From NCBI GenBank assembly GCA_012729315.1, contig JAAYDI010000011.1:1-64000 (forward strand): DNA of 64,000 bases, in the 5' to 3' direction. Source of the DNA: Planctomycetaceae bacterium. Its GTDB lineage: Bacteria; Planctomycetota; Planctomycetia; Pirellulales; Pirellulaceae. How positions within the stretch are numbered: position 1 is the first letter of the stretch; each line of letters begins with the position of its first letter. Below, in pieces: positions 1 to 64,000 of this stretch. The position numbers and the translations under genes are program-made. The notes below the pieces were generated by a model, which was not told where the DNA came from, ran no database searches, and was given only the letters and a program-made list of their open reading frames with translations.

Positions 1-2
1 AC

Positions 3-155
3 CCCATTGATTGGATTGCCCGCACGTTCTACAACGGCAACACGGATCAGTTGATCCCGCAATTTGTGCTGTTGTGGTGCATATATTGGCTGATGCTCGG
101 CTGTGCCCTGGGTCTCGCAGGCTACAAAACGTGGCGATACTTCAAGAGCGGCTAG
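3..155 (+). CDS. C-terminal end of an unidentified membrane protein (partial)
   Basis: Reading from base 3, an open frame of 50 codons runs to a TAG at 153-155. The translated tail has a hydrophobic stretch (LIPQFVLLWCIYWLMLGCAL, about residues 18-37 of the visible part) followed by a basic end (YKTWRYFKSG). This is the pattern of a final transmembrane helix with a short cytoplasmic tail. The gene begins outside the window, so the family cannot be named. It runs toward the convergent phoU gene. Confidence 0.55.
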   Translation, partial: PIDWIARTFYNGNTDQLIPQFVLLWCIYWLMLGCALGLAGYKTWRYFKSG

Positions 156-398
156 CGCGTCCTTGACGACAACTGTCACGGCGGCTTGCAGGTAGCCGCG
201 TCGGTCGAAATCGCAAAACGTCTTTCGGCAGTCGATACAGCAGCCGCCTGTGCCGCGCACGATAGTCCGATTGGCCGTGTGGCGCGGCTTACCTGTTAGC
301 CGTGCCGAAAGCGCGGACCGGAACCGGCGGGGGCGGAGGCCGCATGGCAGCGCAACCGGTGTGGTCGGGCTGTCCGCGCCGGGCGGGCGGGGCGGTGC
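156..398. other. Intergenic gap between convergent genes
   Basis: The gap lies between the plus-strand membrane protein tail and the end of phoU on the minus strand. The only ORF inside it (from 250) is rich in Arg/Gly/Pro, typical of noise in GC-rich DNA. I see no hairpin with a T-tract and no RNA gene. Confidence 0.5.
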
Positions 399-1055
399 TC
401 ATTCTCCTTCATGGTGGCGGACGATGCGGCCCTCGATCATGTAGATGATGTCCTCCGCGATATTCGTCGCGCAGTCGGCGATGCGTTCGAGGTTCCGTGA
501 CACGGCGAGCAGTCGCAGCAGCGGCCGCAGATGTCGCGGATTGACTTCGATGCGGTCCTCGACTTCCAGCCGGATGATCCGTTTGAGTTCATCGACTTCA
601 TCGTCGCGGGTGCACACGTCGGCCGCGACTTTCGAGTCGAGGGCCACCAGGGCATCGATGCTGTCGTGCAGCATCGACTGCGTCCTGGCCGCCATTTCGG
701 GGAGCACCTCCGGCACCGCGACCTGTTCGTTGACGACGGCCAGGGCCTTGTGCGCGATATTCACGGCCAGATCGCCCACCCGTTCGAGATCGTTATTGAT
801 CTTGAGCACCGAGACGATCAGGCGCAGGTCGATGGCCACGGGCTGATACAGGGCCAGCACACGGAGACAATCTTCCTCGACTTCGACCTCGCGCTGGTCG
901 ATTTCGTCGTCGCGTTCAGTCACGCGTTCGGCGAGCGACTGATCGCGGTCCAGCAGCGCCTGGACGGCCATTTTGACCTGTTCTTCGACCATGCGGCAGA
1001 GCAGGAGCAGACTCTGTTTCAGCTTGTCGATTTCCCTTCGCAGATGAACGGACAT
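399..1055 (-). CDS. phoU: Phosphate-specific transport system accessory protein PhoU
   Basis: A 218-residue all-helical protein of normal PhoU length with two repeats of the three-helix PhoU fold. It carries the conserved metal-binding signatures, seen as NNDLERVGDLAVNIA in the first half and SRNLERIADCATNIAED near the C-terminus. PhoU proteins sit on the cytoplasmic face, link the Pst transporter to the PhoR/PhoB two-component system and restrain phosphate uptake when phosphate is plentiful. The ATG at 1055 is preferred over a longer frame because AGGAG lies just upstream and homology begins there. It is the last gene of the pst operon, 23 bp after pstB1. No phoR/phoB pair is present in this window. 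Confidence 0.95.
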   Translation of the reverse strand: MSVHLRREIDKLKQSLLLLCRMVEEQVKMAVQALLDRDQSLAERVTERDDEIDQREVEVEEDCLRVLALYQPVAIDLRLIVSVLKINNDLERVGDLAVNIAHKALAVVNEQVAVPEVLPEMAARTQSMLHDSIDALVALDSKVAADVCTRDDEVDELKRIIRLEVEDRIEVNPRHLRPLLRLLAVSRNLERIADCATNIAEDIIYMIEGRIVRHHEGE

Positions 1056-1078
1056 GCGCCATCTCCTATTACGATTGC

Positions 1079-1876
1079 CTATCCATACCTGCCGGTCACG
1101 TACATTTCCGTGTCTTTGTGCCGGGGGGTCAGAAACACTTCGAGGGTCGGTCCGTGTTCGACAATCCGGCCCAGGAACATGAAGATGCATTCCTGGCTGA
1201 TCCGCCGCGCCTGCCCCATGTTGTGAGTCACCATGATGATGGTATACTTCGCGCGCAGCTGGTCGACAAGTTCCTCAATGTGTTCGATGCCTTCGGCGTC
1301 AAGCGCCGAGCACGGTTCGTCCATCAGGATGATGCGCGGCTTGAGCGGCAGCAGGCGTGCCAGGCAGAGTTTCTGCTGTTGCTCCAGGGTCAACAGCGTC
1401 GCTTTGCGCCGCAGCTGGTCTTTGACGTCGTCCCAGAGCTGCACGTCACGGAGCGCCGTTTCGACCAGCTCCTGTTTCTGGCCGCGTGAAAACGTCATGC
1501 GCGGCATGTGCAGCCGGACCCCGAACAGCACATTGTCATAGATCGAGATGGGCAGCGGATTCGGGCGCTGGAAGACCATGCCGACGCTCTTGCGCAGTTC
1601 GGAGAGCGAGACGCCGGTGTCGTAGATGTTGCGGCCGAAGATGCGGATCTCGCCGGTAGTCGTCACATTCTCGTAACGCTCATTGATGCGGTTGAAGCAC
1701 CGCAGCAAGGTCGTCTTGCCGCAGCCGGAGGGGCCGATCAGCGACGTGATCATGCGCGGCTTGATGCGGACCGTGACCTCCTTGAGCGCCTGGAAATCGC
1801 CGTACCAGAGATTCAGATCCCGGGTCTGGATCGTGAAGCGGTCGACGCCCCGGGCCAGGTCGGGTCCCGTCGTCAT
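1079..1876 (-). CDS. pstB: Phosphate ABC transporter ATPase, copy 1 (degenerate signature motif)
   Basis: A 265-residue PstB-type nucleotide-binding domain that would energise phosphate import through PstCA. The Walker A (GPSGCGKT, residues 48-55), Q-loop Gln103, Walker B with catalytic Glu187 (IILMDEPCSALD) and H-loop His218 (VTHNMGQA) are all intact. The ABC signature, normally LSGGQQQR, reads LTLEQQQK at 162-169, so the two glycines and the serine are gone. Its start overlaps the stop of the neighbouring pstB copy by 4 bp, which indicates translational coupling. The signature defect complements the defects of the adjacent copy, so I read it as a specialised subunit and not as a decaying gene. 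The reading frame is full length. Confidence 0.93.
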   Translation of the reverse strand: MTTGPDLARGVDRFTIQTRDLNLWYGDFQALKEVTVRIKPRMITSLIGPSGCGKTTLLRCFNRINERYENVTTTGEIRIFGRNIYDTGVSLSELRKSVGMVFQRPNPLPISIYDNVLFGVRLHMPRMTFSRGQKQELVETALRDVQLWDDVKDQLRRKATLLTLEQQQKLCLARLLPLKPRIILMDEPCSALDAEGIEHIEELVDQLRAKYTIIMVTHNMGQARRISQECIFMFLGRIVEHGPTLEVFLTPRHKDTEMYVTGRYG

Positions 1877-2637
1877 CCCAGATCTCCCATCACGTAGCGT
1901 TCGGTCAGCCGCTGGCGGGGGCGGGTGAACACCGACTCGGTGTCTCCCACCTCGATCAGCTGCGACGCGCTGAAGAAGGCTGTATGATCAGCCAGCCGCC
2001 GGGCCTGCTGCACCAGGTTGGTGACCAGCACGATCGTGGTGCGGTGTTTCAGTTCCCGCAGAATATCTTCGATCTTCATCGTGGTGACCGGGTCGATGGC
2101 GATCGAGAATTCGTCGAGGCACAGGATTTCCGGTTCAAGCGAGAGGGAGCGGGCCAGCGTGAGCCGCTGCTGTTGCCCGCCGGAGAGCCGGGTGCCGAGC
2201 AGATTGAGGCGGTCCTTGACTTCATCCCACAGCATGGCCTGCCGCAGGCTCCGTTCCACAATCTCATCGAGCGTGCTGCGATCGCGAATGCCGGCGCGGC
2301 GCGGGGCGTAGGCGACGTTTTCGTAGACGGACAGCGGCAGACCGACCGGCAGCGGAAACACCATGCCGACGCGGCGGCGCAGCTCGTAGACGTTCCGCAC
2401 ATCAAAGACGTCCGTGCCGTCGACCAGGACCTGGCCGGACACCTGCGTGCCCGCCACGAACTCGATCGTGCGGTTGATGCATTTGAGCAGGGTGGTCTTG
2501 CCCGAATTTGCCGGGCCGATGATTCCGAAGATCACCCCGCGCGGGATGGTCAGCGAGACGCCAGCCAGCGCCTCGTGCGTGCCGTAGCGGACACGGAGGT
2601 CGCGAATCTCAATGTGCGGATCGGTGGTGGCTACCAT
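1873..2637 (-). CDS. pstB: Phosphate ABC transporter ATPase, copy 2 (Q-loop and H-loop substituted)
   Basis: A 254-residue PstB paralogue. The Walker A (GPANSGKT, 41-48) and a perfect LSGGQQQR signature (151-158) are present. The Q-loop Gln is Pro95 (GMVFPLP), the Walker B region reads CLDEFSIAID in place of DEPTSALD, and the H-loop His is Asn207 (VTNLVQQA). I checked these codons on the minus strand. The substitutions would cripple ATP hydrolysis at the site built from its own Walker motifs. It can still donate a normal signature motif to the partner copy. The start at 2637 overlaps the end of pstA by 7 bp; longer in-frame starts run through pstA and are rejected. Paired PstB paralogues are known in other bacteria, but this complementary pattern is unusual. 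Confidence 0.9.
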   Translation of the reverse strand: MVATTDPHIEIRDLRVRYGTHEALAGVSLTIPRGVIFGIIGPANSGKTTLLKCINRTIEFVAGTQVSGQVLVDGTDVFDVRNVYELRRRVGMVFPLPVGLPLSVYENVAYAPRRAGIRDRSTLDEIVERSLRQAMLWDEVKDRLNLLGTRLSGGQQQRLTLARSLSLEPEILCLDEFSIAIDPVTTMKIEDILRELKHRTTIVLVTNLVQQARRLADHTAFFSASQLIEVGDTESVFTRPRQRLTERYVMGDLG

Positions 2638-3929
2638 TTCTTGCGGGTCCGGAGGTAGACGCGGAGTACGATCGAGGTGCTGTTGACTGCCAGCACCAGT
2701 CCGATGAGCACGACGGCGGTGGCGTACTGCAGCTCGTCCGACGCGCCATTCACCTGGGTGCACAGGGTGAAGAGGTGCATCGAGAGGGCCATACAACGGT
2801 CATGCAGCCCATAGGGGAAATATGCTTCCCAGCCCTGCTCGGCCACCGGCACGAAGAAGACGGCGCCGGTGAACAGAATCGGAGCCGTCTCGCCGGCCGC
2901 GCGCGATACCTGCAGAATGACCCCGGTCAGGATGCCGCTGATCGAGTTGGGCAGGACGATGGTGCGAATGGTCTGCCAGCGGGACGCGCCCAGGTTCCAG
3001 CAGGCCTGGCGAAACGACATCGGCACGGCGGCCAGCGCCTCGCGCGTGCTGGTGATGATGACCGGCAGAGTCATGACCGCCAGCGTGCAGCTGGCCGCTA
3101 ACACGCTCTTGCCCATGCCGGAGAACAGGACGAACGCGCCGACACCGAACAAGGCGTGGACGATGCTCGGCACGCCAGCCAGGTTCATCACCGCCAGATT
3201 CACGATCCGCGTGAACCAGGAGTCGCGCGCGTACTCGTTGAGATAGACGCCGGCCAGCACGCCCAGCGGGGCCGCGATCAACAGCGAGATGGCCACGAGG
3301 TAGAACGTGCCCACCAGCGGCGCCCACACGCCCCCCGTCGTCATGTAATCCTGCGGGTTCTGCACGATGAAGGACCAGGTGAGTGCCGGCCAGGCTCTGA
3401 CCAGCAGGTACGACAGGATCACGCACACCGGCACGATCAGCGAGATGGTGATCAGCATCAGCACGGTCCGCACCGCCGCTTCGATGACCCGCTTGCGCAG
3501 CTCGTGCCGATTGGCACTGAACACCGGGCGCTGCACCAGCGCGAGGCATTGGGACGGGGCCAGCACCAGTTCGCCAGCCGCGTGCCTCCGCGCCAGCTCA
3601 TCCGCCGCCTCCGACCAGTCGTCCCACGGATGCAACTCGCTGCCGTCGCCACCGGCGGCACCGCCGTGCGACTCGATGTGAAAACACCACCGGGGCCGGG
3701 CATCGCGCTCCGGTTCCTGACCCGGCCGCACGCAGGCAATCTGCACCCGGATCGCCGCCTGCGCCGGCCCCGCGTCCGCGTCGTCACCCGCGTCGAATGC
3801 CTCCAACGTCACCGCCTGGGCCGCCTGCCGCAGCGCCGCGTCCAGCGTGTCGAACCGCGTTTCCGGGGCGCCGTCACAGGAGACGACGTACTGCCGGTCG
3901 CGCTGCGCATTGTCAGGCGCGTCGTTCAC
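2631..3929 (-). CDS. pstA: Phosphate ABC transporter permease PstA with long N-terminal cytoplasmic domain
   Basis: The C-terminal part (about residues 155-432) is a standard PstA permease with six hydrophobic segments. It carries the ABC-permease EAA loop (REALAAVPMSFRQACWNLGA), which docks on the ATPases. About 150 hydrophilic residues precede the first membrane segment. They are rich in acidic residues and Ala and match no domain I recognise. Usual PstA proteins are about 280-300 residues. The GTG at 3929 is chosen because AAGGGG lies 6 nt upstream; an ATG at 3953 would add eight residues. It overlaps the end of pstC by 17 bp, so the two permeases are translationally linked. Confidence 0.9.
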   Translation of the reverse strand: MNDAPDNAQRDRQYVVSCDGAPETRFDTLDAALRQAAQAVTLEAFDAGDDADAGPAQAAIRVQIACVRPGQEPERDARPRWCFHIESHGGAAGGDGSELHPWDDWSEAADELARRHAAGELVLAPSQCLALVQRPVFSANRHELRKRVIEAAVRTVLMLITISLIVPVCVILSYLLVRAWPALTWSFIVQNPQDYMTTGGVWAPLVGTFYLVAISLLIAAPLGVLAGVYLNEYARDSWFTRIVNLAVMNLAGVPSIVHALFGVGAFVLFSGMGKSVLAASCTLAVMTLPVIITSTREALAAVPMSFRQACWNLGASRWQTIRTIVLPNSISGILTGVILQVSRAAGETAPILFTGAVFFVPVAEQGWEAYFPYGLHDRCMALSMHLFTLCTQVNGASDELQYATAVVLIGLVLAVNSTSIVLRVYLRTRKKW

Positions 3930-4866
3930 TGCCGACCCCTTTGACCACGACATCAGCCACGAAGTTCACGACAAACGTCACCGCGAACAACACCAGCCCG
4001 ATGACGAACAGCACCCGGTAATGATCGCCCCCTTTGACCGCCTCCCCCAACTCCGACGCGATCGTCGCCGTGAGCGTCCGGACGGGATCAAAGAGACTCC
4101 GCGGGATCAGCACTGCGTGCCCGGTGGCCATCAGCACCGCCATTGTTTCGCCGATCGCCCGCCCGATGCCCAGCAGCACTGCGGCCAGCAGCCCGTTCTT
4201 GGCTGCGGGGAACAACACGCGGACAATCACTTCCCAGCGGCTGGCACCCATCGCCAAGGCCGCTTCCCGATAGGCGTCGGGCACCGCCTTGAGCGCATCT
4301 TCCCCGACCGAAACGATGATCGGTACACTCATCAGCGCCAGCACGACGCTGCCGTTGAACAGGTTCACGCCGACCGGAGCCCCCGTCACGCGGATGATCA
4401 GCGGCCCCAGCACCATGTAGGCAATGAATCCCCAGACGATCGACGGGATGGCGGCCAGCAGTTCGATGGTGATCTTGAGCGTTTCCCGGGTGCGGCCCCG
4501 CGAGAATTCGGAGATGTACACCGCCGCCCCCAGGCCCAGCGGCACCGCAATGGCCATCGCCAGGAGCGATACATGGAGCGTGCCGACCAGGAGGGCCAGG
4601 ATGCCGTAGCGCTGGCGGACTTCCGATGTCGGCTGCCAGTCCGTACTCGTAAAGAACTCCACCAGATCCAACTTGCCAAACAGCATCGGCGCCGCTTCCC
4701 GGAGCACGAAGAAGAAGATCGCCGCCACAAACAGGATGGCGCTCCACCCGCAGATACGGATCAGCCATTCGATCAGCGGCTCGGTCAGACCCCGGCAGCC
4801 CGCAGGTACTGCGGCCAGACGCCGCAACGTCGGGCGATCACGCGTGTTGACAGGGTCAGCACTCAT
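3913..4866 (-). CDS. pstC: Phosphate ABC transporter permease PstC
   Basis: A 317-residue inner-membrane permease with six predicted membrane helices. It has the EAA-loop consensus EDALKAVPDAYREAALAMGA, the surface that contacts the ATPase subunit. With PstA it forms the phosphate channel. The ATG at 4866 follows the stop of pstS by only 2 bp, so the genes are in one transcript. A longer in-frame extension overlapping pstS is rejected. Length and motif content are normal. Confidence 0.94.
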   Translation of the reverse strand: MSADPVNTRDRPTLRRLAAVPAGCRGLTEPLIEWLIRICGWSAILFVAAIFFFVLREAAPMLFGKLDLVEFFTSTDWQPTSEVRQRYGILALLVGTLHVSLLAMAIAVPLGLGAAVYISEFSRGRTRETLKITIELLAAIPSIVWGFIAYMVLGPLIIRVTGAPVGVNLFNGSVVLALMSVPIIVSVGEDALKAVPDAYREAALAMGASRWEVIVRVLFPAAKNGLLAAVLLGIGRAIGETMAVLMATGHAVLIPRSLFDPVRTLTATIASELGEAVKGGDHYRVLFVIGLVLFAVTFVVNFVADVVVKGVGSERRA

Positions 4867-4868
4867 GG

Positions 4869-5786
4869 CTATTTCACCGGGACATATCCAAGCTGCCGGA
4901 CAATCTCCTGGCCGTCTTCGGCCATGATCCACTGCATGTACGCGCCGACGGCGCCCACGGGATCGCCGACCGTGTAGATCAGCAGGGGCCGCGTGATCGG
5001 ATACGCGCCGCTCTTGGCGTTCTCGACTGACGGCTCAATCCACGGCTGACCCACCTGCCGCGCCACGGGGACCATCTTCACGCCGGGCGTGGCATAGCCC
5101 ATCCCGCTGTAGCCGATCGCACATGGGGTGCGGGAGACCAGCGCTACGGCGTCCTTCGAGCCGTTGGCGTCCAACGAACCCAGCCCCATGTCGTAGCCTT
5201 TTCCCAGCACGTGTTCGCGGAAGTACGAGTATGTGCCGGAACTGTTCTGACGGCTCACGCGAATGATCGTGTCCGGCACACCCACCGGCATGGTCACCCC
5301 CAGCTGTGACCAGCGCGTGATGGCAGGGTGCTCGACGAAAATCGCCGCCAGCTCCGGGATCGAGATCCCTGTGATCGGATTGGTCGGATGCACGTAGATT
5401 CCCATGGCGTCGAAACCCACGACATGCTCCACAGCGCGGCTGCCACGACTGGACTGCGTATCTGCAATCTCCTCTGGTTTCATCTGCCGACTGCTGTTGG
5501 CCATGTCGCAGTTGCCGTCGATCAGGCTGGCGATCCCCACGCCCGACCCACCGCCGAGTACCTGCACCACGACGCCCGGCTGCTGGCGATGGTATTCCTC
5601 GGCCCAGGCCTGGGCGATATTGACCATGGTGTCCGAACCTTCCACACGAATCATCACGCGTGGCGTTCCATCCGCCTGCGACAGGTACCCGCCACAGCCA
5701 GCCAAGAAGACGGCAACCAGCCCCATCGCCAGGGCGGCACAGGACACGACCTGCCCCCCTTCGGGATGTCGTCTCGCACCGCCCAT
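4869..5786 (-). CDS. pstS: Phosphate-binding lipoprotein PstS
   Basis: A 305-residue extracytoplasmic binding protein that delivers phosphate to PstCA. The N-terminal hydrophobic segment ends in a lipobox, LAGC with Cys31, so it is expected to be lipid-anchored. Phosphate-binding motifs of the PBP family are visible: GSDTM near residue 50, GGGSGVGI near 80, NSSRQ near 98 and SRQNSSGTYSYF near 178. It is the first gene of the pst operon, and the 116-bp stretch upstream ends at a Pho-box-like repeat. Length is normal. Confidence 0.94.
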   Translation of the reverse strand: MGGARRHPEGGQVVSCAALAMGLVAVFLAGCGGYLSQADGTPRVMIRVEGSDTMVNIAQAWAEEYHRQQPGVVVQVLGGGSGVGIASLIDGNCDMANSSRQMKPEEIADTQSSRGSRAVEHVVGFDAMGIYVHPTNPITGISIPELAAIFVEHPAITRWSQLGVTMPVGVPDTIIRVSRQNSSGTYSYFREHVLGKGYDMGLGSLDANGSKDAVALVSRTPCAIGYSGMGYATPGVKMVPVARQVGQPWIEPSVENAKSGAYPITRPLLIYTVGDPVGAVGAYMQWIMAEDGQEIVRQLGYVPVK

Positions 5787-6097
5787 TAGGACTCCACGCA
5801 GACAGGCACCTAGTTACAGAAGTCCGCTCATCGTAACACAGAACCCCGCGCTGCCGTAAGGGTGGTTCGCCACCCGCGCCGGAACAGCCGCCCGCAGAGT
5901 GTTTTCTTAACGTTTTCTTAGCGCTGTTCGAGCGGGTCCATTTGAGCGGTGAACTCCGGAGTCCTGTGGCAGACCGGCAATACGCGCCCCGTTATGATAA
6001 GGGGTGTGCTTTGCCGTGGCGGCTGGGATCCCGGCCCATCCGAGAGTACCAGACCTGTATTTGCCCGTGCAAGTATTTGCCCGTGAAGGAGGCCGTT
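5787..6097. other. Divergent intergenic region between pstS and the beta-helix gene
   Basis: This 311-bp region carries the promoters for two divergent genes. Besides the Pho-box-like repeat it has a 13-bp direct repeat, GTATTTGCCCGTG, at 6057-6069 and 6073-6085 (16-bp period), directly before the ribosome-binding site of the beta-helix gene. I see no convincing -35/-10 pair for either gene. Confidence 0.5.
5902..5923 (-). promoter_or_regulatory. Pho-box-like 11-bp tandem direct repeat upstream of pstS
   Basis: On the plus strand two adjacent 11-mers, TTTTCTTAACG and TTTTCTTAGCG, differ at one position. In the direction of pstS each unit reads as a 7-mer (CGCTAAG or CGTTAAG) followed by AAAA. 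The classical PhoB box has the same architecture: two 11-bp units, each a 7-bp half-site plus an A/T-rich 4-bp spacer. The site is about 116 bp from the pstS start codon. The half-site differs from the Escherichia coli CTGTCAT sequence but resembles CTTAA-type boxes of other phyla. It could also act on the divergent beta-helix gene at 6098. Confidence 0.5.
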
Positions 6098-8185
6098 GTG
6101 AACCGACTCGCGCACGCCCTGGGCGTACTGTGCCTGCTGATGGGATCCCCATGTCTGTCGGCGGCTGACTACTACGTCTCCCCCGCAGGTGACGATGCGA
6201 ACCCCGGTACGGCATTGCAGCCGTTCGCGACGCTTGAGCGGGCACGGGACGCGGCACGCGCGCTGCGGCAGGCTGATCAATTGCTCGAGGGTGGCCTGAC
6301 GATCTGGCTGTGCGGTGGCGACTATGAGCGTATGGCCGTGCTGGAATTGACTGCGGAGGACTCCGGTACCGCCGACTCGCCCACCGTCTGGCGATCTTGT
6401 CCAGGCGAATCGGTGCGTCTGCTCGGCGGGCGGTTGCTGCATGGCTTCCAACCGGTGCAGGATGCCGCCATCCTGGCGCGGCTGGACGAGCAGGCGCGCG
6501 GTGCGGTCCGGGAGGTCGATCTCGGGGCGATGGGAATCGCGGCGTTTGGCGAGCTGAGTGCGCGCGGATTCGGACGTCCCACCATCCCGGCCCACTGCGA
6601 GCTGTTCTGGGACGGCCATCCCATGACACTTGCCCGCTGGCCGAACGCGGGCGAGTGGGCGCTGATCGCGGGGTTTCCCGCAGCGCGGGCGCAGGACGAC
6701 GGGCATGGCGGCAAGATCGGCCAGTTGGCCGAGGGATTCCACTACAGCGGTGACCGGCCGGCACGGTGGCGAGACGCGAACGACGTGTGGGTGCACGGCT
6801 ACTGGGCCTGGGACTGGGCCAACTCGTACGAGCGCGTGACGGCGCTGGATCTGGAACAGCGACTCATCCAGACCGCCCCGCCGCACGGTCAGTACGGGTT
6901 CCGCACCGGGCAGCGGTTCTATTTCCTGAACGTGCTGGAGGAGCTTGACCAGCCGGGCGAATGGTACCTCGACCGCGCGGTGGGCAAGCTCTACTTCTGG
7001 CCGCCGAAGCAACTGTCCGACGACGCGCCCCCCGCCATGCTCTCGCTGCTGGACCAACCGCTGGTGCGTCTGACCGGCGCATCGCATGTGACGATCCAGG
7101 GCGTGACGCTCGAAGCCACCCGCGGCAATGCGGTGGAGATCCAGGGTGGTACGCACAATCGCGTGGCCGGCTGCACGATCCGCAACATCGGCAACTGGGG
7201 TGTCCGCGTGGAAGGGGGCACGGACAGCGGCGTGGTGGGCTGCGACATCGTGAACACGGGTGACGGCGGCGTTGTTCTCTCTGGCGGCGACCGCCAGACT
7301 TTGACGCCCGGCAACCACTACGTGGACAACTGCTACTTCCGCTGCCAGGGGCGCTGGTCCAAGTGCTACGTGCCGGCGGTGTTGATCAGCGGCGTGGGGC
7401 AGCGTGTGTCGCACAGCGTGATTCACGATCATCCGCACTGCGCGATCCTGTTTGGCGGCAATGAGCACCTGATCGAATTCAACGAAATCCACCACATCGC
7501 CTTGGAGACGGGTGACGTGGGTGCCATCTACACCGGCCGGGACTGGACGTGCCGGGGCAACCGGATCCGCCACAACTTCATCCACCACACCGGTGGCGTC
7601 GGCATGGGCTCGATGGGCGTCTACATGGATGATTGTATCAGTGGCACGGAGGTGTTCGGCAATATCTTCTACAAGGTGCACTGGGCCATGTTCATTGGCG
7701 GGGGGCGCGATCACCACGTCGAGAACAACGTGTTTGTCGACTGCGATCCGGCCGTGCGCATTGACGGCCGGGGACTCGACAAGTCACCGGTGTGGTTCAA
7801 CATGGTCTATGACTACATGAAGAAGCAGTTGGACGCGGTGCCCCAGGACCTGTATCGTGCCAGGTACCCGGCTCTGGCCAACCTCGACCGCTACTATGCC
7901 ACCACCGACGGTGTGCCGCCCGAGGACAATGTCGTGGCCCGCAACATTTGCGTCGGCAAGTGGTTCGAAGCTGGCTGGCACGCCCAGGAGGACTGGGTCC
8001 GGCTGGAAGACAACTTCGTCGGCCCGGACCCGGGCTTCGTGGCGCCCGACAAACTGGACTTTCGCCTCCAGCCGGATGCAGCACCGCTGCAGCACGGCTT
8101 CCAGAACATCCCCGGCGACGAAATCGGCCTGCGGCTGGACGAGTTCCGCCAGACGCTGCCGCTGTCACCGCCTACCGGATCATGA
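6098..8185 (+). CDS. Secreted right-handed parallel beta-helix protein
   Basis: A 695-residue exported protein. The GTG start at 6098 is chosen because AAGGAGG lies 5 nt upstream and a clean signal peptide follows (VNRLAHALGVLCLLMGSPC, cleaved near residue 22); longer in-frame starts lack this. The mature N-terminus DYYVSPAGDDANPGT is typical of secreted beta-helix polysaccharide-active proteins. Repeated short strands with N/G turns between about residues 320 and 560 (for example THNRVAGCTIRNIGNWGVRVEGGTDSG split over two coils) indicate a pectate-lyase-like right-handed helix. It probably binds or cleaves a polysaccharide outside the cytoplasm; the substrate cannot be inferred. Its 3' end overlaps the convergent lactonase gene by 14 bp. 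Confidence 0.85.
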   Translation: MNRLAHALGVLCLLMGSPCLSAADYYVSPAGDDANPGTALQPFATLERARDAARALRQADQLLEGGLTIWLCGGDYERMAVLELTAEDSGTADSPTVWRSCPGESVRLLGGRLLHGFQPVQDAAILARLDEQARGAVREVDLGAMGIAAFGELSARGFGRPTIPAHCELFWDGHPMTLARWPNAGEWALIAGFPAARAQDDGHGGKIGQLAEGFHYSGDRPARWRDANDVWVHGYWAWDWANSYERVTALDLEQRLIQTAPPHGQYGFRTGQRFYFLNVLEELDQPGEWYLDRAVGKLYFWPPKQLSDDAPPAMLSLLDQPLVRLTGASHVTIQGVTLEATRGNAVEIQGGTHNRVAGCTIRNIGNWGVRVEGGTDSGVVGCDIVNTGDGGVVLSGGDRQTLTPGNHYVDNCYFRCQGRWSKCYVPAVLISGVGQRVSHSVIHDHPHCAILFGGNEHLIEFNEIHHIALETGDVGAIYTGRDWTCRGNRIRHNFIHHTGGVGMGSMGVYMDDCISGTEVFGNIFYKVHWAMFIGGGRDHHVENNVFVDCDPAVRIDGRGLDKSPVWFNMVYDYMKKQLDAVPQDLYRARYPALANLDRYYATTDGVPPEDNVVARNICVGKWFEAGWHAQEDWVRLEDNFVGPDPGFVAPDKLDFRLQPDAAPLQHGFQNIPGDEIGLRLDEFRQTLPLSPPTGS

Positions 8186-9332
8186 TGCACGACGGGCTGG
8201 GCATGGATGCCGGCTCGCCAATCGGCGTCAGGCCACCCGACTGCGAGTCGATCTGAAAGACGACCAGGTTGTTGCCCGGCATGTTGGCGCACAGCAGCAG
8301 TTCTCCACCCGGCGTGATCGCCAGATTCTGCGGTCCGCGCCCCAGGCTCGGTTCAATCTCGACCAGACTGAGTGTGCCGTCGGCGGCGACGCGGTACACG
8401 GCGATGCTGTCATGCCCCCGGTTGGTGCCGTACGCGAACCGACCGTTGGGCGTCACTTTCACGTCCGCACAGTAACTGATACCGTCAAATTCTTCCGGCA
8501 GCGTTGGGATGGTCTGCCGCTCGATCAGGAGCCCCGGTTCCGCGTCATACTCGAAGTACGTGATCGAGTTGGCAAGCTCGTTGATGACGTACACGCGCTG
8601 GCCGTCGGGATGGAAGGTCAGGTGCCGCGGCCCGACGCCCGGTGGTGTTCTCACAAAGGCGGGCCGTCCGGGCGCGAGTTCCGCCGTGGCGGCATCCAGC
8701 CGGTAGGTGATGACGCGGTCGAGCCCCAGATCGGCCGCCAGGACAAACCGGTTGTCCGGACTGATCACGGCACAATGCGCGTGCGGACCTTTCTGGCGTG
8801 CGGGGTCAACACTGCTGCCCTCGTGCTGCACGAACGTCGCGATCTCGCCGAGCGATCCGTCGGGCCGGATGGGGAGAGATGCCACGCTCCCCGTGCCGTA
8901 GTTGGCCACCACGATCGCCTTGCCGGTGGCATCGACCTCCAGATAACACGAGGCCGATCCGCGTGTGGACTGGCGGTTGAGCAGCTTCAGCTCCCCCGCG
9001 TCCCCGACCAGTTCAAACGCAGCTACGTGCTCGTGCGCTGCTCCCCCGAACTTGCCCTGCGCGTGCGTCGAATAGAGGACGTTCCGGTCGGGTGCGAACG
9101 CCAGGAAGAACGGGTATTCGACATCGGTGGTCCGCCTCAGAAGCTGCAACGTGCCGGTGGCAACATCGAGCCGATAGGCGTGAATGGCCCCCTCTTCGTC
9201 GGCGGCGAACGCCGAGACGAACACCAGCAACTCCTCAGCATCAGCTCGAGGCGCGCACACACCCAGGGCCATGACTGCGATGATCGGCATCAGATATGTC
9301 ACCATGTGGTTACGTATGATGTGGTTACGCAT
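8172..9332 (-). CDS. Exported lactonase-family beta-propeller protein
   Basis: A 386-residue protein of the 6-phosphogluconolactonase-like (Lactonase, PF10282-type) family. The signal peptide ends at about Ala32 (APRADA), so it works outside the cytoplasm and a role in the cytosolic pentose phosphate pathway is unlikely. Family landmarks are GPHAHCAVISPDNRFVLAADLGLDR and GVGPRHLTFHPDGQRVY, together with repeated seven-bladed propeller strands. The ATG at 9332 has AGGAG 6 nt upstream. Codons 2-9 consist of a duplicated unit (RNHIIRNHM), caused by a 15-bp tandem repeat. Likely substrate is an aldonolactone or similar; this is inference. Confidence 0.85.
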   Translation of the reverse strand: MRNHIIRNHMVTYLMPIIAVMALGVCAPRADAEELLVFVSAFAADEEGAIHAYRLDVATGTLQLLRRTTDVEYPFFLAFAPDRNVLYSTHAQGKFGGAAHEHVAAFELVGDAGELKLLNRQSTRGSASCYLEVDATGKAIVVANYGTGSVASLPIRPDGSLGEIATFVQHEGSSVDPARQKGPHAHCAVISPDNRFVLAADLGLDRVITYRLDAATAELAPGRPAFVRTPPGVGPRHLTFHPDGQRVYVINELANSITYFEYDAEPGLLIERQTIPTLPEEFDGISYCADVKVTPNGRFAYGTNRGHDSIAVYRVAADGTLSLVEIEPSLGRGPQNLAITPGGELLLCANMPGNNLVVFQIDSQSGGLTPIGEPASMPSPSCIMIR

Positions 9333-9551
9333 AATAGGCTCCTGTGGCCGTAGGCGGATCGAATTAGTTTGGTATCAAGTCCTCGGCTGTGATTATACCC
9401 AGCGTGCGGCGGGCTCCGGTAGCCAGCGTGCCGGCCCCAAGCCGCAACGGGCCAGGTATTCGCCGCAGTCGGGCGGGCCAGCCGCCGTTCCCACTTGATC
9501 CGGGCTCCCCACGGTCCTGCTTCTCCAGTACGATGCGCTGTCGGGGCGCAC

Positions 9552-10946
9552 ATGAGTAACGTGTCGGACGCGAAGATCGTGAGCTGGCTGCGCCACCTGG
9601 ACATCGACCGGCCTGTGGCCTACGCCCTGGCCATGCGGTGCTGGCAGTTCCCTGCCGGACTGGTCACGACACTCTTGATCGCGGTCTGTTTCACGGCGGA
9701 ACTGCAGGGCTACTACTACACGATTTCCAACCTGCTGGCGCTGCAGACGTTCGTCGACCTGGGGCTGCAGTGGGTGATCCTGCATTTCGCCAGTCACGAG
9801 TGGTCGGCGCTGCAACTTGATGCCCGGCGTCAGGTATCGGGAGACCCGGTGGCGCAACAGCGTCTGGCCGGACTCGTGGTGTTCGCGACACGCTGGTTCA
9901 GCTGGGCGGCGGTGATCTTCGCCCTGGTGGCCGCGACCGCCGGCAGCTGGCTCTTTGGACGAGCCTCGCACGATGTGGCGTGGCGGGTCCCTGGGTGCCT
10001 GGTGATCCTGCTGGCCGCCACCTCTCTGGCAATCGGGCCGCGCATTGCGGTGCTCGAGGGGTGCCAGCAGGTGCTGGCAGTCAATCGGACCCGTTTGTGG
10101 CAGGCCGTGACCGGCAGTCTGGCGGTGTGGGCCGCCATGCTGGCAGGCACCGGGCTCTGGGCGATTGTCGTGGCGACGGGAGTGCAGATCGCCTGGGAGA
10201 TCCAGCTCGTGTGGGGCTCCTATCGCGCGTTCTTTCGCTCGCTGCTGTCGGTTACTCCCAAACTCGACTGGCACGGGGAGGTATGGCCGCTCCAGTGGCG
10301 GATGGGGGTGCAGTCGGCGGTGCGATACTTTGCCTTCTACCTGTTCACGCCAGTGATGTTCGCGTTTCACGGCGCGGAAGTCGCGGGGCGCATGGGTATG
10401 ACGTGGAGTGTGATGTCGAACATTCAGCTAGCGGCGTTCGCCTGGACCCGCGCCCGCGCTCCGCGTTATGGTGAACTTGTCGCGCGGCGCGATTATGCCG
10501 CGTTGGACCGCGAGTTCTTCAAGGCTTCGGGCGTATCACTTGTGGCCTTGTCCGCGGCCCTGCTGGCACTGGTGTTGACCGTCATGGGATTGGCCCGCTG
10601 CGGGGTCGCGCCCCTCGAGTCGCTGGCCGGGCGGTTCCTGGACACGCCCGCACTGATCGTCTTCGGCGCCGGACAGATTCCGATCCACATTGTGCAGTGC
10701 CTGTCGGTGTATCTGCGTGCTCACAAACGGGATCCGCTGCTGGGTATCATGGTCGTATCCAACGCGCTGATCGGATTGACCGTGTTCTGGTTCGGGAGCC
10801 GGTTTGGACCACTGGCTGCCGGCTGGGGATTTGCCGCGGTGGCCACACTGGTGACGATGCCGGGGGTGGCTTGGGTGTGGTGGGTCTCCCGGCGGCAGTG
10901 GCACACGGCGGCGCCGGCCATGTCGCACGAAGCAGGAGGGCGTTAG
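9552..10946 (+). CDS. Flippase-like polytopic membrane protein (polysaccharide export type)
   Basis: A 464-residue integral membrane protein with about 12 hydrophobic segments separated by short loops, in keeping with a Wzx/MATE-type lipid-linked saccharide flippase. There is no single diagnostic motif, so the assignment relies on topology and context. A GT4 glycosyltransferase starts 3 bp after its stop, and the pair probably makes or exports a glycan. The ATG at 9552 begins MSNVSDAKIV; an upstream in-frame ATG at 9495 would add a hydrophilic Pro/Arg-rich stretch unlike coding sequence. Confidence 0.65.
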   Translation: MSNVSDAKIVSWLRHLDIDRPVAYALAMRCWQFPAGLVTTLLIAVCFTAELQGYYYTISNLLALQTFVDLGLQWVILHFASHEWSALQLDARRQVSGDPVAQQRLAGLVVFATRWFSWAAVIFALVAATAGSWLFGRASHDVAWRVPGCLVILLAATSLAIGPRIAVLEGCQQVLAVNRTRLWQAVTGSLAVWAAMLAGTGLWAIVVATGVQIAWEIQLVWGSYRAFFRSLLSVTPKLDWHGEVWPLQWRMGVQSAVRYFAFYLFTPVMFAFHGAEVAGRMGMTWSVMSNIQLAAFAWTRARAPRYGELVARRDYAALDREFFKASGVSLVALSAALLALVLTVMGLARCGVAPLESLAGRFLDTPALIVFGAGQIPIHIVQCLSVYLRAHKRDPLLGIMVVSNALIGLTVFWFGSRFGPLAAGWGFAAVATLVTMPGVAWVWWVSRRQWHTAAPAMSHEAGGR

Positions 10947-10949
10947 CAG

Positions 10950-12119
10950 ATGAGGCAACTGTCCCCGGAACCTGTGCAGGGCACCCGACTGCGGATCGGC
11001 ATCTGCCTGAGCCTGTATTGGCCGATTGAAAGCGGCGCCGAGCGGCAGGCGCGGCGGCAAGCGCAGGAGTTGACCCGCCGCGGCCACCAGGTCACCGTCT
11101 ACACGCGGCGCGTCCTGGGCCGGCCGGTGCGTGAGCGCGACGGAGATGTCGAAATCTGCCGGGCCATACGCACCTGGGACCTGGGCCCGCTCTTCGGCAC
11201 CACGTTTCTGGCCAGCCTCGCCTGGCGGCTGTGGCGCGATCGCCACCAGCTCGACCTGGTGCACTGCCACCAGGCGTCGTGGGAGGCGGTGGCCGCCGGC
11301 TGGGTCCACCGGCGCACCGGCCTGCCGACGCTGATTCAACCGGCCGCGGGCGGGCCGTACGGCGAAGTCCAGCTGATGAATCAGGCCCGAGGTCACCGCC
11401 TGATCCGCTCGCTGATCCTGAGCAACTCCCACTTCGTCGCAATCTCGCAGCAGATCGAAGAGGAACTCCGGGAATGGGGGGTGGCCGACGCACAGCTGGA
11501 TCGGTTCGCCAGCGGCATCGACGTGGCCGAATACGCGGCCGGCGCGTCACCGCTGGAATCACAACTGCCGGCCCGGCCCCGCGCCATCTTCCTCGGCCGA
11601 CTGCACCCGCAGAAGAACCTCGCCGTGCTCCTGCACGCCTGGCGCCGCGTCCACAGCCAATGCCCGGAAGCCCATCTGCTGCTGGTAGGTGATGGTCCAC
11701 AACGAGCCGCACTGGAACAACTGGCCACCGAACTGCAACTGACCGAATGCGTGCGGTTCCTGGGGCAACAGAGCAACCCGCTCCCGTATCTGCAGGCGGC
11801 CGACCTGTTCGTCTTGCCCAGCATCTCAGAGGGGATGAGCAACAGTTTGCTGGAGGCGATGGCCTGCGGGCTCCCCAGCGTCGTCTCGTCGGCCGGCGGC
11901 AACGTCGATCTGATTCATGACGGCCAGGCCGGACTGGTGGCCGACGCCTCCGGACCGGCAGATCTGGCCGACCAGCTCCTGCGTATGCTCCAGGATGCTG
12001 AGCTGCGCGCGCGGTGCGGCGCCCACGCGCGGCAACTCATCTGCCAGCGGTATTCCATTCAGGCGGTCGTGGACCGATACGAGAAGTTGTATCGGCAGTT
12101 GACCGCGCCCCGCGTCTGA
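10950..12119 (+). CDS. Family GT4 glycosyltransferase
   Basis: A 389-residue GT-B fold enzyme of normal length that would transfer a sugar from a nucleotide-sugar donor to a glycan or lipid-linked acceptor. The N-terminal Rossmann half contains the usual acceptor-side GAERQARRQAQELTRRGH. The C-terminal half has FLGRLHPQKN and the family E-x7-E motif (EGMSNSLLE, in PSISEGMSNSLLEAMACGLP). No membrane segment is evident. It starts 3 bp after the flippase-like gene with GGAGG upstream, so the two form an operon. Confidence 0.92.
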   Translation: MRQLSPEPVQGTRLRIGICLSLYWPIESGAERQARRQAQELTRRGHQVTVYTRRVLGRPVRERDGDVEICRAIRTWDLGPLFGTTFLASLAWRLWRDRHQLDLVHCHQASWEAVAAGWVHRRTGLPTLIQPAAGGPYGEVQLMNQARGHRLIRSLILSNSHFVAISQQIEEELREWGVADAQLDRFASGIDVAEYAAGASPLESQLPARPRAIFLGRLHPQKNLAVLLHAWRRVHSQCPEAHLLLVGDGPQRAALEQLATELQLTECVRFLGQQSNPLPYLQAADLFVLPSISEGMSNSLLEAMACGLPSVVSSAGGNVDLIHDGQAGLVADASGPADLADQLLRMLQDAELRARCGAHARQLICQRYSIQAVVDRYEKLYRQLTAPRV

Positions 12120-12177
12120 CAAGACCGCCGGGCCCAATGCGCCGGGCTGTGTGCGCCGGGCCCTGCACCGGCAGACG

Positions 12178-13152
12178 CTAGCGCTGTGCGGACGTCAGCC
12201 GATCCGCAGCGCCGCTCGCCGTATGCAACCGGCCCGTGGCATGACGCGACTGGCCCGTGGCATGCAGCGACCGGCGCCAGAACTTGGCCAATGGAACCTC
12301 GTCGTGATAGCCGGCCGCCTCCGCTCGCTCGCAGAGCCCGACAATCGCATCGATGTACGAATTGATGGAGTGGTCCGACAGCCAGTCGATGCGAAACCGC
12401 CCCAACGTGTGAATGAAGCCGCGGATACGGTCGCTGGCCTTGCCCCAGTAGTCAAGCTTGCACAGCTCGCCATGGCGATTGAGATACATCTCCCGGCCGG
12501 AGTGCCGGAAGCCCAACCACGCCGGCGGCAGCCGGGGCACGATGTCATTGTTGTTCACCCAGCGGATGTGTTGGATCCGGCAGTAATTGATGTACCGCTT
12601 CGTGCCGACGCGAGGCGAGCCGTACGTGAACAGCGCTTCGGGCGCTGAGGGAATCTCGGATATAAAACACCGCCCGGCGGAAATCGTGGCCATGGCACCG
12701 CCCAGGGAGTGCCCGCAGAACCAGACCCTTTTACGCCGATTGGCCTGGAGCGATTGCTTGATCATCGGCCACAACTGATCGACTTCCCCTTTGAATCCGC
12801 GGTGCACGTGCCCGACAGTTTCGGCGACCACTTTGGCCGCGTCGATATCCGCTCTGATGTCAGTCGTCTCGTGGGGCTCCGTCCCGCGGCACACGATCAC
12901 GACATCCGTGGCATTGTCCAGCCGATACGCCTGAGCTCCATTCCGATCGAAAAACTCCACGTTCAGATGAAACCCGATCGGTTCGACCAGACGTGCAACC
13001 GTCTCGTGATCGTAGTAGGCCACCCGCGAGAATTCGGCAAACAACAGCGATCGTCGCAGCAGGCTCAGGTCATTGATCGCCCCCGTGAACTTGATTCGCA
13101 GCGGCGTAGCAACCCGCCTTGGCGATGGAGGATTCGACACAGCGCTATCCAT
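12178..13152 (-). CDS. Class 3 lipase-like alpha/beta-hydrolase
   Basis: A 324-residue protein of the fungal-type lipase class 3 family. The nucleophile elbow reads WFCGHSLGGAMA, with catalytic Asp likely in VNNNDIVPRLPP and His in LSDHSINSYIDA. A CRGTEP element matches the oxyanion/GTE region. No signal peptide is seen, so it should be cytoplasmic unless exported by another route. The ATG at 13152 has GGAGG upstream; a GTG at 13170 is an alternative. The C-terminus carries a 7-residue imperfect repeat (HATGQSR-HATGRLH), encoded by 13-bp copies at 12231 and 12252. Substrate is unknown; triglyceride or other ester is inferred from the family. Confidence 0.85.
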   Translation of the reverse strand: MDSAVSNPPSPRRVATPLRIKFTGAINDLSLLRRSLLFAEFSRVAYYDHETVARLVEPIGFHLNVEFFDRNGAQAYRLDNATDVVIVCRGTEPHETTDIRADIDAAKVVAETVGHVHRGFKGEVDQLWPMIKQSLQANRRKRVWFCGHSLGGAMATISAGRCFISEIPSAPEALFTYGSPRVGTKRYINYCRIQHIRWVNNNDIVPRLPPAWLGFRHSGREMYLNRHGELCKLDYWGKASDRIRGFIHTLGRFRIDWLSDHSINSYIDAIVGLCERAEAAGYHDEVPLAKFWRRSLHATGQSRHATGRLHTASGAADRLTSAQR

Positions 13153-13198
13153 AGTGATGAGGTCCTCCACAACATGCCCGGCTCGCAGCCATCCGTAG

Positions 13199-13226
13199 TA
13201 TCAGAGAGGCATGATATCAGAGAGGC
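13199..13226. repeat. 12-bp direct repeat with 16-bp period in the lipase leader
   Basis: TATCAGAGAGGC occurs at 13199-13210 and again at 13215-13226, about 50-75 bp upstream of the lipase start. It may be an operator or simply a slippage duplication. Confidence 0.6.
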
Positions 13227-13328
13227 CGATTTCGCAACAAGACAAGTTGCGTGATCGCCGCCACCGTGCCGCCGTGTGGCACAAGTAAGCCACACCGGTC
13301 GCGCTCCGTCTGGCACGCTGCCCGCACG

Positions 13329-14537
13329 CTATTTCCCGAGATTCTCGTAAAGCTTGATGTTCCCGGTCGATGCCCCAATGCACACGATATCGAGCCGCTC
13401 GTCGCCGGTCATTTCGGTCACAACGCAGTCGACGGCGGCAATGCCGCCGTCGTCCAGCACCGTCTTCTGCCACTGAGTTCCGCATGCGTCCGTCGCCCGG
13501 TACACCGACAGCTGGTACCCTTGGCCCCGGAACCCGCAGACAATCTCGTCGCAGCCGTCGCCGTCCAGATCGCCGACTGCCAGGGCATGACCGTTGTCCA
13601 TCTGGTCGTCGAGCACCGCGCGCTGCCACTTCCCGGTCTCCCATCTGTAGGCCACCACCTGGTTTCCGTGCCACGGCTCGATCGCGGCGAGAAACCGTTG
13701 CGCGCCGAGCTGCCCCAGCCGCACCTCGCTGCTGCCACACTGTGGCCAGGAGCGCGGATCGCCCGCCGCGAGGTGTGTTGCCACCCACTGGCCATCGCGG
13801 AAGTCGAGCCGGTGCAGCCCGGCATAGCAGGCAGTCACCAGCTGCTGCCGCGGACCGGCGTCCCAGTTTGCCGGATGTATGGCGTGCAGCACACCGCGCG
13901 GCACCGTGGTGATCACCTCTCGCTTCCAGGTGTCAGGCCGGTAGAGATACACCGGCACCGCATCCCCCTCCTGGGGCGGATATCTGGTTCCGACCATCGG
14001 TCCGACGAGCAGCACCTTCGCGCCCGTTCCTTCCGGATCGATCCAGCGCACGCGGTGTGCCGTGGGCACGCGGTCGATTTCACGCGCCGTCCAGGGTTGG
14101 CGCACATCCGGGCCGTGCGTGAGCAAGGTCACATTCCCCACGCTCTGTTCCGGGCGCGAGTCGAACTGGTAGGCCAGTACCAGTTCGGGGCATCCGTCCC
14201 CATCGATATCCCACCCGTCGACGTTGAGCGGGCGCGGCACGCCGGTTGCCAGCACATGCCGCTGCCAGGTCGGGTATTCGTACCACGCGAGTTCCGTCCC
14301 CTGTTCGTCGACGGCCACCACGTCTTTCCTGCCGTCACCCGTGAGATCGATCGCCAGCAGCTGATAACCCACCTTCAGATCGGCCGCGATCACGTGCTCG
14401 CGAAAACGGGGCAGTTCCCCGGCCTGGACTCCGGCGCCGAGACACAGCAGTGCAGCCCAGCCACAAGCCAGCCGACCGAGTCCGCGCGGCCGGCGAAGGG
14501 AGACACGGCAGGTTCGCGGTACAGCAGAGACTTTCAC
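13329..14537 (-). CDS. Secreted FG-GAP/VCBS repeat beta-propeller protein
   Basis: A 402-residue exported protein. The GTG at 14537 is preferred: GGAGGA lies 8 nt upstream, and the product then starts with a basic, hydrophobic signal (RLACGWAALLCLGAGVQAG). Calcium-binding FG-GAP motifs recur: DLTGDGRKDVV, DIDGDGCPELV, DLDGDGCDEIV and EMTGDERLDIV. These build an integrin-alpha-like propeller used for binding outside the cell. No enzymatic motif is seen. It lies between the lipase and the secreted RidA-repeat gene on the same strand. Confidence 0.85.
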   Translation of the reverse strand: MKVSAVPRTCRVSLRRPRGLGRLACGWAALLCLGAGVQAGELPRFREHVIAADLKVGYQLLAIDLTGDGRKDVVAVDEQGTELAWYEYPTWQRHVLATGVPRPLNVDGWDIDGDGCPELVLAYQFDSRPEQSVGNVTLLTHGPDVRQPWTAREIDRVPTAHRVRWIDPEGTGAKVLLVGPMVGTRYPPQEGDAVPVYLYRPDTWKREVITTVPRGVLHAIHPANWDAGPRQQLVTACYAGLHRLDFRDGQWVATHLAAGDPRSWPQCGSSEVRLGQLGAQRFLAAIEPWHGNQVVAYRWETGKWQRAVLDDQMDNGHALAVGDLDGDGCDEIVCGFRGQGYQLSVYRATDACGTQWQKTVLDDGGIAAVDCVVTEMTGDERLDIVCIGASTGNIKLYENLGK

Positions 14538-14698
14538 GGCTATCGTCCTCCGGTTGATGGATGGGAGCACCGCAACGCGTGTATCGGTCCGGCCTCGTCC
14601 GCAGATGCGCCGGGCCGGTGTTCCGGTGTCGTGCCGCAGGAAGCGTGCAACGGCGCGAACCGCGCACTCGCACACATGGCGGGCGGCAGCCGGATCCT

Positions 14699-15958
14699 CT
14701 ACTTGCCGACTGCGATCACGTCCATGGTCAGCGTGCGGCCGGCCCGGCCGACACCATGCACCATGACCAGCGAGGCGGCGGGCGGGCGGAGCGGGTCAAA
14801 GGCGATCGGGCGCACGACATCAAACCCCCGGCTCGCATCCGCATCGCAGACAAAGTAGGAGGCCTTGGCCAGATGCCGGATATCGCTCCCCGTCTCGGCG
14901 AGGATGGTCTCCAACTGCGCGAACAGGTCGCGCACCTGGCTCTCACCGTTCCCCTCCTCACGGGCGAACAGGCCGGAGGTGTAGATGTGCCGCGCGCCGC
15001 GCACCAGTGCCACGCGGCTGAACGTGGGGGCGGCTCTCACATCCGGCGGCGTGAAGTACTGCACTGGCTCAGCTGCCGCGTCGGTGGGAGGCCACTGCGC
15101 AATCAGCTCGATTTCCACATGGGGCACGGCCACCCACTCCACGAAAACCACCGGCGGGGTCATCTGTCCGGGGAAGAACTTCGCCAGTTCGCGCAGGGTA
15201 TCCTCGGCCGACGAGGCGGGGCGGAGGAACACTTTCAGCTGCACCACGTGGGCGGGCGACAGCTGCAGGAGTTCGAGGGTCTTCATCAGCGTCGCCATGG
15301 CCTTGGCAACCGCCGGCACCGCGACGTCGCTTTCTCTCGGCACGCCCGACAGGTAGGCCACCCCTCCGGCCGGCAGCACAGCAGCATCGGCATGCTGGGC
15401 GTCGCCAGCCACCGCGTCACAGCGTTTCAGCGCCACCGGTTGCGCCACCTCCTGGTCCTGCGCGGCAGCCACAGCTACCGCGTCGACGGCGACCAGCACC
15501 CCGCGGCGCGGCATGGGTGTCAGGACCGCCGTGATCGCCGGACGCACCGCCGGATCCAGCCGCTTGCTCAACTGCTCGCGCACCTGGTCCACCACGTCCG
15601 GTGTGATCGCATACACGTTCAGTCGCACGAGCTGGTTGAGCGCCGAACCGGAGGCCGCGAGTACAGCATCCAGATTGTTGAGCACCTGTTCGATCTGCCT
15701 GTCGAGCGCTCCAGCGTCGACGACCTGCCCGGCCTGATCCACGGGCAGCAGCTGGCGGGTGTGCACCAGCGGCTGACCCTCCACCACAACGGCCTGCGAC
15801 ATTCCGGCCGGCGCATCGAGCGCCAGGTATTGCACGGCCGCGCCGGAGCTTCCGCCGGCGGGCGTCTCCGCTGCCGGCTGGTCTTCAGCCGCCGGGCAGT
15901 AGCCGGATCCGGTCAGGCAGACTGCCAGTACGAACGCAACAACAAATCGCCATGTCAT
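14699..15958 (-). CDS. Secreted protein with three tandem RidA/YjgF-like domains
   Basis: A 419-residue exported protein (signal peptide about residues 1-23, MTWRFVVAFVLAVCLTGSG). Three RidA/YjgF-type domains follow, at about 43-160, 178-290 and 300-418. Each ends in the family strand pattern (VAVDAVAV, VEIELIA, LTMDVIAV). RidA proteins are normally single-domain cytosolic trimers that deaminate reactive imines using a conserved arginine. By alignment to the PARSCVEV segment of RidA, the arginine is replaced by Ile, Val and Ala in the three domains, so imine deaminase activity is not expected. One chain could form a complete pseudo-trimer. It is followed by the FG-GAP gene and preceded by the exported oxidoreductase. 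Confidence 0.8.
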   Translation of the reverse strand: MTWRFVVAFVLAVCLTGSGYCPAAEDQPAAETPAGGSSGAAVQYLALDAPAGMSQAVVVEGQPLVHTRQLLPVDQAGQVVDAGALDRQIEQVLNNLDAVLAASGSALNQLVRLNVYAITPDVVDQVREQLSKRLDPAVRPAITAVLTPMPRRGVLVAVDAVAVAAAQDQEVAQPVALKRCDAVAGDAQHADAAVLPAGGVAYLSGVPRESDVAVPAVAKAMATLMKTLELLQLSPAHVVQLKVFLRPASSAEDTLRELAKFFPGQMTPPVVFVEWVAVPHVEIELIAQWPPTDAAAEPVQYFTPPDVRAAPTFSRVALVRGARHIYTSGLFAREEGNGESQVRDLFAQLETILAETGSDIRHLAKASYFVCDADASRGFDVVRPIAFDPLRPPAASLVMVHGVGRAGRTLTMDVIAVGK

Positions 15959-15983
15959 GGATAAAGTCCTTGGTGAATGTGGC

Positions 15984-17435
15984 CTAAACCTGATCAGGGA
16001 GCTCGTAGCCCTTGCGCCGGGGAATATCGAGATACGTGTTGGCTTCGTCGTCGCCGGGGAAGACCTCTTTTTCGGGGTCCCATTTCAGCGGCCGCCCAAG
16101 CCGCCGGGCGATGTTGCCCAGGTGGCACAGCGTCGCCACCCGATGCCCGCTCTCGACGTTCATGATCGGGTCCTTGCGCGAACGCACGCAGTCGTAGAAG
16201 TTCTGCATGTGGTCATCGCTCTCGTAGACGCGGATCGCGTCGGCCGGCAACGGTTCCTCGTCCAGCCCGACGGGATCGCATTCGTACCCGCCGCGGAAGA
16301 TCGTGATCCGTCCCTTGTCGCCAATGAACGTGGCTCCACCACCCACGCGCGACTCGTTCGAGCTCAACGTCAGCACCACACCGTTGGCATATTTGTAATT
16401 GATGATTGACCGGCTGCAGGCAGCATCCCCGCGATCCCGGGTTTCCGGCAGCGAGTACACTACCGGCTCGAGCTTCTCGGCCGGGTCCACCCAGATCTCG
16501 ACAGGTCCGCTGTTGTCCATCTGCAGCGCCCAGTGCACCATGCTCAGCCCATGGCAGCCCCAGTTCGGCAGTTCGCCACCGGAGTACGGGCGGAATGACA
16601 TCCAGCCAGGTCCGATTGCCAGCTTCTCGGCCGGCGTCACCGGAAACGTCGGCTCCGGCTCATACGGGATGCGGGACAGGTAGAGGTCGGTGTGATACGG
16701 TACAACCTCATTGGGTCCGCACCACCGATCCCAATCCAGATACTCGGGGACCGGTTGAGGTGGAAAGTCGCACTCGTAGGAACTCGGGTAGTTGTAGCCG
16801 ATGACCGACTGGATCTTGCCGATCCGGCCGTTGATGATCAGCTCCACAGCTTTGCGGGCCTTTGGATGCGAGCGCTGTTGCTCGCCGGTCTGGAACACGC
16901 GGTTGTACTTCCGCACCGCCTCGACCATCACGCGCCCTTCGCGGATGGTGTGCGAGAGGGGCTGTTCGCCGTAGATGTCCTTGCCTGCCTGGCAGGCGTG
17001 AATGCAGGGCAGATAGTGCCAGTGTTCCGGCGTGGCGTAGACGACGACATCCACGTCCTTGCGATCCAGCAGCGCGCGGTAGTCCTGGTAGGCCTCCTTG
17101 GCCTTGAAGTGCTTGGCCCACGCCTTGGCGCGCCGCATATTCAGATCGGCGACGGCGACGATGCGTGCGAAGTCAGGCCGCTTCCCCTGGCCCCCCTTGC
17201 CAATGGCCAGCTGCCCGTTGCGCCGGCCACAGCCGATAATGCCCACCCCCACCTCTTCATTCGCCTCCGAGGCTCTGCGCACCGCTTCCGCACTCGGCTT
17301 CTTCGTCGTCTTGGTGGTCTTGGTCGCGGGAGCCGGCTTGTCGTTGTCGCACGCCGGCAAGGCAGCACCAGCCAACGCGACACCAACCGCTTGCCCCAGC
17401 AACCGGCGCCGCGAAATTCTCTTCTTCACGGTCAT
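15984..17435 (-). CDS. Exported Gfo/Idh/MocA-family oxidoreductase
   Basis: A 483-residue NAD(P)-dependent sugar oxidoreductase-type protein. The N-terminus is a Tat signal (KRISRRRLLGQAVG) ending in a possible lipobox (ALPAC, Cys29), followed by a Lys/Thr/Pro linker. The Rossmann motif VGIIGCGRRNG lies at about 64-74. The catalytic EKP motif of the family reads E157-Q158-P159, so the usual lysine is missing. The C-terminal half has the Gfo/Idh/MocA beta-sheet domain with a GELPNWGCHGLSMVHW segment. AGGAG precedes the ATG at 17435. Export with cofactor bound is typical for Tat substrates. The neighbouring exported DegT-fold gene suggests a common pathway. Confidence 0.88.
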   Translation of the reverse strand: MTVKKRISRRRLLGQAVGVALAGAALPACDNDKPAPATKTTKTTKKPSAEAVRRASEANEEVGVGIIGCGRRNGQLAIGKGGQGKRPDFARIVAVADLNMRRAKAWAKHFKAKEAYQDYRALLDRKDVDVVVYATPEHWHYLPCIHACQAGKDIYGEQPLSHTIREGRVMVEAVRKYNRVFQTGEQQRSHPKARKAVELIINGRIGKIQSVIGYNYPSSYECDFPPQPVPEYLDWDRWCGPNEVVPYHTDLYLSRIPYEPEPTFPVTPAEKLAIGPGWMSFRPYSGGELPNWGCHGLSMVHWALQMDNSGPVEIWVDPAEKLEPVVYSLPETRDRGDAACSRSIINYKYANGVVLTLSSNESRVGGGATFIGDKGRITIFRGGYECDPVGLDEEPLPADAIRVYESDDHMQNFYDCVRSRKDPIMNVESGHRVATLCHLGNIARRLGRPLKWDPEKEVFPGDDEANTYLDIPRRKGYELPDQV

Positions 17436-17605
17436 GGGATACTCCTGATCTGGCGGTCCTGGAAGCACATCAGTATCAACTGACACCACTTCCCTGGTCA
17501 ATACGGGGGGCGCGCCATGCAGCCCGCTGACAGCCGTGGCCGGGGCGTCTGCCCCGGCCACTCGGCCAGCTGCCACACAGATTTCGCGCCCAGCTATCCG
17601 ATCCC

Positions 17606-18937
17606 CTACGCGGCAAAGTGACGCGCCACCTTCCGGATCGCCGCCCCCACTTCCAGGATGTACTCCTCCGTCATGTGCTCATCAATCAGCACCCGCATGC
17701 TTGTCTCCAGGATGGCCTCGGCCTCCGGACACTTGTGCGTCGAGAAATCCATCTCGGTCAGCCCCATTTCCTTGACCGGCCAGCGCCCGGCGAAAAAGCC
17801 GTGCTGTTGGAACACGGGCTCCCCATAGAGAGGAACCTTGATGTACCCGCCCGACACCGGCGCCCCTTCGGCCTGCAGCGCCTTGACGAAGGGGGAGCGA
17901 CCGCAGGTAAAGGCTTCCGGACGCATGCGGAACATGTAGAACCAGTAGACGGCCCGGTCCTCCGGATGCACCTCGTGCGGGATCAGGCCGGGCAGGTCGG
18001 CGATCTGTTCTGTAAGCAGGTTTCCCAGCCGTGCGCGCTTGGCGGCGATATCTTCGAGTCGCGTGAGCTGCGCGGCTGCCACGGCCGCCTGCGGCTCGCT
18101 CATGCGGTAGTTCGTGGCAAACGCGTCGAACCCGCCCCACTTCCGCCGATCGCCCCCCTTGTCGCCGAACTTCTGCAGCAGCGGTCCGAACCGCTCATCG
18201 TTCGAACCCACGACGCCGCCATCGCCACAGGTGATATGCTTGGAGTTCTGGAGCGAGAAGCAGGCGAAGTGGCCGACGGTGCCGATCGGGCGGCCCCGAT
18301 AGCGCGCGCCCCACGCCTGGGCACAGTCCTCGATCAGAATCAGATTATGGCGATCGGCCAACGCCTTGAGGGCATCCAGGTCGCACGGGTTGCCGGTCAG
18401 GTGGACCGCGATAATCGCCTTCGTGCGGGGGGTGATCCGCCGTTCGACATCCGCCACATCCAGGTTACATGTCCCGGCGCCCAGATCGGCAAAGACCGGC
18501 ACCGCCTGTTGATACAGCACGCCAATCACGGAGCCGATGTCGGTGACGGGGGACGTGATCACCTCGTCCCCCAGACCGATCCCGGCGGCTGCGACGGCAA
18601 TGTGCAGGGCGGCGGTGCCCGACGAACAGGTCTGCACGTGCTCCACCGGACAGAAGCCCTGGAAGCGCTCCGTCAGCAGTGCGGTCTGCTGCCCCTGCCA
18701 GTAGAACAGCGAGTTCTGCTGGAGCATCTCCTCGAGCTGCCGTAGCTCCACATCGCCCCAGCGCGTGCCCGATCCGGCAGACGCCTTGACCGCTTTCTCG
18801 CCCCCATCCACTGCCAACTTGGAATCCTGGTGCGCCACCGCCGCGCTGACTCCGCGGTGCGCCGCTCCAGCCAACAACAAACCCGAGGTCCCCGCCACGA
18901 ACTGGCGACGCGAAACGGAGTGCGGCATGTTCATCAT
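17606..18937 (-). CDS. Tat-exported DegT/DnrJ/EryC1-family PLP protein
   Basis: A 443-residue protein with an N-terminal twin-arginine signal (SVSRRQFVAGTSGLLLAGAA, Arg10-Arg11) in front of a complete DegT/DnrJ/EryC1 fold. The expected PLP residues are present: Asp204 in LIEDCAQAWGA and Lys233 in SLQNSKHITCGDGG. Family members are normally cytosolic sugar aminotransferases or dehydratases. A PLP enzyme folded in the cytoplasm and exported by Tat is unusual. The start at 18937 (or 18934) follows AAAGGAG. It starts 45 bp after the end of the propeller gene on the same strand. Substrate is unknown; a keto-sugar is the family norm. Confidence 0.87.
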   Translation of the reverse strand: MMNMPHSVSRRQFVAGTSGLLLAGAAHRGVSAAVAHQDSKLAVDGGEKAVKASAGSGTRWGDVELRQLEEMLQQNSLFYWQGQQTALLTERFQGFCPVEHVQTCSSGTAALHIAVAAAGIGLGDEVITSPVTDIGSVIGVLYQQAVPVFADLGAGTCNLDVADVERRITPRTKAIIAVHLTGNPCDLDALKALADRHNLILIEDCAQAWGARYRGRPIGTVGHFACFSLQNSKHITCGDGGVVGSNDERFGPLLQKFGDKGGDRRKWGGFDAFATNYRMSEPQAAVAAAQLTRLEDIAAKRARLGNLLTEQIADLPGLIPHEVHPEDRAVYWFYMFRMRPEAFTCGRSPFVKALQAEGAPVSGGYIKVPLYGEPVFQQHGFFAGRWPVKEMGLTEMDFSTHKCPEAEAILETSMRVLIDEHMTEEYILEVGAAIRKVARHFAA

Positions 18938-18981
18938 TGAGCTCCTTTGTGTGAACTGAGTCGTGATGTTTGAGTGGTCAT

Positions 18982-20577
18982 TCAAGTTCCTGCCGGATCC
19001 GGCTCGTACGGAACGAACTGGAAACTGTACAGATCGGCGTCGCGCAGTACGAAGCGCAGCCGGACGGTCTGGCCCGCGAGCGAACGTACGTCACCGCCTG
19101 GCGCCGTCCAGCGGACCACCTTGTCCAGCCGATCGCCGAAGATCGGCGGGCAGTCGTCGAGCGCGTAGCCGGGGACCGGCCGGCCGTCAACGTCCTGGAT
19201 TTCCACCTGGACGCTCCCCGCGCCCGAAGTGGCGAAGTTGAGCGACAGGTTGCCGCCGGCGAAGCGGATCGGCTTGGTGACGAGTTCGCCGCCCGCCAGG
19301 GAGGCGGACGCGGACACGAAGCCGTCGACGCGGATGGTCAAGCGACGGATGCTGGTACTGGTCCCCTCCCAGTAGCCTTCCGTAGCATATAAGGAGATTT
19401 CGCGCGGCGCGTCTTCGAGTACCGACGGTGTTTCCACCATGCCCCAGAAGATGAAGTTGTCGCCGTACACCCAGCTGTGTCGCGCGCGCGGTCCGGGACG
19501 CAAGAAGGCCTCATTCCACCGTTTGAACAGCTGCCCGTCGCGGCTGGTCATGAACAGTCCGTCGGTGATCGCGGCGCCGTAGCGCGGGTGGCCCGCAGCG
19601 CGTGCCATCCGCTCCTCCCGACCAGGCAGATCGAGCAGCGGCTCAGACCAGCTGCGTTCGGTATAGCGCATGGGGAACCCCATCAGAATATGGGGGGCCC
19701 GGTAGTAGGGCTGGATCTGATTCGTATACAGGTGCTCCTCGGGCGAGCTGACGTAGGTCAGATCGACCGGGTCGGACCACTGCAGCAGGTCAGGGGAGGT
19801 GGCCGTGCGAATCGCACGGAACCCGCCCGGACTCCAGGTGGTCCCCTCGGTGATCCCCTCGGTGAAGATCCGCCAGTAGGCGCGGTACGCGCCGAGTGCC
19901 GGGTCCCAGAAGGCCAGGTTCTGTGAATCGAATGCCCCCTGCGTGATCACCGGCTCTGTGCTGAGCGGCGAGAAATGAATCCCGTCAGCCGACTTCAGGA
20001 TGTATAAGCCAAACGGTTTGGAGCCGACCACGACGATCTTGTATTTCGCGTCGGGGGGGCAGGCGGGATTGGAGTCCAGGAAGGCAGCGGTATGCGCCGG
20101 ATCCCCTCCGAACTCGGCCAGCGACTCGGGCATCAGGATGATATTGTTCGCGGTGGAGCCGCCAAACTCGCAGATGCCCAGCTCGGGGCGGCGCCAGTGA
20201 ATCCCGTCGTCGCTTTCGGCATAGCAGAACGTCCACGGATGCTCGTCCATCGCCTGCGTCGCCGCCCCGCCGGTGCGGTACTGGCCACCGTGGTAGTACA
20301 TGCGATACAAGTTCCCCTCCTGGAACACCGACTGGTAGGCGGCGGCGTTGCCTTCCCACGGCGCGTCGGTCTCGAACACAATCTCGCGCGGCATAGGATG
20401 ATGGAGTTGCAGACGGACCTCACCCCGCATCGCCTCGATGAGGAAGTCGTCGACCATCAGTTCGCGTCGCGCGCCGATGTCGATCGGCTCCGCGGCCGCG
20501 GCCGGCGCACAGAGCCCGGCCCACAGCACTACAGTCAGCGCCATAAGCACCACGGTCCAGCGAATCCAGCAACTCAT
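18982..20577 (-). CDS. Secreted GH43/GH32-like five-bladed propeller protein with C-terminal beta domain
   Basis: A 531-residue exported protein. The ATG at 20577 has AGGAGG 6 nt upstream and is followed by a signal peptide ending near APAAAAEP. The body has propeller-type strands with W/Y/D-rich motifs (GIHWRRPELG, FWDPALGAYRAYWR, TSPDLLQWSDP), as in GH32/43/68-like proteins. Residues from about 415 on look like a beta-sandwich appendix. I cannot identify catalytic acids with certainty, so it may be a glycosidase or a binding protein. It is the upstream gene of the DegT-fold, oxidoreductase and RidA series. Confidence 0.7.
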   Translation of the reverse strand: MSCWIRWTVVLMALTVVLWAGLCAPAAAAEPIDIGARRELMVDDFLIEAMRGEVRLQLHHPMPREIVFETDAPWEGNAAAYQSVFQEGNLYRMYYHGGQYRTGGAATQAMDEHPWTFCYAESDDGIHWRRPELGICEFGGSTANNIILMPESLAEFGGDPAHTAAFLDSNPACPPDAKYKIVVVGSKPFGLYILKSADGIHFSPLSTEPVITQGAFDSQNLAFWDPALGAYRAYWRIFTEGITEGTTWSPGGFRAIRTATSPDLLQWSDPVDLTYVSSPEEHLYTNQIQPYYRAPHILMGFPMRYTERSWSEPLLDLPGREERMARAAGHPRYGAAITDGLFMTSRDGQLFKRWNEAFLRPGPRARHSWVYGDNFIFWGMVETPSVLEDAPREISLYATEGYWEGTSTSIRRLTIRVDGFVSASASLAGGELVTKPIRFAGGNLSLNFATSGAGSVQVEIQDVDGRPVPGYALDDCPPIFGDRLDKVVRWTAPGGDVRSLAGQTVRLRFVLRDADLYSFQFVPYEPDPAGT

Positions 20578-20773
20578 TGGCAACCTCCTGGCACAGCTCC
20601 GGTGAGGCCACCGGGCCGGCCGAGAAACTAGCTGTCGCGCGCGCGTCACCTCTCGCTCCCACACAGCCGCGCGCCTGACACTCATCTGTCGAGCCATCGC
20701 TGGTGGGTTTCCACCCCCACGCGACCGGTGGTCCAGCGTGGAATCCGCGCGGAACGGCGACCTGCGGAAAACA

Positions 20774-21100
20774 CTACTTGACGCGGCGATCCAACACACC
20801 CTGCATGATAGCCTTCCAGGTGCTGTTGAGGCGCAGCGTCACTTCGTCGACTTCGCTCTCGTCGTTCGGTTTAAAGTCGATTTCAAAACCGGCCTTCACC
20901 AGCGTATCGTTCGCCCCCTGGGCAGCCTGGCACGAACTCCAGAACCGGGAGCTGTGCAGCACGGAGGGGGATTTGTCTGTCCCGATTTCTTCCGTAATCG
21001 TGTCGACGGATTTCGTCACCTGGGGGATCAACCCGGTCATCATTTCCTGACGTAAACGCTCGGCCCACTCTCTCCACCGCGTCTTGTCTCGCACTGACAT
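20774..21100 (-). CDS. Small hypothetical cytosolic protein
   Basis: A 108-residue protein starting MSVRDKTRWREWAERLRQEM, with AAGGAG 6 nt upstream of the ATG at 21100. It is charged, has no signal peptide or membrane segment, and looks mainly helical at the N-terminus with a mixed C-terminal half. I recognise no family. The good ribosome-binding site and non-repetitive composition argue for a real gene. It is divergent from the aminotransferase relic. Confidence 0.6.
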   Translation of the reverse strand: MSVRDKTRWREWAERLRQEMMTGLIPQVTKSVDTITEEIGTDKSPSVLHSSRFWSSCQAAQGANDTLVKAGFEIDFKPNDESEVDEVTLRLNSTWKAIMQGVLDRRVK

Positions 21101-21239
21101 ATCGTTCTCCTTAGTCGCGCACTGCGCCCCTTCATCGTACCGCGTCGGCGGCCGGGATTCCATCACAGATATGCCTCGCGGCCCCCCACGGGTGCAGGAA
21201 CAGGCTCATTTGGGCCGCAGTGTCCATGGCGGGTCGGCC

Positions 21240-21562
21240 GTGTGTGGCTGTGAACCGCATGGGCGAATATCTCCCGGCAGGGCTCTTGCGACTGCGGCGG
21301 GAGTTTCCTGAAATGGGTGATATTCGCCAGGTGGGATTGCACATCGGCGTCGAGTTTGTCAGGGATCCCGCGGGGAAGGAACCGCTGGACGAAGAGACCA
21401 GGCGGATCCGCGACGAGGGGGGTCCGGCGTGGCGTGATCTTCGGGCTGGCCGGTGTCCGCCGCAATTTGCTGGAGATCAGGCCCTCGTTGATCATCGATC
21501 ACGCAGCCTGCGATGAAGTATTGCGGCTGCTGGGTGACGCGATGCAGGCAGTACTCCGATAG
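21240..21562 (+). pseudogene. Class III aminotransferase C-terminal remnant with frameshift
   Basis: Frame 1 reads MGEYLPAGLLRLRREFPEMG and VGLHIGVEFVRDPAGKEPLD up to 21420. The protein then continues in frame 2 from 21425 with RRGVIFGLAGVRRN and ends ACDEVLRLLGDAMQAVLR, stop 21560-21562. This is the C-terminal domain of a class III (PLP) aminotransferase, interrupted by a one-base gain at a run of six G. The N-terminal two thirds, including the PLP lysine, are missing, so a sequencing error alone does not explain it. The SDR gene begins 10 bp later, suggesting a former aminotransferase-SDR operon. Confidence 0.75.
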
Positions 21563-21571
21563 TGGTGCACT

Positions 21572-22354
21572 ATGTTGACAATGGATTTGGCGGGGATGGT
21601 AGCTTTGATCGTGGGGGGCTCGCGCGGCATCGGAGCCGGCATCGTCGACGCTTTCGCGCGCGCCGGTGCGACGACGCTGTTCACGCACACCGGGCAGCCC
21701 CATTATGCCGAGCAGGTGCAGAAGATGCTGGACCAGCTTCGCGCCGATGGCTGCCAGGTCGAAGCGGCCGTCGCCGACGCGTGCGAGCCGGAGACGACCA
21801 AGGCGGTGGTGGAGCAGGCCACGCGTGATTTCGGGCGGCTCGATGTGCTGGTGGCCAACGTAGGTCAGAACCTGGTGCGTCCTGCCGAGGCGACTTCCAC
21901 GCAGTCCTGGCAGCAGATGATCGACGTCAATCTGTCGTCCGCGTTCTACGCCGTCCGGGCGGTCCTGCCGACCATGCTGCACGCCGGCGGCGGCCGGATC
22001 CTGTTCGTCGGCTCGTCGACCGTGTACGACGGAGGTGGTGGCGCCATCGACTATGCGGCGGCCAAGGCCGGGCTGGTCGGCATGATGCGGTACCTGGCCC
22101 GCAACTACGCCCGCCACGGCATTCGCACGAACGTGATCCACCCGGCCGTGATTGAAACCGATCTGCTGCGGGAACGCTATGCGGACGCCGCCAAGAAACA
22201 GCTGCTGATCGATCAGGTGCCGATCGGGCGGCTGGGGCAACCGGCCGACGTTGCGGGACTGGCGGTGTTCCTGGCCAGCTCCTGGGGCGGTTTCATCTGC
22301 GGGCAGGAGATCCTCGTCGACGGGGGCAGGACGTTCTATCGCAGCGGGCCATAA
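21572..22354 (+). CDS. Short-chain dehydrogenase/reductase (SDR)
   Basis: A 260-residue classical SDR of normal length, an NAD(P)-dependent oxidoreductase. The cofactor motif GGSRGIG is at 15-21 and the NxG-type motif VANVGQN near 94-100. The catalytic Ser148/149, Tyr161 and Lys165 (SSTVYDGGGGAIDYAAAK) are present, and the C-terminal substrate region reads GRLGQPADVAGLAVFLAS. Cytosolic. The start is uncertain between ATG 21572 and ATG 21581 because no strong ribosome-binding site is seen. It follows the aminotransferase relic and precedes an exported amidohydrolase by 37 bp. Substrate unknown. Confidence 0.9.
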   Translation: MLTMDLAGMVALIVGGSRGIGAGIVDAFARAGATTLFTHTGQPHYAEQVQKMLDQLRADGCQVEAAVADACEPETTKAVVEQATRDFGRLDVLVANVGQNLVRPAEATSTQSWQQMIDVNLSSAFYAVRAVLPTMLHAGGGRILFVGSSTVYDGGGGAIDYAAAKAGLVGMMRYLARNYARHGIRTNVIHPAVIETDLLRERYADAAKKQLLIDQVPIGRLGQPADVAGLAVFLASSWGGFICGQEILVDGGRTFYRSGP

Positions 22355-22391
22355 CCATGAAGAAGGCAGTAGTTTTGTGGAGGGTCGAGCT

Positions 22392-23807
22392 ATGCGTCCA
22401 GGGTACCGCACGTCGAGACGAACCGCGTTGCAGGCGGTCGGGGCAGCTGGGGTAGCCGCGTTCTGGGGCGGCGCAGCGTTTGGTGGCGCCAGCCTGACAG
22501 CCGAGGAGCCGCCGCCTCAACCGAGCGAGTTGCGGCGGGAGATCTATGCGAAAGTATGGAGCACACCGCTGATCGACACGCACGAACATCTGTGCGACGA
22601 ACACGAACGCTTGCCTCCGGACGGTGCCTTCCGGAACCAGGATGACTGGACCCTGGTGCTCTCCGGATATCTGGGCTATGATCTGCTGACGGCCGGGATG
22701 CCGCGTGACGCCCACCAGACGTTCTACTCGCAAGGGCCGACGCCACTCGAGAAGTGGAAGGCGCTGGAGCCCTACTGGCCCGCCGTCAAACATACCGGCT
22801 ACGGGCAGGCAGCGCGCATTTCCCTGCGGCAACTCTACGGCGTGCATGACCTGAATGCAGATACCGTGGCCCAGGTACAGGCGGGCTACGAGCAGGTCCG
22901 GCAACCTGGATTCTATCACCGCGTGCTGCGCGACCTGAGCGGGATCGAGTCGTGCCAGGTCAACTCGCTGCGATCAGGGTTTCACGAGTCGAAGATGCCT
23001 CAGCTCCTGATGCAGGACATCAGCATCGTGGGGATGTACGCAGGCCCGAACCTGGAAGGTTTTGGAAAACCGACTGGCATCACCGCCACTGAACTGGCCG
23101 ACTGGCACCGCGTGATCGACTGGTGGTTCGACAAGTACGGCGCCCAGGCCGTGGCGGTCAAGTCCCAGGACGCCTATCGCCGGGACATCGACTACCAGCC
23201 AACGCCGGCCGAGCAGGTGGCCGAGACGTTCAAGAAGCGGGCCCGGCAGGAGCCGGTGGACCCGGCGCAGCAGAAGGCGCTGGAGGATCATCTCTTCTGG
23301 TATGCCGTCGAGAAGGCCACCGCACACCAGCTCCCCGTGAAACTGCACACCGGTTACTATGCGGGGAACAACAACATGCCACTGTCCCGGCTGATCCACA
23401 ACGCCGGCTCAGCCTGCGCGTTGTGCCGCCACGCACCCAACACGCCATTCGTGTTCATGCACATCTGCTATCCATACTACGAAGAGCTGATCGCGGTCGC
23501 CAAGCACTGGACCAATGCATTTGTCGACATGTGCTGGTCGTGGATCATCAACCCGGTGGCGGCGAAGGACTTTCTCAAGAAATACCTGGTCACGGCGCCG
23601 GCCAATAAGCTGCTCACATTCGGCGGCGACTATGTGTATGTGGAACAGGTCCTCGGACACGCCGTCATCGCCCGGCAAGGCATCGCTCTGGCGTTATGCG
23701 AGCTGGTAGAAGAGGGCTGGCTGGGCCGGGACGACGCCCTGGAACTGGTCGATCCGATCATGCACGGCAACGCCCGCCGCATCTTCCGCCTGGAAAATAA
23801 CGAATGA
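22392..23807 (+). CDS. Tat-exported amidohydrolase-family protein
   Basis: A 471-residue protein with a twin-arginine leader (RTSRRTALQAVGAAGVAAFWG). The amidohydrolase signature STPLIDTHEHLCDEH supplies the metal-binding HxH. Later landmarks are PVKLHTGYYAGN, FVFMHICYPYYEE and LTFGGDYVYVEQVLGH, consistent with a TIM-barrel metallohydrolase of the amidohydrolase 2 or uronate isomerase type. GGAGG lies 9 nt before the ATG at 22392. The stop codon falls at the edge of the 33-bp repeat tract. It faces the symporter operon and may process a solute before uptake; that is inference. Confidence 0.82.
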   Translation: MRPGYRTSRRTALQAVGAAGVAAFWGGAAFGGASLTAEEPPPQPSELRREIYAKVWSTPLIDTHEHLCDEHERLPPDGAFRNQDDWTLVLSGYLGYDLLTAGMPRDAHQTFYSQGPTPLEKWKALEPYWPAVKHTGYGQAARISLRQLYGVHDLNADTVAQVQAGYEQVRQPGFYHRVLRDLSGIESCQVNSLRSGFHESKMPQLLMQDISIVGMYAGPNLEGFGKPTGITATELADWHRVIDWWFDKYGAQAVAVKSQDAYRRDIDYQPTPAEQVAETFKKRARQEPVDPAQQKALEDHLFWYAVEKATAHQLPVKLHTGYYAGNNNMPLSRLIHNAGSACALCRHAPNTPFVFMHICYPYYEELIAVAKHWTNAFVDMCWSWIINPVAAKDFLKKYLVTAPANKLLTFGGDYVYVEQVLGHAVIARQGIALALCELVEEGWLGRDDALELVDPIMHGNARRIFRLENNE

Positions 23808-23819
23808 CGAAACACGCAA

Positions 23820-24023
23820 GGAATGACGGATGACGAAATACCCAAGCACGAGGGAATGACGGATGACGAAATACCCAAGGACGGAAGGAAGGACGAAGCC
23901 CCAATGACGATAACGCCCATGTAGAGACCTCTTTCGTCATTCAGGCTCAGTCATTCCCTCGTGCTTGGGTATTTCGTCATCCGTCATTCCCTCGTGCTTG
24001 GGTATTTCGTCATTCGTCATTCC
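23820..24023. repeat. Long inverted repeat built of a 33-bp unit
   Basis: Bases 23820-23879 and 23964-24023 are inverted 60-bp copies that differ at about one position, separated by 84 bp. Each arm holds nearly two copies of a 33-bp unit beginning GGAATGACGGATGACGAAAT. The transcript of either strand could form a very long stem, which may end transcription from both convergent genes. The right arm is translated into the C-terminus of the small membrane protein. Confidence 0.85.
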
Positions 24024-24209
24024 CTCCGTGCTGTCTCCATTATGGGTTGCCAGATTGCGCAGCATCTGCTTGATATCCATAGCGCCGCGGATGGCGACAA
24101 AGACTGTGATCAACGAATACCATATCAGGACCGCCAGCGTGAGCAGGGCCCAGAACGGATGGTTGGAGATCATCTCCCGCACTTGGCCGGGCAGATTCAC
24201 CAGATTCAT
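23937..24209 (-). CDS. Small membrane protein coupled to a sodium:solute symporter, with repeat-derived tail
   Basis: A 90-residue protein with one clear membrane helix (about residues 19-41, PFWALLTLAVLIWYSLITVFVA) and a short basic/amphipathic segment. It then has an acidic tail made of an 11-residue repeat, EGMTNDEIPKH and EGMTDDEIPKH, ending EGMTEPE. The repeat is the 33-bp DNA unit read in frame. Its start codon overlaps the symporter stop in an ATGA, so it is translationally coupled and probably an accessory subunit. No family is recognised. Confidence 0.72.
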   Translation of the reverse strand: MNLVNLPGQVREMISNHPFWALLTLAVLIWYSLITVFVAIRGAMDIKQMLRNLATHNGDSTEGMTNDEIPKHEGMTDDEIPKHEGMTEPE

Positions 24210-25798
24210 GGCGTGCCTTCCTTCAAATCGGGCGTGTCCGGCCCTGGTGAAAACACAGTCTTGAGTAGTGACCCCACGACCATGGCCACGCCTGCCGCCA
24301 GGAATGTGCCGATGTTCACGAAGTTGTCACCCACGTAATACTTGACCAGCCCCTGCGTGGCCGCGGCGCCATCTTTCAGGATCTGCGCGCCGTTCTCGTC
24401 CAGCAGGGGCACCTGGACGAACAGATTGAGCGACAGGGATAGCACCGGCAGCACAGCCCCGACGATGATCGCGGCGATAGCGCCCCAGTTGTTGGCGCGG
24501 CGCCAGTAGCAGCAGGCGATCAGGAGTGTCGCCATGCTGGCCAGATAGATCGCGCCGGTTATCTGCAGATACTCCCAGAGGTTGCCCTCCAGTTTGTACC
24601 ACAGACCCCAGAACAGGAGGAACACGCCGATCAACGCGACAATGCACCGATTCCACAGAATCCCACGTTTCTCCGACCAGCGCGTGCGGCGGAACGGGCC
24701 CAGGATGTCGTTGTAGATCACACTGCCCCAAGTCAACATGTAGGATGAATCGGTGGACATGTCGGCCGCCAGCATGGCCGCTACCAGCACTCCCATCATG
24801 CCCGCCGGCACAATCTGGGCCAGCAGGTAGGGCATGGCGAAGAGCGTACCATCCCTTTCCCCAAACTGCAGGCCGATCCCCTCCACCACCGACGGATCGA
24901 TCATGGCCAGCGCCGCGATACCCCAGATTCCCGGAATGACCCAGCGGCAGACAAAGAAGAAGGCCGTACCGGTGTACACGCGGCGGCCGGTCTTGCTGTC
25001 CTTGGCCGATAACAGCCGGGCGATGCAGGTCTGCCACGTCAGCACGGTCGCGATGTTGGTAAACAGATTCGACACTACAAAGGCCCACCCCAGATCCTGA
25101 TGAATGAACGGGTTGAAGCCGCCGGCTCCATGGTGCAACTCGACCGCCTCGACCAGGCGACTCCAGCCTATCTCTCCCAGGATCAGAAAGGTAACCACCA
25201 GCAACCCGGCGCTCATCACGATGAACTGCAGGAAGTCGGTCACCAGCACCGAGAGCATGCCGCCCACGATGGTGTACACGGCAACGCCCACCAGCAGCAC
25301 CGTCATGGCGATCTCCAGATACCCGAGGTCCATACCGCAACAGACCACCAGGAACTGGCCACCGACGCGCAGGAAGACCCCCATGTTGAGCAGCCCGCCC
25401 AGCACGATGACGACGCCGGAGAGCCATCGCACGAACTTGCCATAACGCTGCTCGAACAGTTCTGGAATCGTAATGACGCCCGAGTCGCGCAGCGGCTTGA
25501 CGCAGAACCCTGTCCAGCCGACGACGAACATGGCGGCAGCGTTGAGGATGCCGGGGATCGAGCCGGAAAACCCGCGGGTGTATCCGGCCTGCGCCGTGTA
25601 CATGCAGGTGACGATGCCAAACTCGGTCGCGGCCAGCGACGCAATCCCCAGGAAGACGTTCATCTCGCGGCCGGCCACCAGGAAATGGTCCACCCGGGAC
25701 ACGTATTTCCGCACCATGACCCCGGCCACCATCGTCGCCAACAAGTACATGCCGACGATGCTGCCGTCGAGCGTGGTGAAGGCCGCCATCAACGCCAT
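24206..25798 (-). CDS. Sodium:solute symporter (SSS family)
   Basis: A 530-residue carrier with about 13 membrane helices. SSS-family landmarks are YVSRVDHFLVAGREMN after helix 1, AATEFGIVTCMYTAQAGYTRGFSG, and MLAADMSTDSSYMLTWGSVIYND in the second half, including the T/S residues of the Na2 site. It should import an organic solute with Na+. Family members transport sugars, acids and nucleosides; the solute here is unknown. The ATG at 25798 is preferred; a GTG at 25816 is an alternative. A small membrane protein follows with a 4-bp overlap. Confidence 0.9.
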   Translation of the reverse strand: MALMAAFTTLDGSIVGMYLLATMVAGVMVRKYVSRVDHFLVAGREMNVFLGIASLAATEFGIVTCMYTAQAGYTRGFSGSIPGILNAAAMFVVGWTGFCVKPLRDSGVITIPELFEQRYGKFVRWLSGVVIVLGGLLNMGVFLRVGGQFLVVCCGMDLGYLEIAMTVLLVGVAVYTIVGGMLSVLVTDFLQFIVMSAGLLVVTFLILGEIGWSRLVEAVELHHGAGGFNPFIHQDLGWAFVVSNLFTNIATVLTWQTCIARLLSAKDSKTGRRVYTGTAFFFVCRWVIPGIWGIAALAMIDPSVVEGIGLQFGERDGTLFAMPYLLAQIVPAGMMGVLVAAMLAADMSTDSSYMLTWGSVIYNDILGPFRRTRWSEKRGILWNRCIVALIGVFLLFWGLWYKLEGNLWEYLQITGAIYLASMATLLIACCYWRRANNWGAIAAIIVGAVLPVLSLSLNLFVQVPLLDENGAQILKDGAAATQGLVKYYVGDNFVNIGTFLAAGVAMVVGSLLKTVFSPGPDTPDLKEGTP

Positions 25799-25833
25799 GA
25801 GCTCTGTCTCCCGCACAAATACACAAATAAATG

Positions 25834-26169
25834 CTACAGTCGCTTGATCTGAATGTCTTGGAATGGAAGCGGAGTTTCAATTCGTGGCAGGAGTGCGGCT
25901 GCAGACCAATCACACCCCTGGTATCGACGTTGTACTGCTTGTGCAGTTCATCGTCCAGCATGCCATGCCGTTGCCCGCCTCTGGCCGATGCACCGTGATC
26001 CAGGCGTCCGCGTCCTCGAACGTCCCGTCGCCCACCGGCGCTCGCCCGTTCCACAATCCGAGGCGTGTTTCTGCCGCGCGGCGTGGGCGGGGAGTCCCGC
26101 GCCGAGCCACGCGCTGGCCAGCAGCAGGCAGTCGCCCGCCAGGCACCGCAGTTCCATCATCCGGTCCAT
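25834..26169 (-). pseudogene. Composite relic: alpha/beta-hydrolase 5' end joined to a DUF1080 3' end
   Basis: Reading leftward, an ATG at 26169 (or 26160) gives a signal peptide-like start (CLAGDCLLLASAWLGAGLPA). In the next frame follows ETRLGLWNGRAPVGDGTFED, resembling the mature N-terminus of exported alpha/beta-hydrolases of the acetylxylan-esterase type. In another frame comes DELHKQYNVDTRGVIGLQPHS, and in yet another QDIQIKRL with TAG at 25834-25836, resembling the end of a DUF1080 domain. At least three frame changes and a missing middle show it is dead. The family names are from memory of consensus sequences and need checking. Confidence 0.55.
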
Positions 26170-26197
26170 CCCGTCTTCTTCCCCCGCTCTCCCCCGC

Positions 26198-28021
26198 TCA
26201 AAAACTCTCTCCCGCAGGAATGCCCAGCTGTTCCCGCAACCGCTGCTGCGCCTGATCGATGGTCGTCCCTTCGGAAAACATCGGTACCTCGAACTGGGCG
26301 CACAGCTCGAACAGCCGCTTGACGAGCGGCCGCAGCGTCTGCACCTGGTCGGCGCCCAGCTCGCTGGCCGGCAGGACCCATGCCGGCTCGATCGCGGCGC
26401 GGTAGGCGCAGATCGAAGCCTTGTCGACCCGCGCTTTCACCACATCGCTGCCGGCCAGCGCGAGTGCGTCGGAGAATGCCGCCAGCGCCGCCTGGGCAAT
26501 CGTGTCGTCGATTGCATAGTCCGCGCCCCGGCCAAAGCAGTTGCGGTGGATTTTCCGCGCGGCGCAGTGGTCGTGGTACATGTTGATGAACTGCCGGATC
26601 GGCGGCGCAGCCGGGCCGTAATGCAGATCGAGGAATTCGTCGATCAACTGCTGGCCGCTCCGCGTCGGATCCCATAACAGGTTGGCCATCACGTAGTTGC
26701 GCAGGTCCGAGAGTTCGGCACCGGTCGAGTTGCCGGCCGCCTGCATGAAGATCCCCTGCGCGCCGTGCGCCACGAAGTAACGGATGTTGGGCTCGATCAC
26801 GCGCAGGTTCGGGCAGGGCAACAGATAGTTGGTAAAGTTGGTGTTGTAGTTCCAGATGAAGATGTTACTGGTCAACTTGCCCCAGGCGTCCATATCCTGG
26901 CAGAACCGCACGTTCTGCTCGCAGGCTGGATCGTTGATTGGATGGAGCATGCAGCACTCAATGCTGCAGAGCTGGATCTGCACGTTCGGCCGGGGCTTGA
27001 GCGTCCGGGGCGGGGTGCGGCTGTACCAGTAGCTGAGCGTTCCGACCTTCACCTGCGGGTGCTGCCGCGCCACGACGTCCGCGATCGCGTTGACGAACTC
27101 CAACAGCGTGCCCATCGGCGTCCCCTCGCGGTCGTCGATCGCCTGGCATTGCGGACACTGACAGTACTGCGCATTGTCGTTCTGACTGACCGCGACGTTC
27201 TCCTTGTCCGGATGCGCCTCCAACTCGGCCAGCACCGCGTCGGTCACAATCCGGAGCACGTCGGGATGAGTCAGGCACGGTTCGCTCTGCGACCAGTCGT
27301 CCGAAACGTCCGACAGGCGTTTGCCGTCCCGCAGCGCGAAGTACTCCGGATGCTCCTGACCATACTTGCTGGTCGGGATCTGCCGGCCAAACGTATGACT
27401 GATAAGCGACTGGCCGGTGGTCCCGCCGTATTTGAGGTCGCCCCTCACCGTGTTCACCCGCAGACGCGCGGCCAGCATCGGTGAGCGGTTGGTCTCGCCA
27501 TAGTAGCTCCAGCGGAACGAGAGCGGCGGGGTGTAATTCCGGTCCACCGCCGCGATCACCGCCGACGGCGCCAGCCGTGGCACATGCGTGTGGTCCGCGG
27601 TCAGGAACCGCACCCCCAGATAGTCTTCCAGGAAGGTGTACACACCATAGAGCGTGCCGCGCGGCCGGCCGCCGACAATCGCGATGAGACCGTCGCGGAC
27701 CACGATCCGCAATTGCTCAGGCCCCATCGCCGCGACGTCCACCTGCAGGCCGGCGTCGGCCAGCATCGGACTGGCGCCGATCAGCACGTGCCGATCCGGC
27801 CGGTCAGCAGTTGTCACGATCGGCAATTGAATCCCACTCGCCTGCGCCAGGAACGACTGAAACTCCTCGGCCGCATGAATTTCGCTGGGGATCGCATCGT
27901 CCGCGATCACGATGTCCCAACCCGCGAGCTTGGCCAGGTCGACACCACTCTGCTGTGCAAGCGATCCGGCGGCCAAGCCATGCACCAGCACCAGACATCC
28001 GGCCAGTATTGCACGCGACAT
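26198..28021 (-). CDS. Secreted DUF4838-like protein with alpha-glucuronidase-type N-terminal domain
   Basis: A 607-residue exported protein; GGAGGA precedes the ATG at 28021 and a signal peptide follows (MSRAILAGCLVLVHGLAAGS). The N-terminal part (about 30-130) resembles the domain that precedes GH67/GH20-type catalytic barrels (IPSEIHAAEEFQSFLAQASG, GTLYGVYTFLEDYLGVRFL). The middle contains VSQNDNAQYCQCPQCQAIDD and WNYNTNFTNYLLPCPN, features of DUF4838 proteins common in planctomycetes. It probably acts on a polysaccharide or glycoside outside the cytoplasm. Four cysteines near 281-284 and 360-370 may bind metal or form disulfides. Confidence 0.72.
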   Translation of the reverse strand: MSRAILAGCLVLVHGLAAGSLAQQSGVDLAKLAGWDIVIADDAIPSEIHAAEEFQSFLAQASGIQLPIVTTADRPDRHVLIGASPMLADAGLQVDVAAMGPEQLRIVVRDGLIAIVGGRPRGTLYGVYTFLEDYLGVRFLTADHTHVPRLAPSAVIAAVDRNYTPPLSFRWSYYGETNRSPMLAARLRVNTVRGDLKYGGTTGQSLISHTFGRQIPTSKYGQEHPEYFALRDGKRLSDVSDDWSQSEPCLTHPDVLRIVTDAVLAELEAHPDKENVAVSQNDNAQYCQCPQCQAIDDREGTPMGTLLEFVNAIADVVARQHPQVKVGTLSYWYSRTPPRTLKPRPNVQIQLCSIECCMLHPINDPACEQNVRFCQDMDAWGKLTSNIFIWNYNTNFTNYLLPCPNLRVIEPNIRYFVAHGAQGIFMQAAGNSTGAELSDLRNYVMANLLWDPTRSGQQLIDEFLDLHYGPAAPPIRQFINMYHDHCAARKIHRNCFGRGADYAIDDTIAQAALAAFSDALALAGSDVVKARVDKASICAYRAAIEPAWVLPASELGADQVQTLRPLVKRLFELCAQFEVPMFSEGTTIDQAQQRLREQLGIPAGESF

Positions 28022-28278
28022 CGTATGTTCCTCCGGCAGGTGACAGCAGCACAAAACGGCTCGTATTCTAAGCCTGCCAACAAGCCGGTACAACATACCG
28101 GCCGGGAGGGAAACACGTGGCGGCACAGCCGGCGCCCAGACGGCACCATCGGCCCCGCGCGCATTGCCTGTCACGGCGCCGATACGGCCCGGACCAACAT
28201 GCGTGGCACCGGTCCTGCCAGAGAGTAGTGGCCGGCGCGCGGCAAAGCGACGTGACCAGCGGTGCCGCGCGCAGACCG

Positions 28279-29046
28279 CTATCGATTACAGCCGCAGCCA
28301 GGGAGATCTGCCCAGTCTCCCAATTCCTCGCTGTCAGACACGCGGTCCACGACACCCCAGTACAGACGGACACTCTCGATCAGTCCGTGCCAGTGCTGCG
28401 GACCCGTGTACTCGCCGGCCGGCTCACCATAGTCCGCGCCCACACACATCGGCTCCGCCGGCACATCAGCCAGCGGACGACCCGGCTTCGTCGACACCGG
28501 CCAGCCGTTGGACACCAGCGTGATGTTCCCCTTCGCGTCGATCGTGCCGAACAGGTGTACCCACCGATCGGTGCCGGCCACTTCAGAACCGGCTACCGTT
28601 GTGAGCTTGCCGTCCGCCCGCACCGAGAAGTGGGGAATGCCGTTCTTCAGATACAGGCTGAATCCGTTCACCTGATCGCCGACTGAAATAATGACCCCAT
28701 CCGCGCTGGCAGGCTTGCAGCGCGCACCGACCGACAGCGTGCGCGACACGAAGTCGAGCGTCTCGGCCCCCTCCGTGACCGTGATGGAACCTGCGCCCGC
28801 AAACGCAACCGCCGGCCGACGGCGACCGGGTACGATCTCGCCTCCCACAAGCTGCCCGTCATGCTTCTGGCCCGAAGCGTCGCTCACCCGGCCATCTTCT
28901 ACGCCGAAAAAGTCGTAATGCAGCACCAGCTGCGGCTCGCGCGGGTCGAGCACCCGGGTGCGTTTCTCCTCGGCCACCACCGCCCCCGCGAGAATCGGCA
29001 CCGTGACGGCCGTGACCAGAATCCGAATGACCCCACCGCATCTCAT
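28279..29046 (-). CDS. Exported LamG/concanavalin-like domain protein
   Basis: A 255-residue secreted protein. The signal peptide is about residues 1-25 (ILVTAVTVPILAGAVVAEE). The mature part is a single beta-sandwich of the LamG/concanavalin A-like type: VLHYDFFGVEDGRVSDASGQ at the front, DRWVHLFGTIDAKGNITLVS in the middle, and GLIESVRLYWGVV at the end. Such domains bind glycans or form accessory modules. AAAAGGAG precedes the ATG at 29046. It is divergent from the metal efflux operon. Confidence 0.78.
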   Translation of the reverse strand: MRCGGVIRILVTAVTVPILAGAVVAEEKRTRVLDPREPQLVLHYDFFGVEDGRVSDASGQKHDGQLVGGEIVPGRRRPAVAFAGAGSITVTEGAETLDFVSRTLSVGARCKPASADGVIISVGDQVNGFSLYLKNGIPHFSVRADGKLTTVAGSEVAGTDRWVHLFGTIDAKGNITLVSNGWPVSTKPGRPLADVPAEPMCVGADYGEPAGEYTGPQHWHGLIESVRLYWGVVDRVSDSEELGDWADLPGCGCNR

Positions 29047-29310
29047 CAGCCGGCTCCTTTTACAGAACGAGAAACAGCACCTTATGCACTACGTGCCCGA
29101 GGCGGGCCCGGTTCGCTGCCAAATGGCATGCGGTTACCCGCCACCCGTGCCTTCTACCGGCTTCCGCAGGTGGTGGATGGTTTGACTTTCCCGATCGGCG
29201 GTGGGATTGAGGGCATGTCTTGTGTCCGGGGCACGGCCGAGTACATTAGGTTGCAGGCGTGTGATGCTCCACGTTCCGGTTCCCGACCTGCACAGAGGAT
29301 ACTCCAGACC
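29047..29310. other. Divergent intergenic region, LamG gene / RND adaptor
   Basis: A 264-bp divergent promoter region. No repeats and no convincing -35/-10 pair stand out by eye. An ORF crossing it is a shadow extension of the adaptor frame. Confidence 0.4.
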
Positions 29311-30525
29311 ATGGCGCGAAGTGCTGCAGCCCGTTCGATTGTCGCGTGGGTAGCTCTCCTGGCACCACTTCTGTCTGGCTGTGAGAACCTGGGGCTGTCC
29401 TCTCTGCTTGAGAGCGTGCAGGAGGCAGCATCGGAGCTGCGGTACGCGGCGCCGGACGCCGCCACGGAGGTGATCCGGCTGACGGATACCGAACGGGCGA
29501 TCGCAGGTCTGGCCGTGGAGGAGGTGCAGCTGCACGAGAGCCGGCCCGTGCTGCGGGCGATGGCCATGGTGCTGGCCCCGCAGTCCCAGACGGCTATTGT
29601 CAGCCACGCTTTCTCCGGGCGGGTTTCGGAGATTCTGGTCCGCGTCGGCGAGCGGGTGGAGCGGGGGCAGCCGGTGCTGGTCCTCGAGAGCCAGGCGGTG
29701 GGGCAGGCGAAATCCGATTTCTACAAGGCGATAGCCGATCTGGAACTGGCCCAGCTCAATGTGGAGCGTGAGCGGCACCTGCTCGAACAGGGCATCGGCG
29801 TCAACAAGAATCTCGTCGCCGCCGAAGCGACCTTCAAGATCGCCCAGTCGACCAGGGAGGTGTGCGAGAAGGCGTTGCACGTGCTGGGCTTCACCGAAGA
29901 CCAGGTCTTGGCGATGGGGCAGACCCATCAGATCAGCCCGTCGATTCAGCTCTTCGCCCCGCTGACCGGGCGCGTCGTGGAAATCAACGTGGTCGTGGGG
30001 GCACCGGTCGACGAGAGCACCGAGATCCTCAAGATTGCCGACACGGACGTGGTGTGGGTGGATGCCGAGATCTACGAAAAGGACTTCGCCAAGGTGGTGG
30101 TGGGGCAGCAGACCAGGATCCGCGTGCCGGCGTTTCCCGACACGGTCTTTGACGGCAGCCTCACCTACGTGGGAGACCGTTTCGATCTGACGACCCGCAC
30201 GATCACCGTGCGGTCGGAGGTGCAGAACGCGGAGGGGAAGCTCAAGGCCGGCATGTTCGCCGACGTGGAAATCCTGCTTAATGGCACGACCCAGATGCTG
30301 GCAGTGCACAAGGATGCGGTGCTGCAGGACGGCGACAAGAGGATCGTGTTCGTCGTGGCAGGGGACGGCTATCGGCGCCGCGAAATCGAGACCGGTCCGC
30401 TCGCAGGGGAGTACCTGACCGTGGTCCGGGGATTGGAGAAGGGGGAACAGGTCGTCGTGGAGGGAAACTACCAGCTGCGATCTGTGCTGCTCCGGGATCA
30501 GCTGCAGGCGGAGCATTCCCACTGA
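29311..30525 (+). CDS. RND efflux periplasmic adaptor (CzcB/CusB-like lipoprotein)
   Basis: A 404-residue membrane fusion protein. The signal ends in a lipobox (PLLSGC, Cys24), so it is anchored in a membrane. Two lipoyl/barrel-sandwich halves are visible (AFSGRVSEILVRVGERVERGQPVLVLES and APLTGRVVEINVVVGAPVDES, each split by linker residues). They flank a coiled-coil hairpin of about 160-210 rich in E/K/A/L, followed by a beta-barrel domain and a membrane-proximal domain. CusB-type methionine clusters are not obvious. It links the pump encoded 70 bp downstream to an outer-membrane channel. The ATG at 29311 is chosen because the longer frame lacks coding character. Confidence 0.88.
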   Translation: MARSAAARSIVAWVALLAPLLSGCENLGLSSLLESVQEAASELRYAAPDAATEVIRLTDTERAIAGLAVEEVQLHESRPVLRAMAMVLAPQSQTAIVSHAFSGRVSEILVRVGERVERGQPVLVLESQAVGQAKSDFYKAIADLELAQLNVERERHLLEQGIGVNKNLVAAEATFKIAQSTREVCEKALHVLGFTEDQVLAMGQTHQISPSIQLFAPLTGRVVEINVVVGAPVDESTEILKIADTDVVWVDAEIYEKDFAKVVVGQQTRIRVPAFPDTVFDGSLTYVGDRFDLTTRTITVRSEVQNAEGKLKAGMFADVEILLNGTTQMLAVHKDAVLQDGDKRIVFVVAGDGYRRREIETGPLAGEYLTVVRGLEKGEQVVVEGNYQLRSVLLRDQLQAEHSH

Positions 30526-30595
30526 AACGCCGGCCGGTTGTTTCAGGATGTTCCCCTGCGGAGCGTGTGACAGGTACTAATGAGGAGTCGCCCTG

Positions 30596-33500
30596 GTGAT
30601 TCGAACGATCATTGACGTGGCGTTGCGCAATCGCCTGCTCGTAGTGCTGCTGACCCTGCTCGTATCCGCCGGCGGCTTTGCCGCCTACCAGGCGATGCCG
30701 AAAGACGTCTATCCGGATCTCAACGCGCCGCTGGTGAATATCATCACGTCCTATCACGGCATGGCGGCCGAGGACGTGGAACGGATGGTGACATATCCAC
30801 TCGAGAGTCTCATGAGTGGCAGCCCCGGCGTCACGCGTGTGCGATCGGAATCGACCACCGGCGAGTCGGTCGTGACGGTTGAATTCGACTGGGACGTCGA
30901 CATCTACCAGGCGCGCCAGATCGTCGCCGGCAAACTGGAGATCCTGGCCGAACAGCTGCCGTCGGGGGCATCGCGCCCGGTCATGGGTCCGGTATCTTCG
31001 CGGATGGGGGAGGTCTTCGAGTTCGCCGTCGTCGGCGACGGCGTGGATCCGATGGAGTTGCGCGGCGTAGCCGACTGGACGATTCGCTACCGGCTGCTGG
31101 GTGTCAACGGCGTGTCCTTCGTGGTGAATCTCGGCGGATTTGCCCGGCAGTACCAGGTGTTCCTGCGGCCGGACGCGCTGCGTCAATACGGGATCAGCGT
31201 GGCGGATGTCGAGGAGGCGATTGCCGACAGCAACCGCAACTTCTCTGGGGGGATCATCACCGAAAAGGCCCAGGAGTTCCTGATCAAGGGGATCGGGCAG
31301 GTGGAGTCCCTGGAGCACATCCAGAACACCGTCATCACGTCGCGCAACAATATCCCGGTCTACGTGCAGGATGTGGCCGACGTGCGGATCGGGCACAAGC
31401 CTCCGCGTGGCCGCGCCAGCCTCAACAACCGGGAGGCGGTGTCGGTGGTCGTCCAGAAACAGTATGGCGGTGATACGCTGGCGGTCATTGAGAATATCAA
31501 GGCGTTCCTGCGGGACATCCAGGGTGACCTGCCGCACGGTGTGGAGGTGATTCCGTACTACGACCAATCGACTCTGATCTGGAGCACGCTGCGGCATGTC
31601 GGCTTCTCGATGCTCGAGGGAGGAATGCTGGTCCTGCTGGTGATCCTGCTGTTTCTGGGCAACCTGCGCGCCTCGCTGGTCGCCGCGCTGACGATCCCCG
31701 TGTCGGTGCTCTTCGCGCTGCTGCTGATGCATCTGGGCGGGGTGTCGCTGACGGTGATGGCACTGGGCGGCCTGGCCATCGGCGTGGGCAAGATGGCCAG
31801 CGGTTCCGTGATCATGGTCGAGAACATGTACAAGGCGTTTGAATCGGGAGCGGACCACACGCCCCTGGAGGCCGCCGCGCATGGCGCGCGGGAGGTCGGA
31901 CCCTATGTCTTCTCGGCAAACGTCATCATCGTGCTCGTGTTCCTGCCGCTGCTGGCACTCGAAGGGATCGCCGGCCGGATGTTCCGCCCCACCGCCTATG
32001 CGCTGGTGGCGGCCCTGCTGGGCTCGCTCGTGATGAACATCACCCTCCAACCTGTGCTGATGTCCTTCTGCATGCGTGCCCGCGACCTGCACCGGAAGGA
32101 GAACATCTTCATCCGCCTGGCCACGCGTTTCTACCTGTTCCTGCTCCGCGTGTCTTTCCGCCTGAAGCTCGGCGTGCTGGCCGTGGCCCTGCTCGTCCTC
32201 GCCCTGGGCGGCCTGGCCTATCGGCAGCTGGGGAGCGAGTTTGTGCCCTTCTTTGACGAAGGGTCGCTGATGCTCAGCACGGTGATGCTGCCCGAGACAT
32301 CGCTGCAGGAATCGTGCCGGATCGGCCAGAAGGTGGAAGAGATCCTGCTTTCGTTCCCCGATGTGCTGAACGTCTGCCGTGCCACGGGCATGGGCGAAGA
32401 GACCGAACACGTGCATCCCGCCAACCACTCGCACAACCTCCTGCAACTCAAACCGCTGGAAGAACGGCAGCTGGGATATGCGGAGTTGACGGAAGCCATG
32501 CGTCACAAACTCGACCAGGTCCCTGGCATCGTCTACATGTTCGAACAGCCGATTGCCAACAAGCTGTCCGAGATGCTGACGGGCGTTGAAGGACAGATTT
32601 CTCTCAAGCTCTTCGGACCGGATCTGGATGTACTCAACGCCAAGATCCAGGAGATGCACGATGTGATCAGGACCATGCCGGGCGTGGCGGACCTGCAGAT
32701 CGAACAGACGACCGGCATTCCGCTCATCGTGATCGAACTGGATCGCGAGGCGCTGGCCCGGCATGGCCTGCACGTCAGCGCCGTGGGGGACCTGATCGAG
32801 ACGGCTCTCAACGGCGTGGAGGTGACCGATGTGCGCGAGCAGGAACGACTCACCTCGGTGCTGCTGCGCCTGCCCGAGGAGTACCGCCATAGCGTGGACG
32901 CGATCGCCAACCTGCTGGTCGACACGCCGGCCGGGAACCGGATTCCGCTGTCGGATCTGGCCCGGATCGACCGGGATGAAGGGCCGCAGACGATCTTCCG
33001 TGAGGGGCTCACGCGGCGCAAGATTCTCATGTGCAACGTCGTGGGGCGGGACGTCGTGGGATTCGTCCAGGAGGCGACGCAGCGGATCAGGGACACCGTC
33101 CCTCTGCCGGTCGGATACCGGTTCGCATTTGGCGGGCAGTTCGAGAGTCAACAGCGGACCATGCGGCAGCTCAGCTGGCTGATGCTGATCGTCGGGTTGA
33201 GCGTGCTGGTCGTGCTGTTCGCCTCGCTGGGCTCGTTCCGCCAGTCGCTGCTGCTGCTGTTGAACGTCCCGTTCACACTCGCCGGCGGCATCGTCGCCCT
33301 CTATCTGACCGGCCAGACCTTGAATGTGTCGTCGGTCATCGGGTTCATAGCGCTCTTCGGCATCGCCCTCCAGAACGGCGTCGTCCTGGTGGGCAAAATC
33401 AATGATCTGCGACGCGGCGGCATGGAACTGCACGCGGCGGTGCTGGAAGGAGCGGCGCGGCGCTTCCGGCCGATCATGATGACGGAGTTGATCCTGATCC

Positions 33501-33670
33501 TGGGTGTGCTGCCGCTGGCGCTGGGCAGCGCCTCGGGTTCGGAAATCCACCGCCCCTTGGCCGTGGTCTACATCGGCGGGTTCGTCGTGGCGATCTTCTT
33601 CGAGCAGTTCGTGCTGCCGATCCTGTATGAGCTCTTTGCACGAATACGCGGCGAGCGCGCCTTGTGCTGA
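30596..33670 (+). CDS. Heavy-metal-type RND efflux pump (CzcA/CusA family)
   Basis: A 1024-residue RND transporter of normal length with 12 predicted helices and two large periplasmic loops. The N-terminus IIDVALRNRLLVVLLTLLVS, VYPDLNAPLVNI and PGVTRVRSESTTG are typical of the heavy-metal (HME) group. Helix 4, which normally carries a DFG-x3-DG proton-relay pair, reads AIGVGKMASGSVIMVEN at 394-410. Lys399 and Ser402 occupy the place of the acidic residues, while Glu409 remains. The GTG start at 30596 has GGAG 8 nt upstream. It follows the adaptor gene; a convergent gene encodes the outer-membrane factor. The metal or other substrate is not evident. Confidence 0.9.
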   Translation: MIRTIIDVALRNRLLVVLLTLLVSAGGFAAYQAMPKDVYPDLNAPLVNIITSYHGMAAEDVERMVTYPLESLMSGSPGVTRVRSESTTGESVVTVEFDWDVDIYQARQIVAGKLEILAEQLPSGASRPVMGPVSSRMGEVFEFAVVGDGVDPMELRGVADWTIRYRLLGVNGVSFVVNLGGFARQYQVFLRPDALRQYGISVADVEEAIADSNRNFSGGIITEKAQEFLIKGIGQVESLEHIQNTVITSRNNIPVYVQDVADVRIGHKPPRGRASLNNREAVSVVVQKQYGGDTLAVIENIKAFLRDIQGDLPHGVEVIPYYDQSTLIWSTLRHVGFSMLEGGMLVLLVILLFLGNLRASLVAALTIPVSVLFALLLMHLGGVSLTVMALGGLAIGVGKMASGSVIMVENMYKAFESGADHTPLEAAAHGAREVGPYVFSANVIIVLVFLPLLALEGIAGRMFRPTAYALVAALLGSLVMNITLQPVLMSFCMRARDLHRKENIFIRLATRFYLFLLRVSFRLKLGVLAVALLVLALGGLAYRQLGSEFVPFFDEGSLMLSTVMLPETSLQESCRIGQKVEEILLSFPDVLNVCRATGMGEETEHVHPANHSHNLLQLKPLEERQLGYAELTEAMRHKLDQVPGIVYMFEQPIANKLSEMLTGVEGQISLKLFGPDLDVLNAKIQEMHDVIRTMPGVADLQIEQTTGIPLIVIELDREALARHGLHVSAVGDLIETALNGVEVTDVREQERLTSVLLRLPEEYRHSVDAIANLLVDTPAGNRIPLSDLARIDRDEGPQTIFREGLTRRKILMCNVVGRDVVGFVQEATQRIRDTVPLPVGYRFAFGGQFESQQRTMRQLSWLMLIVGLSVLVVLFASLGSFRQSLLLLLNVPFTLAGGIVALYLTGQTLNVSSVIGFIALFGIALQNGVVLVGKINDLRRGGMELHAAVLEGAARRFRPIMMTELILILGVLPLALGSASGSEIHRPLAVVYIGGFVVAIFFEQFVLPILYELFARIRGERALC

Positions 33671-33717
33671 ACGCGCGCCGCGGCGCGTCCCGGACCTCGC
33701 CTCCGAGAGCTCCGCGA

Positions 33718-35127
33718 TCAATCGAGCGGGTCCAGGCCGCCGGTGAGCAGGAATCCATCCAGGGCCACCGCCTGCGCCCAGAGTTGCTGCAGAGCGGCCA
33801 GGTACTCCAGATTCACTGCGAAGTAGGTGCGTTGGGCCGTCAACAGACTCAGATAGCTGAACTCCCCCTCCCGGTAGCCGATGGCCGTCAGGTCGAGCGA
33901 CTTCATGGCCTTGTCCAGAATCGTCGTCTGAAACACGTTGACCTGATGCAGGTTGTTCGAGTATTGCTCGAACGCCTCGGCAAAACGATTGCGCAAGTCC
34001 AGCTCCACACGCTCGACTTCGCGCGTCGCGGCCGCCAGCGCGGCACGGGCTGACATGATGTTCCCTTGATTCCGGTCGAAGATCTGCAGCGGCATCCCCA
34101 GCGAGACGTCGGCCAGCGTATCGCGGGCCGTTTCGTCGTACTTGACCCCCACCTCCACCGAAACGTTGGCTCGACGTTGGGCACACTGCCACGCCAGGTT
34201 GCAGCGCGCCTGCTCCAACTGGGCCTGCGCCCGCGCCAACTCCGGACTCAAGGACAACAGCCGCGTCAGACTGTCGTCCCAGCGGATGACCGGCAGATCC
34301 TTTGTTACGTCCCCCGCCAACGGCACGGGCGCCATGTCCGGGCGCCCCAGGACGTTCGCCAGCTGATACCACGCGGTGCGATGGCGGTTGCGCGCCTGGT
34401 ACAGGCTCACTTCGGACCGGTGGGCCTCGATGGCCGCCTGCAGCACGTCAGCTTCGGTGACCTCCTTCAGTTCGCGCGAGCGGGTCGTGATGTCTTCAGC
34501 ATCCTTGGCCACGCGCAGGAGGTCCGCATTGACCCGCACCATCTGCTCGGCAATCAACACCTCGTAGAAACCCCACCGTACTGCGTTCCGGACGCGCCAG
34601 TGCTGGGCCTCCAGCGCATGCTCGGCGGCCACCACCGCGTGGCCGGCCGTGTTGCGCGCCAACTGCCGCTTGTGGGCAGTGATGAACTCCTGCGAAATGT
34701 AGGCGCCTTGCTGCCCGGACGTGCGGTCCATGCCCACGTCTGCCCCCGACCAGCCGACCTCCGGGTTCAGATAGACACCCGCCTGCACCTGCTGGCCCAT
34801 CGCCTCCCGCACCGCCATCCGCGCCTGAGCCAGCGTCGGATTGGACTGCCAGGCAATCTGCTGCAAGGCGTCGAGCGACAGCGGTGGCTGCGGCAGCACA
34901 TCACCCGGCGCAACGTCACCCGGCGCGTCGTTCACCACCGCGCCGGCTCGCCCGGCCGGATCCGGCACGGGCGATTCAGGCAGTTCCGAGCGGGGCACCG
35001 ACTGCGGGATCACCAGCCCGAGCGGGCTCGGCAGCGCGATCCTGTCAGCCCACGCAGGCCGCGGCACAACAGCCAGCAGGCCCCCCCATACGATCAACCG
35101 TGTGAGCCACTTCCCTGTGACATCCAT
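33718..35127 (-). CDS. TolC/CusC-type outer-membrane efflux protein
   Basis: A 469-residue protein with a signal peptide (LIVWGGLLAVVPRPAWAD), a Pro/Asp-rich linker and two outer-membrane efflux repeats with long heptad-rich helices. Typical motifs are LSLDALQQIAWQSNPTLAQA at about 82-101 and SLGMPLQIFDRNQGNIMSA around 340. It should form the trimeric channel of the RND system. It is encoded on the opposite strand, convergent with the pump gene with a 47-bp gap, so its transcription is separate. The gap contains the 12-bp palindrome GCGCCGCGGCGC but no T-tract. Confidence 0.88.
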   Translation of the reverse strand: MDVTGKWLTRLIVWGGLLAVVPRPAWADRIALPSPLGLVIPQSVPRSELPESPVPDPAGRAGAVVNDAPGDVAPGDVLPQPPLSLDALQQIAWQSNPTLAQARMAVREAMGQQVQAGVYLNPEVGWSGADVGMDRTSGQQGAYISQEFITAHKRQLARNTAGHAVVAAEHALEAQHWRVRNAVRWGFYEVLIAEQMVRVNADLLRVAKDAEDITTRSRELKEVTEADVLQAAIEAHRSEVSLYQARNRHRTAWYQLANVLGRPDMAPVPLAGDVTKDLPVIRWDDSLTRLLSLSPELARAQAQLEQARCNLAWQCAQRRANVSVEVGVKYDETARDTLADVSLGMPLQIFDRNQGNIMSARAALAAATREVERVELDLRNRFAEAFEQYSNNLHQVNVFQTTILDKAMKSLDLTAIGYREGEFSYLSLLTAQRTYFAVNLEYLAALQQLWAQAVALDGFLLTGGLDPLD

Positions 35128-35374
35128 CCGTCAAGCATCCCTTTGCTGCGCGCCACGATGGGTCCATCTATAGGAGTGGTATCGGTCGTGCGGCCCGCGA
35201 TATGAAGCTGTACCCCTGGAAGCGCAACACGCCTCCAGCCTCCAGGATTCGCGCCTAAACATCCTCCCTGAAACTACTTACACACTCTCCACTGCACACA
35301 CGCGGCGCGCACGCCGTAACGATTGTAGCGATTAGACAATCTACACCAGCGGGGCTGCGAGAGCCGGGATCCCG
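35128..35374. other. Intergenic region upstream of the outer-membrane factor gene
   Basis: A 247-bp region between the efflux gene start and the small membrane protein stop. A short inverted repeat, GATTGT to ACAATC, lies around 35325-35345. No gene or convincing promoter is visible. Confidence 0.4.
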
Positions 35375-35608
35375 TCACTCGTGCGCATCCTTCCGGCCGG
35401 CCGGAGTCCGCGCCGCCGCCCGGCGTGTCAGCCACAGCATCACGGCGCCGAAGGCCATCAGAAACAACCCCCACCACACGTTTACATTGTGGCCCAGCGA
35501 CCGCCTATACAGCTCCACATCGGACCACGTGGCCAGCCCGTACGCGCACAGGATCAGACCGATGATAAGAAACATCGCGCCGATGGGCAGGCGGACATCG
35601 AGTTGCAT
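35375..35608 (-). CDS. Small two-helix membrane protein downstream of a symporter
   Basis: A 77-residue protein with two hydrophobic helices (about 9-28, GAMFLIIGLILCAYGLATW, and 45-61, WWGLFLMAFGAVMLWL) and a basic cytoplasmic tail. AAGGGAG lies upstream of the ATG at 35608. It starts 13 bp after the symporter stop and is probably translated with it. The architecture parallels the small protein behind the other symporter, though the sequences do not align. It is a candidate accessory subunit. Confidence 0.7.
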   Translation of the reverse strand: MQLDVRLPIGAMFLIIGLILCAYGLATWSDVELYRRSLGHNVNVWWGLFLMAFGAVMLWLTRRAAARTPAGRKDAHE

Positions 35609-35621
35609 GGGGAACGCTCCC

Positions 35622-37361
35622 TTACCAGAAGATAATGTTCAGGATGACAGCTGCGACCAGCACGGCCACCCCCAGCGTGGCCGGCTGTTTGTACCACGCC
35701 ACACCGTGTTCTTTCACACGCGGGGTGAGTGAGTACACGAGTCCGCGCAGGTCATCGTCTGTCTTGTTGCGCGCTGTGCACAGCGACACCACGATCGTGA
35801 CGACGAAGCAGGTGGTGAACGCGTAGATCGCAGCCCAGAAGTTCTGGGCCATGTCCACCGGGTAAGTGTGCACGACGTGCCCGCCGCACAGCCAGCCACC
35901 TTTGACACCCCAGTCAGCCTGGGCCGGCAGTGTCAGGCCGTGATGCACGGCGGCCGCCAGCGTGCCGCACACCAGGCCGCTGAACGCACCGTTGCCCGTG
36001 GCCCGCCGCCAGAACATGCCCAGCAGGAACGTGGCCAACAGCGGCGCGTTGACAAAGCCGAACACCAGCTGCAGCATGTCCATGATGTTGTTGAACTCAC
36101 GCGCCACGTACGCACACGCCACACTGATCAGAATTCCCACCACGGTAATAACGTGCCCCATCCGCAGGTAGTGCCGGTCAGGCTGCCCCGGCCGGATGTA
36201 GCTCTGGTACAGATCGTAGGTCCAGACCGTGTTGAACGCCGTCACATTGCCGGCCATGCCCGACATGAAGGAGGCCATGAGCGCGGTGACGCCAACTCCC
36301 AACAGGCCGGCCGGGCAGAACCGGGCCAGCATCACGGGGATCGCCATGTTGTAGTCGGTGGCACCCTTGTCGTCAGTCGGCAGGAAGCCGCCGAGCTCGT
36401 GATGCAGCGCGATGGCGATCATGCCCGGCAGGATGACGAGTGCAGGAAACAACATTTTGGGGACCGCCGCGATCAACGGCGTGCGCCGCGCGGCTGACAT
36501 CGAATCGGCCGCCATGGCACGCTGGATCACCAGGAAATCGGTGCACCAGTAGCCGAAGGACAGCACGAAGCCCAGCCCCATCGCCATGCCGAACCACTCC
36601 ACCCCCATCGGGTTGGCGGCCGGCGAGTACATGTGCGCCCATGACTGCGTCCAGGCACCTTCCGCAAACGCCCGCCCGGCCGGATTGGCGGCGCTGGTGG
36701 CGACCACATCGAGCTTGGCGACCAGTGCGTCCCAGCCACCGACGCTCTGCAGTCCGATCCAGACCAGCGGCACGAATCCAAACACGATCATGAAGAACTG
36801 CAGCACCTCGTTGTAGATGGCGGAGGTCAACCCGCCCAGCACGATATAGACCAGCACGATGATTGCGGATACCGCGATGCACATGTGGTAGTTGAAGCCC
36901 AGAATCTGCTCCAGCAGGAGCGCCAGCACATGCATGGAAATGCCGGACGAGAAGACGGTCATCACGGCGAACGAAATGGCGTTGAACGCGCGCGTCTTCT
37001 CATCGAACCGGAGCTTGAGATACTCCGGCACTGAACGGGCTTTGGATCCGTAGTAGAACGGCATCATGAAGATCCCGACAAACACCATCGCCGGGATCGC
37101 GCCGACCCAGTAGAAGTGGCTGGTCATGATCCCATACTTGGCCCCTGACGCCGCCATGCCAATCACTTCCTGAGCGCCCAAATTGGCCGACAGGAACGCC
37201 AGGCCGCAGACCCATGCCGGAATCGCACGTCCCGACAGGAAGAAGTCGGTGCTCGTCTTCATGTACCGCCGCAGGGCCCATCCGATGCCCAGCACGAACA
37301 GGAAGTACACTATCAGGATCAGGTAGTCCACCGGGGCCAGTGTGATCAACGCCTTGGGCAT
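35622..37361 (-). CDS. Sodium:solute symporter (SSS family, SGLT-like)
   Basis: A 579-residue carrier with about 14 membrane helices. SSS landmarks include YMKTSTDFFLSGRAIPAW after helix 1, the helix-2 region SANLGAQEVIGMAASGAKYG, ARSVPEYLKLRFDEKTRAF, and ALMASFMSGMAGNVTAFNTVWTYDLY at the second sodium-site helix. These features are close to the sugar-type SGLT subfamily, so Na+-coupled sugar uptake is plausible but not proven. It is followed by a small two-helix membrane protein and preceded by an MFS carrier on the same strand. Confidence 0.92.
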   Translation of the reverse strand: MPKALITLAPVDYLILIVYFLFVLGIGWALRRYMKTSTDFFLSGRAIPAWVCGLAFLSANLGAQEVIGMAASGAKYGIMTSHFYWVGAIPAMVFVGIFMMPFYYGSKARSVPEYLKLRFDEKTRAFNAISFAVMTVFSSGISMHVLALLLEQILGFNYHMCIAVSAIIVLVYIVLGGLTSAIYNEVLQFFMIVFGFVPLVWIGLQSVGGWDALVAKLDVVATSAANPAGRAFAEGAWTQSWAHMYSPAANPMGVEWFGMAMGLGFVLSFGYWCTDFLVIQRAMAADSMSAARRTPLIAAVPKMLFPALVILPGMIAIALHHELGGFLPTDDKGATDYNMAIPVMLARFCPAGLLGVGVTALMASFMSGMAGNVTAFNTVWTYDLYQSYIRPGQPDRHYLRMGHVITVVGILISVACAYVAREFNNIMDMLQLVFGFVNAPLLATFLLGMFWRRATGNGAFSGLVCGTLAAAVHHGLTLPAQADWGVKGGWLCGGHVVHTYPVDMAQNFWAAIYAFTTCFVVTIVVSLCTARNKTDDDLRGLVYSLTPRVKEHGVAWYKQPATLGVAVLVAAVILNIIFW

Positions 37362-37624
37362 GGATCAGTCCTTTCGTTGCCCGCCGCGTCCCGGCGGGGT
37401 GGTTCGTGCGCAGCTGCAACCAGGTCGCGCGCCGCTCGGGGCCCGGCAGACCACACGCGCCAGCCGCGGCACGCCAGGACCAGCCCCGCTCGGCGCCCGT
37501 TGATCCGGCCATCATATCGAGTCTACCCCGTCGCGCAAACGGTGGGTTCTGTCCGGTTCCACACCGAACCGCACCAGCGCCCGCGGCGCGCCGTGGCATT
37601 CGCCCCCCGCCATGCCCGCTGGTG

Positions 37625-39181
37625 TCAATCCGTTCCTGGCCGGGCGCGCCGATACAGCGCCACAATCAGGATGACGCCCGCGCCGACAAGTGGGAACGGG
37701 ACCAGTTTGTACAGGGCATTCGCAAAGGTGGCGTGTTCCGTCGCCGCGCGCCCCACCACATACGGCCCCACAAAACCACCCAGGTTGCCGATCATGTTGA
37801 TGAAGCCAATCGCCGAGGCGGCCGCCGTGGCCCCCAGAAACATGCTCGGAATCGGCCAGAACGCCGGCATGTGCGCGTACAGCATCGGCCCGACAATCAG
37901 GATCATGGCCAACACAGGAAAGATCCACTGGCCGTCCGTGGCCGCGGCGATCGCAATGCCAATCCCCTGGCAGGCCAGCGGCACCGAGACGTGCAAAACC
38001 CGTTCCCCGGTCCGGTCGGAATGCCAGCCGTTGATCAGCATGCCCAGCAGCGCCATGACGTACGGCAGAGCGGCCAGCAGACTGGACGCGAGATCCCCCG
38101 CCCCCGACTGCGACTTGATGATCGCCGGCATGAACATGCCCAGCCCATAGCTGAACACGTTCAGGCAGAAGTAGACGGTGGTCAGCAGCAGCACGATGCC
38201 CAGATGGGACAACAGGATCCGCACGTTGAAATGCCCGGCCTTGCTCTCTGCCTCCCGCCGCAGATCACCGAGCAGGCTTTCCCGCTCGGCCCCGCGCAGC
38301 CACCGCGCGTCTTCCGGCCGGTTCGGCAGCACAAACAGAGTGACCACACCAGCAATCACCGGCAGGACACCCTGCAGGATGAAGATCCAGCGCCAGCCGG
38401 GCCATCCAAACCAGTTCAAGTGCAGCAGCAACCCGGAGAGGGGCAGTCCGAAGACAGTGGCCACGGGTATCGCCGCCGTGAAGTTGGCGACCGCCTTGGC
38501 CCGGTCGGCCGCGCGGAACCAGAGTGACAGATACAGAATCACCGACGGGAAGAAGCCCCCTTCGAAGAAGCCGAGCATGAAGCGGTAGAAATAGAACTGG
38601 TTCACCGGATCGGTGGACAGCCCGTTGTAGAACGCGGCCAGATCGCGAAACCAGGTCAGCGGCTCGGTGCGGCCGAACAGCTGCGCCACGAAGCCGAAGA
38701 GCGCATTGACCACGGCGTCCAGCCCCGTCACGACGCCGGCGTTCAGATCGATCGCCGGCAGCCAGCTGAAGATCGTGCTCGAAATCGGTGTGCCTATGGT
38801 CCCGATCAGCATGCAGGACAGGCCCCACAGGACGAGGATCCGTACAAACACGTACCGCGCACCCCATCGCAACACGCTCAGCGTGCTGGGCACCTCCAGG
38901 ATCCAGTACCCCCAGAAGAAGATGCCTGCCCCAAAGCCGATCACTGCCTTGGAGAAGCCCAGACCACCTTCACTTGGCGGCATCTCCATGTGCAGTGCGG
39001 CCACGGACACGTTGACCCGGTCAAGATAGGCCAGGATATACAGTATGAAGACGTACGGAATCAGATAGACGGTCACGCGGCGGCGTGCACTCTCGCCTGG
39101 CGACAGGGCCGGCCGCCGCCACACCAGACGCATGCAGCGATCGGCCAGGGTCGTGACCTGATTTCTCTCATCCACGTTCAT
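37625..39181 (-). CDS. MFS transporter, anion:cation symporter (ACS) type
   Basis: A 518-residue major facilitator with 12 membrane helices. Family landmarks are YILAYLDRVNVSVAA in helix 1, FFWGYWILEVPSTLSVLRWGARY in helices 2-3, and LGFFEGGFFPSVILYLSLWF in helix 5, which are characteristic of the ACS group (tartrate, glucarate, hexuronate, phthalate carriers). An insert of about 60 residues between helices 4 and 5 is longer than usual. The ATG at 39181 has GAGGT upstream. Substrate is probably a carboxylated sugar or organic acid; inference. Confidence 0.88.
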   Translation of the reverse strand: MNVDERNQVTTLADRCMRLVWRRPALSPGESARRRVTVYLIPYVFILYILAYLDRVNVSVAALHMEMPPSEGGLGFSKAVIGFGAGIFFWGYWILEVPSTLSVLRWGARYVFVRILVLWGLSCMLIGTIGTPISSTIFSWLPAIDLNAGVVTGLDAVVNALFGFVAQLFGRTEPLTWFRDLAAFYNGLSTDPVNQFYFYRFMLGFFEGGFFPSVILYLSLWFRAADRAKAVANFTAAIPVATVFGLPLSGLLLHLNWFGWPGWRWIFILQGVLPVIAGVVTLFVLPNRPEDARWLRGAERESLLGDLRREAESKAGHFNVRILLSHLGIVLLLTTVYFCLNVFSYGLGMFMPAIIKSQSGAGDLASSLLAALPYVMALLGMLINGWHSDRTGERVLHVSVPLACQGIGIAIAAATDGQWIFPVLAMILIVGPMLYAHMPAFWPIPSMFLGATAAASAIGFINMIGNLGGFVGPYVVGRAATEHATFANALYKLVPFPLVGAGVILIVALYRRARPGTD

Positions 39182-39527
39182 GGTCAGTACCTCTTCCACC
39201 CCGGACCGGCCCGGGGCGGCCGCTTGGGTCGCGCCACTCCGTCAACGGCGCAGCCACGGGGGACAGCCCCTGCATCTGCCCTCGCCGACCATCTCAGCCA
39301 GTATGATCTCCAGCGGCTTCCACCGAAAGAACTGCCGCCAACGCATCAAGGCCTCGCCGTCTTCGCGAAACACAACCGGGAACACAGAACCGCCAGCGTC
39401 GCGACGATTCTAACCGCTGCGCGCACGCCTCGTAAAGCCGGCGCTCCCGCCGGCGCGACAGCCGTGAACGGCAGGGGGAGCATCCACCTCCTCCAGCTCG
39501 CGGAACGTAGCGTGCCCGCGCCGATCG
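39182..39527. other. Intergenic region without recognisable gene
   Basis: A 346-bp region upstream of the MFS gene and downstream of the discoidin-type fragment. Its ORFs are Arg/Pro/Ser-rich noise. I see no terminator with a T-tract and no repeats. Confidence 0.45.
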
Positions 39528-39913
39528 TCAGCGTATTTCGATCTCGAATAGATCGAGCAGATTGACAATGCGCAGTTTATCAAGTGTCACCGCGGACGGC
39601 AGGTCGAAGGTCGCCACAGAGTGGGCCGTCGTGGCGTCTGCCGGAATGACAGTGGTGGCAAACCCCTCCCACGTGCCGGCAGCCGTCTGCCGCTGCAGCT
39701 GGATCGTACGGCCGTGCATGGAGGGATGCTGCAGGAACCGGACCACGACTGTCTGGAACGTCTGCGGCGTCTCCCACGCCAGCTGCAGCCACTGCGTGTT
39801 GTCCTCCACCAGCGCGCCGGGCCAGTACAACGTCGACAGCACTCCGTCGTTGGCTGCCTGGGCCGGGTAACGCTCGGCATTCGGACTCACGGAGGCCGTC
39901 GCCGTGGCCTGCT
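39528..39913 (-). pseudogene. Fragment of an F5/8-type C (discoidin-like) domain
   Basis: The frame reads TATASVSPNAERYPAQAAND, then ALVEDNTQWLQLAWETPQTF and RFLQHPSMHGRTIQLQ, ending LLDLFEIEIR. This is a nearly complete jelly-roll of the discoidin/F5-8C type, including the tryptophan-rich core. It has no signal peptide and only a GTG (39890) inside the domain as a possible start; an in-frame stop lies just upstream. In related proteins this domain is the C-terminal module of a larger secreted enzyme. It is most likely the 3' remnant of such a gene, though a small expressed domain cannot be excluded. Confidence 0.5.
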
Positions 39914-39952
39914 GATGCGCTCACATACCACGCTCGGCCAACCAACCGCATC

Positions 39953-41368
39953 TCAGTGGATTCCCGAATTCCCCGCCAGCTGTTTGCCCAGTTCGCCCAC
40001 CACCTGCTTGGCATCGCCGAACAGCATGAACGTGCGGTCGGCGTAGTACAGCTCGTTCTCGATGCCGGCGAAGCCGGGGTTCATCGAGCGTTTGATACAG
40101 AAGCACATGTGGGCCTTGTCGGCGTCGATGATCGGCATGCCATAGATCGGACTGTTCTTGTCGGAACGGGCCGCCGGATTCACCACGTCGTTCGCGCCGA
40201 TGACGAGCACGACATCGGCCTGCGGCAGGTCGTGGTTGATGTCGTCCATTTCGATCAGCCGGTCGTAGGGGATCTCAGCCTCGGCCAACAGAACGTTCAT
40301 GTGTCCGGGCATGCGGCCCGCCACGGGGTGGATGGCGAAACGCACGTCGATCCCGCGGCGCGTCAGCTGGTCGAAAAGTTCTCGCACGCGGTGTTGAGCC
40401 TGAGCCACCGCCATCCCATAGCCGGGCACGATCACGACCAGACTGGCCTGTTCCAGGATCTGCGCCGCACCTTCGGGCGTCTCGCTCTTGGCTGTCTTCT
40501 TTTCACCAGCCGCCGACGTCTGGACCTGCCCGAACGCGCCGAAGAGCACGTTCAGGAAGGAGCGATTCATGGCCTTGCACATGATGATCGACAGGATCAG
40601 ACCCGACGACCCGTCCAAGGCTCCCGCCGTGATGAGCAACTTGTTGTTGAGGACGAACCCCATCGCCACGGCGGAGAGGCCAGCGTAGGCGTTCAACATC
40701 GAGATCACGGTGGGCATGTCGGCACCACCGATCGGCATCACGAGCATCCAGCCGAAATTGAGCGACAAGATGATGATCAGCACGAACGCGGCGGAGGACC
40801 AGCTGCCGTCTGGGACGAGGACGATCAGGAATCCGAGCAGCACGGCGAGCGCAAAGGCGCCGAGATTCACATAGATCTGACCGCGATACACCCACGGCCG
40901 CTGCGGGAGCCACTTGAACTCCTGCAACTTGCCGGCCGCCACCAGGCTGCCGGTGAACGTCAGGTATCCCAGAATGATTTCGGCCACGATCGCGCACATG
41001 CGGAACGTTGTCAGTTCCATGGCCGGATCGGCCACACAGTACCGCCAGTAGAAATACTTGGCCGTCCCGACCAGACCGGCTGCCAGACCGCCAAAGGCGT
41101 GCGACAGCGCCGTCCGCTGCGGCACCGCCGTCAGCGGCACTTGCGCCAGCCAGTAGCCGAGCACGGCGGCGGGGATGATCGGCAGAATGATCCACCAATG
41201 CTGCGTGACGCCGGGCGCGGACCAAGTGGCCACGATCGCCACAAACATCGCAATCGCACCGGCCACCACCCCGCGCCGCGAGGTCTTCGGGTCGTTCATC
41301 CAGTGCAGCGAGAAGATGAACATCGCCGTCGCGAACAGATAGGCAATCTCAATAATGTAGTTGTTCAT
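39953..41368 (-). CDS. pntB: NAD(P) transhydrogenase beta subunit
   Basis: A 471-residue subunit of the proton-translocating transhydrogenase. The N-terminal half has about nine membrane helices (domain II). The C-terminal half is the NADP(H)-binding domain III, with VPGYGMAVAQAQHRV, FAIHPVAGRMPGHMNVLLAEA and GANDVVNPAARSD, all diagnostic. It transfers hydride between NADH and NADP+ coupled to proton flow. Its ATG overlaps the stop of the upstream pntAB in an ATGA. The NAD-binding subunit is not encoded nearby. Confidence 0.95.
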   Translation of the reverse strand: MNNYIIEIAYLFATAMFIFSLHWMNDPKTSRRGVVAGAIAMFVAIVATWSAPGVTQHWWIILPIIPAAVLGYWLAQVPLTAVPQRTALSHAFGGLAAGLVGTAKYFYWRYCVADPAMELTTFRMCAIVAEIILGYLTFTGSLVAAGKLQEFKWLPQRPWVYRGQIYVNLGAFALAVLLGFLIVLVPDGSWSSAAFVLIIILSLNFGWMLVMPIGGADMPTVISMLNAYAGLSAVAMGFVLNNKLLITAGALDGSSGLILSIIMCKAMNRSFLNVLFGAFGQVQTSAAGEKKTAKSETPEGAAQILEQASLVVIVPGYGMAVAQAQHRVRELFDQLTRRGIDVRFAIHPVAGRMPGHMNVLLAEAEIPYDRLIEMDDINHDLPQADVVLVIGANDVVNPAARSDKNSPIYGMPIIDADKAHMCFCIKRSMNPGFAGIENELYYADRTFMLFGDAKQVVGELGKQLAGNSGIH

Positions 41369-41880
41369 GCCTTCACCTCCTGTCGCGTCTTGAACATCTT
41401 GAGCATGCGGTCGGTGATCAGGAAGCCACTGATGATGTTCGTCATTGCGGCAAAGAGGGCAATCGACCCGAGGATGCGAATGGACGGTGGATAGTGCTCA
41501 CTACCCGCCACAACGATCGCTCCGACGACCGAGATGGCGGAGATGGCATTCGTCAAGGACATCAACGGGGTGTGCAGCAGGCGCGACACACGTCGAATCA
41601 CGCCGATGCCGATGAACGTGGCCAGCATGAAGACAAACAGCATTGACATCATGAAGTCCAGCTGCTCGTCACCTGCCGCGTGCTCGGCGGGCACCGCCTC
41701 CGGCGACACGCCGCCCGCCGTGCCCCGTACCGTGTCGGAGGGGGACTCCGGTGACACGGCGACTTCACCGGATTGCTTTGTGCCGGTTTGAGTCTGGCCG
41801 GATGCGGCCGCGATCAGCAGCGCCAACGCGGCGCAGGCAAGCAGCGCCGACCAGCCAGGAAGGGACTTCGTTTGCGACAT
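41365..41880 (-). CDS. pntAB: NAD(P) transhydrogenase alpha-2 (membrane) subunit with added leader
   Basis: A 171-residue protein whose C-terminal 95 residues are the PntAB membrane domain (FVFMLATFIGIGVIRRVSRL, TPLMSLTNAISAISVVGAIV, MTNIISGFLITDRML). In front lies a signal-peptide-like segment (WSALLACAALALLIAAASGQ) and a 45-residue Thr/Ser/Gly/Glu-rich linker. Usual PntAB proteins are about 95-110 residues. GAGGAG precedes the ATG at 41880. In Rhodospirillum-type three-subunit enzymes a separate pntAA lies upstream; here there is none between this gene and the chemoreceptor gene. Confidence 0.88.
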   Translation of the reverse strand: MSQTKSLPGWSALLACAALALLIAAASGQTQTGTKQSGEVAVSPESPSDTVRGTAGGVSPEAVPAEHAAGDEQLDFMMSMLFVFMLATFIGIGVIRRVSRLLHTPLMSLTNAISAISVVGAIVVAGSEHYPPSIRILGSIALFAAMTNIISGFLITDRMLKMFKTRQEVKA

Positions 41881-42187
41881 GACGTCTCGTCTCCTCGGGG
41901 GCTCCCCCCTGTCGTCCGAAACCCGGACCGGACCCGGTACAGGAGGGATATTGGGCTCGATAGCTCGGGAACACGATATCACTCCGCGGCAGAGGAGGCA
42001 ACGGGAGGCGGGGGCGCGGATTGCACGCCGCGGTCAGAAGGAAAAGGGGAAAAAAGAAAGATCCCGTTCACCGCGTCGGAGTTCCGGAGGGAACATGACG
42101 CTTGAACGGGATCGGCGGAGTTATGGAAGTTGTCGGACGACGCGGGTGCCGGCCGCCTTGGCGTTCAGCGCGGCTCCGCGCCGGTGA
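41881..42187. other. Intergenic region between chemoreceptor and transhydrogenase genes
   Basis: A 307-bp region holding the chemoreceptor terminator (42041-42113) and presumably the promoter of pntAB-pntB between it and 41880. No further gene is visible, and in particular no pntAA. Confidence 0.55.
42041..42113 (-). terminator. Intrinsic terminator of the chemoreceptor gene
   Basis: On the minus strand the 11-bp arms GATCCCGTTCA (42113-42103) and TGAACGGGATC (42070-42060) pair perfectly. An inner hairpin, GTTCC-GGAAC, lies in the loop. Immediately after comes the T-rich run TTTCTTTTTTCCCC. It lies about 75 bp downstream of the chemoreceptor stop codon. Confidence 0.8.
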
Positions 42188-44383
42188 TCACACGCGGAAC
42201 TGGCCGACGAGCGAGTGGAGTTGATCGGCAACGGTGGAGAGTTCGCGACCGCTCATTTCGGTGAGCGATGCGCCCTCAGCCGCCTGCTTGGCCGCACGGT
42301 CCACGTCGACGATGATCCGCGCGATTTCCTGGCTGGCAGAGGCCGATTCGGCCACGCCCTGCGCGACGGTCTGAGCCGCGGACGAGGATTGCGCGACATT
42401 CTGGGCGATCTCCTTGGTCGTGATGCTCTGCTCTTCCACCGCCGTGGCAATGATTCGCGACAGCTCGTTGACCTGCCCGATCACGTCGCTGATCCCGCCC
42501 ATGGACTTCACCGCCAGGTTCGTAGAACCCTGGATGGCATGGATGCGTTGCCGGATGTCTTCGGTGGCGTTGGCCGTCTGCTTGGCCAGCTCTTTCACCT
42601 CGGTGGCGACGACCGCAAAGCCTCTGCCCGACTCGCCGGCACGTGCCGCTTCGATGGTCGCGTTGAGTGCCAGGAGGTTCGTCTGTTCGGCGATGTCCTG
42701 AATCACCTCGATGACCTTGCCGATCTGGTCGGCGGCGTTACCGAGATCGTGGATCTGTGTATTGCTGGCATCGACCAGCTGCGAGGCGTCGGCCGCGACG
42801 GAAGCGGCCCGCTCTGCACTCTTAGCCACCTCGCTCACACTCGTCGTGAACTCCTCAATCGCCGCTGAGACGGTGGTCACATTGGTCGACATCTCCTCGG
42901 TGGCAGCCACCATGCTGGTCATGCTGGCCGACGTCTGTTCGGCCGCAGCCGCGACTTGAGCCGACTGCGTGGTGGCCTGTGCCGCGCCACTTGCCAGCTG
43001 TGTGGCCGTCGTCGTCAGCCCGCTGGCGGATGTCGCCACGGTCTGCACGTTGCCGGCGATGAGACTGATGATGCCCTGGAGCTTCTCGACAAACTCGTTG
43101 AAGTAGCGGGCCAGGTCGCCGATCTCGTCGTGACTGGTCGCCGTCAACCGTTTGGTCAGGTCCCCCTCCCCCTCGGAGATGTCTTTGAGCACCGCGACGG
43201 TCTGGCGAATCGGACGCGCGATGGTGCGCGAGATCAGCCACCAGAGCAGCGGGAGGCCGATGAGACACACGCCCAGCATGAACGCCATGATGGTGTTGCC
43301 CTGCCGGTTGGTGTGGACAATTGCCAGCTCCGCGCCGCGGAACTCATCTTCGTACGAACCGGCGCCGATGATCCAGTCCCAGGGGGCGAAGTAGGCGAAC
43401 CGCACGACCTTCGTGCGTGGCGCCGGATCTTCTGGGTTCTTCCACGGATACCTCTCTTCGGCGATCTCCTGCGGCTTGAGCGTCAACGCCTTTTTGATCA
43501 TGCTCTGGATCATCAGCTGCCCATCGCTGTCCTTGGCGTCCCAGATCGACTCGCCGTCCCGCTTGCCATCCTGGGAAATGACATAGTTCCCCTTCGAATC
43601 GACCACGTACACGTATCCGGTCTCGCCGACCGCGATGTTCATGACCTGCTGGTAGAGCCATTTGGCAGACCTCTCCGGCACGCCGACAAACAGCATGCCG
43701 ATGACCGAACCGTTCTGAGCCCTGATGGGTTCGTATGCCGAGATGTACCAGTTGTTGACGACGAAGGAGCGGCCTATGTAACGGTCGCCCCGCAACACCG
43801 CCTCCACAACCGGGCTACGTTTGCCATCCGGGTTGACCGCCGGGATATACGTGTTGATCGCACGTCGACCATCGGTGGTCAGCAGGTTGGTGGAGACCCG
43901 CAGCATATCGCCCGCGTCATTCATGCGTTGAAACACGGTACAGGTCCCCCCGACCATGCTCTTCACCTTGTCCACCAGCGGCGAGGGCTTCTGCGGATCT
44001 GCATTCGGCTCGATCGGCTCCTCGCCGAGTTGCATGACCGGCAGTTCGACCGTCTGGGAAGATTCGGTCAGCTGATTGCGTGATTCCCAGCGGACCGTAT
44101 CGGTGCCGAGCGACATGCCGCCGGCGATCGCCAGTTCATTCGAAGCGACATTGAGGTCGCCGGTCACCTTCTGTTCCAGCACCTCCTTCTGGCATACCAG
44201 CATGCCGTGAACACCTTCGAGAATATGATCCAGATCCGCGCAGGCCAGCTTCGTGCATTCGTGCTCCGCCGTCGTGCGGCTCTTGCTTCCCTGCCACAAC
44301 GCCACCGCACCGATACCAAGCAGCGGGATCACTGACCCGAGCACACCGACCAGTATGAGCTTCTTGCCAATCGTCAACTTCAT
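42188..44383 (-). CDS. Methyl-accepting chemotaxis protein with periplasmic Cache sensor
   Basis: A 731-residue chemoreceptor. Helix 1 is at about 10-30, followed by a periplasmic sensor of about 330 residues (sCache3/Cache2 type, with [17 protein letters not shown] and [17 protein letters not shown]). Helix 2 is at about 365-385, then a HAMP domain ([21 protein letters not shown]). A long coiled-coil signalling domain follows, with the conserved hairpin tip [20 protein letters not shown] near 545-565. No C-terminal CheR pentapeptide is present. No other che genes are in the window, so it must signal to an array encoded elsewhere. The ATG at 44383 has AGGTG upstream. Confidence 0.93.
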
Positions 44384-44806
44384 CGTGGCACCTGTTTCTC
44401 GCCTCTGTCCCCTGTTCCTCTGTTCCTCTGTTCGAACGAACGGCCTCCGACCTGTGTTCCCGCGACGTTTCCTCCGCCACCGTAACATAGGTTGAGTTCT
44501 GGAGATGACAAGGCTATTTTGTGGGTAACCGCGCGCGGGTCGCGGGCGCGCGCAGGAACAGGGCGTCCCCAAGCTGCGCATAATCCGCACAGACCGTCCC
44601 ACGCGACCATGCATAGCACGGGCGCGCCGGGATGCAGCCGGCAGCCGTTACGGCAGCTGTGAGGAGAGGACGTATCCTGCCGACCGCGACGGGTCACGTA
44701 ACGCGCCAGAGCATGGCGAGGGGGCGGCGGCGCTTGGTGGATCGGCCAGTCATCGAGCGGTACACTCGGAATCGGCCGATGATGCCTCCAGGGAGAATGA
44801 TGGCGC
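44384..44806. other. Divergent intergenic region, chemoreceptor / MFS gene
   Basis: A 423-bp region. Close to the chemoreceptor start is an 8-bp tandem repeat (TGTTCCTC at 44413, 44421, partial at 44429). The rest is GC-rich and holds no ORF with coding character. I cannot identify a secure promoter. Confidence 0.45.
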
Positions 44807-46198
44807 ATGGCTAAGCCAGTCTTCGCCGGTTTCCTGGCGTTTCTGAGCGGGCCGCAACTGACCGGCAACGCCGCGCGGACATATCGGTGGCACGTTGCCT
44901 ACGCCGTACTCGACTCCGCGGCAGGGGGCATTCTGCTCAACGCTCCGTTGATCGCCATCAAGAAATTCCAGGCAGCCAACTGGCACCTGCCGCTGCGCGA
45001 GCTGTGTGCGGGGCTGGGCATGATCCTCACCCTGTACCTGGGCAGCCGGATGGCCAACCGCCCCAAGATGCCGTACATCATCATTCCGGGAGTGACGGCG
45101 GGGATCTGCAGTCTGCTGATGGCGACGGCTACAGGCAGTGCGTTCTGGTTCCTGACGCTGCTGGGGATCGGAGCCTTGTTCGAGGTCACGACACGGCCGG
45201 CCATTGCCGCGGTGCTGCGGGCCAACTACCCGGTCGAACACCGTGGCCACGCCACGGGGGAGGCGCGGAAGTGGTCGTCCCTCTGCTTTCTATTGTCCAG
45301 TGTCGCGTCGGCTGTCATCCTGCACTTCGCCAGCCAGTATGTGGAGGCGGCGGATAGCATGACACTCACTGGAGCGGTGCACCACGGGCTGTGGTGGCTC
45401 ACGGAGCACATGGCGTCACTGCTGATGGTGCTGGCCGGGCTGTTGAGCTTGGCGAGCTTTGCCTGTTTCCGGCAGATCCATGTCGACGAGACGTGGGAAC
45501 AGCTGCAGGGTGCGTCCCGGCCCGACATCGCGCAGAGTCTTCGTGAAACGCTCGTCATCCTGACCCACGACCACCGCTATCGCCGGTACCTCGCCGGCTG
45601 CTTCCTCGACGGTTTTTTCCAGATGCTCTACTTCCCACTCATCTGGATCTTCCTGAGCCAGGATCTGGGATTCGGATACGTCGGCTGCAATGCGCTGATG
45701 CACGCGATTCCCGCGCTCGCCGCCTTCGCCACCACCGGCTGGCTGGGGCGGCTGTTCGACCGCACGAACCCCTGGATCGCCTGGGGCGGCGTCCGCTGCC
45801 TGTGGGGCCTGGACGCGATCCTGCTGGCTGCCACGCCGTGGCTCGCGCAGGCCTTCCCGCCTGCGCTGCTGCTCGTTCCCATCCTCGGGCGTCTGGCGCG
45901 CGGAAGTGTGCAAGGGGGATGGTGGATCCTCTGGTGGCAGATTGGAGTCACCTTCTTCGCGCCGGTGGGCGGCGCCACCAGCCGGTACATGGGCATCATG
46001 GTGTTCCTGAACGGATTGATCCGGTTCAGTGCCTCGGCGGCGGGCATGGTCCTCACGGCACTGGCTGTCTCACCACAGACGCTGCTGATCCTCGGCGGGG
46101 CGGGAGTGATGCTCTCGGGCTGCTACTCGTTCTATCACGCAGCCTGGGACCGGCGGCACCGCGTGCCGGCCACGATCGCCGATTTCGAACAGCGGTAA
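44807..46198 (+). CDS. MFS-type membrane protein of unknown substrate
   Basis: A 463-residue protein with 11-12 hydrophobic helices and a central cytoplasmic loop (about 215-245, RQIHVDETWEQLQGASRPD), the arrangement of major facilitators. The loop between helices 2 and 3 has GSRMANRPKMPYIIIPG, a variant of the MFS motif A. There is no close family landmark, so the substrate is open. It stands alone on the plus strand between two divergent or convergent genes. The start at 44807 is weakly supported by GGGAG 11 nt upstream. Confidence 0.72.
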   Translation: MAKPVFAGFLAFLSGPQLTGNAARTYRWHVAYAVLDSAAGGILLNAPLIAIKKFQAANWHLPLRELCAGLGMILTLYLGSRMANRPKMPYIIIPGVTAGICSLLMATATGSAFWFLTLLGIGALFEVTTRPAIAAVLRANYPVEHRGHATGEARKWSSLCFLLSSVASAVILHFASQYVEAADSMTLTGAVHHGLWWLTEHMASLLMVLAGLLSLASFACFRQIHVDETWEQLQGASRPDIAQSLRETLVILTHDHRYRRYLAGCFLDGFFQMLYFPLIWIFLSQDLGFGYVGCNALMHAIPALAAFATTGWLGRLFDRTNPWIAWGGVRCLWGLDAILLAATPWLAQAFPPALLLVPILGRLARGSVQGGWWILWWQIGVTFFAPVGGATSRYMGIMVFLNGLIRFSASAAGMVLTALAVSPQTLLILGGAGVMLSGCYSFYHAAWDRRHRVPATIADFEQR

Positions 46199-46364
46199 CC
46201 GGCGCCCGGGCGGCTGCTGAGAGATCATCCGGCACCGGAATCCACGTCGGCTCCGCAGGATTCGCGGTCTTCGGCAATATCATCACCAGCGGAAGAAGCG
46301 GTAGGGGTCGTCCCACTCGACCGGCACGTCCAGATACAGCCCCTCCAGCCAGCCTCCTTGCGTC

Positions 46365-48587
46365 TCAAGGCTCTACAACCAGGAATCGAGCTGACTCTGA
46401 CGGGACGGTTAACGCCACGGCAGCACCTTGTTCCACCGCCCCAATCGCCTGGATATCTCCCGTCTCCGGGTCCCAGATCGAGGCGTTGCCCGAGTGCGGG
46501 GTGGTCAGCGTGCCGGCCACACTGTCCGCCCCGGGGTTGGCCACCAGGACAGAATCGCGCCCTGGTTCCTGCCGGTGCAGCAGGCGCACGCTGGAGGATC
46601 CTTCCCAGCGCACGGCGCGCGGAACGCGCTGGTCGATCCAGGTAATCACATCGCCCAGCGCACGTGGCTGCTGCGCGTGCAGCGTCTGCGCCGGGTAGGC
46701 CGCCAGCAGCGCCGACACTTGCTCCGTCACACGCGAGTCATCCCCATGCATCGGCGACTGGCAGGGCAGGGTACCGATCCAGACCACGTTGCCCCCCGAC
46801 TCCAGGAACGTGCGCACCTGTGCCAGCGTGCTGGGCTGGATCATTCGCATCTCGGGCAGTACCAGCGTGGCAAACGACTCATCGGCCAGATGCAGCCGCC
46901 CGTCGCGGACCACGGCCCGCTGGAACAGTTCCTCGCTCAGGCAGTCGAAATCGCGCTGATTCCTCAGCAGTTCGTGGCACGTGTCGCGAAACACGCGATC
47001 GATTTCGATCGGCTCCGGGTTGCGGTCCATGTAACGCTGGAAGCCGCCGCCGTCGGGCGGTGTATAGGCCGCCCAGACGGCGCGTTCGGGAACCAGCACA
47101 GCGACGTCCGCCACATGCCGCCCGCGGCGCGTCAGGCAGGCAAGTCGCCCGGCAAAGTCGCTCAGCGCGGCGTAGTCTTCAGCCGACAGCGCCCGCTGGA
47201 CGCTGTAGGTGGTCATGTGCGTAATGCCGCCGGCGAACTGCCAGGCCGCCACGCCCAGCACCTGGCGGAGAGCCGCTGTTTCGGCCAGCGCAAAACTCTC
47301 GGTAAACGTGCCTTGCTTGCCCATCAAGTGCGCCACCGAAGACGCCATCTTGCACGAGAAGTCTTCGGGGACCGGCACGGTCGTTCCATTCCAGCCCCCC
47401 ATCGTGTGATAGGGGGTGAGGCCCAACAGATCGACCCCCGGCAGATCCATGCGGGCCCAGTTCTTGAGCATGCTGCCGCTGAACATGACATGGAACAGCA
47501 ACGATTCTTCCAGCAGCATATGGCCGCTCGAGGCAACACCCAGACGCCGACATGTCGTCTCGAGTTGCCCGAAATAATTCTCCGCAGCCAAATCGCTCTG
47601 CACGTCGTAGAAGTCATGACGGAACTTGCCGGTCGCCGGCCCCACCGGGTGAAACAGGGCAGGCAGTACCGATCGCAGGCTGTAGCCCGTCTGCTGGCGG
47701 AACCGCTCCCGCAGTTCGTCGCACCACTGGACCATCGGCACGCATTCCGGCGCTCCGCTGCCCCAGTGTTCCGCGCTGCCGAACTGCGGCTCGTCGGTAA
47801 AGAACGCGTAGACGTCGGCCAGCTGCTGGCCCAGCTCCGTCGCGTAACGGTCATGCGTCAGCTCGATGAAGCGTGCCACGGCGCGGCGGTCGAGCATGTT
47901 GACGTTGCGGCGCGGGATGTTGTGCCGCCGCCAGGTATCAGGTTGAAATCGCTCGCACAGGCATACCAGCCACTCGCCGGGCGGCGCCTGCCAGGCGAGC
48001 GTGCCGCCGGCGACCACCTGATCGGTCAAGTCGATCGAACCGGTGAGGGTGGCGTGTCCGCCCTGAACGGGCAGGGCCACACACGATTCTACTTGCGCGT
48101 GCTCGGACACGATCTCGATCGTTCCGCCAGCCGTGCCACGAAACGCACGGCAGCCGACGACTTCCACCTGGAATTCCGGGTGTCCCTCCAGCACGCGTCC
48201 TCCGGCACTGCAGCTGGGATAGCCCAATTCGTCGTACAGCCAGACCTCGAGCCCCTGTTCGCGGAACCGCGCGATGGTCTCGCGCAGGCGGGCGAACTGG
48301 CCGGGGTCATCCAGATACGTGGGGTTGTCCCACGGTTCCTCGCCGCGGTCCGAGCTCCCCGGCCGGACACCCCCGTCGATGACCGCGCCGCCGGCGCGGC
48401 GCGCGGTCAGCCACGGGAGCGCATCCGCTGACCCGAGCGGCGAAGAGTGCATGATGATCAACGGGCGGCAGGCCGGCGGTGGAGCGCGAAACGCCGCGCG
48501 CAGAGCACTCGCGTCGTCGTCACCGGCAACCGCGTCAGCGCGACCCCCGCAACAGATGCCCAGCAACAGGGCGACCCACACCCTCAT
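46365..48587 (-). CDS. Secreted GH106-like (alpha-L-rhamnosidase type) glycoside hydrolase
   Basis: A 740-residue exported enzyme. The signal peptide (MRVWVALLLGICCGGRADA) supports ATG 48587; earlier in-frame starts (48689, 48728) would bury it. The family pattern includes GLEVWLYDELGYPSCSAGGR near the front, YAFFTDEPQFG as a likely acid/carboxylate region, SSGHMLLEESLLFHVMFSG, GVDLLGLTPYHTMGG and ESFALAETAALR. The C-terminal 150 residues look like a glutamine-amidotransferase-like plus beta-sandwich region, as is common in this family. Expected to remove alpha-L-rhamnose or a related sugar from glycans; substrate is inferred from family only. It starts downstream of the DinB gene. Confidence 0.75.
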   Translation of the reverse strand: MRVWVALLLGICCGGRADAVAGDDDASALRAAFRAPPPACRPLIIMHSSPLGSADALPWLTARRAGGAVIDGGVRPGSSDRGEEPWDNPTYLDDPGQFARLRETIARFREQGLEVWLYDELGYPSCSAGGRVLEGHPEFQVEVVGCRAFRGTAGGTIEIVSEHAQVESCVALPVQGGHATLTGSIDLTDQVVAGGTLAWQAPPGEWLVCLCERFQPDTWRRHNIPRRNVNMLDRRAVARFIELTHDRYATELGQQLADVYAFFTDEPQFGSAEHWGSGAPECVPMVQWCDELRERFRQQTGYSLRSVLPALFHPVGPATGKFRHDFYDVQSDLAAENYFGQLETTCRRLGVASSGHMLLEESLLFHVMFSGSMLKNWARMDLPGVDLLGLTPYHTMGGWNGTTVPVPEDFSCKMASSVAHLMGKQGTFTESFALAETAALRQVLGVAAWQFAGGITHMTTYSVQRALSAEDYAALSDFAGRLACLTRRGRHVADVAVLVPERAVWAAYTPPDGGGFQRYMDRNPEPIEIDRVFRDTCHELLRNQRDFDCLSEELFQRAVVRDGRLHLADESFATLVLPEMRMIQPSTLAQVRTFLESGGNVVWIGTLPCQSPMHGDDSRVTEQVSALLAAYPAQTLHAQQPRALGDVITWIDQRVPRAVRWEGSSSVRLLHRQEPGRDSVLVANPGADSVAGTLTTPHSGNASIWDPETGDIQAIGAVEQGAAVALTVPSESARFLVVEP

Positions 48588-48727
48588 CAGAAGACGGAGC
48601 ACGGCTGGAGCGGCGGCAGCGGCGCAGCAGTCACCCCGCCCCGAGCCCTGCCATGTTGTGAACACACCGCGCGAGCCTGGAAACGTCATGGGGTTACTCC
48701 CGATCGCGAGCCATCGAGTTGTGACCA

Positions 48728-49243
48728 TCACATGCCCCGTTCGTCCCCCGACGGACCGTACAGGGCCGGGACCGGAATGTCGTTGAGCCGCAGGTACACG
48801 CACAGGTGCGCGCGATGGTGCACGTTGTGATTGAAGAGGAAACTGCGCAGCACGGCCCCACGCGACATCGTGAAGACGACCTTGCCGCCGGCTAGCAGCG
48901 TCCAGGACTGGGCAAACTGCTCGTCCGTAGCCGCCGCAATCGCCGCGCGAGCCGCCACCAGGTTCTTGTCGAACAGGTCCAGGATCTCCTGGCGGGAGGT
49001 CGGCGTGGAGGAATGATGGTGCTTGCCGCCAGGCGGATCGACGTCTAACGAATCCTGGTTCAACACGATGCCTGCCCAGGTCGGCATCTCGGCCAGGTGC
49101 ATGGCCACCCACCCGATCGTGTTCGATTTCTCGTGGACCTTCCAGGTCAGTTTGTCTTCCGGGATCCGCTCCAATACCTTCCGAGTGTTGGCCATTTCAT
49201 GGTCGAACTCGGGCAGCAACGATGCGCTTATGCTCACGCTCAT
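48728..49243 (-). CDS. DinB-like four-helix bundle protein
   Basis: A 171-residue DinB/YfiT-type protein. The three-histidine metal site is recognisable: His49 in WVAMHLAEM and the cluster NHNVHHRAHLCVYL at 138-151. Family members are metal-dependent thiol transferases or hydrolases, and some are stress-related. Cytosolic. GGAGAG is 4 nt before the ATG at 49243. Its stop overlaps an in-frame ATG (48728) of the downstream glycosidase frame, so the two may be co-transcribed. Confidence 0.88.
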   Translation of the reverse strand: MSVSISASLLPEFDHEMANTRKVLERIPEDKLTWKVHEKSNTIGWVAMHLAEMPTWAGIVLNQDSLDVDPPGGKHHHSSTPTSRQEILDLFDKNLVAARAAIAAATDEQFAQSWTLLAGGKVVFTMSRGAVLRSFLFNHNVHHRAHLCVYLRLNDIPVPALYGPSGDERGM

Positions 49244-49372
49244 GGGTCTCTCCAATGCCGTGTAATAGGTTGCCCGCATGTCTGGACAGCACCAGCAGCG
49301 GCAGGACCAAGGCGGCCGCAGCCAGTCTGGACGAGGCTGCCCGCCGCCCGCCATTTCCCGCGGAGCGCTGGC

Positions 49373-49843
49373 CTACACCTCAAGCTTCGTGTGGGTGAGC
49401 CAGAGGTCATGCAGGCTGCAGTAGGACGTCACGAACACGTTGGGCGACTTGGCCAACGTCTCCAACTTGATCTCGTAGGTCGAAACCGGCTTGTCGTCCA
49501 CCGAAAACGTCTTGGCACCCAGCACCTCGCCGGCGTCCGAAATGATCGCATGCCGCACGATGTAGTGGGCAGCGTTCATCCCGTGCCTAGTCTCCACCGT
49601 CACCTTCAGAACGTCCCCCTCCCTGACGCTCGTAACCACCGGCAGGTGACTGCCGTCCTTTCCCTGCCAGACGCCTGGTCGTTCCTTCGTGTAAATGATG
49701 TTTTCGGGGATTTGGTCGAGTTCTGCCATGGATGTCGCCTCCTGAGCCACCGCAGCAGCGCCGTGTCTGGAGAGCCAGGAAACCAGGATCCCCGCTGCCG
49801 GGCCAATCGCCAACAGTTTTAAGAAGTCACGCCGACCACTCAT
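49373..49843 (-). CDS. Tat-exported superoxide reductase-like (desulfoferrodoxin/neelaredoxin) protein
   Basis: A 156-residue protein. The N-terminus MSGRRDFLKLLAIGPAAGIL is a Tat signal. The mature domain has a desulfoferrodoxin-type iron site. Candidate ligands are His66 (SHLPVV), His87 and His93 (RHGMNAAHYIVRH), Cys142 and His145 (SYCSLHDLW), i.e. the four-His/one-Cys set. The Glu that precedes the first His in typical enzymes is not conserved. It would reduce superoxide in the periplasm or cell wall space, or may have another redox role. No rubredoxin is encoded nearby. GGGAG precedes the ATG at 49843. Confidence 0.75.
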   Translation of the reverse strand: MSGRRDFLKLLAIGPAAGILVSWLSRHGAAAVAQEATSMAELDQIPENIIYTKERPGVWQGKDGSHLPVVTSVREGDVLKVTVETRHGMNAAHYIVRHAIISDAGEVLGAKTFSVDDKPVSTYEIKLETLAKSPNVFVTSYCSLHDLWLTHTKLEV

Positions 49844-50066
49844 ACCAACTCTCCCGTGATTTGAAAACCTGGGTCCGCAAAAATCCTCGCCCTTCAATCA
49901 CCCGCAAGCATAGGAGAAAGGCCATCTGCGGGCAACGAACGGCGCAGTTCGGGGGCCGCCTCGACCTGGCCCGGGCCCTCTGCCGCCAGAACGTTTTCGA
50001 GCGCCCGCATGATACGTCCCGGACTGCGATCGATCGGACATGTGCCCAAGTGCAGTCTCCCCGTGT

Positions 50067-50912
50067 CTACGGCTCGTTCAGGTCGTCCTCCAGCAGCTGG
50101 TCATCGTAGGCGGTCTCGAGTTTCCGAATCTGCGCTGCCAGGGCCTCGTCCTGGTCCACCTGCTTGGAGACGTCCAGCTCCCACCGCGTGCTGGCCACGC
50201 GCAGCGCATCCAGATCGAGCGGCAGCTGGAGGATCTTGGCCAAGCGCCGCGTCACAGCTTCGATGCACGAGACATTCGTTCCCTGCAGGTAACTGGGGAT
50301 TTCAGCCACCAGGGAGATCATTTCCAGATCGACCTTCGGGGCCTGTGTCATCAGGTAATTGGTGAACGATCCGGGCCCCTCGTAGTCGGTGCGTTGCACT
50401 CCGTACTGGGCCATCTCGGGCAGCAGGCGTTTGTCGGAGCAGGTCACGTAGAGATGCGGCTCGCGGGTGTGCGGCACCGACCCGCCGTACGAGCCGACGA
50501 ACACGATCCGCCGCACTCCGATGTCCGCAGCCAGGCGCAGGACGCAGTTGCCGAACCGTCCCCAGCGTATGTTCGGTTCCTTTCCGACGAACAGCGCGAC
50601 GTTGGCCGCTTCTTTGGCGTAGAAGATGTTGGTCGGGAGATCCAGCGCGCTGACCAGGCCATCCTGAACCTGCACCGGCGGGCGGAACAGGGCCGCAATC
50701 TCCATCGACCCCGGGAAGTTGTAGATGTAGAACGGATCGGGATCGATGTCGGCGAACGGCTGCGCCCCGGTGAGCTGGACCAGGCGCGAGACGGTGCCGG
50801 TCGACACGTCACCACCGTCCATCCAGCCGCTGAAGGCGAGGACCAGGGTGGCCTCGTCGAGCGTCGGCCGATGGGAAACATGCAGCGCCTCGTCACCGCT
50901 GTGTTTGCTCAT
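50067..50912 (-). CDS. PAC2-family protein
   Basis: A 281-residue protein of the PAC2 (proteasome assembly chaperone 2-like) family. Landmarks are TLVLAFSGWMDGGDVSTGTV at about 20-39, FYIYNFPGS, RRIVFVGSYGGSVPHTREP and GSFTNYLMTQAPKVDLEMIS, followed by VAEIPSYLQGTN. Bacterial PAC2 proteins are of unknown function and are not restricted to proteasome carriers. The start ATG at 50912 overlaps the stop of the TIM-barrel gene (TGATG), so the two are coupled. No proteasome genes are present. Confidence 0.85.
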   Translation of the reverse strand: MSKHSGDEALHVSHRPTLDEATLVLAFSGWMDGGDVSTGTVSRLVQLTGAQPFADIDPDPFYIYNFPGSMEIAALFRPPVQVQDGLVSALDLPTNIFYAKEAANVALFVGKEPNIRWGRFGNCVLRLAADIGVRRIVFVGSYGGSVPHTREPHLYVTCSDKRLLPEMAQYGVQRTDYEGPGSFTNYLMTQAPKVDLEMISLVAEIPSYLQGTNVSCIEAVTRRLAKILQLPLDLDALRVASTRWELDVSKQVDQDEALAAQIRKLETAYDDQLLEDDLNEP

Positions 50913-52021
50913 CACTGCTTCTTCAATCCCAACCCCAGTACGTCTCGGCAGTAGCGGACACTGGCCTCCACATCGAACAACTGTTGTGCCTGCTCCAACT
51001 CCACGGTGGCCTCGCCCGCCGGGCGGCCGGGGGGCACTGCATACGGCTGGCCGCGTTTGGCGAGCGCGACGAAACGTGCGAACTCGGCCGCGCGCGCCTG
51101 CGGGAACCGCGACCAGTATTCCGGCTGGAGATACGGCATCTCGTACGACCACTTGTAGGAGATGACTTCGAGGACAAACGCCGTCTGCGGGCAGAGCGTC
51201 TGGAAGCGTTGCACATAGGCGGGCCAGTCGACGACGCCCTCGCCCATGTTGACCCACATGCTGGCGGCACCGTCAGCCGTCTCCCAGACCGCGCTGTCGC
51301 GGATGCCGGTGGTAAGTGCGTAGGGTCCGAGGATTTCCAGGTTGACCAGCGGGTCCTCCATCGTCCAGGCAGCGTTTCCCGGATCCATGGTGGCGCCCAC
51401 GAAGTCCTTGCCCGCCGCTTCGATCAGACGCACGAGTTCCCACGCCTGCATGTCGCCGGCGTGATTCTCGATGGCGATCTTCACCCCCGCGTCCTCCGCC
51501 TCGCTCCGGACCGACCGCAGCACTTGGACCATCGCGTCGATGTGACGATCGATGCCTCCGTCCCCTTTGCGGTCGTCCCGGTTACCGAGGTAACAGCGGG
51601 CCACGGGGCTTCCCACGCGGCGGGCCGTGCGGATGAGCAGCCGCGCATGGTCCTCGGCCGCCCCCCATTTCCGGGCGTCGTACGCATTCGAAGTGGGACA
51701 AAGGCTGCTGGTGCCGACCTGCAGTTCAATCTCCGCGTCAGCCGCCTGCCCGCGGATCCTGTCCAGGTAGCCGTCATCCAGACTCTCGTAAACTTCCAGA
51801 TCCGACAGCAGCAGCGTATCCAGCTTCAGGGATGCCGCATACTCGATCAGACGCGGCGCTTTCCACCCCCAGGTCCGCACGGAGAAATTGTCGACGCCCA
51901 GTTTCGTCGGGCTGGGCGCGACGTGCGCAGACCCGCGCGGAGCCACCGCCAGGCTTACGGCGCCCGCCGCCAGCGATCCCAGAAAACTGCGCCGACTCCA
52001 CCCTCCTCCGGATCTACTCAT
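50912..52021 (-). CDS. Tat-exported sugar isomerase/epimerase-like TIM-barrel protein
   Basis: A 369-residue protein with a twin-arginine leader (GWSRRSFLGSLAAGAVSLAV) and an AP endonuclease 2/xylose isomerase-like barrel. Metal-site elements are visible: VKIAIENHAGDMQAWE (Glu and His), GATMDPGNAAW (Asp), TGIRDSAVW and FVLEVISYKW (Glu). Members isomerise or epimerise sugars with a divalent metal. The ATG at 52021 has GGAGAGATCTG directly upstream; this ribosome-binding sequence is duplicated (copies at 52023-52036 and 52038-52051). The downstream PAC2 gene is coupled. Confidence 0.85.
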   Translation of the reverse strand: MSRSGGGWSRRSFLGSLAAGAVSLAVAPRGSAHVAPSPTKLGVDNFSVRTWGWKAPRLIEYAASLKLDTLLLSDLEVYESLDDGYLDRIRGQAADAEIELQVGTSSLCPTSNAYDARKWGAAEDHARLLIRTARRVGSPVARCYLGNRDDRKGDGGIDRHIDAMVQVLRSVRSEAEDAGVKIAIENHAGDMQAWELVRLIEAAGKDFVGATMDPGNAAWTMEDPLVNLEILGPYALTTGIRDSAVWETADGAASMWVNMGEGVVDWPAYVQRFQTLCPQTAFVLEVISYKWSYEMPYLQPEYWSRFPQARAAEFARFVALAKRGQPYAVPPGRPAGEATVELEQAQQLFDVEASVRYCRDVLGLGLKKQ

Positions 52022-52022
52022 C

Positions 52023-52051
52023 AGATCTCTCCACAATAGATCTCTCCACAA
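52023..52051 (-). repeat. 15-bp tandem duplication of the ribosome-binding region
   Basis: On the plus strand AGATCTCTCCACAA is present at 52023-52036 and 52038-52051. On the minus strand the unit contains GGAGAGATCT, so the TIM-barrel gene has two copies of its Shine-Dalgarno segment in tandem. Confidence 0.8.
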
Positions 52052-52290
52052 GTCTGGTTGTCATCGGTCTGGTTGCCGCGTTGCGGGCACCGCGCGTCTT
52101 TGCCGCGTCCAGACGCACGCGCCCGCCACACCGCATTATAGCGGGCGCTATGACCGCGCACGAGTCAACCTCCCGCGGGAACGCCGCACACCGCCGGAGC
52201 TACAGTGCAGCGTGCTTGATGCCGGCAGCCAGGCACGTGACAATTGTGATTCGCTAGCCCCAAACCGCTGCAGCCTCGAGAGGATTCCCC

Positions 52291-53826
52291 ATGTGCAAGC
52301 ATTGCATGAGCCGTCGGACATTCCACACATTGACCACCGCCGGTGCCGCCGGCGGACTGCTGGGTGCGGCGGCCCTGGGCGGCGCCGCGCGGGTGGAAGC
52401 CGAGCCGTGGGATCCCGATCAGCCACCTCGCGTGACCGGGCGGCCGCTGCGCGTGCAGCCGATCCTGGCGCATGCCATCTGTACACCGCGCGAGAAGACG
52501 TCGTGGCGGTCATGGAGTGAGATCGTCAACGAACCGGCAGCCGCTCAGGAGATGCGGCGGATTGGCGACGAGCTGCAGGCGTTGCAGGCCCGCGCCGACT
52601 TCCCGCTCGAATTCCTGCCGCTGGTCAAGGTGACCACGCCGGAAGAGGCGGCCAACGTGCAGCAGGGCGCGTTTGACACCGTGCTGCTCTACGCCGCCTC
52701 GAACGCGCAGCTGTTCCAGCCGTGCAGTGCCGCCGATCCGCGCCGCGACACCGTCGTGTTCGTGCGGCACAAATCGGGCCCCACATACTACGGGTACGAG
52801 TGCCTGGGGGTGCGGCACTTCCAGATCCCGTCCCCCGAGTGGCGGCAAGGCAACAGCGCTGACCACCACGGCGGCGTGACGCTCGACGACGTCGTGGTCG
52901 ACGACTACGACGAAGTGCTGTGGCGGCTGCGCGCCCTGTACGGACTGAATAATTTCCTCGGCCAGCGCGTCGTGGCGCTCAGCGGAGCCAGTGGCAAGTG
53001 GGACCCCGCAGCGCCGGACGTGGCGCGGCAGCGGTACAAGTTCGATATCGTCGACGTCAGCTATGATGACCTCGTTGCCCGGCTGGCCACCGCGTCGGCC
53101 GACACGCAACTGCAACAACAGTACGCCGCCTGGACCGAGCGGTACCTGCAGTTGCCGGGCACGAAACTGGAAACGGACCTGGCGTTCGTTCAGCGCGCCT
53201 TCGCGCTGTACACGGTGTTCCGCCAGTGGTTGCGCGAGTACGAGGCGTCGGCCATCACGATCAACCAGTGCATGGGCACCATCCTATCGGCGTCCAACAC
53301 CACCGCCTGCATGCCTTTGAGCTGGCTCAACGATGAGGGGTTCCTGGCTTTCTGCGAGTCGGACTTCGTGGTCGTCCCCCCCGGTGTCCTCCTGCACCAC
53401 ATCTCCGGAAAGCCGGTCGTGATGCACAATTCGACCTTCCCGCACAAGGCCACCGTCACCTGCGCGCACTGTACGGCACCCCGGCGGATGAACGGTAAAC
53501 GGTACGAGCCGGTGCGGATCATGACCCACTACGAATCGGACTTCGGCGCAGCGCCGAAGGTGGAGATGCCCGTGGGACAACTGCTCTCGGCCATCAGCCC
53601 CGAATACTCCACCGGACGCTGGGTCGGCATCCGGGGCATTGTGCGCGACAACCCGTTCTTCGCCATTTGCCGGACACAGCAGGATGTGGAGATCCAAGGG
53701 GACTGGCGCCGCCTGATCCAGGAAGCACGCGACTCGCACTGGATGATGGTGTACGGCGATTACCTGCGGGAAGTCGGCTACGTGCTGCCGAAGATCGGCA
53801 TGACCTGGGATAACGTCTCGGGGTGA
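52291..53826 (+). CDS. Exported protein, possibly L-fucose isomerase-like
   Basis: A 511-residue protein with a twin-arginine-type leader (MSRRTFHTLTTAGAAGGLLG, from residue 6) and an N-terminal CKHC. The order of alpha/beta segments and the C-terminal beta region (ASAITINQCMGTILSAS, GKPVVMHNSTFPHKATVTC, GRWVGIRGIVRDNPF) recall the L-fucose/L-arabinose isomerase superfamily, but no catalytic motif is decisive. Seven or more Cys and several CxxC-like pairs in the C-terminal half are noteworthy. GAGAGG precedes the ATG at 52291. It is divergent from the exported TIM-barrel gene and may act in the same extracytoplasmic sugar pathway. Confidence 0.6.
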   Translation: MCKHCMSRRTFHTLTTAGAAGGLLGAAALGGAARVEAEPWDPDQPPRVTGRPLRVQPILAHAICTPREKTSWRSWSEIVNEPAAAQEMRRIGDELQALQARADFPLEFLPLVKVTTPEEAANVQQGAFDTVLLYAASNAQLFQPCSAADPRRDTVVFVRHKSGPTYYGYECLGVRHFQIPSPEWRQGNSADHHGGVTLDDVVVDDYDEVLWRLRALYGLNNFLGQRVVALSGASGKWDPAAPDVARQRYKFDIVDVSYDDLVARLATASADTQLQQQYAAWTERYLQLPGTKLETDLAFVQRAFALYTVFRQWLREYEASAITINQCMGTILSASNTTACMPLSWLNDEGFLAFCESDFVVVPPGVLLHHISGKPVVMHNSTFPHKATVTCAHCTAPRRMNGKRYEPVRIMTHYESDFGAAPKVEMPVGQLLSAISPEYSTGRWVGIRGIVRDNPFFAICRTQQDVEIQGDWRRLIQEARDSHWMMVYGDYLREVGYVLPKIGMTWDNVSG

Positions 53827-54067
53827 GGCGGGCCGTCTCAGGTGTGGCGTGCGATGCAGCCGGCAGCACGCGCAGCGACATCCGCGGAAGCACTGGTTGG
53901 GCACAATCAGCTGCAGGGAATGTGCCGGCCAAGCCGGTCGCAGCGGTTCTGGCCTCAAGACGCCACGACACCCTGTCCGCGCGGCGGCATGACCTATAGT
54001 ATCTGTAATCTATCTCCGTACGGCTGTACGTGCCGACCGCGAGCCTGTTTGTCCTGGGGATCGACCG

Positions 54068-54721
54068 GTGGAATTGCTGCACCAGTTTATCGACCTGTTC
54101 CTGAATCTGGACGAGCACCTTGACGTCATCATCCAGAATTATGGCGCGTGGACGTACCTGATTCTGGTGGCGATCATCTTCTGCGAGACGGGGCTGGTGG
54201 TCACCCCCTTTCTACCGGGAGATTCCCTGTTGTTTGCGGCGGGCATCTTTGCGGCACGCGGCGCGCTGAACGTCCACCTGCTGTTTCTGCTGCTGGTGGT
54301 CGCTGCCGTTTTGGGCGACACCGTCAATTACTGGATTGGTGCTGTCATCGGCCCTCGGGCATTCAGCGGGAAGTATCGGTTGTTGAACCAGCGGCATTTG
54401 CAGAGGACGCACGAGTTCTACGAGCGTCATGGTGGCAAGACGATTGTGCTGGCACGATTCATCCCGATCATCCGCACCTTTGCCCCCTTCGTGGCCGGCA
54501 TTGGTGCCATGAACTACCCGCGGTTCATTGTGTACAACATCGCGGGCGGGGTGGCGTGGGTCGGCCTGTTCGTGTACGGCGGGTACGGCTTTGGCGAGCA
54601 GGAGATTGTGCGTGAGAATTTCCCGCTCGTGATCCTGGCCATCATCTTTATCTCGGTGCTCCCCATCGCCATTGAATTCGCGCGATCTTGGTTCAGCAGC
54701 CGGCCGGTAGACACCAAATAA
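54068..54721 (+). CDS. DedA-family membrane protein
   Basis: A 217-residue DedA/VTT-domain protein with the two conserved elements: FCETGLVVTPFLPGDSLLF (acidic Glu in the first re-entrant segment) and GGKTIVLARFIPIIRTFAPF with the essential arginines. A C-terminal membrane helix follows. DedA proteins act in undecaprenyl-phosphate or phospholipid flipping and in membrane homeostasis. Initiation is likely at the GTG 54068 with GGGGA upstream. Single gene between the isomerase-like gene and hppA. Confidence 0.93.
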   Translation: MELLHQFIDLFLNLDEHLDVIIQNYGAWTYLILVAIIFCETGLVVTPFLPGDSLLFAAGIFAARGALNVHLLFLLLVVAAVLGDTVNYWIGAVIGPRAFSGKYRLLNQRHLQRTHEFYERHGGKTIVLARFIPIIRTFAPFVAGIGAMNYPRFIVYNIAGGVAWVGLFVYGGYGFGEQEIVRENFPLVILAIIFISVLPIAIEFARSWFSSRPVDTK

Positions 54722-55048
54722 GGGCGAAGCGACGGCCGTTAGCGCCGTGGGCGAGAAGGGGGCCGCGCGCGGGGTGCGTCATGTGTTCGGATGGAATAGC
54801 GCGCCCTCGCCCTGGGCGAGACGAGGCTGCGTGCGGGGGGGTGCGCCTCGCTTGAGGGTGCCCGGCAAGCCCGGCAGACTGAGGCGCGGTCCCTTGACGG
54901 CGGAGCCGCCCACCGCTAAACAAGCTCTGACCCCCGCCAATTCGTCCGAGGGGTGATACCCGATTCCGGGCGAACCTGCAACAATGAGCGGTTCTACTGA
55001 GTCCCCGATTGTGCGGTTTCGTCTCTTCCCAGGTGCATTGAGGTGAAC
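54722..55048. other. Intergenic region upstream of the pyrophosphatase operon
   Basis: A 327-bp GC-rich region. A perfect 6-bp-stem hairpin (CTCGCC-CTG-GGCGAG, 54806-54820) and other short GC palindromes occur without T-tracts. No ORF with coding character; a promoter for hppA must be here but cannot be located by eye. Confidence 0.45.
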
Positions 55049-57604
55049 ATGATACAGCTACTGAAAACGAAGTGGAGGCAGGCCGTAGTCCAGACTGCCT
55101 GCGTGGTATTTCTCGCCACGTCTTTCGTCGCCGGTCCCCTGACGATGCCGCTCCTGGCGGCGGAGGACGGAGTGGTGGCGGCGGCGGGCGAGCAGGAATT
55201 TGAGTGGTTTGCGCCGTTTACGTCGGAAAAGTTCGATACGCTCGAACGGACCATGCTGATCGTGGTGGTGGCTATTGCCTTCGCCGGGTTGCTATACGCC
55301 CTGATGCTGGTGCGACAGGTGACCAACGCGGATCAGGGCACGCCGAAGATGCAGGAGATTGCGGCGGCCGTGCGGGAGGGGGCGAACGCGTATCTGGGTG
55401 CTCAGTTCCGCAAGATCGGGCCGCTGATCATCATCATCACGGTGGCATTGTTCCTGACGAAGTGGGGGCACTGGGAGTTTGCGTGGGGCCGATCGATCGC
55501 GTTTCTGTTCGGCTCGCTGTTCAGCTGGTGCGTGGGGTTTGTCGGCATGCGTCTGGCGACGACCGGCAACCTGCGTGTGGCGGCGGCCGCGCGGAGCAGT
55601 TACGGCAAGGCGTTGCAGCTGGGCTATCGGACCGGCACGATCACGGGCATGTTAACCGACGGGCTGGGGCTGTTGGGTGGCACGTGCATTTTCCTGGTGT
55701 ATGGCGAAGACGCGTATGAGGCTTTGCTGGGGTTCGGCTTCGGTGGTACGCTGCTGGCGTTGTTCATGCGGGTCGGCGGCGGCATCTACACCAAGGCGGC
55801 GGACGTTGGTGCGGACCTGGTGGGCAAAGTCGAGGCGGGCATTCCGGAAGACGATCCGCGGAACGCGGCGACGATCGCGGACAACGTGGGGGACAACGTC
55901 GGTGACTGTGCCGGTATGGCCGCCGACATTTTCGAGAGTTACGAAGTGACGATCGTCGCTGCGATGATCCTGGGCCTGGCCAGCTTCGGGCACAAAGGGG
56001 TGATCTTCCCGCTGCTGGTGCGCGGCATCGGCGTGATGGGGTCCATCATCAGCACCTACACGGTGAAGGCTGGCGCCAACGACACGTCGGACACGGCGTT
56101 GCGGAGCGTCCACCGCGGGTTCTGGATCGGATCGATCATATCCATCACCGGGTTCTTCATCATCGGGTTGTTCTATCTGCATTTCCCGAAGACGTACTTC
56201 ATTGACTACGAGATGGCCGTGCATGGTTTCCCGCAAGGTGATGCGGCGAATCTGCCATTCTGGGCCAACTTCTTCACCTCCACGCTCGACATGCGGCCGG
56301 CCTGGACCTGCCTGATCGGCGTGTTCCTGGCGATCGCGCTCAACAAGGTCACCAGCTACTACACGCACACCTCGCACAGCCCGGTCAAGACGCTGGCTCG
56401 GTCCTGCCAGACGGGCCATGCGACGAACATCATTCAGGGGTTCGCCGTCGGCTACGAGAGCACGGTGGTGTCCACCCTCGTGATTGCCGGCGCCATCATG
56501 CTGTCGGTGCTCTGCTACTTCGGCACGCCGCCGGTGTTTGTCGCCTACGGCGTGGCCATGACCGGCATCGGCATGCTCACGCTTACCGGCAACACGATCT
56601 CCATGGACGTCTTCGGCCCGGTCGCGGACAACGCCAACGGGATCGGCGAGATGGGGTACGATCGCGAGGAGATGGAACGGCAGGAGCCGGGCAGCTACCA
56701 GCGAGCCCGCCAGATCCTGGCCGACCTGGACGCGGTGGGGAACACCACCAAGGCCGAAACGAAGGGGATCGCCATCGGCTCGGCCGTCATCGCGGCCGTG
56801 TCGCTGTTCTCCAGCTTCATTGCCGTGATTGCAGTAGGCAGCGAAGACAAGCTGCGCTACATGACGATCGAGCAGTACGAGAAGTATGCCGGCGAGTTGA
56901 CCATCGCCGACCCGCTGGTGCTGATCGGACTGTTGATCGGCGGCGCGGTGCCGTTCCTGTTCAGCTCGATGCTGATCCGGGCGGTCGGCCGGGCAGCGTT
57001 CTTCATCGTGAAGGAGGTCCGCCTCCAGTTCCAGGATCCGGGGATCATGGACGGCACCAAGAAGCCGAACTACGGGCGGGTGGTCGACATCTGCACCAGC
57101 ACGGCACAGACCGAGCTGATCGGACCCGGATTGCTCGCCATCCTGGCCCCGGCGTTCGTCGGCTTCCTGCTCGGACCGTACGCCTTAGGAGGATTCCTGG
57201 CGGGCATGATCCTGGTGGGCCAGCTGCTGGCCGTCTTCATGGCCAACGCTGGCGGTGCCTGGGACAACGCCAAGAAGCTGATCGAGGATGGCCTGTACGG
57301 CGGCAAAGGCTCGGAAGCCCACAAGGCATCTGTCACCGGCGACACCGTGGGCGATCCGCTGAAGGATACCGCGGGCCCCGCCATCAATCCGCTGGTGAAG
57401 GTGATGAACATGGTGTGCCTGCTGGGCCTGAGCCTAGTGCTGTCCAACAACATGATGGGGATCAATCCCAGTGGGGAATCCACACGGTGGTACGTGGGGC
57501 TCCTGATGGCGGCCGTGTCTTTGGCCGGCATCTTGTGGGCTGTCTGGCGCAGCAAGCACGAGTCGGCCGAGATGAAGGAGATCGTTGGCGGCCTGGACGA
57601 TTAG
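55049..57604 (+). CDS. hppA: Membrane-bound K+-independent proton pyrophosphatase
   Basis: An 851-residue integral pyrophosphatase that couples PPi hydrolysis to ion export. Catalytic motifs are intact: GGGIYTKAADVGADLVGKVE, the DNVGDNVGDCAGMAADIFESY region and GDTVGDPLKDTAGPAINPL near the end. The determinant GNTTKAETKG has Lys568 and Thr571 (from ATG 55049), the K+-independent type; K+-dependent enzymes have Ala and Gly. The N-terminus carries an extra signal-like helix (TACVVFLATSFVAGPLTMPLL) and a linker before the first core helix. GAGG lies 5 nt before the ATG at 55049. cstA follows 27 bp downstream. Confidence 0.95.
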   Translation: MIQLLKTKWRQAVVQTACVVFLATSFVAGPLTMPLLAAEDGVVAAAGEQEFEWFAPFTSEKFDTLERTMLIVVVAIAFAGLLYALMLVRQVTNADQGTPKMQEIAAAVREGANAYLGAQFRKIGPLIIIITVALFLTKWGHWEFAWGRSIAFLFGSLFSWCVGFVGMRLATTGNLRVAAAARSSYGKALQLGYRTGTITGMLTDGLGLLGGTCIFLVYGEDAYEALLGFGFGGTLLALFMRVGGGIYTKAADVGADLVGKVEAGIPEDDPRNAATIADNVGDNVGDCAGMAADIFESYEVTIVAAMILGLASFGHKGVIFPLLVRGIGVMGSIISTYTVKAGANDTSDTALRSVHRGFWIGSIISITGFFIIGLFYLHFPKTYFIDYEMAVHGFPQGDAANLPFWANFFTSTLDMRPAWTCLIGVFLAIALNKVTSYYTHTSHSPVKTLARSCQTGHATNIIQGFAVGYESTVVSTLVIAGAIMLSVLCYFGTPPVFVAYGVAMTGIGMLTLTGNTISMDVFGPVADNANGIGEMGYDREEMERQEPGSYQRARQILADLDAVGNTTKAETKGIAIGSAVIAAVSLFSSFIAVIAVGSEDKLRYMTIEQYEKYAGELTIADPLVLIGLLIGGAVPFLFSSMLIRAVGRAAFFIVKEVRLQFQDPGIMDGTKKPNYGRVVDICTSTAQTELIGPGLLAILAPAFVGFLLGPYALGGFLAGMILVGQLLAVFMANAGGAWDNAKKLIEDGLYGGKGSEAHKASVTGDTVGDPLKDTAGPAINPLVKVMNMVCLLGLSLVLSNNMMGINPSGESTRWYVGLLMAAVSLAGILWAVWRSKHESAEMKEIVGGLDD

Positions 57605-57631
57605 TCTTCTAGTCATCACGAGAATGGAACC

Positions 57632-59272
57632 ATGCTGGCGATCCTGTTCGTGGCGTGTGCCGTAGTATTCGCCGTGGCGTTCTTCACGTACGGCCGGTTT
57701 CTCGAGCGACGTTTCGACGTCGACGACAACCGGCCGACGCCGAGCCACACGGAGTACGACGGAGTCGACCGCGTTCCGGCCCACCCGGCGGTTCTGTTCG
57801 GACATCATTTCTCGTCGATCGCCGGCGCGGGACCGATCGTAGGACCGATCGTCGCCGCGCTGGCGTTCGGCTGGGCCTTTCCTCTGGCCTGGATCCTGTT
57901 GGGATCGGTTTTCATTGGAGGGGTCCACGATTTTTCCGCCTTGATCGCGTCCGTGCGCAACCGGGCGCGGTCGGTGGCGGACATCGCTCGCGAATCCCTC
58001 TCCCCGTTGGCCTATCGCCTGCTGATGCTGTTCATGTGGCTGACGTTGGTCTACGTCCTGGCCGTGTTTACCGACCTGACGGCGACCACGTTCGTACAGG
58101 ACGGAGGGGTAGCCACCTCGTCGTGGATGTTTCTGGTCCTGGCGGTGTTGTTCGGCCTGAGCGTCTATCGGCTGCGCATGCCGATCCGATGGGCGTCGCT
58201 GATCTTCGTGCCGCTGGTGTTCCTGTGTGTCTGGCTGGGCCAGTTGTGGCCGATTCCCCCCGCGGCGGTCGGCGCGCTGACCGGCTGGGACCCCGCCCTG
58301 GTCTGGTCGATCATTCTGCTCCTCTACTGCCTTCTTGCCTCGGTGACGCCGGTCTGGGTCCTGCTGCAGCCGCGCGATTATCTGTCATCCTTTTTGCTTT
58401 ACGCTTCCCTCCTGGCCGGTCTGCTGGGTATCTTGCTGGGCGGATTCGACATGCAGTTCCCGGCATTCATCACGTGGCACGACGAGAAGCTCGGCTCGCT
58501 CTTTCCGATCCTGTTCATTACCATCGCCTGCGGTGCCTGTTCCGGCTTTCACTCGCTGGTCGCCTCCGGCACCACGTCCAAGCAGCTCGACAAGGAACGT
58601 CACGCGCGGACCGTCGGCTATGGTGCGATGCTGGTGGAGGGGCTCGTGGCCGTCATCGCCCTGGCGACGGTCATGATGATGGCCAGCGGAGAGGAGGTAG
58701 GCAGCCAGGAACCGACGATCGTGTTCGCCCAGGGGATGAGCCGGTTCGTCACGGTGCTGGGCCTCCCCGGCAAGCTCGGTTACGCCTTTGGACTGCTGGC
58801 ACTCTCCACGTTCATTCTCACCACGCTCGATACGGCGACGCGACTGGGCCGGTACATCTTCGAGGAGTTTTTCCAGCTGCGTGGCGGCTGGTCGCGCTAT
58901 CTGGCGACGGCGGCTACGCTGGCGTTGCCGCTGGTGTTCGCGCTGGTGGAACTCCACGACGCCCAGGGGCACCCACTGCCGGCCTGGAAAGCGGTGTGGC
59001 CCGTCTTCGGGGCCACCAATCAGCTCCTGGCCGGCTTGACGCTCCTCGTGCTGGCCGTCTGGGTGCGGAAGCTCGGCAAGCCGATCGGCTTTCTCATGCT
59101 GCCTCTGGTCTTCATGACGACGATGACGATCTGGGCACTCGTGCTGCTGGTCGGCCAGTACGGCATCTCGTTGATCGGCGTGGTCGCCATCGTGCTGCTG
59201 CTGCTGGCGATCCTGCTGATCGTCGAGTCGGCACGTGTCATGCGCCGATCGTTGTCGGGCATCGGCCAGTGA
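57632..59272 (+). CDS. cstA: CstA/BtsT-family carbon starvation transporter
   Basis: A 546-residue polytopic protein of the CstA family (peptide or pyruvate uptake). Landmarks are HFSSIAGAGPIVGPIVAALA, FIGGVHDFSALIASVRNRARS, VLLQPRDYLSSFLLY, ACGACSGFHSLVASGTTSKQ and GATNQLLAGLTLLVLAVW. It is shorter than E. coli CstA (about 700), the usual shorter class. About 15 membrane helices. It sits 27 bp behind hppA, so the pair is likely co-transcribed; uptake could use the ion gradient the pyrophosphatase helps sustain (inference). Confidence 0.93.
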   Translation: MLAILFVACAVVFAVAFFTYGRFLERRFDVDDNRPTPSHTEYDGVDRVPAHPAVLFGHHFSSIAGAGPIVGPIVAALAFGWAFPLAWILLGSVFIGGVHDFSALIASVRNRARSVADIARESLSPLAYRLLMLFMWLTLVYVLAVFTDLTATTFVQDGGVATSSWMFLVLAVLFGLSVYRLRMPIRWASLIFVPLVFLCVWLGQLWPIPPAAVGALTGWDPALVWSIILLLYCLLASVTPVWVLLQPRDYLSSFLLYASLLAGLLGILLGGFDMQFPAFITWHDEKLGSLFPILFITIACGACSGFHSLVASGTTSKQLDKERHARTVGYGAMLVEGLVAVIALATVMMMASGEEVGSQEPTIVFAQGMSRFVTVLGLPGKLGYAFGLLALSTFILTTLDTATRLGRYIFEEFFQLRGGWSRYLATAATLALPLVFALVELHDAQGHPLPAWKAVWPVFGATNQLLAGLTLLVLAVWVRKLGKPIGFLMLPLVFMTTMTIWALVLLVGQYGISLIGVVAIVLLLLAILLIVESARVMRRSLSGIGQ

Positions 59273-59422
59273 CGTTGGCATGCCCCTGTGCATACGATTG
59301 TACACATGCTTGTATTCGAGTGACGCGCGACGTGACTTGCGGCCGGCGCTGATGTACACTCCATTAGCGGCGATTCAGTATCTTTTCGTAGAGCATCTCT
59401 GGCAGCGAGCGGCAGGACGGCC

Positions 59423-60574
59423 ATGGGCGGATCTTGGCGAATCGGCACAGTCTCGGGCATTGGCATCTTCCTGCACTGGACCTTCCTGATCCTGCTGGGC
59501 TGGATCGGCGTGTCGCACATTCTGCGGGGTGATGGCCTGGGGGATGCCCTCCAGGGGATCATCATGATCGTGGCCCTCTTCGGCGTGGTGGTGCTGCATG
59601 AGTTGGGACACGCCCTGGCGGCCCGCCGCTACGGCATTCCCACCAAGGACATCACGCTGCTGCCGATTGGCGGGGTGGCCCGGCTGGAACGCATGCCCGA
59701 AGAGCCGCGGGAGGAGCTGGTCGTGGCACTGGCTGGCCCCAGCGTGAACGTGGTGCTGGCTATCCTGTGTGCGGTGGGCATCATGGTCTTCGCGGGCACC
59801 ACGAACGTGGCGACGAGCATCAACACCGGCATGAACGAGCTGGAAGTGCTGATGGAGAACCAGCAACAGCTCGGGACGCTCAGCGAACCGCTTGTGGGGT
59901 TCCTCACCTTCATGCTGATCGCCAACGTGATCCTGGTCGTGTTCAACCTGCTCCCGGCATTCCCGATGGATGGCGGCCGCGTACTGCGGGCGATTCTGGC
60001 AATGAACATGGACTATGTCCGCGCAACGCAGACGGCGGCCACGATCGGCAAGGGGATGGCCGTGCTGATCGGCTTCTGGGGGCTGTTCAGCATGAATCCG
60101 TTCCCCGTATTCATCGCGCTGTTCGTGTGGCTGGGGGCCGCGTCGGAAGCGTCGATGGTGCAGGTGAAGTCGGGTCTGCAGGGGATTCCGGTGGCACAGG
60201 CGATGGTGAGCGAGTTCCGCACGCTGGCACCGGAAGATCCGCTGGGTGAAGCGGCGCGGCATATCATCGCCGGTTTCCAGCACGACTTCCCGGTCGTGGC
60301 CGAGGGGCGCATCGTCGGTGTGCTGACCAAGATGGACCTGCTCAAACACATGGCCGAGCAAGGACCGGGTGAACAGGTAGGCACCGTGATGCGCCGCGAC
60401 TTCGAGCAAGCCGATCCCGGCGACATGCTGGACACGGTATTTGCACGCCTGCAAGGCTGCGACTGCCATGCGATCCCGGTCGTGCGTCAAGGGAATCTCG
60501 TCGGCATGCTGACCATGGAGAACGTCGGGGAGTACCTGGCGATCCGGTCCGCGCTGAGCGCCCGCCGCATATAG
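59423..60574 (+). CDS. Site-2 protease-family zinc metalloprotease with tandem CBS domains
   Basis: A 383-residue intramembrane metalloprotease of the Rip3/SpoIVFB-like group. The zinc-binding motif HELGH is at 59-63 and the third ligand Asp183 in NLLPAFPMDGGR. About six membrane helices are followed by two CBS domains (about 245-300 and 310-375, HDFPVVAEGRIVGVLTKMDL and HAIPVVRQGNLVGMLTMENV), which commonly bind adenine nucleotides. It cleaves membrane-embedded substrates such as anti-sigma factors; none is encoded nearby. No strong ribosome-binding site is seen. Confidence 0.93.
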   Translation: MGGSWRIGTVSGIGIFLHWTFLILLGWIGVSHILRGDGLGDALQGIIMIVALFGVVVLHELGHALAARRYGIPTKDITLLPIGGVARLERMPEEPREELVVALAGPSVNVVLAILCAVGIMVFAGTTNVATSINTGMNELEVLMENQQQLGTLSEPLVGFLTFMLIANVILVVFNLLPAFPMDGGRVLRAILAMNMDYVRATQTAATIGKGMAVLIGFWGLFSMNPFPVFIALFVWLGAASEASMVQVKSGLQGIPVAQAMVSEFRTLAPEDPLGEAARHIIAGFQHDFPVVAEGRIVGVLTKMDLLKHMAEQGPGEQVGTVMRRDFEQADPGDMLDTVFARLQGCDCHAIPVVRQGNLVGMLTMENVGEYLAIRSALSARRI

Positions 60575-60599
60575 TGCCCGGCGCCGGCACATCGGCCGC

Positions 60600-60648
60600 C
60601 ATCATGGCGCATCATCATGGCGCATCATCATGGCGCATCATCATGGCG
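60600..60648. repeat. 13-bp tandem repeat, about 3.8 copies
   Basis: CATCATCATGGCG is repeated at 60610, 60623 and 60636, with a 10-bp partial copy before them. It lies just after the site-2 protease gene and overlaps the stop of the C-terminal fragment on the minus strand. Confidence 0.9.
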
Positions 60649-60832
60649 TGTCGGCGCCGAAGACCTCGCGCAGCACCTCGAGTTTCATGTACTCGCTCGT
60701 GTAGTCGAACAGCGACGCCACCCAGTGCTCGGCTGGAATCCGCGACGGACCCACTGCGCCGCATCCAATCAGGGGCGTGCCCAACCCTGCCGCGCGCGCC
60801 GCAGTTCGCAGCTCGTCGAAGAATCGCCGGGG
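60641..60832 (-). pseudogene. Orphan C-terminal protein fragment directly after the kinase stop
   Basis: Immediately after the kinase TAG, the same minus-strand frame stays open for 63 codons: PRRFFDELRTAARAAGLGTP, LIGCGAVGPSRIPAEHW, YTSEYMKLEVLREVFGADTP, stop at 60641-60643. The composition (aromatics, acidic residues, few Arg/Pro runs) looks like genuine protein. There is no start codon of its own near the front. It may be the end of a lost gene fused by deletion, or a readthrough extension. The family is not recognised. Confidence 0.4.
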
Positions 60833-61912
60833 CTAGCGTTTCACCCGTGTGTTGCCTTTCCAGATGTCCCAGATCTGCGTTTCGTCAGTCGGCTGGGCGT
60901 AGTCGGTTATCAGAGTCGTCGCCAGAGCGCCGCTGGCCCAGCCAAACTGGACCCACTCGGACGGCTCCCATCCTTTGAGGATGGCGTACAGCAAGCCGCC
61001 CACGAATCCGTCGCCGCCGCCGATGCGATCGAGCACCGTGATTTCGCGCGGTTCGACGATGTGCCAATTCCCGCTTTCGGACAGGATCGCGCCCCACAGG
61101 TGGCAGTTGGCACTGATGGCCTCCCGCAGCGTCGTGGCGAAGACCGAGGCGTGCGGAAAGGCCTGTTGGGCACGTTCGATCATCGTCTGGAACTTGGCGA
61201 TTTCGGTGGCGATGTCCTTGCCTCCCGCCGCGGGCCCCTGAATGCCCAGTCCCAGCTGAAAATCCTCTTCGTTCCCCATCAGGATGTCGGCGACGGAGGC
61301 GATTTCCAGGAATATCTTGCGGAGTTCCTCCTCGCGGTTCTTCCAGAAGGAATCCCGGTGGTTGAGATCGAACGAGATGCGCGCGCCGTGTGCCTTGGCG
61401 GCCCGCGCGATCTCCAGGCAGAAGGCGCCGGTGCCGGGCGACAGGGCTGCGATCAGGCCCGACAGGTGCACGATCTGGACCCCCTCGCGGCCGAAGATCC
61501 GCTCCAGGTCGAAATCGCGGACGTTGAGTGTTTGGCCCACTTCCCCGGCCCGGTCGTTGTGCACGATCGGGCCCCGCGGTCCGTAACCACTGTCTGCCAG
61601 GTTGAACTGGTGACGATATCCCCAAGGCCCCCCCTGTTCGACATCCGGCCCCTCATAGTCCATATGCCGGCTCGCCAGGTCGTCCTTGATGAAGCGTGCA
61701 ATCGGACTGTCCTTGACAAAGGTCGTCAGCACTTTGACGCGGAGACCGAGGTACGAGCAGACGCTGGCTACATTCGTCTCGGCGCTGGTGGCATGCATGG
61801 TGAACGTATGGCTGCAGTGCATGGGTTGCCGCACAGTCGGGGTGAGCCGCACTCCCATACTGGTTGGCACGAGCAGGGCATAGGCACAGTCTTTCCGGAA
61901 CTCCAGGCTCAT
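60833..61912 (-). CDS. PfkB-family carbohydrate kinase
   Basis: A 359-residue ribokinase-fold kinase. The catalytic motif DRIGGGDGFVGGLL (Asp near 302) and the anion-hole glycine are intact. Residues 40-110 give the usual substrate lid (NVASVCSYLGLRVKVLTTF). The middle region has FDLNHRDSFW (family LDxNxR) and ILMGNEEDF. Sequence features resemble 2-keto-3-deoxygluconate kinases, so phosphorylation of a keto-acid sugar is plausible. GGGAGG is 5 nt upstream of the ATG at 61912. A longer ORF upstream is rejected as noise. Confidence 0.9.
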   Translation of the reverse strand: MSLEFRKDCAYALLVPTSMGVRLTPTVRQPMHCSHTFTMHATSAETNVASVCSYLGLRVKVLTTFVKDSPIARFIKDDLASRHMDYEGPDVEQGGPWGYRHQFNLADSGYGPRGPIVHNDRAGEVGQTLNVRDFDLERIFGREGVQIVHLSGLIAALSPGTGAFCLEIARAAKAHGARISFDLNHRDSFWKNREEELRKIFLEIASVADILMGNEEDFQLGLGIQGPAAGGKDIATEIAKFQTMIERAQQAFPHASVFATTLREAISANCHLWGAILSESGNWHIVEPREITVLDRIGGGDGFVGGLLYAILKGWEPSEWVQFGWASGALATTLITDYAQPTDETQIWDIWKGNTRVKR

Positions 61913-61927
61913 AGAAACCTCCCGATC

Positions 61928-61951
61928 ATGCAGGGGAATATGCAGGGGAAC
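61928..61951 (-). repeat. 12-bp tandem duplication in the kinase leader
   Basis: ATGCAGGGGAAT at 61928-61939 is followed by ATGCAGGGGAAC at 61940-61951, differing at the last base. It lies 16-39 bp upstream of the kinase start codon, next to the ribosome-binding site. Confidence 0.75.
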
Positions 61952-61964
61952 TGAGTCTCCCTCC

Positions 61965-61993
61965 AGGTAATCGCATTTCCGGTCAAATGTCAA
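61965..61993 (-). promoter_or_regulatory. Weak sigma-70-like promoter candidate for the kinase gene
   Basis: On the minus strand a perfect TTGACA (61993-61988) is followed after 17 nt by TTACCT, a poor -10 match. The location, about 60 bp upstream of the start codon, is suitable. The weak -10 keeps confidence low. Confidence 0.25.
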
Positions 61994-62152
61994 CGTGGTT
62001 GTCTTTCGACTCCGTGCGAGGTAGTTTGTGAGTCGAGTTCCTGAACTGGGCTGCCAGCATACGAGGAGACAGGATCGGCCGGATATAGATGGGGACACCT
62101 GCCCGGCAGTCTGAGTTGTCACACGTTTGTCATACTGAAAGGTCCGCCAGCC

Positions 62153-62476
62153 ATGCTGATTGTCCATGTACACGTGCACGTCAAAGCGGAATGCCTGGAG
62201 GCGTTCCGCCAGGCTACGCTCGCCAATGCCTCGCAGAGTGTGAAAGAGCCGGGTATTGTGCGTTTCGACGTGATCCAGCAGGCCGACGATCCCACACGGT
62301 TCGTGCTGATCGAGGTCTACCGCACGGCCGACGACCCGGCCCGGCACAAGGAGACCGCGCATTACGCGGCCTGGCGCGACGCGGTCGCCGATATGATGGC
62401 GGAGCCGCGTTCCAGCGTGAAGTATTCCCCCGTCCATCCTGCTGCGCCTGGCTGGGAGATGGCCGATGCGATTTGA
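62153..62476 (+). CDS. Antibiotic biosynthesis monooxygenase (ABM)-fold protein
   Basis: A 107-residue dimeric ferredoxin-like fold protein of the ABM/LsrG type. Typical strands are [16 protein letters not shown] and [24 protein letters not shown], followed by [14 protein letters not shown]. Members act as small monooxygenases, isomerases or decarboxylases; the one here is unassigned. AAAGG lies upstream of the ATG at 62153. The alcohol dehydrogenase start overlaps its end by 11 bp, so the two act as one translational unit. Confidence 0.88.
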
Positions 62477-63620
62477 GTTCGCCACCGCCACGCGCATTGT
62501 GTTCGGTACGGGAGCGATCTCGCAGGCCGGTGCGGCCGTGGCCGACCTGGGCCAGCGCGTGCTGCTGATCACCACCGACTCGGCGGAACTGGCGCTCCCG
62601 CTGCGCGCGCAACTGGAAGCCCGGCATTTGCCCGTCACCACGCTGACGGTCACGGGCGAACCGACCGTGGACCTGGTCGCGCACGGCGTGCAGCTGGCGC
62701 GCGACGCGGCCTGCGACGTGCTGATCGGTTTCGGCGGCGGCAGCGTGCTGGACACGGGCAAAGCCATCGCTGCGCTGTTGACCAACGGCGGGCAACCGCT
62801 CGACTACCTGGAGGTCATCGGCGGCGGCAAGCCGATCACGCAGAGGTCTGCACCGTGCATCGCGATCCCGACCACGGCAGGTACGGGGGCGGAAGTGACG
62901 CGGAATGCCGTGCTGGCGGCACCTGCACACAGAGTGAAGGTCAGCTTGCGCAGCCCGTTGATGCTCCCCTGCCTGGCCATCGTCGATCCCGAGTTGACCT
63001 ATTCGGTGCCGCCCCACGTCACCGCCTCCACCGGCCTCGACGCGTTGACACAGGTCATCGAGCCGTACGTGTCCCGCGGAGCCAACCCATTGACCGATGC
63101 GTTGTGCCGCGAGGGCATGCAGCGGGCCGCACGGTCGTTGCGCCGCGCGTATGACTGCGGCAGCGACGCCGCCGCGCGCGAGGACATGTCGCTCGTCAGC
63201 CTCTTCGGCGGGCTGGCGCTGGCCAACGCGAAACTGGGCGCCGCGCATGGCCTGGCCGGGCCCCTGGGCGGCATGTTCCCCGCACCCCACGGCGCGACGT
63301 GCGCCGCACTGCTCCCGTACGTCATGGACGTCAACGTGCGAGCGCTCACCCAGCGCGATCGCGATAACCCGGCCTGCCAGCGGTACGCAGAAGTCGCGCG
63401 GTTCCTCACCGGCAGCCCCCAGGCCCAAGCCGCCGACGGCGTGCAATGGGTCCAGGACTTGTGCCGTGATCTGGCGGTCCCTCCGCTCCGCACCTATGGG
63501 CTGACGGAGGCGGACTTTGCCACCGTGACGGAGAACGCCGCGCGGGCCAGCAGCATGCAGGGGAACCCGCTCCGGCTGGAGCCGGAAGAACTCACCGAGA
63601 TCCTGCAGCGGGCACTCTGA
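62466..63620 (+). CDS. Iron-containing alcohol dehydrogenase family protein
   Basis: A 384-residue group III (Fe-type) alcohol dehydrogenase. The NAD(P)-binding motif [15 protein letters not shown] lies near 98-112, and [15 protein letters not shown] is the family signature near 138-152. Metal ligands are Asp192, then Gln196 in place of the usual His ([10 protein letters not shown]), His261 ([10 protein letters not shown]) and His275 (APHG). Ligand substitution to Gln is seen in some subfamilies. It oxidises or reduces an alcohol/aldehyde or hydroxy acid; substrate unknown. GGGAG precedes the ATG at 62466. Confidence 0.92.
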
Positions 63621-63802
63621 CCAGCAGGCACCGCGGACGGCAGCCGCAGCAACAACGGAACTAGCGTCAGCTTCAGTAGGGGTTGGCAGGCATCATTGGC
63701 TCCCCGCCCGCGCGCGTGTCACATACAATCAGAGGGTCGGGCACGCGCGGTGTGGATCCATCCGGTTCCACCTCTCGTGCCAACCGCGCGGGGGACTCGC
63801 TG

Positions 63803-64000
63803 ATGCAGGCTGAGGATTGGCTGGCTCGTGGAGCGTGTGGCAGTGTGGCGGTCCTGTGTGTCGCGAGCTGGTGGGTTGTGCCGCTGGCGGGAGCGGACGT
63901 GCCGGTCCAGGTGGGAAGTCGTTATGCGGCGCAGGACACGCTGGCTTGTGGCGACGAGTCCTCGGACGACGCGCGGCAGTGCCTGGCAGGACTGAGTTGG
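63803..64000 (+). CDS. Start of an exported protein (partial)
   Basis: From the ATG at 63803 the frame stays open for 66 codons to the window edge. The start MQAEDWLARGACGSVAVLCV with WWVVPLAGADV is a signal peptide, likely cleaved near residue 31. The visible mature part (VPVQVGSRYAAQDTLACGDE) has Cys residues but is too short to assign. GGGGGA lies upstream of the start codon. Confidence 0.55.
   Translation, partial: MQAEDWLARGACGSVAVLCVASWWVVPLAGADVPVQVGSRYAAQDTLACGDESSDDARQCLAGLSW

Follow-up and report, generated by a model that had tools for sequence, protein, structure and literature searches.

The Pst system is a textbook importer whose ATPase is as a rule regarded as a homodimer in which both sites are equal, and a typical PstB carries its own Q-loop Gln, an LSGGQ signature and an H-loop His within one chain. 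An operon of a Planctomycetaceae bacterium raises the question how a Pst importer might be powered by two PstB copies of which neither holds this set. The window, by which we mean the whole stretch of DNA that was analysed (64,000 nucleotides of contig JAAYDI010000011.1, assembly GCA_012729315.1), carries on its minus strand the genes pstS, pstC, pstA, copy 2, copy 1 and phoU in this order. The two ABC ATPases, copy 2 (PstB2, 1873-2637, 254 aa) and copy 1 (PstB1, 1079-1876, 265 aa), are both intact open frames and share 4 bases, where copy 1 starts before copy 2 has ended. Upstream lie the PstA permease (2631-3953; TIGR00974, score 255.4 against a cut-off of 193.45), the PstC permease (3913-4932; TIGR02138, 288.0 against 196.45), for which a GTG start is listed and the true start may be internal, and a PstS-type phosphate-binding protein (4869-5786), which falls just under the cut-off of TIGR02136 (204.3 against 206.6) and is well above that of PF12849. 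The PhoU regulator (399-1055, start set at MSVHLRRE) exceeds the cut-off of TIGR02135. With PstC and PstA above their curated cut-offs and a PstS-type binding protein present, the criterion for a Pst-type importer as a system is met. Divergent from pstS, a long open reading frame on the plus strand (5942-8185) appears by eye to encode a secreted right-handed beta-helix protein.

The PstB equivalog TIGR00972 was the best match of both copies, each near full length, and both missed its curated cut-off of 343.2 bits (copy 1 319.5, copy 2 288.8 bits). By genomic context, a pst operon with PstS, PstC, PstA and PhoU, both qualify as PstB. By the presence of Gln, LSGGQ and His in a single chain both fail, copy 1 for lack of LSGGQ and copy 2 for lack of Gln and His. 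In copy 1 we find the Walker A motif GPSGCGKT, the Q-loop Gln103 (codon 1568-1570, minus strand, as are all codons given here), the catalytic Walker B Glu187 (1316-1318), a SALD D-loop and the H-loop His218 (1223-1225), and the signature at residues 162-166 (1379-1393) reads LTLEQ instead of LSGGQ. Copy 2 has the Walker A motif GPANSGKT and an LSGGQ signature (residues 151-155, 2173-2187), together with altered Q-, D- and H-loops: Pro95 (2353-2355), SIAID at residues 178-182 (2092-2106) and Asn207 (2017-2019). Its P-loop Lys47 and catalytic Glu176 are retained, and the degenerate site may therefore still bind ATP. A sequence-only reading of this locus had named motif residues of both copies, though not Lys47 and Glu176 of copy 2, and every residue it named proved correct in a residue-by-residue check.

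We counted motifs over loci L001-L186. The best BLAST score, and not the motifs, decided whether a row counted as copy 1, copy 2 or consensus, and rows of less than 200 residues and duplicates were removed. The similarity searches supplied 108 distinct copy 2 and 106 distinct copy 1 proteins. All 108 copy 2 rows have the Q-loop Pro, LSGGQ, the Walker B DE and the H-loop Asn; their D-loop reads IAID in 72 and IAVD in 36. Among the copy 1 rows, the Q-loop Gln and DE were found in 106 of 106, SALD in 105 (AALD once) and the H-loop His in 104, the remaining two being one row that is cut off and one Tyr. This Tyr (IVTYNM), in the copy 1 of L156 (2111-3067, plus strand), is the sole such case among the 106. 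The copy 1 signature varies, with LTLEQ in 50, LQLEQ in 19, LSLEE in 18, LSLEQ in 16 and three others once each, and LSGGQ was never found (0/106). The 61 consensus rows all have Gln, DE and His, and LSGGQ in 58. Before this last count, sorting by motif had removed nine rows with an H-loop Asn, nine more whose signature is of the DQ form, and one odd row (L154), so the uniformity of the consensus rows is partly a product of how they were selected. The odd row comes from the phylum of a Sulfopaludibacter genome and is a third PstB-like reading frame directly after copy 1 (1-840, minus strand), in which neither a Q-loop Gln nor a signature can be recognised and the H-loop has Asn (GAAGSGKST / VGLVGTP / MATNDLKQA).

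The copy 2 rows share a mean pairwise identity of 0.64, the copy 1 rows one of 0.65. Since Pro and Asn are fixed in 108/108 at about 64% mean identity, the motif state of copy 2 is beyond chance. Among the 249 core columns, fixation reaches 99% or more at 72 in copy 2, with Pro and Asn included, and at 78 in copy 1. Fixed changes against a conserved consensus residue number 11 in copy 2, all of them in or next to Walker A, the Q-loop, the signature helix, Walker B/D-loop or the H-loop; copy 1 has 7 specific fixed changes, three of them within the signature or immediately behind it. Furthermore, we observed purifying selection: among close relatives the median dN/dS of the two copies is 0.095 (40/56 comparisons usable) and 0.10 (31/53), and the highest value is 0.26. 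Relatives in which one copy is a plain pseudogene, or in which each copy is fully consensus, had been named as findings that would refute the pairing. Neither was met in pairs of the window type, with dN/dS around 0.1 and none of the 108 and 106 distinct rows fully consensus.

If the two motif sets belong together, they should co-occur as adjacent genes in relatives, the check that had been proposed for the sequence-only reading. Indeed, in 119/122 copy 2 loci a same-strand copy 1 lies downstream. The remaining three are cut by contig ends, which fall within copy 2 in L090 and L092 and within copy 1 in L148. The median distance from copy 2 to the first aligned residue of copy 1 is 36 bases, the exceptions being L172 at 194 bases and L046 and L056, each at about 0.6 kb. 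The gap in L046 (2662-3152, plus strand) holds two small reading frames of 76 and 87 aa that look by eye like a RelE/ParE-type toxin-antitoxin pair; the gap in L056 is similar in size. PstA was found directly upstream of copy 2 in 118/119 loci, and the sequence of L056 begins too near to copy 2 for this to be judged. The paired operon of L069, like that of L074, has a consensus PstA-PstB set directly upstream, so that two Pst types adjoin. A natural fusion of copy 2 with copy 1, which would have been direct proof of the heterodimer, was also sought, since long open frames of up to 1057 aa had appeared, and was rejected; the loci that were read have separate reading frames. The distances of copy 1 and copy 2 correlate (r = 0.836, 106 pairs; highest of 999 permutations 0.112), a result that plain co-inheritance would give as well.

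A scan with copy 2 as query, one genome per species, kept the best 80 of 436 relatives, and 55 of these 80 are copy 2 (L039-L092 and L111; at least 59% identity), mostly from MAGs titled Planctomycetota. Whole-genome searches recovered copy 2 in 29/392 Planctomycetota genomes (E <= 1e-82), at 30 places in 29/297 genomes of the Sulfopaludibacter phylum (E <= 9e-89; gap to 2e-81), in 6/288 genomes of the phylum of a Verrucomicrobiales genome (E <= 1.2e-94; gap to 4e-81) and in 4/193 of the phylum of a genome titled uncultured Archangium (motifs read). For the Sulfopaludibacter and Verrucomicrobiales phyla motifs were read at the 20 best places each only. On plasmids, 137 records matched copy 2, all below 60% identity and with motifs unread; 8 of the 10 listed are annotated as PstB or phosphate ABC ATPase. 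The same 392 Planctomycetota genomes contain copy 2 in 29 and copy 1 in 34. Two genomes (G159, G246) had copy 2 only, and in both copy 1 is cut at a contig end (L135, L137). Seven had copy 1 only: in G131 the contig start truncates copy 2, and the remaining six are more divergent pairs. Once contig ends and divergent pairs were considered, no lone copy 1 or copy 2 was left in these 392 genomes.

Each ATP site of an ABC dimer is shared: one subunit supplies Walker A and B, the Q-loop and the H-loop, and its partner supplies the signature (PMC7756269). In the mechanism that we propose, PstB1 and PstB2 would pair as a heterodimer beneath PstA and PstC. The Walker A/B, Q-loop and H-loop of PstB1 and the LSGGQ of PstB2 would form a complete site that hydrolyses ATP. 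Walker A/B of PstB2, with its Pro and Asn, and the glycine-less signature of PstB1 would form a degenerate site, which probably binds ATP and plays a structural or allosteric role, as in asymmetric exporters. The degenerate site of such exporters can hold ATP and help to keep the ATPases engaged (PMC7756269). The copy 2 site, with Lys and Glu kept, may hold ATP likewise, an inference by analogy.

We regard it as likely that the ATPases of this Pst importer form an obligate PstB1:PstB2 heterodimer, in which one ATP site is competent and the other degenerate. Selection on a heterodimer predicts that LSGGQ stays fixed on a subunit without its own Gln and His, a state hard to explain for homodimers. 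The earlier proposal of a heterodimer with one complete site is supported by the motif co-occurrence, while heterodimer formation and hydrolysis at that site alone, once per cycle, remain inference. The criterion for an asymmetric transporter, two chains that jointly provide one consensus and one degenerate site, is met at the sequence level only. What speaks against the heterodimer is that the complex is inferred, with folds of single chains and no dimer data behind it, and that one copy 1 (L156) lacks the H-loop His. The pair is conserved and, judged without biochemistry, probably functional.

The alternative that survives best is that the copies form two homodimers, in which copy 1 drives transport through a signature that is noncanonical yet functional and copy 2 serves as a regulator or decoy without hydrolysis, for example a PhoU or signalling partner. 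Copy 1 does have its own Walker, Q-loop and H-loop residues, and a copy 1 homodimer with two odd signatures could have some residual activity. A precedent for unequal roles comes from the tandem pstB1/pstB2 of Enterococcus, likewise two pstB genes in one Pst system: in E. faecalis the adjacent PstBs differ in role, and excess PstB2 can replace PstB1 (PMC12096839). However, both copies of the E. faecalis pair (L105) have consensus catalytic motifs, unlike the window pair. The invariant LSGGQ of copy 2 is a further difficulty, since a signature acts on the ATP of the partner (PMC7756269); selection to keep it speaks for a partner whose Walker/Q/H set works, and copy 2 has no such set of its own. 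We therefore consider two homodimers unlikely, without dismissing them.

A heterodimer might also form in which neither site hydrolyses at a normal rate, so that the complex would be mainly a phosphate sensor feeding PhoU and not a pump. Pst signals through PhoU, and phoU follows the pair in many longer loci. Yet one complete consensus site is preserved across two proteins, and PstS, PstC and PstA are retained in longer loci, and we give this possibility very little credence.

It is about as implausible that each copy pairs with a consensus PstB of another operon and not with its neighbour. The genome of the window (G000, 213 contigs) does contain one further close PstB (C115 / L002) at a separate place, with all motifs consensus. 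It is preceded by a PstA-like reading frame with a long soluble part, as judged by eye. A search with a consensus PstB as query covered 47 pair genomes (47 of the 55 copy 2 relatives), with Enterococcus as a control in 48th place. A further PstB was found in 16/47, which could pair with either copy, as could that of the window's own genome; one of the 47 was cut off. In 30/47, on the other hand, no PstB beyond the two pair genes was detected at E <= 1e-45, and the two genes travel together, with a 4-base overlap in the window. The pair genomes are largely MAGs of which completeness is not given, so the absence of another PstB is not certain. Finally, decay of one copy as a redundant duplicate under relaxed selection has next to no chance of being right, because pseudogene drift, of which motif loss is the usual sign and which the additional consensus PstB of this genome would permit, is ruled out by motif fixation and dN/dS, and 30/47 pair genomes yielded no other PstB.

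The heterodimer with one competent site can be placed beside several known systems. E. coli PstSCAB (9k3s, 9k3x) has the same operon, subunit set and fold, and differs in having one PstB sequence (two chains per entry) with consensus motifs, where the window has two PstBs with complementary losses. B. subtilis PstBA/PstBB also come from two pstB genes and were modelled as a mixed pair (PMC11466899); their motifs were unchecked. The asymmetric exporters TM287/288, TmrAB, TAP (ABCB2/B3) and Pdr5 share one consensus and one degenerate site with our proposal, and the odd Pdr5 signature LNVEQ resembles LTLEQ of the window (PMC7756269). In these exporters the degenerate site often also has a changed Walker B Glu (PMC7756269), whereas the window pair keeps this Glu, has lost Gln, His and the opposite signature, and belongs to a Pst importer. 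Among importers, RbsA and NupO have one degenerate ATP site; they are, however, type II importers in which a single fused chain contains both ATPase domains, and the window has two genes and a type I importer (PMC11466899). DppABCDF of E. coli is an importer with two different ATPase subunits, for which the authors propose that both bind and hydrolyse ATP (PMC12136057), unlike our proposal for the window. The expectation that an asymmetric importer would be unusual fits Pst, but among other importers RbsA and NupO already have a degenerate site (PMC11466899). Among the literature matches listed, we encountered no account of PstB pairs that are complementary or degenerate; most subscription journals and bioRxiv preprints were outside the scope. 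Asymmetric ABC transporters and degenerate importers were already known, and the paired PstB type is a well-supported variation on them. If our proposal is true, it would provide a conserved natural two-gene Pst with one complete site, in which the ATP need per cycle and the role of the second site are testable by subunit exchange, and it would sharpen the annotation of both pstB genes.

Motif splits are not confined to the window type. Loci L173-L186 from the Verrucomicrobiota phylum contain a pair in 9/14 read, with a Q-loop Ala, LSGGQ, SGLD and an H-loop Asn in one copy and an LP[LM]DQ signature with otherwise consensus motifs in the partner; the other five have a single consensus or near-consensus PstB, and the Verrucomicrobiales-phylum search gave eight further places outside this reading. 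Six Planctomycetota loci (L202-L207) have the same Ala/Asn split, with LS[APL]EQ partners. A divergent copy 2 query in the phylum of a Desulfohalobiaceae genome revealed a split in 8 of the ten best loci and in L228, with Gln replaced by Ala or Ser, His by Asn, and L[ST][LE]E[QM] in the partner; these counts describe top matches and are not a rate. A divergent copy 1 query was of no use in other phyla, where consensus PstB scored too highly to discriminate.

Partial stages were detected as well. In L224, from the phylum of Carboxydothermus (1429-3045, plus strand), one copy has a Q-loop Ala with His kept, facing a partner whose LSLGQ signature has lost one glycine. L210 pairs a consensus copy with an LTLGQ copy, and L217 has Gln changed to Asp with His kept, followed by phoU. 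The other nine loci of the Carboxydothermus-phylum search (L218-L223, L225-L227) are consensus or near it. Tandem PstBs with consensus motifs in both copies occur in Enterococcus, Vagococcus, L231 and L232, and therefore a tandem arrangement alone does not imply asymmetry. This partial-to-full split series is material for studying the evolution of asymmetric ABC motors.

In a 69-row tree with the motif columns removed, copy 1-like rows formed one branch (98/88), as did copy 2-like rows (85/57; 82% of bootstrap trees). In a 107-row tree with a weak backbone the copy 1 label required two changes and the copy 2 label three. A single ancient origin of the pair, as far as these trees can indicate, is consistent with the data and not shown, a grading that we lowered because wider sampling weakened the tree. 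The broadest scenario would be that tandem pstB duplication and complementary degeneration gave rise, in several phyla, to obligately heterodimeric type I phosphate importers with one catalytic site, often as the only Pst ATPase, that hydrolyse one ATP per cycle and use the degenerate site as a latch or signalling site, with partial stages surviving. For this scenario as a whole we judge the chances to be evenly balanced.

The permease carries a mark of the paired type. The EAA (coupling-helix) segment of window-type PstA, that of the window itself included, approximates xACWN, with Trp in 110/110 rows (112 minus two from the neighbouring consensus operons of L069 and L074), and this Trp was found in 0/37 PstA of consensus loci (37 of 49 rows, 12 being lost to an alignment-score filter) and in 0/7 of the Verrucomicrobiota type. 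In the window-type operons, the PstC segments show no Trp in any of the 97 rows listed out of 103. The pattern hints at a contact between PstA and the remodelled Q-loop face of copy 2, which is inferred. The PstA of the window also has a long N-terminal extension before the PstA-model match (residues 1-150; 3504-3953, minus strand), which is poorly conserved in pair operons. As a pair-specific trait it was rejected: residues 1-150 gave 27 matches and the remainder 114 (E < 0.01; two database records gave format warnings), and it is therefore not general among pair operons.

Both copies are confidently predicted, as single chains only, to fold as PstB-like ATPases. AlphaFold2 models reached pLDDT 92.4 and pTM 0.88 for copy 2 and pLDDT 91.3 and pTM 0.88 for copy 1. 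The best solved match of both was E. coli PstB of PstSCAB (9k3s for copy 2), with TM-scores by query length of 0.92 and 0.89 for the two copies, taking the better of the two E. coli PstSCAB entries.
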